A DNA stretch of 24,097 nucleotides from a virus. Of this stretch, positions 1-24,097 are shown in pieces; the first letter of the stretch is position 1, and every line of letters begins with the position of its first letter. A program made the position numbers and the translations under genes. The stretch is taken from the IMG/VR virus record IMGVR_UViG_3300042261_000978, positions 1 through 24,097 of that record. The stretch is one strand, 5' to 3'. The notes beneath the pieces are model-generated. The model was not told the origin of the DNA and did not search any database. It was given only the letters and a program-made list of their open reading frames with translations.

Positions 1-243
1 CAACTTCGTTATCATAATCTTCGCAGTCTCGATGAGCGTATCTACTTGGCACCCATTCACTCCGTGTTCTTTGATAGGGCCGTTTTGGATGCGAAAGCTA
101 ATGCAGTTCATGCGGTCCGTGATGTTGATTGGATACTCATCACGCATTTTATCAAAATCATCCCATGACATTCCTTCTGGTTTGTCGCGCACAACCTTGA
201 ATCCACCAATCTCAGTCAAACCCTTCAAAGTTTCCAAAGCCAT
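1..243 (-). CDS. Acb2/Tad1-like small protein, candidate nucleotide sponge (partial)
   Basis: The reading frame opens at an ATG (241-243) behind a GAGGAG ribosome site and stays open for 81 codons to the left edge, so the C-terminus is missing. The visible residues include a short N-terminal segment with GGFKVVRDKPEGMSWDDF, then ITDRMNCISFRIQNGPIKE and GVNGCQVDTLIETAK, with the beginning of a long helix. From memory, this resembles phage proteins assigned to the Acb2/Tad1 hairpin-domain family, which bind and sequester the cyclic nucleotides or cyclic ADP-ribose signals of CBASS and Thoeris defence. No search could be run, and the diagnostic C-terminal helix lies outside the window. It is the last visible gene of the leftward early operon, a normal place for counter-defence genes. 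Alternatively it is an uncharacterised early protein. The gene itself is certain and the function is only probable. Confidence 0.6.
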   Translation of the reverse strand, partial: MALETLKGLTEIGGFKVVRDKPEGMSWDDFDKMRDEYPINITDRMNCISFRIQNGPIKEHGVNGCQVDTLIETAKIMITKL

Positions 244-248
244 ATCTA

Positions 249-368
249 TCACTCCTCAGTTAAAATCGTCCACAGGGCGAATGCCCCAAGTACAGCCAGC
301 ATCAGCACAATGCCTCCGCCAATGATGCCAAAAATCCACATAATCCAAGCCGGAATTGTGATGGTCAT
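249..368 (-). CDS. 39-residue single-span membrane protein
   Basis: This frame runs from ATG at 366-368 to TGA at 249-251. It is preceded by a strong AAGGAGG ribosome site, and the start overlaps the stop of the upstream gene by four bases (ATGA). Nearly the whole product (about residues 5-35) is hydrophobic, with the glycine-rich stretch FGIIGGGIVLMLAVLGAFAL and a short acidic tail ILTEE. That predicts one inner-membrane span. It sits between a hypothetical gene and the Acb2/Tad1-like gene, whose own ribosome site lies over its stop codon. Its function is unknown. Small phage membrane proteins of this type can be superinfection-exclusion, lysis-timing or defence-modulating peptides, but nothing in the sequence decides this. 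The overlaps and ribosome sites at both ends make translation very likely. Confidence 0.7.
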   Translation of the reverse strand: MTITIPAWIMWIFGIIGGGIVLMLAVLGAFALWTILTEE

Positions 369-649
369 TTCAAAGCCTCCTTGCAATCCCATTTCCTCAC
401 GGCTTCCTGAGCTGTCTCTAATGCATTGCCGTAGCCTTCATACGGCATGAACTCTCCGCAGCACCAGTGTTCGTCGTCCCATGCCTTTGCGAGTTCTCTG
501 ACCAATGCGCGAGCTTCGTCGCGTTCCTTCACAACTATTTCATATTCGTTGTACTCAATCAAATCTCCTTCCGGGTCTGGTGTAATTGAAACCGGAGAGA
601 ACACGTTGAATGGATTTAACTCTGACCTATATCTCACTCCCTCATTCAT
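365..649 (-). CDS. Hypothetical 94-residue early protein
   Basis: A leftward gene of the early operon that I do not recognise. An upstream GTG at 653-655 is possible, but ATG at 647-649 is preferred because GGAGG lies five bases upstream of it. The N-terminal third is beta-like and acidic (GDLIEYNEYEIVV). A charged helix follows (KERDEARALVRELAKAW), then DDEHWCCGEF and another helix ending in WDCKEALK. The helix-CC-helix arrangement resembles small phage proteins with a terminal helical repeat, but no catalytic motif is seen. It overlaps the upstream zinc-finger gene by eight bases and the downstream membrane peptide by four, so it is translationally coupled to both. Confidence 0.75.
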   Translation of the reverse strand: MNEGVRYRSELNPFNVFSPVSITPDPEGDLIEYNEYEIVVKERDEARALVRELAKAWDDEHWCCGEFMPYEGYGNALETAQEAVRKWDCKEALK

Positions 650-833
650 CCTCACCTCCGCAGTCTGCGTGCTCTTTGCAGAAACCCCAGCAAAGCGCCT
701 CCGTCACCCACAATTCAAGCGGTAGATGGAGCTTATACTCTCCGCCACACTTCGCACATTCAAGTCGATTTGCATTGATAAAACAGTGCTTCTTTCCTCG
801 TTCAATTGCTTCGCAGTCTTCATCGGTTATCAT
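642..833 (-). CDS. Small CCHC-type zinc-finger protein
   Basis: This 63-residue leftward gene starts at an ATG overlapping the previous stop (ATGA), with GAGGG upstream. The core is CAKCGG, then a hydrophobic LHLPLELW segment, then F-x3-H-x2-C (FCKEHADC). This C-x2-C plus H/C pattern matches a zinc-binding fold common in small phage proteins of unknown function. Zinc binding is inferred from the ligand spacing. It may bind DNA, RNA or a host protein. It lies in the run of small cysteine-containing genes of the early operon. Confidence 0.7.
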   Translation of the reverse strand: MITDEDCEAIERGKKHCFINANRLECAKCGGEYKLHLPLELWVTEALCWGFCKEHADCGGEDE

Positions 834-1024
834 TTTTCAACCCTCTTCAACGGACACCCAACTGGCCTTGGCGTTACCCAATTCGGTGTGCCTTTTCCAC
901 GGTTTTCCTCTCGCATCCAGAATTTTCCTAACTTGCACTCTGGGTGCTCTCCCATGAGCGAAAGGCACGGACACTCGTTGCAGATATTGTCTTCGTCCAG
1001 CCAGATTTCAGCCTGGTACAGCAT
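830..1024 (-). CDS. Small cysteine-rich hypothetical protein
   Basis: A 64-residue leftward gene with a purine-rich ribosome site (GAGGGAGAAAGAAG) directly before the ATG. Its cysteines are arranged as CNECPCL, then PECKLG, then a final RPVGCPL near the C-terminus. Small phage proteins with CP...C...RPxxCPL spacing are frequent, and they are generally assumed to bind zinc, although their function is unknown. It overlaps the downstream zinc-finger gene by four bases and the upstream gene by 17 bases in another frame, typical of this compact operon. Confidence 0.7.
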   Translation of the reverse strand: MLYQAEIWLDEDNICNECPCLSLMGEHPECKLGKFWMREENRGKGTPNWVTPRPVGCPLKRVEK

Positions 1025-1286
1025 CTTCTTTCTCCCTCACAGCCCAGAGGCTCCAAACGCCTCCAGAGTCCACAAAGCAGTAGTCCCCTTTTTCGGGAAT
1101 CACCTGAGAACTCGGAGTTCTCTCGATGGTGATTCTCTCGCCGGTACACTCGTACAGCTTCGTGCCTTTCCTTCTCAGGCGATGGCATATGAAGCGGGTT
1201 CCTGCGATGCGCCAGACCACATAAAGCCTGCCATAGCTGGTGGACTCTAATATCTCTGACCACGTCCTTGTGCTTTTACTTTGCAT
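1008..1286 (-). CDS. Hypothetical 92-residue early protein
   Basis: A leftward gene whose ATG (1284-1286) lies within the end of the upstream zinc-ribbon gene. The ribosome site is weak, which suggests translation coupled to the upstream gene. The product is basic and beta-rich (YGRLYVVWRIAG, RKGTKLYECTGERI, KGDYCFVDSGGVWSLWAV). I recognise no domain. The pattern of short strands and aromatic residues could be a small beta-barrel, but that is speculative. A competing minus-strand frame at 928-1263 covers the same DNA. It is rejected because it overlaps both neighbours far more deeply and has an arginine-rich shadow composition. Confidence 0.6.
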   Translation of the reverse strand: MQSKSTRTWSEILESTSYGRLYVVWRIAGTRFICHRLRRKGTKLYECTGERITIERTPSSQVIPEKGDYCFVDSGGVWSLWAVREKEDAVPG

Positions 1287-1626
1287 GTTTCTGCATCTTT
1301 CGCAGGCATGAAATGCACGTCACTTCGGCAGGGTTCCAGGTCATATTCCGTGCATGGACTAAAGAAACTCCGCACACCATTGAATCTTCCCTCGCCATAT
1401 GTGTTGGGGGAATTCTCTTCTCTGGTGGGTGCGGGGAATCTTTCATGCGCCAATGAATCCGCTGGCAGCCACAACTTTTGCGTGCATTTCCACCCCATGG
1501 CTGGCACACAATTACACGCTGGCCACACACGCACTGGCAAACCCACTGCTTGCCGACCACCTTTTCAAGTACCGTGAAGTGGTTGAATTTTGCTCCTGGG
1601 GAGCATTTGTTATCTTGTTTTTTCAT
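1276..1626 (-). CDS. AP2/HNH-associated zinc-ribbon protein
   Basis: The N-terminal half has G-x-KFNHFTVLEKV, then WVCQCVCG and KSCGCQR. This is the pattern of the zinc ribbon that begins many phage AP2- or HNH-type proteins (a GxxFGxLTV..W.C.CDCG...SCGC arrangement). The second half has another cysteine set, VCGVSL followed by EVTCISCLRK, typical of short phage zinc ribbons. No complete HNH or AP2 DNA-binding region is visible, so this may be a regulator or a homing-type remnant and not an active endonuclease. The chosen ATG (1624-1626) overlaps the Lar-like gene. An ATG six codons upstream (1642-1644) has a better-spaced GGAG and is a fair alternative giving 122 residues. Confidence 0.65.
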   Translation of the reverse strand: MKKQDNKCSPGAKFNHFTVLEKVVGKQWVCQCVCGQRVIVCQPWGGNARKSCGCQRIHWRMKDSPHPPEKRIPPTHMAREDSMVCGVSLVHARNMTWNPAEVTCISCLRKMQKHAK

Positions 1627-1771
1627 TGATCCTATTCCACTCATCCGGGCTCCAACCCAAAATGCACATCGTGTTTGTATGCTGTGCACAATCTGCCCAA
1701 TTGCATCGAACCACCAGGCCATCGATTGTGGCTTGCTCCCGGGCCTTGGAGCCACAAATGCGGCAGTTCAT
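1610..1771 (-). CDS. Lar-like small zinc protein (possible restriction alleviation)
   Basis: A 53-residue leftward gene. The start is fixed by an ATGA overlap with the stop of the upstream 34-residue gene and by AGGA about nine bases before it. Two cysteine pairs (CRICGS, then VRCNWADC) are followed by LGWSPDEWNRINE. This C-x2-CGS / C-x4-C / W-x-x-D-E-A/W-WN arrangement matches the Lar_restr_allev type of zinc protein, common in phage early regions. Only a few members, such as Rac prophage Lar, are known to alleviate type I restriction. The match here is to the fold pattern, so an anti-restriction role is an inference supported by its place in the operon. Confidence 0.6.
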   Translation of the reverse strand: MNCRICGSKAREQATIDGLVVRCNWADCAQHTNTMCILGWSPDEWNRINEKTR

Positions 1772-1872
1772 AAGAACCTGTCCTGCTCGTCCTTCGCCCA
1801 TTTGTCCAGAACCTTTTCCAGCCAAACTATTCCCACGATAAGAAGAATCACGATACATACCGCCCATGTCAT
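1768..1872 (-). CDS. 34-residue membrane-anchored peptide
   Basis: A very short leftward gene from ATG 1870-1872 to TGA 1768-1770. Both ends form ATGA overlaps: its start with the stop of the 64-residue gene, and its stop with the start of the Lar-like gene. The first 18 residues are hydrophobic (TWAVCIVILLIVGIVWL). The rest is charged (EKVLDKWAKDEQDRF), so a single N-terminal membrane span with a short amphipathic cytoplasmic tail is predicted. Its function is unknown. The double overlap is strong evidence that it is translated as part of the operon. Confidence 0.65.
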   Translation of the reverse strand: MTWAVCIVILLIVGIVWLEKVLDKWAKDEQDRFL

Positions 1873-2063
1873 TGTGCCTCCGCGTCACGCTGACGAATCA
1901 TTCTCTGCCAAGCAACTGTTGATTGCATCGGTTCCTCTGCTGAATATATAGAATCAGAAAGCGACCTATGGATTGCTCGAATCTGCTCCTGGTGCTCCGG
2001 GAACTGGCGTAACAGCGCGTCGAATGCTTCTCGCACGGCGGCTGCGGGGATAACGTATTGCAT
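1869..2063 (-). CDS. Hypothetical 64-residue helical protein
   Basis: A leftward gene. The start at ATG 2061-2063 is chosen because GGAGAG lies six bases upstream, although the frame is open to 2093. The product looks helical (AAAVREAFDALLRQF, QEQIRAIHRSL, VAWQRMIRQRDAEAQ) with no cysteines and no recognisable motif. Its first 98 bases are shared, in another frame, with the 3' end of the upstream HTH gene. Codons in this frame are regular, so I consider it real. Its function is unknown. Confidence 0.6.
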   Translation of the reverse strand: MQYVIPAAAVREAFDALLRQFPEHQEQIRAIHRSLSDSIYSAEEPMQSTVAWQRMIRQRDAEAQ

Positions 2064-2319
2064 GTTGTTCTCTCCAATCTCTGTGGTGGACAAGGATAAG
2101 TGATGTGAGCTTTTGACGTTCTCGTTCTGTCAGCTCTTCGTGAGCAGTGGCAATGATGCTTTGGACTTTCTCAGCGTTGGGAAACTTCTTCGCGAGCTTC
2201 CAGGAGCTAACGGACTGCCGGGAACATCGCAGAGCAGCGGCGGCGTTTTCATCGCCCTGCTGTCGGCAGATTTCGCTCACATAAAAGATTGCCAACCGCT
2301 GCACAAAAGTTCCAATCAT
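1966..2319 (-). CDS. Helix-turn-helix protein, Cro/Bet-neighbour type
   Basis: This frame starts at ATG 2317-2319, giving a one-base TGATG overlap with the stop of the bet gene. A GTG one codon earlier is less likely. Residues around 22-52 contain GDENAAAALRCSRQSVSSWK, a plausible helix-turn-helix, so it may bind DNA. Residues after about 85 are arginine- and proline-rich (RYPRSRRARSIRRAV) and lie in the region that also encodes the next gene in another frame. That suggests the tail is a loose extension evolved by overprinting. Its target is unknown. As the gene after bet it could regulate the operon. Confidence 0.6.
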   Translation of the reverse strand: MIGTFVQRLAIFYVSEICRQQGDENAAAALRCSRQSVSSWKLAKKFPNAEKVQSIIATAHEELTERERQKLTSLILVHHRDWREQHAIRYPRSRRARSIRRAVTPVPGAPGADSSNP

Positions 2320-3110
2320 CACACATCCTGCACGCTTTGGAGTTCTCGTAGAAACTGGTCAAGCACGGCGTAAACGTCGGCCTTGGTCGCAGGGATTCGG
2401 TCGATGAGCAGGCTCATGATCTTCTGTGCGTGGGTGCGCTTCCACTCGGCGGGCACCACTGCTTCAGCACACCAGGCCGAGACGAGGGCGAGGTGGTCTG
2501 GATTGCCGCGCTGAAAGAGCACGGGGCCGGGGGGCAGAACTTCAGGCTCGGGCTGTGGTTGCCTTCTGGGTTGAACAGGTGGTAGTTTTTCATCAGCCTG
2601 TTCCATCTCTTCTGTGCCGTACAGACCACTTAATTCCTGAGGGAATGCCTTGCGTAAAGCGAGCATTTCGCTGCATTTTGCGGCCATTACATCAGGCATT
2701 TTCTTCCATATCGGCGTCCCTGCATCGTAGGCATCGAGGCGAGCGACAGCCCACATAGGCTCCTTGAAGTCAGTCCTCAACACACCAACCTTCGCAGCGA
2801 CTGGTGGCTTCTTCTGAAGCCAAACGTCTGTCCACACGCCATCATCTCCACACCAGAAGGGGCCGATCTGCCCAGCATATTTTCCAGTCCTTTCGGCAAT
2901 CAAGCGAAAGCCATCGATGCTGATTTGAATCGTGCGCTTCCCCCCACGATCAATCGAGTAGATTTGTCGGGAAATCGCATCCAGGCCCGTGCGCTTGCAT
3001 TGAGCAAGGAAAAACTTCAGTTCTATATCTGATGAGCCTTTTGCTACTGTGTTCTTGATAAGCGTGATTTCTTCTTCTGACAATTCCCTAGTGACTAATG
3101 CTGTGCTCAT
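2319..3110 (-). CDS. bet: Redbeta/RecT-family single-strand annealing protein
   Basis: A 263-residue protein of the Red-beta type. It binds single-stranded DNA and anneals complementary strands in phage recombination and end repair. The family core is clear: [19 protein letters not shown], then the block [19 protein letters not shown], then [19 protein letters not shown], and [20 protein letters not shown] leading to GLYGTEEM. A proline-rich linker (about residues 175-195) leads to a small C-terminal domain, where members of this family contact partner nuclease or SSB proteins. The length is normal for the family. The start has AAAGG upstream and overlaps the previous gene by four bases. No exonuclease gene lies next to it, so its partner is either outside the window or the VRR-NUC protein encoded at 6323-6772. 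Confidence 0.93.
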
Positions 3111-3331
3111 TGTGTTACCTTTGCTGAGACGAGTTGAATTAGATCTGAGATTCTATACAGACGGCAGTTTCCCACGAAACGAAATCGTGGGCGTTTCACC
3201 TCATCAAGTGCCCAGGGTGCAAGCCATTGAAGGCCCTGCTCCTGCAGCTCGCGTGCTGAGACTTCGAAGTGCCCCATTACCGAAAAAGTTTTGAGTGCAA
3301 GCAGGGCTTTTCTAAACTCTGCGTGGTCCAT
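3107..3331 (-). CDS. Small putative DNA-binding protein, first gene of left operon
   Basis: The first leftward gene, starting at ATG 3329-3331 with an excellent AAGGAGAGG ribosome site. The 74-residue product has [19 protein letters not shown] followed by [18 protein letters not shown]. The order helix, basic wing, then YRISDL resembles the small winged-helix excisionase/MerR-like folds, but the match is weak. Its stop overlaps the bet start by four bases. As first gene behind the divergent control region it is a reasonable candidate regulator of that switch, though this is inference. Confidence 0.65.
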
Positions 3332-3369
3332 TATTCCTCTCCTTTGAGAAGGTTGCGTCTGACGGGCTG

Positions 3370-3409
3370 CTTGACAGTATGATTATCATTCGTGTAAGGT
3401 GCTGTCAAG
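3370..3409. promoter_or_regulatory. Divergent early control region with inverted repeat
   Basis: A perfect 8-bp inverted repeat, CTTGACAG at 3370-3377 and CTGTCAAG at 3402-3409, flanks an AT-rich core. Each arm contains a consensus -35 hexamer (TTGACA), one on each strand, pointing inward. On the plus strand a weak -10 lies near 3394-3400 (TGTAAGGT). On the minus strand GATAAT is read from 3387 to 3382, only 15 bases from its -35. Two overlapping, face-to-face promoters serving the left operon (start 3331) and right operon (start 3426) are therefore likely. The arms may also bind a repressor or activator. The promoters are predictions. Confidence 0.55.
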
Positions 3410-3425
3410 ATTTCAAGGGGAAAAT

Positions 3426-3617
3426 ATGGACGATGATAAAGACGTCATCACGACGAAAGAGCTATGTGAGAGGCTGAAAATATCGAGACAAACGCTACAT
3501 GCATGGCGGTCGCAGGATATTATGCCGCGTCCGCTGGCATCACCGGGTAAGCGCGGGATGTTACGCTGGAGATGGTCTGAGATTGAGAACTGGCTTCGTA
3601 GCAGCGATAGGCGGTGA
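3426..3617 (+). CDS. AlpA/MerR-like helix-turn-helix regulator
   Basis: A 63-residue rightward protein. The start ATG 3426 is chosen over an upstream ATG at 3399 because AAGGGG sits five bases before it. The sequence VITTKELCERLKISRQTLHA is a clear helix-turn-helix. It is followed by MPRPLASPGKRGMLRWRWSE, IENWL, the wing and final helix of the AlpA/HTH_17 family. Members are small DNA-binding regulators or excisionases. As the first gene of the right operon, directly at the divergent promoter, it is the obvious candidate to bind the inverted repeat. Its stop overlaps the GTG start of the initiator gene. Confidence 0.8.
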   Translation: MDDDKDVITTKELCERLKISRQTLHAWRSQDIMPRPLASPGKRGMLRWRWSEIENWLRSSDRR

Positions 3618-4783
3618 ACGTGGCATATGCACAGGTAAACACAGAAGTGTTCGACAACCTGAAGACCAAAAAAGCTGCTCGTGACCTGGGCGTCACACCC
3701 GTGTGCTTCGTCGGACACATGGCCAGTCTTTGGTGCTGGTGCTGGTTCAATGCACCAGATGGGGCTCTCGACGGCATTGATCCAATTGATATTGCTGACG
3801 CAGCTCGGTGGCCGGGGGACCCCGAACGGTTTTTCGCAGTGCTGGTCAATCGTGAGTGGATTGTGGTCGAAAATGACCAGATTATGATCCATGACTGGTT
3901 CGAACACACGGGCAAGATACTGTTATCACATGAAAGAACACTGAAACGGAAAAAGAAACATCGTGACAAGAACGTCTCTCGGGACGTCTCTCGGGACGTC
4001 TCTCGGGACGTCTCTCGGGACGTCTCTCGGGACGCCGAAAAACCATCCATATTAGATCAGATCAGATCAGATCAAAACAAAATACCAAATACATCCCCTT
4101 CGGGGAGCGAAAACGCTTGCGAGGTGCTTCCGGCTGTCGCCGGTTCGCCCTCGCTGCCCGACTTCGAAGGGAATGCGAAAGAGCCGCTTAAGGACGTCCA
4201 ATGCATCGAACCCACACAGACCCACCAACCGACCCGGAAAAAACGAACCACGGGCAAATCTGACGCCATTGCTTCGGTCGTTCAGGAGCCCAGCACGGCT
4301 ATCGCGCCGGTGATGGGGGAACGCACGAAAAAGAAGCACGACGACAAGACGGACGGGTCGAAGGTGTGGGATGCGTATTCAGCTTCGATGCAACGACACT
4401 GGGGGATGACGCCTCCGCGCAGCGCGAAGACCTCGGCGCTGGCGAAACAGCTTGTCGATCTGGTTGGGGTAGATCAGGCGACACGGATTGCGACGTACTA
4501 CCCTTCACGGCGGGATCGGTACTATGTGGCCAAAGGCCACCCATTCGGCATTGTCGTGTCTGACCACATGAAATTACTAAGAGAAATAACGAGTGGATAC
4601 AAGATGTGCGAAGAGATCGTGACGCATTTCGTTGAAGGAGAACAACGCGAAGAATCGAAAAAACTGCATGAAAACGAGGTTATCGTGAATCCATTACTTA
4701 TGGATGAAGACGAATACATTGAATATCGAAAAAGAAAAGAGCTTGTAGAAGTGCAATATGATATCAAACTTATGGAGGGATAA
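3614..4783 (+). CDS. Phage replication initiator with internal repeat region
   Basis: A 389-residue protein starting at GTG 3614 in a GTGA overlap. The N-terminal part (about residues 1-115) has the winged-helix style of phage replisome organisers (helical regions, then FNAPDGALDGIDPIDIADAA, then VNREWIVVENDQIMIHDWFE). Residues about 120-140 are five copies of the tetrapeptide VSRD, encoded by 12-bp DNA repeats. A long, charged, low-complexity linker (140-255) follows. A second folded domain (from about DGSKVWDAYSASMQRHW to the end) resembles the C-terminal domains that recruit a helicase or loader. It presumably binds the origin inside its own gene and loads the replicative helicase with the product of the next gene. 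The family assignment is by architecture and context. Confidence 0.75.
   Translation: MNVAYAQVNTEVFDNLKTKKAARDLGVTPVCFVGHMASLWCWCWFNAPDGALDGIDPIDIADAARWPGDPERFFAVLVNREWIVVENDQIMIHDWFEHTGKILLSHERTLKRKKKHRDKNVSRDVSRDVSRDVSRDVSRDAEKPSILDQIRSDQNKIPNTSPSGSENACEVLPAVAGSPSLPDFEGNAKEPLKDVQCIEPTQTHQPTRKKRTTGKSDAIASVVQEPSTAIAPVMGERTKKKHDDKTDGSKVWDAYSASMQRHWGMTPPRSAKTSALAKQLVDLVGVDQATRIATYYPSRRDRYYVAKGHPFGIVVSDHMKLLREITSGYKMCEEIVTHFVEGEQREESKKLHENEVIVNPLLMDEDEYIEYRKRKELVEVQYDIKLMEG
3971..4030 (+). repeat. Five tandem 12-bp repeats (candidate iterons)
   Basis: Five head-to-tail copies of GACGTCTCTCGG. The first copy differs only in its first base, and the others are identical. Each unit includes the palindrome GACGTC. 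They lie inside the initiator gene, as the iterons of lambda lie inside gene O, and are in frame, giving (VSRD)5. Perfect identity at the DNA level, including wobble positions, fits either recent slippage or selection as protein-binding sites. Confidence 0.85.
4055..4074. repeat. Four tandem GATCA repeats, AT-rich candidate unwinding element
   Basis: Four exact copies of GATCA, preceded by CCATCCATATTA and followed by the A-rich AAACAAAATACCAAATACA. The five-base period does not match the codon period, so the repetition is not explained by protein repetition. GATC is the Dam target. With the 12-bp repeats just upstream, this looks like the AT-rich opening element of a phage origin, roughly 3971-4095. 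Confidence 0.6.
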
Positions 4784-5290
4784 ATGTACATATCAGAAGC
4801 TGAATTTATGGAAAGCTGCAGAATCCTGGCAGACGCCTGCAGCCGACCTTTCTCAGAGAAATTGTCACTGTACTGGTACAAGAAAATCAGAGTCGCTGAC
4901 GCCGGAAAAGTCGTTGCTGCTATGAATATCTTTGTGACCCGAGGCAAATGGCCATCTCTCGAAGACCTCATGGAGGAGGTCGGCGTGGTGCCACCGATGG
5001 ACCGAAAAGAAAAAGAGGCAGTTGAATCAAGAGAACGGAATACACCGAAACCAGACACAAACGACGAATACCACGATGCTCGCACGTCCTACGGAGATAT
5101 GGTTTTCAGCATCAAAGAACGGCAGGGTGAAAACGCGAGGGCCAATCGCTGGAGGCAAAAGCTCATTGAGCTTGGGTGGACAATTTACAAAGAATACAAG
5201 TACGAAAATCTGGACGGGATGACCGGTGGGAAAATCAATATGCAAGTGAAAGACCAGCGGACAGTGATACATGCAGAGAGGTGGAAATGA
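4784..5290 (+). CDS. Putative helicase loader (G39P-like N-terminus)
   Basis: A 168-residue protein whose ATG directly follows the initiator stop, with GGAGGG upstream. The first 65 residues (SEAEFMESCRILADACSRP, then LYWYKKI, then VAAMNIFVTRGKWPSLEDLM) match the compact helical pattern of phage helicase loaders and inhibitors such as G39P, in which W-x-P-T/S-x-x-D/E-L ends the domain. The rest is charged and probably flexible, ending in a mixed basic segment. Position behind an initiator supports a loader role. It does not contain a Walker motif, so it is not a DnaC-type ATPase. Moderate confidence in the function, high in the gene. Confidence 0.65.
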   Translation: MYISEAEFMESCRILADACSRPFSEKLSLYWYKKIRVADAGKVVAAMNIFVTRGKWPSLEDLMEEVGVVPPMDRKEKEAVESRERNTPKPDTNDEYHDARTSYGDMVFSIKERQGENARANRWRQKLIELGWTIYKEYKYENLDGMTGGKINMQVKDQRTVIHAERWK

Positions 5291-5538
5291 CCCACATCGA
5301 ATTCATCAGTGCAGAGTGGGCCGGTCCCTGCGTCGAGATGCGGCACACAATCGAAAAGGTAGCACCGGAGTTCCCAGGCGTTCAGTGGCGGCACCTCGAG
5401 GCTGAGGAGCTTGCAGTGTGCCCCGCTGCAGTGCCTGTTTTGCGACTCGTGGTGGACGGGAAAAGGGTGAGGGAAACGGTCGGGAATCAGAGTGAACGGG
5501 TGGTACGGGAGTTTTTTGAGGCTGCGAATGAGAAATGA
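5287..5538 (+). CDS. Thioredoxin-fold protein with WAGPC active site
   Basis: An 83-residue protein. Its ATG overlaps the stop of the previous gene (ATGA), and AGAGG lies upstream. The start IEFISAEWAGPCVEMRHTIE follows the thioredoxin beta-strand and active-site helix. VCPAAVPVLRLVVDGKRV matches the strand with the conserved cis-proline, and RVVREFF forms the last helix. The canonical WCGPC is WAGPC here, so the first, nucleophilic cysteine is replaced by alanine. It cannot act as a normal dithiol oxidoreductase. It may be a binding module, like the thioredoxin subunit of T7 polymerase, or a one-cysteine monothiol enzyme. The fold call is good and the role unknown. Confidence 0.75.
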   Translation: MTHIEFISAEWAGPCVEMRHTIEKVAPEFPGVQWRHLEAEELAVCPAAVPVLRLVVDGKRVRETVGNQSERVVREFFEAANEK

Positions 5539-5824
5539 TCAGCTCGCAAAATTTCTGGCAGAAGCTCCGATTCGCATGAATTCTAAAGAAGCAATAAATG
5601 CACGGATGCTGGCGGCTCTGGAGGCCATGGATTCCGACGCGGTGTCGATCAAGGAGATTTCTCAAGCGGCATCGGTGCCCATTCAAACTGTCTGGCATCG
5701 GCTGAGGAAGACCTGGAACGTGGCGCCTGTCGGATACATCGTGGGCGAAAGGGGAAGGAGCATCAAGCTGTTCAGCCGGTCGGAAACCATTGGACATTTG
5801 CGAGGATCTTCATGCACTGGATGA
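5528..5824 (+). CDS. Helix-turn-helix protein at end of replication operon
   Basis: A 98-residue protein. ATG 5528 is selected because GAGG lies six bases upstream and it overlaps the thioredoxin-like gene by only 11 bases. Residues about 36-58 contain VSIKEISQAASVPIQTVWHR, a helix-turn-helix, followed by a basic wing-like region (VGYIVGERGRSIKLFSR). It may regulate the rightward operon or late genes. Its 3' end overlaps by 53 bases the oppositely oriented Cro-like gene. Confidence 0.7.
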   Translation: MRNDQLAKFLAEAPIRMNSKEAINARMLAALEAMDSDAVSIKEISQAASVPIQTVWHRLRKTWNVAPVGYIVGERGRSIKLFSRSETIGHLRGSSCTG

Positions 5825-5960
5825 CGATTTGAGCGTTGGGCTGTCGCTTGCCTGCTTGCCAATACCAAATCGCCTGCCGGGTGACTCCCAGCCGTTCTCT
5901 CAGTGCGTCCCAGCCACCGACTGCATCTGCCGCTTCCTGCAGGATTTCGTAGGGTGTCAT
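5772..5960 (-). CDS. Cro-like helix-turn-helix repressor
   Basis: A 62-residue protein from ATG 5958-5960, with GAGG eight bases upstream. The frame is open further back, but this start gives a four-base overlap with the upstream gene. The sequence GGWDALRERLGVTRQAIWYW is a typical Cro-family helix-turn-helix, followed by KRQPNAQIVIQCMKIL. YdaS/Cro proteins with this GGxxAL....GVTxQA...W pattern act as DNA-binding regulators in prophages. It probably binds the operator-like palindromes at 6260-6307. It converges on, and overlaps, the plus-strand HTH gene. Confidence 0.8.
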   Translation of the reverse strand: MTPYEILQEAADAVGGWDALRERLGVTRQAIWYWQAGKRQPNAQIVIQCMKILANVQWFPTG

Positions 5961-6226
5961 GGTCGAAACCTCATCACAAAGCAATGCGTTTTCTTTCCGC
6001 CGAACACCATTCCAGTGGAGCGACAGCCCATGAGTATGTCCATATTTTCCTCGCACTCTTCGACATTCATCAGAATCTCGAAGTCCCGCCCGCAAAGCGA
6101 ATCGACCTCACGTCGGAAAACTCGCGGATACTTCATTGAGTCGATATAGATCCAGCCATTGTGTTCCCATGCTCGTGTGTTGTTGTATGCTTCGATGTTT
6201 GCGATGGCGTTCTGTGTGCGGTTCAT
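5957..6226 (-). CDS. Hypothetical protein co-transcribed with Cro-like gene
   Basis: An 89-residue leftward gene. ATG 6224-6226 is used because AAGGGAA lies five bases upstream. A more upstream start at 6253 would lack a ribosome site. The product has RAWEHNGWIYIDSMKYPRVF, then EILMNVEECEENMDILM and GGKKTHCFVMRFRP. It looks alpha/beta without a known motif. It is the first gene of the short leftward operon behind the operator region, overlapping the Cro-like gene by four bases, so the two are made together. Function unknown. Confidence 0.65.
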   Translation of the reverse strand: MNRTQNAIANIEAYNNTRAWEHNGWIYIDSMKYPRVFRREVDSLCGRDFEILMNVEECEENMDILMGCRSTGMVFGGKKTHCFVMRFRP

Positions 6227-6259
6227 TGCGGTTCCCTTTCTCGTGAGCGGCATTGCTCA

Positions 6260-6307
6260 GTAACCATGTGGTAACATCGGTCCCGAGCGTTGTCAACATG
6301 TGGTTGC
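6260..6307. promoter_or_regulatory. Operator-like palindromes around a leftward promoter
   Basis: Two related palindromic sites share the core ACATGTGG or its near match. GTAACCATGTGGTAAC at 6260-6275 is imperfectly palindromic, and CAACATGTGGTTG at 6295-6307 has perfect 4-bp arms. On the minus strand TTGACA at 6297-6292 overlaps the second site. A possible weak -10 (TACCAC, 6274-6269) 17 bases further on overlaps the first. This arrangement suits an autorepressed promoter for the hypothetical-Cro operon. Repressor identity is inferred from position. Confidence 0.55.
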
Positions 6308-6322
6308 AAGAAAAATGGATGC

Positions 6323-6772
6323 TCAAGAAATGATTGGAATTCCTTGAACCTCAGCAGCGGCTCCGCAACGGCAGGTCATCCAGTCCCAGAGAGAATCGGT
6401 GCCCACTACCACGGCCACGCGAGCACCCGCACGCTGCATCGCTTGGAGCTGCGAGAGCTGTGATTGCGAGAGTCTCCCACCAGGTGCTTTCACCTCCAGG
6501 CCGAACGTTTGGCCATTCAGAACAGCAAGCACGTCTGGCATCCCCTGCATCTCTGAGGCTCCTATGGCGAGCTGACCCTTCCTGTGCAGAAGCTTCCCGC
6601 CTCCCTCGATGCGGGCCACCCAGCAGCCGCGAAAGCGCAGGAGGCCAATCACAGCACGCATGATTGGCGCTTCATGCACTGCCGGGTCACGACGATTCCA
6701 CGGGGCAGGCAACAGCCAGCCCGGTTCTGTGATTCGGCGTTTCGTCACCATCGTTGAAAAATCTACAGTCAT
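6323..6772 (-). CDS. VRR-NUC domain nuclease
   Basis: A 149-residue protein consisting almost entirely of a VRR-NUC domain, a PD-(D/E)XK nuclease fold that cleaves branched or junction DNA. Seen in order: the helix PIMRAVIGLLRFRGCWVARI, GGGK with a charged stretch, GMPDVLAVLNG carrying the catalytic Asp, FGLEVKAPGG with the Glu-x-Lys pair, then LSQSQLSQLQAMQRAGARVA, in which the glutamine and helix are conserved, and VVVGTDSL. The length matches phage VRR-NUC proteins. The start has GAGGTGAT upstream. Its likely role is resolving replication or recombination intermediates, possibly together with the Bet protein. Confidence 0.88.
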   Translation of the reverse strand: MTVDFSTMVTKRRITEPGWLLPAPWNRRDPAVHEAPIMRAVIGLLRFRGCWVARIEGGGKLLHRKGQLAIGASEMQGMPDVLAVLNGQTFGLEVKAPGGRLSQSQLSQLQAMQRAGARVAVVVGTDSLWDWMTCRCGAAAEVQGIPIIS

Positions 6773-6786
6773 ATCACCTCACTTTA

Positions 6787-6826
6787 TTGACTTTAGCGAA
6801 CTAAACTGACTAAACTGAGTCATAAT
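6787..6826 (+). promoter_or_regulatory. Candidate late-operon promoter region
   Basis: Between VRR-NUC and the first late gene lie TTGACT (6787-6792), a small hairpin TTTAG-CGAA-CTAAA (6792-6805), a perfect 9-bp tandem repeat CTAAACTGA at 6801-6818, and CATAAT (6821-6826, five of six matches to a -10). TTGACT and CATAAT are 28 bases apart, too far for one sigma70 promoter. Regulation is therefore probably by a phage activator binding the repeat, with CATAAT as -10. This is a prediction. Confidence 0.4.
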
Positions 6827-6844
6827 GTAGCGGAGGCACCTACC

Positions 6845-7093
6845 ATGATGGCGGTTCTAACGCTGCTTGCAGTAGGCATTTGCATGCCTGCTCTTGCAGC
6901 TATTGTATCAGTGGCTGCGGTTCTGATCCCAGCAATCAAAAAGCAGCTCCAATTCCTCAGAGACGAAAACGAGGCACGCAAGGCCGAGACCGCCAAGCTC
7001 CTGGCGGAACTCAACGCCATCCGCTCGGATGACGATCTAGAATCGATCAGGCGGCGTCTCACCGAGCTGGAGCTGAGGAGGAACCTCCGGTGA
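6845..7093 (+). CDS. Membrane/coiled-coil protein of the late operon
   Basis: An 82-residue protein whose start ATG 6845 has GGAGG eight bases upstream. Residues 3-32 are hydrophobic (LTLLAVGICMPALAAIVSVA and beyond). The rest is a charged heptad-like helix (KKQLQFLRDENEARKAETAK, ESIRRRLTELELRR). One long or two short membrane spans plus a cytoplasmic or periplasmic coiled coil could fit a holin, an inner-membrane spanin-like protein or a structural anchor. No endolysin is nearby, so lysis function is unproven. It overlaps the TerS start by four bases. Confidence 0.6.
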   Translation: MMAVLTLLAVGICMPALAAIVSVAAVLIPAIKKQLQFLRDENEARKAETAKLLAELNAIRSDDDLESIRRRLTELELRRNLR

Positions 7094-7587
7094 GCGAGCT
7101 TCCGGACGGAAAGCGGGCAGTGGGCAGACCCAGCAAATATCAGGACCACTACCCCGGTCTGCTCATAGAGCACATGAGAGAAGGCGGGAGCTTCTGGAGC
7201 TTCGCTGGAGTTGTCGGAGTTTGTTTGCAAACTCTGCAATGGTGGTGTGAACAACATGAAGAGTTTTTAGAAGCCAGGAAGATCGGAAAAGGACTAGAAT
7301 TGCAGTTTTGGGAAAACGTGGCCCTCAAGACAGCCACGGGACAGATGGATGGAAATCCCACGCTCATCATTTGGAATCAAAAGAACAAGTTTCCCAAGCT
7401 ATACAAAGAGAGACCCGGCACCCAGAAGGTGCAAAGTCAGGTTCAGCTCCAACACATTGCTGCGATTCAATCCCTCGTCTCTGGATTGCCACCAGAGCAG
7501 TTGCTCATGATGGCAAACGCAATCGCAGACAAAATGGCAAAAGACCCAAAAGCATTGGAGGCACCAAAGGATGAGACGAAGGGATGA
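7090..7587 (+). CDS. terS: Terminase small subunit
   Basis: A 165-residue protein starting at GTG 7090, with AGGAGG upstream. The N-terminal GRPSKYQDHYPGLLIEHM, then a helix-turn-helix-like segment (SFAGVVGVCLQTLQWWCEQH) and EEFLEARKIGK follow the usual small-terminase pattern. LIIWNQKNKFPKLYKERP matches the conserved IF/W-N-x-K-N-R/K-F-x-x-Y motif that ends the DNA-binding/oligomerisation region. The remaining helical tail would bind the large subunit. It recognises phage DNA for packaging. The gene lies immediately upstream of TerL, with one small ORF between. Confidence 0.85.
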   Translation: MSELPDGKRAVGRPSKYQDHYPGLLIEHMREGGSFWSFAGVVGVCLQTLQWWCEQHEEFLEARKIGKGLELQFWENVALKTATGQMDGNPTLIIWNQKNKFPKLYKERPGTQKVQSQVQLQHIAAIQSLVSGLPPEQLLMMANAIADKMAKDPKALEAPKDETKG

Positions 7588-7777
7588 GAACAAGCTGTTT
7601 CTGCAGGCAGAGATGCTATGCGAAGAACTTGGACTGCCAAACAAAGTGCATATCAAGAAAAAGGTACATGTGCTTCTCTGCCAGATGCAGACTGACCTAG
7701 ACAATGGCATCCATCCGGACGTGTGCGCCATGAAATTGCGCGAAGCTCTCACCCGCACAAAGGAATCACTGAATTGA
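7571..7777 (+). CDS. Small hypothetical protein between terS and terL
   Basis: A 68-residue protein starting 17 bases inside the terS end. It is charged and helical (MLCEELGLPNKVHIKKKVHV, TDLDNGIHPDVCAMKLREAL). I recognise no domain. The stop overlaps the probable TTG start of terL, so translation is coupled. It could be an accessory packaging factor, but this is only positional. Confidence 0.65.
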   Translation: MRRRDENKLFLQAEMLCEELGLPNKVHIKKKVHVLLCQMQTDLDNGIHPDVCAMKLREALTRTKESLN

Positions 7778-9213
7778 GCACGGCAGCGGATATACTGGAA
7801 AAACTCAGGGCGAGCAAAGAGAAGTTTGTGCAGACAGACCCTTCTCTGACAGCTCTCGATGGGTGGTATTCTGGGAATCTGCGCTTTCTCTGCCATGAGG
7901 CTCAACAGGTAATCTACGACCATTATTACAGCCAATGGGTGCGAGATATTGTGATTCTCTGTGCCCGCAGATTCGGCAAGAGCACCCTCGGGTTCATTCT
8001 GTGCCTGGAGCAATGCCTGCGAAAGCCGGGGAGCATTACCCGTTTCATCGCTCCTGAAATTGAGCAGGGGAAAATGATTTCGATGACCACCATGCAGGTC
8101 ATCTTGCGCGGGTGTCCTGATGGCCTGGTCAGGCAGGTGAAAAGCGAAAACTGCTGGTCAGTCGGCACAGATTCGTGGGTGTTCCTCGGTGGGTTCGATT
8201 CACAGAAGGACTCTCAGCGCGGTGGCGCTGCAGACCTCATCGTGTTGGATGAGGAGGGCAGCACAAACCCGGTGAACTACCGGTACATGCTCAAGGGCGT
8301 GCTGAAACCACAGCTCACCACCACCAGGGGCCGCATGGTTCATCTGGGCACCCCACCACCGAACCTTGACCACCCATTTCTCACAGAAACCGTGGCAGAG
8401 GCCGAGGCAGATGGCCGCTACCACTGCTTCGACATCTACCAGAACCCGATGTTCGACGAGGATATGAAGCGTGAGGCTATCAAGGACTGTGGCGGCGAGG
8501 ACACCGAGGACTTCCAGCGCGAATACCTCTGCCAGCGGGTGAAGTCGCAAACCAGGTCTGTCATTCCGGAGTTCTCAGATGCGAACGTGCGGGAGATAGA
8601 AAGGCCACCACATGCAAAGTGGATCATCTCCCTCGACAATGGCGGAATCCGTGACCTAACAGTCGTTGGCCTTGGATACTACGACTTCAAAAGAGCCAAG
8701 AAGGTGCTTTGGGATGAGCGTACCTTTCAGATAAACACGTCCACAGAGGCCATCGCGCTGGGCATTGCGGAGATGCTTGCTACCTGGGAGGTTCTGCCGG
8801 ATCAGTGGTACGGGGATGCCTCGGGACAGACCCTCATCGACCTGTACCACACCCACAAGATGAACTTCCTTTTGCCACTAAAGGACGATGTGGACGCATC
8901 AATCAATGCTCTCAGGATTGAATGTGGCTCTCTCCGGTGGGAGGTTCACCCACGATGCACCCAAACCATTCGCACAATGAGCTTCGGCTTGTGGAATGAG
9001 AAGCGCACAGACTTTCTTCGTACTGAGACCTTGGGGCACAACGATGCCATCATGATGCTCTGTTACATGAATCGCATGATGGACACCACGACGAACCCAT
9101 ATCCAAAGCCTGTTTATCACAGAGATGTTCAATTCTATCGCCCAGCGGTGTCAGATGATGTGCTGCTTGCACAGGCCATTGCACCAAAGGCATTCGGGAG
9201 GTTCAAAAGGTGA
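7774..9213 (+). CDS. terL: Terminase large subunit
   Basis: A 479-residue packaging motor. The chosen start is TTG 7774, which overlaps the preceding stop and has AAGGA nine bases upstream. The frame is also open from an ATG at 7723, but that would overlap the previous gene by 55 bases. Residues about 64-71, ARRFGKST, form the Walker A ATPase loop. LIVLDEEGS near residue 157 is Walker B plus catalytic Glu. GTPPPN near 200 resembles the coupling motif. In the C-terminal nuclease, SLDNGGIRD (about 287), YGDASGQ (about 346) and GHNDAIMML (about 423) supply the RNase-H-like aspartates. The portal gene is not adjacent, which is unusual. Confidence 0.93.
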   Translation: MSTAADILEKLRASKEKFVQTDPSLTALDGWYSGNLRFLCHEAQQVIYDHYYSQWVRDIVILCARRFGKSTLGFILCLEQCLRKPGSITRFIAPEIEQGKMISMTTMQVILRGCPDGLVRQVKSENCWSVGTDSWVFLGGFDSQKDSQRGGAADLIVLDEEGSTNPVNYRYMLKGVLKPQLTTTRGRMVHLGTPPPNLDHPFLTETVAEAEADGRYHCFDIYQNPMFDEDMKREAIKDCGGEDTEDFQREYLCQRVKSQTRSVIPEFSDANVREIERPPHAKWIISLDNGGIRDLTVVGLGYYDFKRAKKVLWDERTFQINTSTEAIALGIAEMLATWEVLPDQWYGDASGQTLIDLYHTHKMNFLLPLKDDVDASINALRIECGSLRWEVHPRCTQTIRTMSFGLWNEKRTDFLRTETLGHNDAIMMLCYMNRMMDTTTNPYPKPVYHRDVQFYRPAVSDDVLLAQAIAPKAFGRFKR

Positions 9214-9566
9214 AATTCCTATCTGCGAAATCCTGGGACAAAGCCATCACAGCCAGCAAGAAAGCAGCGCAGGAACTCGACCAGTTTATCGATTGGGTCA
9301 ACACGTTCACAGACAATGTGGCGCGTGTGCTTCAAAAGGGAATCAATGTTTCTGACAACATAGACGGTGAGTTCCGGGATGTGACTCTCAAATCTGGAAC
9401 AGAGCAATCATTCAAGCTCTCAAAGGTTCCACAGGCCATCATCGTGGCAAGGAGTTCTACCCCGTTAACTGCATTTTCGTGGAGCACAAGAGAAAACGTC
9501 CCACAGGTTACGGCAACGTTCACTGGCAACGCGCAAAGCGATGTGCGTTTGCTCATTCTCTATTAG
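9210..9566 (+). CDS. Small virion-like hypothetical protein
   Basis: A 118-residue protein starting at GTG 9210 in a GTGA overlap with terL. The N-terminal half is helical (KSWDKAITASKKAAQELDQF). The C-terminal half is beta-rich, with FRDVTLKSGTEQSF, VPQAIIVARSSTPLTAFSWS, and a final strand VRLLILY. This helical-plus-beta pattern, ending in a short hydrophobic strand, recurs in small phage structural or assembly proteins found near terminase genes. Function unknown. Confidence 0.65.
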   Translation: MKFLSAKSWDKAITASKKAAQELDQFIDWVNTFTDNVARVLQKGINVSDNIDGEFRDVTLKSGTEQSFKLSKVPQAIIVARSSTPLTAFSWSTRENVPQVTATFTGNAQSDVRLLILY

Positions 9567-9574
9567 GAGGAGTC

Positions 9575-10471
9575 ATGTCAGAATCCGTAGCAGTCCCAGC
9601 AGCCGCAGCTCCAGAGGTTCCGGCTGGAGCCACCGAGCAGCCACAGCAAACGACCCAGGAAGACCCGGAGCCTTGGCGAAAGGCCAAGCACAAGATCAAG
9701 GTGAACGGTGCCGAGGCAGAAATCGACTATGACGAGTTGGTGAAGGGATACCAGACTGCCAAATCAGCAGACCAGAAATACCAAAAGGCAGCATCGACAG
9801 AAAAGATGATGTCCGACTTTCTGACCCAGGTTCGCCAAGATCCGGGGCTTTGGCTGCAGTTTGCCGAGCAGACCGGAATCTATGACCGGGTGCTTTCGGA
9901 GGCAGAGCAGCGCTTGGTGAATCGCTACGAGATGGAAGCACTGAAGGCCACCGACCCTGAGAAATACGAGCTTCTGATGGCCAAGCGGGAGCGGGACCAG
10001 CTCAAAACTGAGGCGCAGAAGCGCGAGGAACGCGAGCGTCAAGAAAAGAGCAACCAGGAGCTTGAAAGTTTCGGCCAAGAGATCGAAACTGAGATCATTC
10101 AATCCCTGCAGGAGCAGGGTGTGAAGCCTACCCCACGCACAATCGCTAGGGCGGCTGAATACCTGCTTGCCTCTCTCGACCGCCCCGGTGGTCGAATGAA
10201 GGCTAGTGAGGCGTTTCAGCGCGTCCAAAAGGACTACCAGAACGACCTCAAAGACTATCTGCATGGAATTGGAGATGATGCTCTCGTGTCGTTCCTGGGG
10301 GACGACGTGAGAAAGCGTCTGCGGTCTTTCGAAGTCAAGCAGGTGCGAGGTTCCCAAGCGGGCGGTGCGAAGCCACCCACCCAAGTTTCGGAGAAGCCGA
10401 CACCCAAAGACCAGAGGCCGAGTGTCGATGATTGGTTCAAGAAACGCGAAGAGTTTTTTCGCAAAAAATGA
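9575..10471 (+). CDS. Capsid scaffold-like protein
   Basis: A 298-residue protein. ATG 9575 is fixed by AGGAGG four bases before it. It starts with an Ala/Pro-rich disordered region. A short conserved-looking beta segment, KIKVNGAEAEIDYDELVKGY, is typical of phage scaffold proteins. Long helices rich in Q, E, K and R follow (for example ELLMAKRERDQLKTEAQKRE), then a disordered, positively charged C-terminus (DWFKKREEFFRKK). Charged helical composition and placement immediately before the capsid gene support a scaffold that nucleates procapsid assembly and is later released. Confidence 0.8.
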   Translation: MSESVAVPAAAAPEVPAGATEQPQQTTQEDPEPWRKAKHKIKVNGAEAEIDYDELVKGYQTAKSADQKYQKAASTEKMMSDFLTQVRQDPGLWLQFAEQTGIYDRVLSEAEQRLVNRYEMEALKATDPEKYELLMAKRERDQLKTEAQKREERERQEKSNQELESFGQEIETEIIQSLQEQGVKPTPRTIARAAEYLLASLDRPGGRMKASEAFQRVQKDYQNDLKDYLHGIGDDALVSFLGDDVRKRLRSFEVKQVRGSQAGGAKPPTQVSEKPTPKDQRPSVDDWFKKREEFFRKK

Positions 10472-10483
10472 AAGGATTAAGCA

Positions 10484-11884
10484 ATGACTTCTCCTATTGG
10501 CCAAAGCACCCAGAGCGTTGTCGATATTTTCAAGAAGGTTTATGGAGACCTGAACAACCTGGTTCCTGACACCAACTACCTCGCCCAAAACATTCCATTC
10601 GCCGAAGGAATGAAGGTCGGTGATCGGTATGTGGAAGCATTCGTGTTGACGAACGAGGTGGGCATCACCCTCGCCGGTACGGGACAGGATGCATTTGACA
10701 TCAACCCCGCTGGCGCAGGCGTTGTGAAGCAGTCTGAGATCATTCCCTCTCAGTCGCTGATGACGTCGGTTCTGCCCTTCGCATTCATCTCCCGCGGCGC
10801 TGCCGGTGGCGACAAGGCGTTCTTCGATTCCACCAAGCATGTGATGAAGAATCACGTCAAATCTCACAGCCGCGTGCTGGAGACGATGCGAATTCATGGC
10901 CAGCGTACTGCCCTTCTCGGTTACACCTCGTATGACCCTGCCGGTACGGTGTATCGCGGCGCGACTTTCAGCGGTGACGGAACCGTTACCCTCACCAAGT
11001 CGGACGGCACCACCATTGCCTTCACGAACGGTGTTAACGTGGCTTCCAAGGCCATCCTTCTGCGGAAGGGATACTTTGCTGCCGGAAACTTCGTGGGTCT
11101 GGAAGGGATGGCCATTGCCCAAATCGACAGCACTGGAGCAATCGCTGGTGGTGGCGTGTGGCAGGATGACCGCTCTGCTAACGGTGCATCTGGAAAAATT
11201 ACGGGCGTCGATGCCGATCTTGGCATTGTGTACGTGAACTTTACACCGGAAGTGGCTGCTGCTCAGTCTGGCGCCGGTTCTATGCGCTTGGCATTCCGCG
11301 GCATGGAAGAGGCAAAAGAAGCCGTTGGTATCGTCAAGATTCTCGAAAACGAAGGATCACTGTTCGGCATCTCGGCTGCTTCGTACTCTCTGTGGAAATC
11401 CAACAAGCTCTCCTGCCAGAGCAAGAAGTTCTCTCTGCACGCTGTGGAAGTGGGCGTTGCTCAGGCCATGAACCGGTCGGATCTGGATTCTGGTCTCAAA
11501 ATTCTCATCAACCCCCGCTCTTTCGCCAACCTCATCACTGATGAGGCTGCGCTGCGCAAGTATGACGGTTCTTACAGCAAGGAAGGCGTGAACGGGTTTG
11601 AATCCATCAAGTTCTACGCTGCGAACGGTGTGAACGAGATCGTTCCTCATAGAATGATTCTCGAAGGCGAAGCTCTCGGTCTGGATTTCGGAAACTGGAG
11701 CCGTTCTGGTTCTGCTGAAATTTCCTTCCGCGTTCCTGGAATCGACAAGGAAATCATCTTTCCTGCCGAGAACAACGCTGGCTGGATCGTGCGTTCCTTC
11801 TCCGATCAGTACATGTTCTGCCATGCCCCTGCTCGGCAGATTCTGTTCACCGATATCAATGACGAAGCTACCTCGTCCTTCTAA
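10484..11884 (+). CDS. Major capsid protein
   Basis: A 466-residue protein with AAGGATTAA before its ATG. It follows the scaffold gene and is followed by a strong terminator, both usual for the capsid gene. Segments include VVDIFKKVYGDLNNLVPDTN, VGDRYVEAFVLTNEVGITLA, a helix-rich part around KAFFDSTKHVMKNHVKSHS, and a beta-rich middle (about residues 150-270, GTVTLTKSDGTTIAFTNGV and later). Next come a long helix at AFRGMEEAKEAVGIV and a C-terminal domain with LKILINPRSFANLITDEAAL and PARQILFTDIND. This is consistent with an HK97-like fold carrying an inserted beta domain, but the exact family was not checked. Confidence 0.85.
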   Translation: MTSPIGQSTQSVVDIFKKVYGDLNNLVPDTNYLAQNIPFAEGMKVGDRYVEAFVLTNEVGITLAGTGQDAFDINPAGAGVVKQSEIIPSQSLMTSVLPFAFISRGAAGGDKAFFDSTKHVMKNHVKSHSRVLETMRIHGQRTALLGYTSYDPAGTVYRGATFSGDGTVTLTKSDGTTIAFTNGVNVASKAILLRKGYFAAGNFVGLEGMAIAQIDSTGAIAGGGVWQDDRSANGASGKITGVDADLGIVYVNFTPEVAAAQSGAGSMRLAFRGMEEAKEAVGIVKILENEGSLFGISAASYSLWKSNKLSCQSKKFSLHAVEVGVAQAMNRSDLDSGLKILINPRSFANLITDEAALRKYDGSYSKEGVNGFESIKFYAANGVNEIVPHRMILEGEALGLDFGNWSRSGSAEISFRVPGIDKEIIFPAENNAGWIVRSFSDQYMFCHAPARQILFTDINDEATSSF

Positions 11885-11893
11885 GGTAGGCGG

Positions 11894-11935
11894 AAAAAGG
11901 CGGTGGCTCGCATAATGCAGGCCATCGCCTTTTTT
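11894..11935 (+). terminator. Rho-independent terminator after capsid gene
   Basis: A 14-bp stem pairs AAAAAGGCGGTGGC with GCCATCGCCTTTTT (one G-U pair), closes a 13-base loop, and runs into a T tract. The A run upstream also lets it work in the other direction. It lies ten bases after the capsid stop and would reduce transcription of the genes downstream. Confidence 0.85.
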
Positions 11936-11949
11936 CAAATGGAGGACTT

Positions 11950-12315
11950 ATGGAAGGCAAAAAGAGAGTATTGGAATCACTGATTCAGATGATGCGGCAA
12001 AAGATGGCCAACGGCGAGGGCGATGAGCCTTTGGATGTGGGCGATGCAGCAAACGAGGCCGCAGGTGAAGCCGGGGCCGAGCACAAGGAAGAGCTTGGCG
12101 AGATTCTGGGCAAGGAGGAGGCAGAGCTGGCATCGGGACAAGACCTCGATGATGACGGCAAAGCCGGAGACCCTGAGCTTGTGGCTGCGATCAAGAAATA
12201 CATGGGCAGTAAGGGCGGTTCACCTATGCCGATGAAGGCAGGCGGAATGCTTGGGATGAAACCTGTTGCCACTTCAGTATCAATTTCAATTGGAAAAAAG
12301 GGGAATAAGCGATGA
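11950..12315 (+). CDS. Acidic hypothetical head protein
   Basis: A 121-residue protein with GGAGG four bases before its ATG. The composition is dominated by Glu, Asp, Ala and Gly, with no clear fold (GDEPLDVGDAANEAAGEAG, EILGKEEAELASGQDLDDDG). A basic, glycine-rich tail (KYMGSKGGSPMPMKAGG, then SISIGKKGNKR) ends the protein. It could be a head-completion or decoration-related protein, but nothing in the sequence is diagnostic. It overlaps the fibre gene start by four bases and follows the terminator. Confidence 0.65.
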   Translation: MEGKKRVLESLIQMMRQKMANGEGDEPLDVGDAANEAAGEAGAEHKEELGEILGKEEAELASGQDLDDDGKAGDPELVAAIKKYMGSKGGSPMPMKAGGMLGMKPVATSVSISIGKKGNKR

Positions 12316-13541
12316 AGAATTACATAATCAATGGCGGGTTTCACTTCTGGCGCTGTTTCGGAACATCCATCGGAAGCACGTCTCTCGCTGTGACCACGAC
12401 TAACACTTCGACCACAGCGACGGTGGCAAGCACGGCTGCTTTGTTTCCTGGAATGAGCATCAAGAATGCTGCGATTGCTGCAGGAACGACTATTTCCAGC
12501 ATCACCAACGCCACCACGTTTGAGCTGTCGGCTGCAGCCACTGCCACAGGCGCGAACAACGCGACTCTTGGCCTTGCCGATGACAAATACGGTCCGGATC
12601 AATGGACGTTCCTAGCCAACGGCGATGCAGTTGCCAAGATTGAGCGCAGCACTGATGTGCCTTCTCTTTCCGAGGCCAAGTACTGCCTCAAGGCCACTGT
12701 GACCGCTTCGGGCGCGACCAAGCAATTTGCTTTGGTGAACTTCATTGAGAATGTGGAAACCCTAGAGCTGCGCGGAAAGTCGGTCATTCTCGATTTCCTC
12801 GCAAAGTCGAAGACCACGGCTCTTGTGAACAAGGTCTATGCTGCCCTCATCGCTTGGACCTCGACAGCCGACAGCGTGACATCTGATGTGGTCTCCGCTT
12901 GGGCATCGGGAACCACTGCCCCTACGCTGGCAACGAATTGGGCATATGTGGGCTCTCCAGTCGAGTGTAACCTTGCTGGCTCGTGGTCACGGCGCTACCT
13001 CTCCCTGACGGGAGATAACGTGGTACCCGCTAATGCCAACAACCTTGCAGTGTTGATTTGGGTGGCTGATGCTGACCTGGCTGCTTTAGATGAGTTCTTC
13101 CTCGGAAACGTCATGCTCGTTGAGGGGACGACTCGTCCTGTATCGTTTGAGCACGCAGGGTTGACCCTGGAAGGTGAGGAAGAGCTGTGTCAGCGGTTCT
13201 TCCAGAAATCGTTCAAGCGCGACACCATTTGCAAGCAGGCAATCGGTGAGGCCAACAATCCGGGAGCTGTGGCCTACTATGCCCACACAGCGGCTGCGAA
13301 GGCCAACGCGGTTCCTGTGCATCTTCCTGTGGCAATGCGCACAGAAGCGCCGGTGGTGACGTTCTTCTCTCCTGTTGCCTATGATGCCAAGTGGTACAAC
13401 GTCACGGGCGGGGCCGTTTCGGGGACAGCATCTGCTGAGAATGTTTCCAGCACTGGATTCGATGCGGTGAATCCGCAGGCGGCCGCTGATGCTGCGCAGA
13501 ATCAGATTGTGGTTCACTGGCAGGCAGATTCCCGACTGTAA
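12312..13541 (+). CDS. Fibre or capsid-decoration protein with inserted beta domain
   Basis: A 409-residue protein. The first residues NYIINGGFHFWRCFGTS and the segment KYGPDQWTFL belong to a carbohydrate-binding-module-like jelly roll found in phage fibre and spike proteins. Between them lies an approximately 60-residue Thr/Ala/Ser-rich stretch (VGM-like PGMSIKNAAIAAGTTISSIT, then ATTFELSAAATATGA) that looks like an independent beta domain. The jelly roll ends in VMLVEGTTRPVSFEHAGLTL, and a GEEELCQRFFQKSF motif common in these proteins follows. The C-terminal beta domain (about residue 300 onward) may contact the receptor or capsid. Location after the capsid gene makes either a head fibre or tail fibre possible. 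Confidence 0.75.
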   Translation: MKNYIINGGFHFWRCFGTSIGSTSLAVTTTNTSTTATVASTAALFPGMSIKNAAIAAGTTISSITNATTFELSAAATATGANNATLGLADDKYGPDQWTFLANGDAVAKIERSTDVPSLSEAKYCLKATVTASGATKQFALVNFIENVETLELRGKSVILDFLAKSKTTALVNKVYAALIAWTSTADSVTSDVVSAWASGTTAPTLATNWAYVGSPVECNLAGSWSRRYLSLTGDNVVPANANNLAVLIWVADADLAALDEFFLGNVMLVEGTTRPVSFEHAGLTLEGEEELCQRFFQKSFKRDTICKQAIGEANNPGAVAYYAHTAAAKANAVPVHLPVAMRTEAPVVTFFSPVAYDAKWYNVTGGAVSGTASAENVSSTGFDAVNPQAAADAAQNQIVVHWQADSRL

Positions 13542-13578
13542 GCGGGTTTCTCCCTTCCTTTAACCTATCGGAGCGGGC

Positions 13579-14517
13579 ATGAATACCACCGAGCTGTTGG
13601 CATCTATCAAGAGGGCGGCGGGTGTGCCCGCCTACCAGGACAGATTCTCAGACACAGACTTTCTCGCATTGGCAGACGAAGAAACCAGGACGGTGCTTCT
13701 GCCGATCATCACGAACATGCGGGAGGATTACCTCGTGACGTTCACCACTGAAACGGTGAACGCTGGGGAGCAATTCTATCCGATCCCGGAGCGGGCCGTG
13801 GCCCAAGGAATCCGGGAGCTGAAGTTCAAAATCATCTCTCAGCAATACATGATCAATCTGCCATATGTGCCCATTGAGCAGCAGTATTCGACTTTCTATG
13901 CGGCGCAGCCGACCGGGTACAATTTCCAGGGAGACCAGATCTACATCGTGAACCCGCCATCGCAGAATGGAGACCTGTTCATCTGGTATGTGGCGGCACC
14001 CTCCAAACTGGTGACGGCGGCAGAAGTGGCGGTGATTGCCAGTTTCCCGGCATTCAACCAGATAGAGGTGGTGTCTGTTCCCGCCGGGTGGGGAGCAGCC
14101 GAGACTCTGGACCTCGTACCACTGCGGCGCAGCTCTCACATGCCTGCAGCCTCAGACCAAGGGGCAACGCTGGTGGGAACAACCATCACTCTCACGAGCA
14201 GTGTGTGGACGGCCGGAAACCCGGTTTCCTCCTATGCCAAGGTTGGCGACCATGTGGCTCGTGCTTTCGAGACTGACCTCGTGCAGCTCCCGACCGAGGC
14301 AAACGATGTGCTTGTGTCGGCGGTGCGTGTGCGCATTCATGGCGGACTAGGGCAGGTGGGGCAGAAGCGCGAAGCTCAAGAGGAGCTGGACAGGAAGATC
14401 CGGGCTCTCATGGACCTGCTGACTCCCAGAAACGAGGGCGAGGCGCCGGTTGTGGTGCAGCGCAATGGCCTTCTCAACGGGCGCTTCCTGCGGCGTCCCA
14501 ACATCATGAGGGGGTGA
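13579..14517 (+). CDS. Head-to-tail adaptor-like protein
   Basis: A 312-residue protein with CGGAG before its ATG. The start TELLASIKRAAGVPAYQDRF, SDTDFLALADEETRTVLLP has the pattern of phage adaptor proteins that sit under the portal (helices containing D/S-D-x-x-F/L...A.EE). GYNFQGDQIYIVNPP is also typical of adaptors in short-tailed phages (P-x-G-Y/F...G..I.I..P). A beta insertion (about 155-235) precedes the helical C-terminus (REAQEELDRKIRALMDLLTP). It lies directly before the nozzle-like tail gene, as expected for connector components. Confidence 0.7.
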   Translation: MNTTELLASIKRAAGVPAYQDRFSDTDFLALADEETRTVLLPIITNMREDYLVTFTTETVNAGEQFYPIPERAVAQGIRELKFKIISQQYMINLPYVPIEQQYSTFYAAQPTGYNFQGDQIYIVNPPSQNGDLFIWYVAAPSKLVTAAEVAVIASFPAFNQIEVVSVPAGWGAAETLDLVPLRRSSHMPAASDQGATLVGTTITLTSSVWTAGNPVSSYAKVGDHVARAFETDLVQLPTEANDVLVSAVRVRIHGGLGQVGQKREAQEELDRKIRALMDLLTPRNEGEAPVVVQRNGLLNGRFLRRPNIMRG

Positions 14518-14518
14518 C

Positions 14519-17500
14519 ATGGGCAAGCAAATCAGTGTGACGAAATTCCGCGGTCTCGTGACGAATCCAAACGCTTTGACCACAGCCGATGGAGCGATGG
14601 AGCAGGCAAACAACGTCACGATAAGCCAGCCCGACCTCATCACGAAGCGTCGTGGATTCAGAACGGTGTGCAGGTCGGACCTCAACTACATTTCGTTCGG
14701 TCTGTACTCGTTTCTTGGAACTGTTTTTGAGGGACACGCAACTCTGAGCTTAAACGCAACAGATGTTGATGTGTCGGTGGTTTCTCCGGTGTCGAGAGCG
14801 TCAACGGCTCTCGATGCTTTCCGGTTCAGTTTGACTCTTTCGGCAACAAATTACGTGTGGCGTCCATTGGTTTCTGTTGATTCGTATGCAGCCAACACAA
14901 GCTGGGAATGCTCGACAAAGTATGAGATTAGAAAGCTCTCCGGTGCAGGTGAGATAAACTGGACCACGTTCAGAGCTGTTCCCGTGGTGATGGGGGACAC
15001 GATAACGGGGAACTTCATGTGGGCATATGACCATGATGCCTTGGGTCGGTTCAACACCACTGTGGGCGGTGCATTCGGGATGATTCCGTTTGGCGCTCGT
15101 GCTCATGTGCTTTTCCATACCACATCGCCCTACAAGAGCTACATCATTGCACACGAGGCGTTCACGAGCATTTCATCGAAAGTATCGTCACGTTCCGGGG
15201 TGCCGGAGGCGTTGGATTGCGATGCCATCCCTGGTCCTGATGCTTTGACTGACAGATACGCCGGGCCGATCAATCCGAACTGTCAGGTCTCGTATCGAGT
15301 CGTTTTCGTGAAGAGATATTCAGACGGTACTGAGGTATTTGGTGCGCCATCGCCAATCTGTACTGTGGTGAACTCGAAGAGACCATGCACCTCTGTGACG
15401 GACCAGACCACAGAGTGGCGGTTCAATGCTCCAGTGAACGACATTGAAGGGAACAGCTACGGTGGGAATGAGTCGGTCTATCTGTACTCTGTGACAGGAA
15501 CAGGCGCCACTCCCCCGTCCGATGGGACGAGCTACCTCATTACCACAAACACGACCACAAGCTACTTTCAGGTGCTCAAGACTGCATTCCCTGCAGGATT
15601 CACACCAACTGGATGCTCATGGAGCACAGCAGCGACCGGATACATCAACGCAACTATTCCGTCGAATTTGGCATCGACTGACAACATGTTTGCGCGTTTG
15701 TATCGGACGACCTGTTCTATAGATGAAACGGCGTCACCTACTCCAAGGTTCTTCCTCGTGGAAGAAAAGAGCCTTGCAAGCGTGTCTAATTTCATTTCGT
15801 TTGTCGATTCGATGACTGACGATGTGTTGCAGTTTCAGGAGGAGCTGTACACAAACGAAGACACACAGGACGGTGAAGCGCAAGCGGCGTATAAATATCC
15901 AGAAGCCGTGGACAGCATTGCCTCATACAAAAACTGTGTGTTCTTGGCGAATCCCAAGGCCAAGGACTATTACGATGTCACAATCATCAAAGATCCAACC
16001 TATGCTACCCCGTTGGATTTCAAGATTACGTTCGGTGTGGCTGTCAATTACACAGGACAAATTGAGGGTAATGGTTCTGTCGGAAACTCTCAGCACATTT
16101 GGTATGTGTCAGCATTTGCAGCACCGAATGTGACGCTTACGGTGACTGGGCAGCCATATCCATTGGTGGCGGCGGCGAATTCAACTCTGGTTAATGGTTC
16201 TGTCATCGAGGTTTATGAGAACAATGCTGGAATCACTGCGGGCAGGTACACTGTCACAGGAAGCACAGGGACCACAATCACTTTTGCAATGTCGGGTTCT
16301 GCAACTGTTGGCAAAAGGCTCTCCTTGGCAAGGTATGCTGAAGGCAGCTTCACGCAGTTCAGCGCGGACACAAGCGCTGCTGCTGGTGACTATTGGCGGT
16401 ATGGAATCTCTTTTGCACTGCAGAAAACGGCAGAAATGATTGCCAAGTGTGTGAACCGAAAGGCATACACAAACACCACAGTGAAAGCGAATGGTAATCT
16501 TGCAAGCACAGTCGGGCTCATGACGTTTGCCACCAGGGATTATCTGGAAGTTGGAGAGACTGAAACGCTTGGACTGTTCTCAGACAGCGTTGGAACTGTG
16601 AGCTTTTATCCTGCGCTTCCATCCATTGTCACTCCTCAGAGAAATGCTGTTTTGGCTGTCTCTCGTCTCGGTGAGCCAGAGTCTTTCCCCTTACTGAATC
16701 GAATCAATGTGGGTTCTCAAAGTGAGACGATTCTCGGAATGTCCACAACCCGAGATTCACTCATCGTCATCAAGTCGGATGGTGTGTTCCGCGTTAACGG
16801 TGATTCACCACAGAACTTCGTTTCAGCAGCCATTGACACCACAGTGATATGCATGGCTCCAGGTTCGATATTTCCGTTGAACAACACGGTTTATTTCCTT
16901 TCGAATCAGGGAGTGGTTCAGGTTTCAGACACTGGTGTTCGCATTATTTCGATGGCCATTGAGAATCTGTTGCTCCCGGTGATTGGGAACGCAACGGCGA
17001 TGAGTCAGACTCATGCCTATGCTTCTGAGGCAGACAGAACATACTTCTTGAGCACGTTCGACCCAGATGGAAACCGTGTCACATATGCCTACAATTACAT
17101 GACAGAGACATGGACAACATCAGATGAACATGCGTTTTCTGGCGTCAGTTTGCCAAATGGAGACACCTACATTCTGTCCACCGACCAGGTGACGATCAAA
17201 AAGCAGAACAGAGGCTTTCTTCCAAGCGACTACTCGCAGAATCCGGACAGTTGCATCATCTGGACAGGAGTTCGGGCCACAGGTTCAAACCTGCCAGGCG
17301 AGAAAAAGGCAAGCGTGACATTCCTGCAGGCGCATGGGCTCACGGCGGGGAATACAGTCACATGCTCGGCATACCTCTCAAGCTGCACCAACAGAATTGC
17401 GGCCGCGAGCATCGCGGTGACTGTGGTTCTCACGGTTGATTCTGTGACCTCGCCAACGGTGGCGGTGTTCGACATCACAAACCTGCAGGCTGCAGCTCCG

Positions 17501-18142
17501 GTTGGGGCTGACAGTGTGAACCTTGTCTTGAGAGATGCGGATTTGAGCAAGGCGGTGGTGGCCGTGAATTCGGCGGGTGACGCCCCGGTGGTACTGGATG
17601 CTCTCTCGGACAACCTGTTGGTGTTCATCCCGTTCATTCCGGTCATTGAGCGATCTTCCGTGGTGGCTGCGACATACACACCAGATTCCGCCACATGGTT
17701 CTTGCAGCAGGTGACTCTGAGAGATGCAATCCCTGTGGTGGGTGGTCAGGGAGCCATTTGGAAGCGGATCGTGTCTGATGTGGTGATGAGTCCATTGGAC
17801 CAGAGCAGTGAGGACACTCTGAAGCAGTATTCTACCTCTCAGGTGCATTTCAGAAATGACAAATCCTGCTCCAGGATGAAAATTGGGTTCTCAAACGATT
17901 TCACCAATGCCACATCACAAACAAGCTGGGTCGCTCCCGGATTCACGGGGCCGACCAGCACGAGAAAGTACATATCAGGCCGTCAAAACGTGCTTCGCAC
18001 CTATGTTCCTTTGGACTGTTCTGTGGGAACATGGATACAGCCAAGAATGAATCACGAAGTAGCGTGCGAGCCTTGGGAGGTTCAAATTGTGAGCGTTCAA
18101 GTGGAATCTGAAACGGACGTGACCACACGAGGTGAGGCATGA
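14519..18142 (+). CDS. Large tail nozzle/hub-like beta-propeller protein
   Basis: A 1207-residue protein beginning just after the adaptor stop, with GAGGGG upstream of its ATG. The N-terminus (KFRGLVTNPNALTTADGAME, QANNVTISQPDLITKRRGF) has the motif pattern of podovirus nozzle or tail-stabilisation proteins, where a NPN...G-x-x-x-x-A-N-N-x-x-I...RRGF block opens a beta-propeller. Blades continue around residues 460-480 and 700-890 (RLGEPESFPLLNR, TTRDSLIVIKSDGVFRVNGD, LNNTVYFLSNQGVVQVSDTG). Beta-sandwich-like insertions occur near 530-620 and 920-1010. It would close the tail channel below the adaptor. The size is large for the family, fitting extra domains. Confidence 0.8.
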   Translation: MGKQISVTKFRGLVTNPNALTTADGAMEQANNVTISQPDLITKRRGFRTVCRSDLNYISFGLYSFLGTVFEGHATLSLNATDVDVSVVSPVSRASTALDAFRFSLTLSATNYVWRPLVSVDSYAANTSWECSTKYEIRKLSGAGEINWTTFRAVPVVMGDTITGNFMWAYDHDALGRFNTTVGGAFGMIPFGARAHVLFHTTSPYKSYIIAHEAFTSISSKVSSRSGVPEALDCDAIPGPDALTDRYAGPINPNCQVSYRVVFVKRYSDGTEVFGAPSPICTVVNSKRPCTSVTDQTTEWRFNAPVNDIEGNSYGGNESVYLYSVTGTGATPPSDGTSYLITTNTTTSYFQVLKTAFPAGFTPTGCSWSTAATGYINATIPSNLASTDNMFARLYRTTCSIDETASPTPRFFLVEEKSLASVSNFISFVDSMTDDVLQFQEELYTNEDTQDGEAQAAYKYPEAVDSIASYKNCVFLANPKAKDYYDVTIIKDPTYATPLDFKITFGVAVNYTGQIEGNGSVGNSQHIWYVSAFAAPNVTLTVTGQPYPLVAAANSTLVNGSVIEVYENNAGITAGRYTVTGSTGTTITFAMSGSATVGKRLSLARYAEGSFTQFSADTSAAAGDYWRYGISFALQKTAEMIAKCVNRKAYTNTTVKANGNLASTVGLMTFATRDYLEVGETETLGLFSDSVGTVSFYPALPSIVTPQRNAVLAVSRLGEPESFPLLNRINVGSQSETILGMSTTRDSLIVIKSDGVFRVNGDSPQNFVSAAIDTTVICMAPGSIFPLNNTVYFLSNQGVVQVSDTGVRIISMAIENLLLPVIGNATAMSQTHAYASEADRTYFLSTFDPDGNRVTYAYNYMTETWTTSDEHAFSGVSLPNGDTYILSTDQVTIKKQNRGFLPSDYSQNPDSCIIWTGVRATGSNLPGEKKASVTFLQAHGLTAGNTVTCSAYLSSCTNRIAAASIAVTVVLTVDSVTSPTVAVFDITNLQAAAPVGADSVNLVLRDADLSKAVVAVNSAGDAPVVLDALSDNLLVFIPFIPVIERSSVVAATYTPDSATWFLQQVTLRDAIPVVGGQGAIWKRIVSDVVMSPLDQSSEDTLKQYSTSQVHFRNDKSCSRMKIGFSNDFTNATSQTSWVAPGFTGPTSTRKYISGRQNVLRTYVPLDCSVGTWIQPRMNHEVACEPWEVQIVSVQVESETDVTTRGEA

Positions 18143-20112
18143 GAGAAGATCAATACAAGTTCAACAAACCTGCAAAGGAGCTTGCGGAATCCATCGAAAG
18201 CATGGTTTCCACAGCAACGGTTGCAAGCACCACAGCGGGCTCAAGTTCAAACTGGATTCACCAGACTTGGCTTCGGAATCTCTGGAGTTATTACGCTCCC
18301 ATGCTGAATGCTTCTGGCTGGGAATCTGCGTTGCAATACTGCGGTGAGCAGGGCGAACTCATCAAGATGGCAGTGCCACAGGCGCGGTCACTGACGCAGC
18401 AGTTTGTGACAATCGTGACTAAGCAGCGCTTGGCGTTCGATTGCCTCGCCGATGCCTCGGACAGCAAGACCTTCTATGCGGCTCGATTGGGCAAGAGCCT
18501 TCTCGAACAGACGGTGAAGGAAGAGCAGGTTCAGCTCAAGCGGAGAATGCAGAATGAGAGCGCGGCGGTCTGTGGCGCTGGATACCTGCTTGCAATGTGG
18601 CGAACGGATAAGGGGCACATCTACGCAGCAGATGAGGAAGGAAACCCGGTTTACTCGGGCCATATCGACATCAAGTTTGTGCCGATTTGGGATGTGTTCA
18701 GGCACCACGACTGCGCGAGCTTCGATGATTTGCGGGCGGTGACAGTTCGGGTATCCGAGAATCGGTGGGACTTGATTGCTCAGTTTCCACAGATGGAATC
18801 TGAAATCCGCAAACTTCCATCTGTGCGGAGCCAGATGTCGCCATTCCACATGTTCAACTTCTCTCCCATGACCAGCAGGAACGACGAGGACGATGTGCAT
18901 ATCCTGCTCACGTTCCACGTTCCGACCCCAGCGGTGCCCATGGGTCGGATTCTCATCCATGCTGAAGGTGGTCTGGTTCTTGCCGATTATGCAGAGAATC
19001 CCATTGAGATGCTTCCTCTCACCGAGGTGCGGTATGAGAACGTGCTCGGCAGTGGCTTGGGCTATCCGATGCTCTCTTCGCTGCTCCCCGCGCAGGAAAT
19101 GTTCGATCACTGCTTTAGCGTGACTGCTACTAATCAGGCTGCTTTTGGCGTGCAGAACGTGCTTGTGCCAAAGGGTGCCGACATCGCGGTCACTGATATT
19201 AGCGGGCTGAAGCTCATGCACTACAAGCCACAGGCTGCGGACGGCGGAGGCAAGCCCGAAGCTCTGAACCTCACCAAAACACCTCCGGAAGTGGAAGCAT
19301 TCGCCAATCAGCTCCAACGGCAGATGGAACTCATCAGCGCCATTTCGGGAGCGCTTCGGGGGGCACCTCCTGCGGGTGCCACATCGGGTGTGGCCATCGC
19401 CACCCTCTCAGCCAATGCGGTTGAGTTTCTTTCGGCTGCTCAGGAGGCTGACACCCTCGCTCAAGAGCGTCTGGGGGAGATAATCATCCGCACCTATAGG
19501 GCCTATGCATCGGTGCCCAAGATGTTGAGCATCACCAGCGAGCAGGGGCTCGGTGCGCTGTATGTGGCCGAGTTCAAGGGGTCCGACCTCCAGGCGGTGA
19601 AGCGGGTGAGCATCAAGCAGATCAACCCGCTCATGCAGTCGGCGTCGGGGCGTCTCACCATGGCTGATGGTCTGCTGCAGAAAGGGCTCATTGCGAACCC
19701 TCAGCAGTATTTCGGAATCATCGAGGGGAGACCTCCCGAGACCCTGTGGGATGTGGACGTGCGCGAGGATATGGCCGTGCAATCCGAGATTGACGGCATC
19801 CTGCAGGGACAGCCGCCACAGCCGATCATCACAGACAATCACCCGTTGTTTATCCGGGCCTATCAGCGGCTGCTCTACGACCGGAACTTCCGCAACCAGT
19901 CGCCATTGGTTCCCACCATTCTGCAGGTGATGCAGCAGCGCTTGCAAATGGAGCAGATGCTTGACCCAGCGATGAAAGCGATGCTTCGCGGTGCGCAGGG
20001 TGTGCCTCCTCAACAGGGCGGGCCACAAGCTCCAGCACCAGGTGCAGTCATGGAAGAACCACAGCCAGAAAAAGCGAATCCAGCAGAACCGTTGACACAG
20101 GGAGGGCAGTGA
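18139..20112 (+). CDS. Portal protein
   Basis: A 657-residue protein overlapping the nozzle stop by four bases. It has a helical N-terminus (GEQGELIKMAVPQARSLTQQ), a beta-rich middle with IKFVPIWDVFRHHDCASFDD, and a long helix followed by a loop (LQRQMELISAISGALRGAPP, then GATSGVAIATLSANAVEF), the classical portal tunnel-loop region. It continues through QEADTLAQERLGEIIIRTYR to a proline/glutamine-rich C-terminus. The portal forms the DNA channel at one capsid vertex. The length suits portals of short-tailed phages. Its location about 9 kb downstream of terL, after the tail gene, is unusual. Confidence 0.9.
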   Translation: MREDQYKFNKPAKELAESIESMVSTATVASTTAGSSSNWIHQTWLRNLWSYYAPMLNASGWESALQYCGEQGELIKMAVPQARSLTQQFVTIVTKQRLAFDCLADASDSKTFYAARLGKSLLEQTVKEEQVQLKRRMQNESAAVCGAGYLLAMWRTDKGHIYAADEEGNPVYSGHIDIKFVPIWDVFRHHDCASFDDLRAVTVRVSENRWDLIAQFPQMESEIRKLPSVRSQMSPFHMFNFSPMTSRNDEDDVHILLTFHVPTPAVPMGRILIHAEGGLVLADYAENPIEMLPLTEVRYENVLGSGLGYPMLSSLLPAQEMFDHCFSVTATNQAAFGVQNVLVPKGADIAVTDISGLKLMHYKPQAADGGGKPEALNLTKTPPEVEAFANQLQRQMELISAISGALRGAPPAGATSGVAIATLSANAVEFLSAAQEADTLAQERLGEIIIRTYRAYASVPKMLSITSEQGLGALYVAEFKGSDLQAVKRVSIKQINPLMQSASGRLTMADGLLQKGLIANPQQYFGIIEGRPPETLWDVDVREDMAVQSEIDGILQGQPPQPIITDNHPLFIRAYQRLLYDRNFRNQSPLVPTILQVMQQRLQMEQMLDPAMKAMLRGAQGVPPQQGGPQAPAPGAVMEEPQPEKANPAEPLTQGGQ

Positions 20113-21356
20113 TGGCCTACGCATTCCAGAATTTGAGCAACCTTGCGGGTGGTGAGAAGGAACGCCAAACCTCGCCACTTCTGAGCGGCGGAGCCACCAC
20201 GGGGGCCGCGGGAGGGCAGCAGGCAACCCCGGCACCATCACCCTCGCAGGCAGGAGGTGGAGCTGGTCTTGCTCGGCAGGTGGCCGAGAATCAGGACGTG
20301 CTCCAGAGAGCACAGACCCGTGCTTCGGAGAGCATCGGACGCATGGCGGGGCAGGGCAGGCAGCAGATTGCCGAGGCCGCAGGCACCTACCGCAAGGAGA
20401 ATGCGCCCACGGTGGCACCAAGCCAGTCGTTCGTGCATGGGGCAATCCGGACCGGGAATACCACAGACCTCGCAAAGCTGAATGACGTGCTCTCCGGTGC
20501 AGGGCCGAACATCGAGGCGCTGGATGTGGCGCCAGAGGCAGCGAATGAGCTGGGGGCCGTGCTCACGGGGGGCGGTTCGCGCTACCTCACGAAGCAGATG
20601 GGCGGATTCGGTTTGCTGGAAAATCTCATGGGACGTCAAGGCGGTGGTCTCGTGCAGCAGCAGGCAGAATCTGCAGGGCGAGAGCTGGGGACCGAGGCCG
20701 AAAAAACCGAGAAGCAGACCACTGAGGACGTGCGGACGGCGGCGGAGGCCGGTCGGACTGGCGCCCAATCGAGTCTCAGGACGATTCTGGAGAATCTGCG
20801 CGGCGATGTTTCCAAGCAGACTCCGGGGACGACGATTTCGGAGCGGGCGAAACTGTACAAGGTGGGCATGGAAGAGAAGGCAGCTCTTAAAAAGCAGGCC
20901 ATGGACCAGCTCACTCCAGAGCTGGATCGGCTCTATGGGACCACAGGGGCAGGTCTGAAGGCTCGGCAGGCAGCAATGCCACAAATCAAAGCGATGATAC
21001 GGGAAGCGGTGAAGAAAAGCGCGACTGCTCCCACGATTGGAAAGGTCATCACGCAGAACCAAGCGGATCAGTTGGGCCGAATTGCATCTCTCATCGGTGG
21101 GACTGCACCAGCAGCTACGGGGCCGGGGAATTATTCCGGGCAGTATCAGATGGACCCAAACATTGTGCAGAACGTGATCGCTCGGTTGTTTCCGAAGACA
21201 CCGAAGGGACCGGATTTGCCCACTGGTGCTTCTCAAATTCCACACCCTGGGCAGCTCATCCTGCCAGGTGGTGAGGACTATGAGCCGAATCTTAACAAAA
21301 TCGAGCAGGTGGGGCAGTTCTCACCGGACTACAACCCTCTCGCAGATATAATGTGA
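20112..21356 (+). CDS. Internal virion/ejection-type protein 1
   Basis: A 414-residue protein. ATG 20112 (TGATG overlap with the portal stop, GGAGG six bases upstream) is preferred over the GTG one codon earlier. The N-terminal 80 residues are low-complexity Gly/Ala/Gln. Long helices rich in A, Q and E follow (EAANELGAVLTGGGSRYLTK, EEKAALKKQAMDQLTPELDR), then a structured end (YQMDPNIVQNVIARLFPKTP). This composition and its position between portal and two similar proteins match podovirus ejection proteins, which leave the capsid ahead of the DNA. No individual family was recognised. Confidence 0.65.
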   Translation: MAYAFQNLSNLAGGEKERQTSPLLSGGATTGAAGGQQATPAPSPSQAGGGAGLARQVAENQDVLQRAQTRASESIGRMAGQGRQQIAEAAGTYRKENAPTVAPSQSFVHGAIRTGNTTDLAKLNDVLSGAGPNIEALDVAPEAANELGAVLTGGGSRYLTKQMGGFGLLENLMGRQGGGLVQQQAESAGRELGTEAEKTEKQTTEDVRTAAEAGRTGAQSSLRTILENLRGDVSKQTPGTTISERAKLYKVGMEEKAALKKQAMDQLTPELDRLYGTTGAGLKARQAAMPQIKAMIREAVKKSATAPTIGKVITQNQADQLGRIASLIGGTAPAATGPGNYSGQYQMDPNIVQNVIARLFPKTPKGPDLPTGASQIPHPGQLILPGGEDYEPNLNKIEQVGQFSPDYNPLADIM

Positions 21357-21365
21357 GGTAATACT

Positions 21366-22427
21366 ATGGTAGCGGCTTTGCCGATTGCAGTTATGGCAGG
21401 AAGCGCGGCGATTTCGGCGCTCGCGCAGTGGCTGAATTCCAGAGAGGCGTTGGAGGCGACAGATGCGGAGCGGGCCAGGGTGCAGGCCATCTTCGACAAG
21501 ATGCAGGCACCAGATTTCGACTTCAGCCGACTGACTCCAGAGGAATTCCGGGTGGTGGGCACCTATGCGCCGGACGTGGCGCCCTACATTGCCGAAGCCA
21601 ACCCTGAGTTGGTCAGGGCCGAGACTCCGGATGCGATGGCAGGACGAGCAGCACAGCGTGAGGCGCTTCAGCGGCTCATGGAAACCTCGCGGGCTGGGGG
21701 CATGGGCGATGAACTCCTCCAAGCTCAGATGCAGCAGGCAAACCTCCAGGGTGCGCAGGCGCTGCAGCAGACCCGAAACGCCATCCAATCTCAGATGGCT
21801 CGGCGCGGTCAGATGGGAAGCGGATTGGATTACGCTCTGCAGCTCGCAGGTGGGGCACAGCCACAGATGCAGGCGGCTCAAGCGGGTATTTCCCAAGCCA
21901 CCGAAGCCTACCGGCAGAAGCTGAACGCCTTGCGCGGAGCGGCTGACCTCGGGGGCACAATCCGCGGTGAGGATGTGGCGTTGTCTGGGCAGAATGCAGC
22001 AATCATCAACGCATTCAATCAGCGTGTGGCGCAGGCTCGGCGCAATGCTGCACTGAACCAGCAGGACGTGCAGAACGAGGCGCAGCGGTACAATCTTGGG
22101 CAACGGCAGAGCGCAGCGGATCGTAACGTGCAAACGCGCAATCAATTCCAGACGCAGGAGCGAAACCGGGCGGACGATCTCCGACAGCAGCAGTTCGAGA
22201 ACCAGATGGGCATCGCTCGTGGGCAGGCTGGTTTGAGCGATCAGCGTGTGGACGACATCATGGGGGCCGCTCGGCAGCGCAATCAGACAATCCAGAGCAT
22301 CGGCGATGTGGGCGTGATGTCGGGTGAGCTTTGGAACCGGCAAGAGAATTACAATCGTGATTTGAAACGTAGAAATAAGTTTTATCAAAAGGTTTACGGT
22401 ATCGAACCTGAAGAGTGGGAGGAGTGA
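21366..22427 (+). CDS. Internal virion/ejection-type protein 2
   Basis: A 353-residue protein with GAGG seven bases before its ATG. Residues 1-22 are hydrophobic (AALPIAVMAGSAAISALAQW), giving a potential membrane insertion helix. The rest is largely coiled-coil helix rich in Gln, Ala and Arg (LQAQMQQANLQGAQALQQTR, NQRVAQARRNAALNQQDVQN). A short structured C-terminus, GIEPEEWEE, ends it. The pattern, a hydrophobic N-terminus with glutamine-rich helices, is that of phage DNA-ejection proteins that build a channel through the envelope. It is followed immediately by another such gene. Confidence 0.7.
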   Translation: MVAALPIAVMAGSAAISALAQWLNSREALEATDAERARVQAIFDKMQAPDFDFSRLTPEEFRVVGTYAPDVAPYIAEANPELVRAETPDAMAGRAAQREALQRLMETSRAGGMGDELLQAQMQQANLQGAQALQQTRNAIQSQMARRGQMGSGLDYALQLAGGAQPQMQAAQAGISQATEAYRQKLNALRGAADLGGTIRGEDVALSGQNAAIINAFNQRVAQARRNAALNQQDVQNEAQRYNLGQRQSAADRNVQTRNQFQTQERNRADDLRQQQFENQMGIARGQAGLSDQRVDDIMGAARQRNQTIQSIGDVGVMSGELWNRQENYNRDLKRRNKFYQKVYGIEPEEWEE

Positions 22428-22428
22428 C

Positions 22429-24097
22429 ATGGCCACCCTTGGATTAGGATTTGCGCCGGATGTTATCGACCCGGTGAGGCTCAAAGAACAAGCGCTTCGG
22501 AGGAGATTTGGTCTCGGGGTGAACCTGGATGGCTCATATCTTGACGGTCTGTCAGATGAGCCAGAACAACAACCACAGTCCTTGCCTGTTGTTTCTAGTG
22601 GGCCAATGGAACCTGAAAAAAAAGCACAAACATCAGCAGCGGTGCTGGGAACGAATGAAACACAAAAAGAACCAGAAGAATCATTCTATGCTCCGGAAGA
22701 AAGAGAGCGTTATTTACGAGCTTTCTACGGACTTGAGGAGACATCTTCGCACAATCTGTCAAATTTCGGAGAGCTGGCAAAGTTTTTGAGCAAAACGGCT
22801 GCAGGAGTCGGAAACGTCCGCGGTGAGATGGCGAAGACGGCTGTTCCTGAATTCGTGGAAGGACTTACTGCGGCGAATCGGAGGCACATCGACAAACAGC
22901 GGCAAGCCGATTTGGATATGGACAAAGCCATTCTCGGCCGAAAAGAATTCGAGGCGTTGCAGGGAACCAAGGCAGCAGATGCGAAGCTCAAAGCCGAGGC
23001 TCTGCGGATTCGCACCCTCGAATCTGCGCGGAAGGAACGCGAGCAGTCGTCTCTCACCGATCCCAGATCTGCGGATTCCGCAATGTGGCGCCAGCTCGCT
23101 GGCACCATGATGGGTCAGGAGATTGACCCGTCAGTCACTGGTTCTGCCCTCAAGACAATGGCGACACCCTTTGCCCAAGTGTACGCGGGGATGACCCAGG
23201 CGCAGCGCGAGGAGATGCGGCGGACTGCCGAAGAGCGAAACCTTGCGACGAAGCTCCAGGCAGAGCGAGAGTCGCAAGCCACGAAACTGGACGCCGAGAG
23301 GGAGATGCTTCTCAAAAAGCTCGAGAGTTCAGATGCTCAGTCAGCGTCGAAGCTCCGGGCTGAGATGGAGATGTTGGATAGGCGGCTTCGGGAGCAAGCG
23401 GGCAAAGCGGAAGCAGACCGAGAGTTCAAGAGCCAGGAATCGGAGAAGGACAGGGCTCTCAAAACCGAGCTGCAGGGATCTCAAATTGGAGCCAAGGCAG
23501 CGGAAGGCGCAGCCACTCGTGAGGCAAAGGCTGCTGAAGGGGCTGCAGAGCGGGAGTTCAAAGGCACCGAGGGTGCCAAGGAAAGAGGGCTGAAGCGTGA
23601 CATCGCCCAAGCTCAGATTGGAGCGAAGACCGGGCAGGATGCGGAGCTGATTCGGCTGCGCGAGCAAGAAGCTGCGGCAAAGGACAAGCAAGCCAAAGCA
23701 GAGCTTGCGGTGAAGTCCGCCAAGAATGAACTGGACCGGAAGGCGCGGCTGAAGATTGCGGCGGATGCTCAAGCATCGGCAGAGAAGATCGCAGCGATGC
23801 GCCAAGCCAGGGAAAAGGCTGTTGGGGCAAAGGCAGGCAAGGGGCCTGCTGCTGTGAAACCGCCGAAGCCTGGGGAGCAGTTCAAGCAGATCGATCAGCT
23901 CAGAAGCGAGTACCAAAAGCTCCCTGTGGTGAAAGAAAGCCAGACGATCCGCTCATCGTGGTCTCGCATCCAGGGAGCGTTCAAAGACCCGAGTGCAGCG
24001 GGCGATCTCAATCTCATCTTTGGCTACATGAAGCTCCTGGACCCAGGTTCGACAGTCCGCGAAGGCGAGTTCGCCACTGCCCAGAACTCCGGGTCTG
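22429..24097 (+). CDS. Large ejection-type internal virion protein (partial)
   Basis: The frame starts at ATG 22429, two bases after the previous stop, with GGGAGGAG upstream, and is open for 556 codons to the window end. The N-terminus is soluble and acidic, containing SFYAPEERERYLRAFYGL and a hydrophobic-helical part near 115-135. Residues about 180-480 are coiled coil, with repeated charge patterns (QIGAKAAEGAATREAKAAEG, then QIGAKTGQDAELIRLREQE). Near the end, SWSRIQGAFKDPSAAGDLNL and LDPGSTVREGEFATAQ form a motif I know from large phage internal virion and DNA-transfer proteins. The missing C-terminus may carry a lytic transglycosylase or other domain. Confidence 0.8.
   Translation, partial: MATLGLGFAPDVIDPVRLKEQALRRRFGLGVNLDGSYLDGLSDEPEQQPQSLPVVSSGPMEPEKKAQTSAAVLGTNETQKEPEESFYAPEERERYLRAFYGLEETSSHNLSNFGELAKFLSKTAAGVGNVRGEMAKTAVPEFVEGLTAANRRHIDKQRQADLDMDKAILGRKEFEALQGTKAADAKLKAEALRIRTLESARKEREQSSLTDPRSADSAMWRQLAGTMMGQEIDPSVTGSALKTMATPFAQVYAGMTQAQREEMRRTAEERNLATKLQAERESQATKLDAEREMLLKKLESSDAQSASKLRAEMEMLDRRLREQAGKAEADREFKSQESEKDRALKTELQGSQIGAKAAEGAATREAKAAEGAAEREFKGTEGAKERGLKRDIAQAQIGAKTGQDAELIRLREQEAAAKDKQAKAELAVKSAKNELDRKARLKIAADAQASAEKIAAMRQAREKAVGAKAGKGPAAVKPPKPGEQFKQIDQLRSEYQKLPVVKESQTIRSSWSRIQGAFKDPSAAGDLNLIFGYMKLLDPGSTVREGEFATAQNSGS

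Follow-up and report, generated by a model that had tools for sequence, protein, structure and literature searches.

The virus record analysed here, all 24,097 bases of which form the window, begins inside a gene, and the question is whether that cut-off gene encodes a protein with which the phage disarms nucleotide-signalled defence. Most likely it is a phage sponge gene of the Tad1 family, from a diverged branch, of which the 5′ two thirds are present. We put at roughly 80% the probability that it encodes a Tad1-family sponge of a tailed phage, whose hairpin would form a hexamer trapping the nucleotide signals of Thoeris or CBASS.

The gene is an 81-codon open frame on the minus strand (1–243) that reads from 243 to 1 and runs off the left edge with its 3′ end open, as the original prediction had described, and both motifs quoted there, ITDRMNCISFRIQNGPIKE and GVNGCQVDTLIETAK, are present in the fragment. 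Its start is the ATG at 243, read directly from the sequence together with a GAGGAG ribosome-binding site (252–257, minus strand) ending 8 bases before it, and the MALETL with which the fragment begins is common to dozens of relatives. Residues 1–46 (106–243, minus strand) make up an N-terminal module with the signature MALETLKG, delimited by sequence comparisons and by an AlphaFold model of residues 1–62, and residues 50–81 (1–96, minus strand) comprise the start of a hairpin part, with a IQNGPIKEHGVNG lead-in and most of a first long helix. The latter assignment draws on an HMM alignment of residues 51–73 and on an ortholog model that superposes on CbTad1 from residue 51. Because the best full-length relative (L002) has 122 residues against the 81 visible, about 41 residues of the protein, the second hairpin helix included, would lie beyond the edge. 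Since the window is the whole virus record, that assembly offers no sequence for the missing end, and two exact-pattern scans turned up no overlapping contig from which the gene could be completed.

A scan of viral contigs yielded 40 relatives, of which L002 is the closest (78% identical over all 81 residues), and the branch, marked by the MALETLKG signature, occurs on about 70 viral contigs; its full-length orthologs have 113–137 residues and end in a Tad1-like hairpin. The first set of relatives is biased for conservation of MALETLKG, that octamer having itself been a search pattern, and in a second scan with hairpin patterns alone 46 of 79 loci began exactly with MALETL or MALESL, the remainder being mostly close variants of MALETL, cut off, or short at the N-terminus. 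A tblastn search of phage records with the fragment found nothing, no full-length branch member occurred among 50,697 phage records, and a full-length ortholog found nothing in plasmids. One branch member (L029, 4001–4354) has a C-terminus that lacks the R..VEG tail and is possibly frameshifted or decayed, and another (L042) comes from a 4.1-kb contig, assigned to a Parachlamydia bin, that may be a stray phage contig.

Pfam and NCBIfam matched no family in the 81-residue fragment, which by itself would permit a chance resemblance with no relationship to Tad1. That reading is vanishingly improbable and is already ruled out by profile, shuffle and fold results. An HMM built from other Tad1-type sequences, with the branch left out, gave the fragment 27.7 bits, compared with 10.8 for the best of 2000 shuffles, and no other comparable score in the six frames of the window. 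A profile built from the MALETLKG branch alone, without canonical Tad1-like sequences, matched the solved CmTad1 (8kbb) with an E-value of 1.7e-17 and CbTad1 (7uav) with one of 5.6e-7; in hhalign, the branch aligned to a canonical Tad1 alignment headed by the SBSphiJ7 protein annotated as Tad1 with an E-value of 1e-33 and 38% identity over 74 columns. Moreover, phrog_2428 picks up the fragment (E 3.6e-4) as well as its orthologs (E 1e-17 to 1e-20) and SBSphiJ7 Tad1 (E 8e-47). The Pfam hairpin model Acb2_Tad1_hairpin (PF24729; curated cut-off, 27 bits) catches the branch in part, being above the cut-off in relatives L005 (31.5 bits) and L038 (28.3 bits), below it in L012 (25.5 bits), L090 (24.3 bits) and L064 (15.8 bits), and without a match in the closest orthologs, L002 and L131. 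The proposal that the gene belongs to the Acb2/Tad1 family, made from the letters of the fragment, was thus borne out when full-length relatives were searched by profile and by structure, and the profile search suggested as its check does find them to resemble Tad1.

The fold agrees with this assignment. An AlphaFold model of the ortholog L002, built with 37 sequences, has a pLDDT of 93, and in its two-helix part it matches the solved Tad1s: residues 51–122 superpose on CbTad1 with a Z of 10.9 and an rmsd of 1.5 Å over 72 residues (VIA-align), which answers the structural check that had been proposed against Tad1; adding the N-terminal part spoils the fit (rmsd 5.0). CmTad1 and CbTad1 also occupy the top Foldseek ranks for this model, with probability 1.00. 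As the hairpin is helical, it is the sequence evidence that decides, and not the fold match alone. Like CmTad1 (PDB 8kbb, 8kbc, 8kbd), to which identity is 34% over the part aligned by Foldseek, the branch has a hairpin with a QxGPIKExGxNG lead-in, REN and an R..R-(V/I)EG tail; unlike it, the branch has an N-terminal part unrelated in sequence, L-N in place of F90-Q91, a loop one residue shorter and I or M in place of R86. CbTad1 (PDB 7uav, 7uaw, 8smd) has the same hairpin fold, with a weaker profile match than CmTad1 and N-terminal residues that align poorly. The Tad1 of Bacillus phage SBSphiJ7, 38% identical over the hairpin part and matched by the same PHROG, differs in having a longer, canonical-type N-terminal part with the invariant histidine. 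The only confident full-length match among those listed was a 135-residue phage protein in BFVD (A0A516MPI8; TM 0.86 over 134 columns), at 31% sequence identity; the architecture is therefore not unique to metagenomes and is already among public predicted structures.

These comparisons also narrow the original family call, which stands for Tad1 and falls for Acb2, as the hairpin, with its GPIKE-GVNG lead-in, resembles those of solved Tad1s. Were the gene Acb2-type, its product would bind cyclic nucleotides only and its N-terminal part would be an unrelated accessory. The absence of the canonical Tad1 N-terminal module, a Pfam hairpin domain that spans both families and the existence of short versions of about 80–88 residues that have no N-terminal module (L061, L112, L119) would all suit such a protein. 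Nonetheless, every solved-structure match named as a sponge is a Tad1, by sequence and by fold, and each column of the IQNGPIKE-GVNG lead-in lines up with canonical Tad1s. Acb2 itself is a short protein (94 residues in PaMx41) of one short N-terminal helix and two long antiparallel helices (PMC12043709), an architecture unlike that of the branch orthologs, with their 113–137 residues and β-containing N-terminal part. We consider an Acb2-type protein quite improbable and take the gene to be Tad1-type.

What sets the branch apart is, in the first place, its N-terminal part. The suggestion that the roughly 40 residues before the hairpin are an extension did not hold, as no length has been added: canonical Tad1s have about 40–70 residues there and the window protein about 45. 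The difference lies in their sequence. Canonical Tad1 N-termini tend to share D-E-P-G-x-G-x-A-x-H-x-Y, with the H invariant, whereas the branch begins with MALETLKG and lacks both the canonical motif and the invariant histidine (GGAxHxY), and profile comparison detected no relationship between the two N-terminal parts. The module may have arisen by replacement or by extreme divergence. For the window's own residues 1–62, AlphaFold predicts a strand, a helix and two strands (pLDDT 86), with the modelled elements at 15–18, 39–42 and 47–50 (strands) and 27–36 (helix); Tad1 has an antiparallel β1–β4 sheet preceding its two long helices. When the module alone was compared with solved folds, nothing exceeded a Z of 2.0 and no Tad1 chain was among the matches listed; a splicing endonuclease matched at Z 2.0, which we take as noise. 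Each of the 29 MALETLKG loci carries the module joined to a hairpin, and none has it alone, in a search whose sole pattern was MALETLKG and which diverged modules would escape. The N-terminal part is modular, as the short relatives L061, L112 and L119 have almost none of it. Because the invariant histidine is absent and homology to the canonical part went undetected, pockets built with this module may differ from those of canonical Tad1s.

The second difference is at the tip of the hairpin, within a set of residues otherwise well kept. We compared 43 distinct branch proteins with 19 canonical-type or short Tad1 relatives, using CmTad1 numbering and reading the tail residues in orthologs, the window's own copy ending before the second helix and tail. 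Q62, G64, G73, R117, R121 and G128 are invariant in the 19 relatives and, where present, in the branch, and N72 is likewise common to the 43 branch proteins and the comparison set. R117 is kept in 43 of 43 branch proteins and N100 in 41, and R121, R124, E127 and G128 are retained in all 42 that reach them (position 124 being K in CmTad1 and R in most others). At the tip, by contrast with CmTad1, F90 is replaced by L in 41 of 43 (residue 81 of the window protein is this L), Q91 by N in 39 of 43 and R86 by I or M in all 43, and the loop is one residue shorter. Because some canonical-type and short proteins, such as L043, L044 and L061, share the shorter loop with L, the changed tip is a tendency of the branch in these sequences rather than its private mark. 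The compared tip and tail positions correspond to F82, N92, R109 and R113 of CbTad1, which we take to contact gcADPR; if that is right, the tip change would alter recognition of gcADPR or dinucleotides, with the arginines remaining.

The gene was also said to sit at the end of an early operon of small genes. Of the genes that can be seen, it does come last in its minus-strand block of small genes, but the operon has its actual end outside the window. Directly upstream is a gene for a small, one-helix, membrane-like protein (249–377, minus strand), an open frame with no Pfam or PHROG match whose stop overlaps the leader of the tad1-type gene, and the same block contains a RecT-like single-strand annealing protein gene (2319–3110, minus strand; phrog_2780, E 9.9e-62). 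A RecT-like gene was not found in the contigs of six relatives, most of them short fragments in which its absence is uninformative, and a promoter and terminator scan gave no excess over shuffles. Beyond the block, the plus strand carries genes for replication initiation, terminase, head proteins and a large internal virion protein. The replication-initiation-like protein (3614–4783, plus strand) contains five VSRD repeats in a run, coded by a short tandem DNA repeat; other genes encode a small thioredoxin-like protein with a Pfam match just under the cut-off (5176–5538, plus strand) and a VRR-NUC nuclease domain protein (6323–6772, minus strand; 29.2 bits, above the cut-off). A protein of 1207 residues (14519–18142, plus strand) has an internal-virion-protein match in its second half, which suggests a podovirus-like phage.

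Gene neighbourhoods elsewhere raise the idea that the branch keeps the hairpin fold as a virion or head-assembly protein, its signal binding lost or incidental. The position of the gene varies among relatives. Of 54 non-redundant loci with sufficient flanking sequence, 16 carry the terminase large subunit gene on the same strand and no more than 2.5 kb away, a lower bound, as the terminase models are incomplete, and several copies adjoin portal or head genes, those of L062 and L064 lying between the two. Moreover, phiKZ gp184 (PDB 8y6v chain I) travels in the virion and is injected into the cell (PMC10449902). Its C-terminal hairpin domain is homologous to that of the branch (E 2.9e-9), although at 230 residues, with a long N-terminal part, the protein is unlike the branch. 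The phiKZ Tad1 is itself described as injected and yet as blocking CBASS and Thoeris (review, PMC13282480), so that a virion location is no argument against a sponge. The window's gene lies in the RecT-containing minus-strand block, about 7.5 kb from the terminase, and orthologs still have the conserved residues of the hairpin tail. Loss of the sponge function in favour of a structural role is therefore unlikely in our judgement, and a Tad1-type sponge is preferred. Since the related phiKZ domain is injected from the virion, virion delivery is possible for the head-module copies; it is not indicated for the window's copy.

Terminase adjacency, found in only 16 of 54 loci, was rejected as a general rule or defining trait. 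Loci with the gene near the terminase, often with the portal gene and on the same strand, unlike the window, include L062, L064, L071, L078, L088, L092, L136 and others. In L090, a 79-residue Acb2_Tad1_hairpin protein (1850–2089; 30.6 bits, above the cut-off) directly precedes the Tad1-type gene (2089–2454), giving two hairpin-family genes in tandem just after the terminase, and in L112 the short hairpin gene overlaps the start of the terminase gene by a few bases.

By homology, the function is most likely that of a sponge for the signal nucleotides of CBASS and/or Thoeris. Tad1 has been reported to bind gcADPR and/or cyclic oligonucleotides as a hexamer, and that of SBSphiJ7 was validated as anti-Thoeris (review, PMC12043709). 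The Tad1 hexamer is made up of three dimers and has pockets for gcADPR/CDN, with CTN sites at the trimer interface. In the branch, the two-helix hairpin, led in by GPIKE-GVNG and, in orthologs, ending in an R..R..R-VEG tail, would assemble into a Tad1-like hexamer, which would bind and hold the signals of Thoeris and CBASS, namely gcADPR and cyclic di- and trinucleotides, and with these signals trapped the effectors of both systems would stay off during infection. The changed tip and unrelated N-terminal module suggest a ligand spectrum differing from those of CbTad1 and CmTad1. A bolder version, in which the MALETLKG branch is a separate sponge lineage that combines the Tad1 hairpin with a different N-terminal module and a reshaped tip, captures a different signal nucleotide and in some phages is perhaps produced together with the head genes and travels in the virion, as phiKZ gp184 does, is one we regard as speculative and rather doubtful.

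The branch is most likely a diverged form of Tad1, a kind of sponge already described, that differs in its N-terminal part and tip. Pfam recognises only some of its members, so that it probably escapes surveys of anti-defence genes. Sponge proteins reveal which nucleotide alarms bacteria use, and the changed tip and N-terminal module of this branch are a reasonable place to seek a new ligand range.
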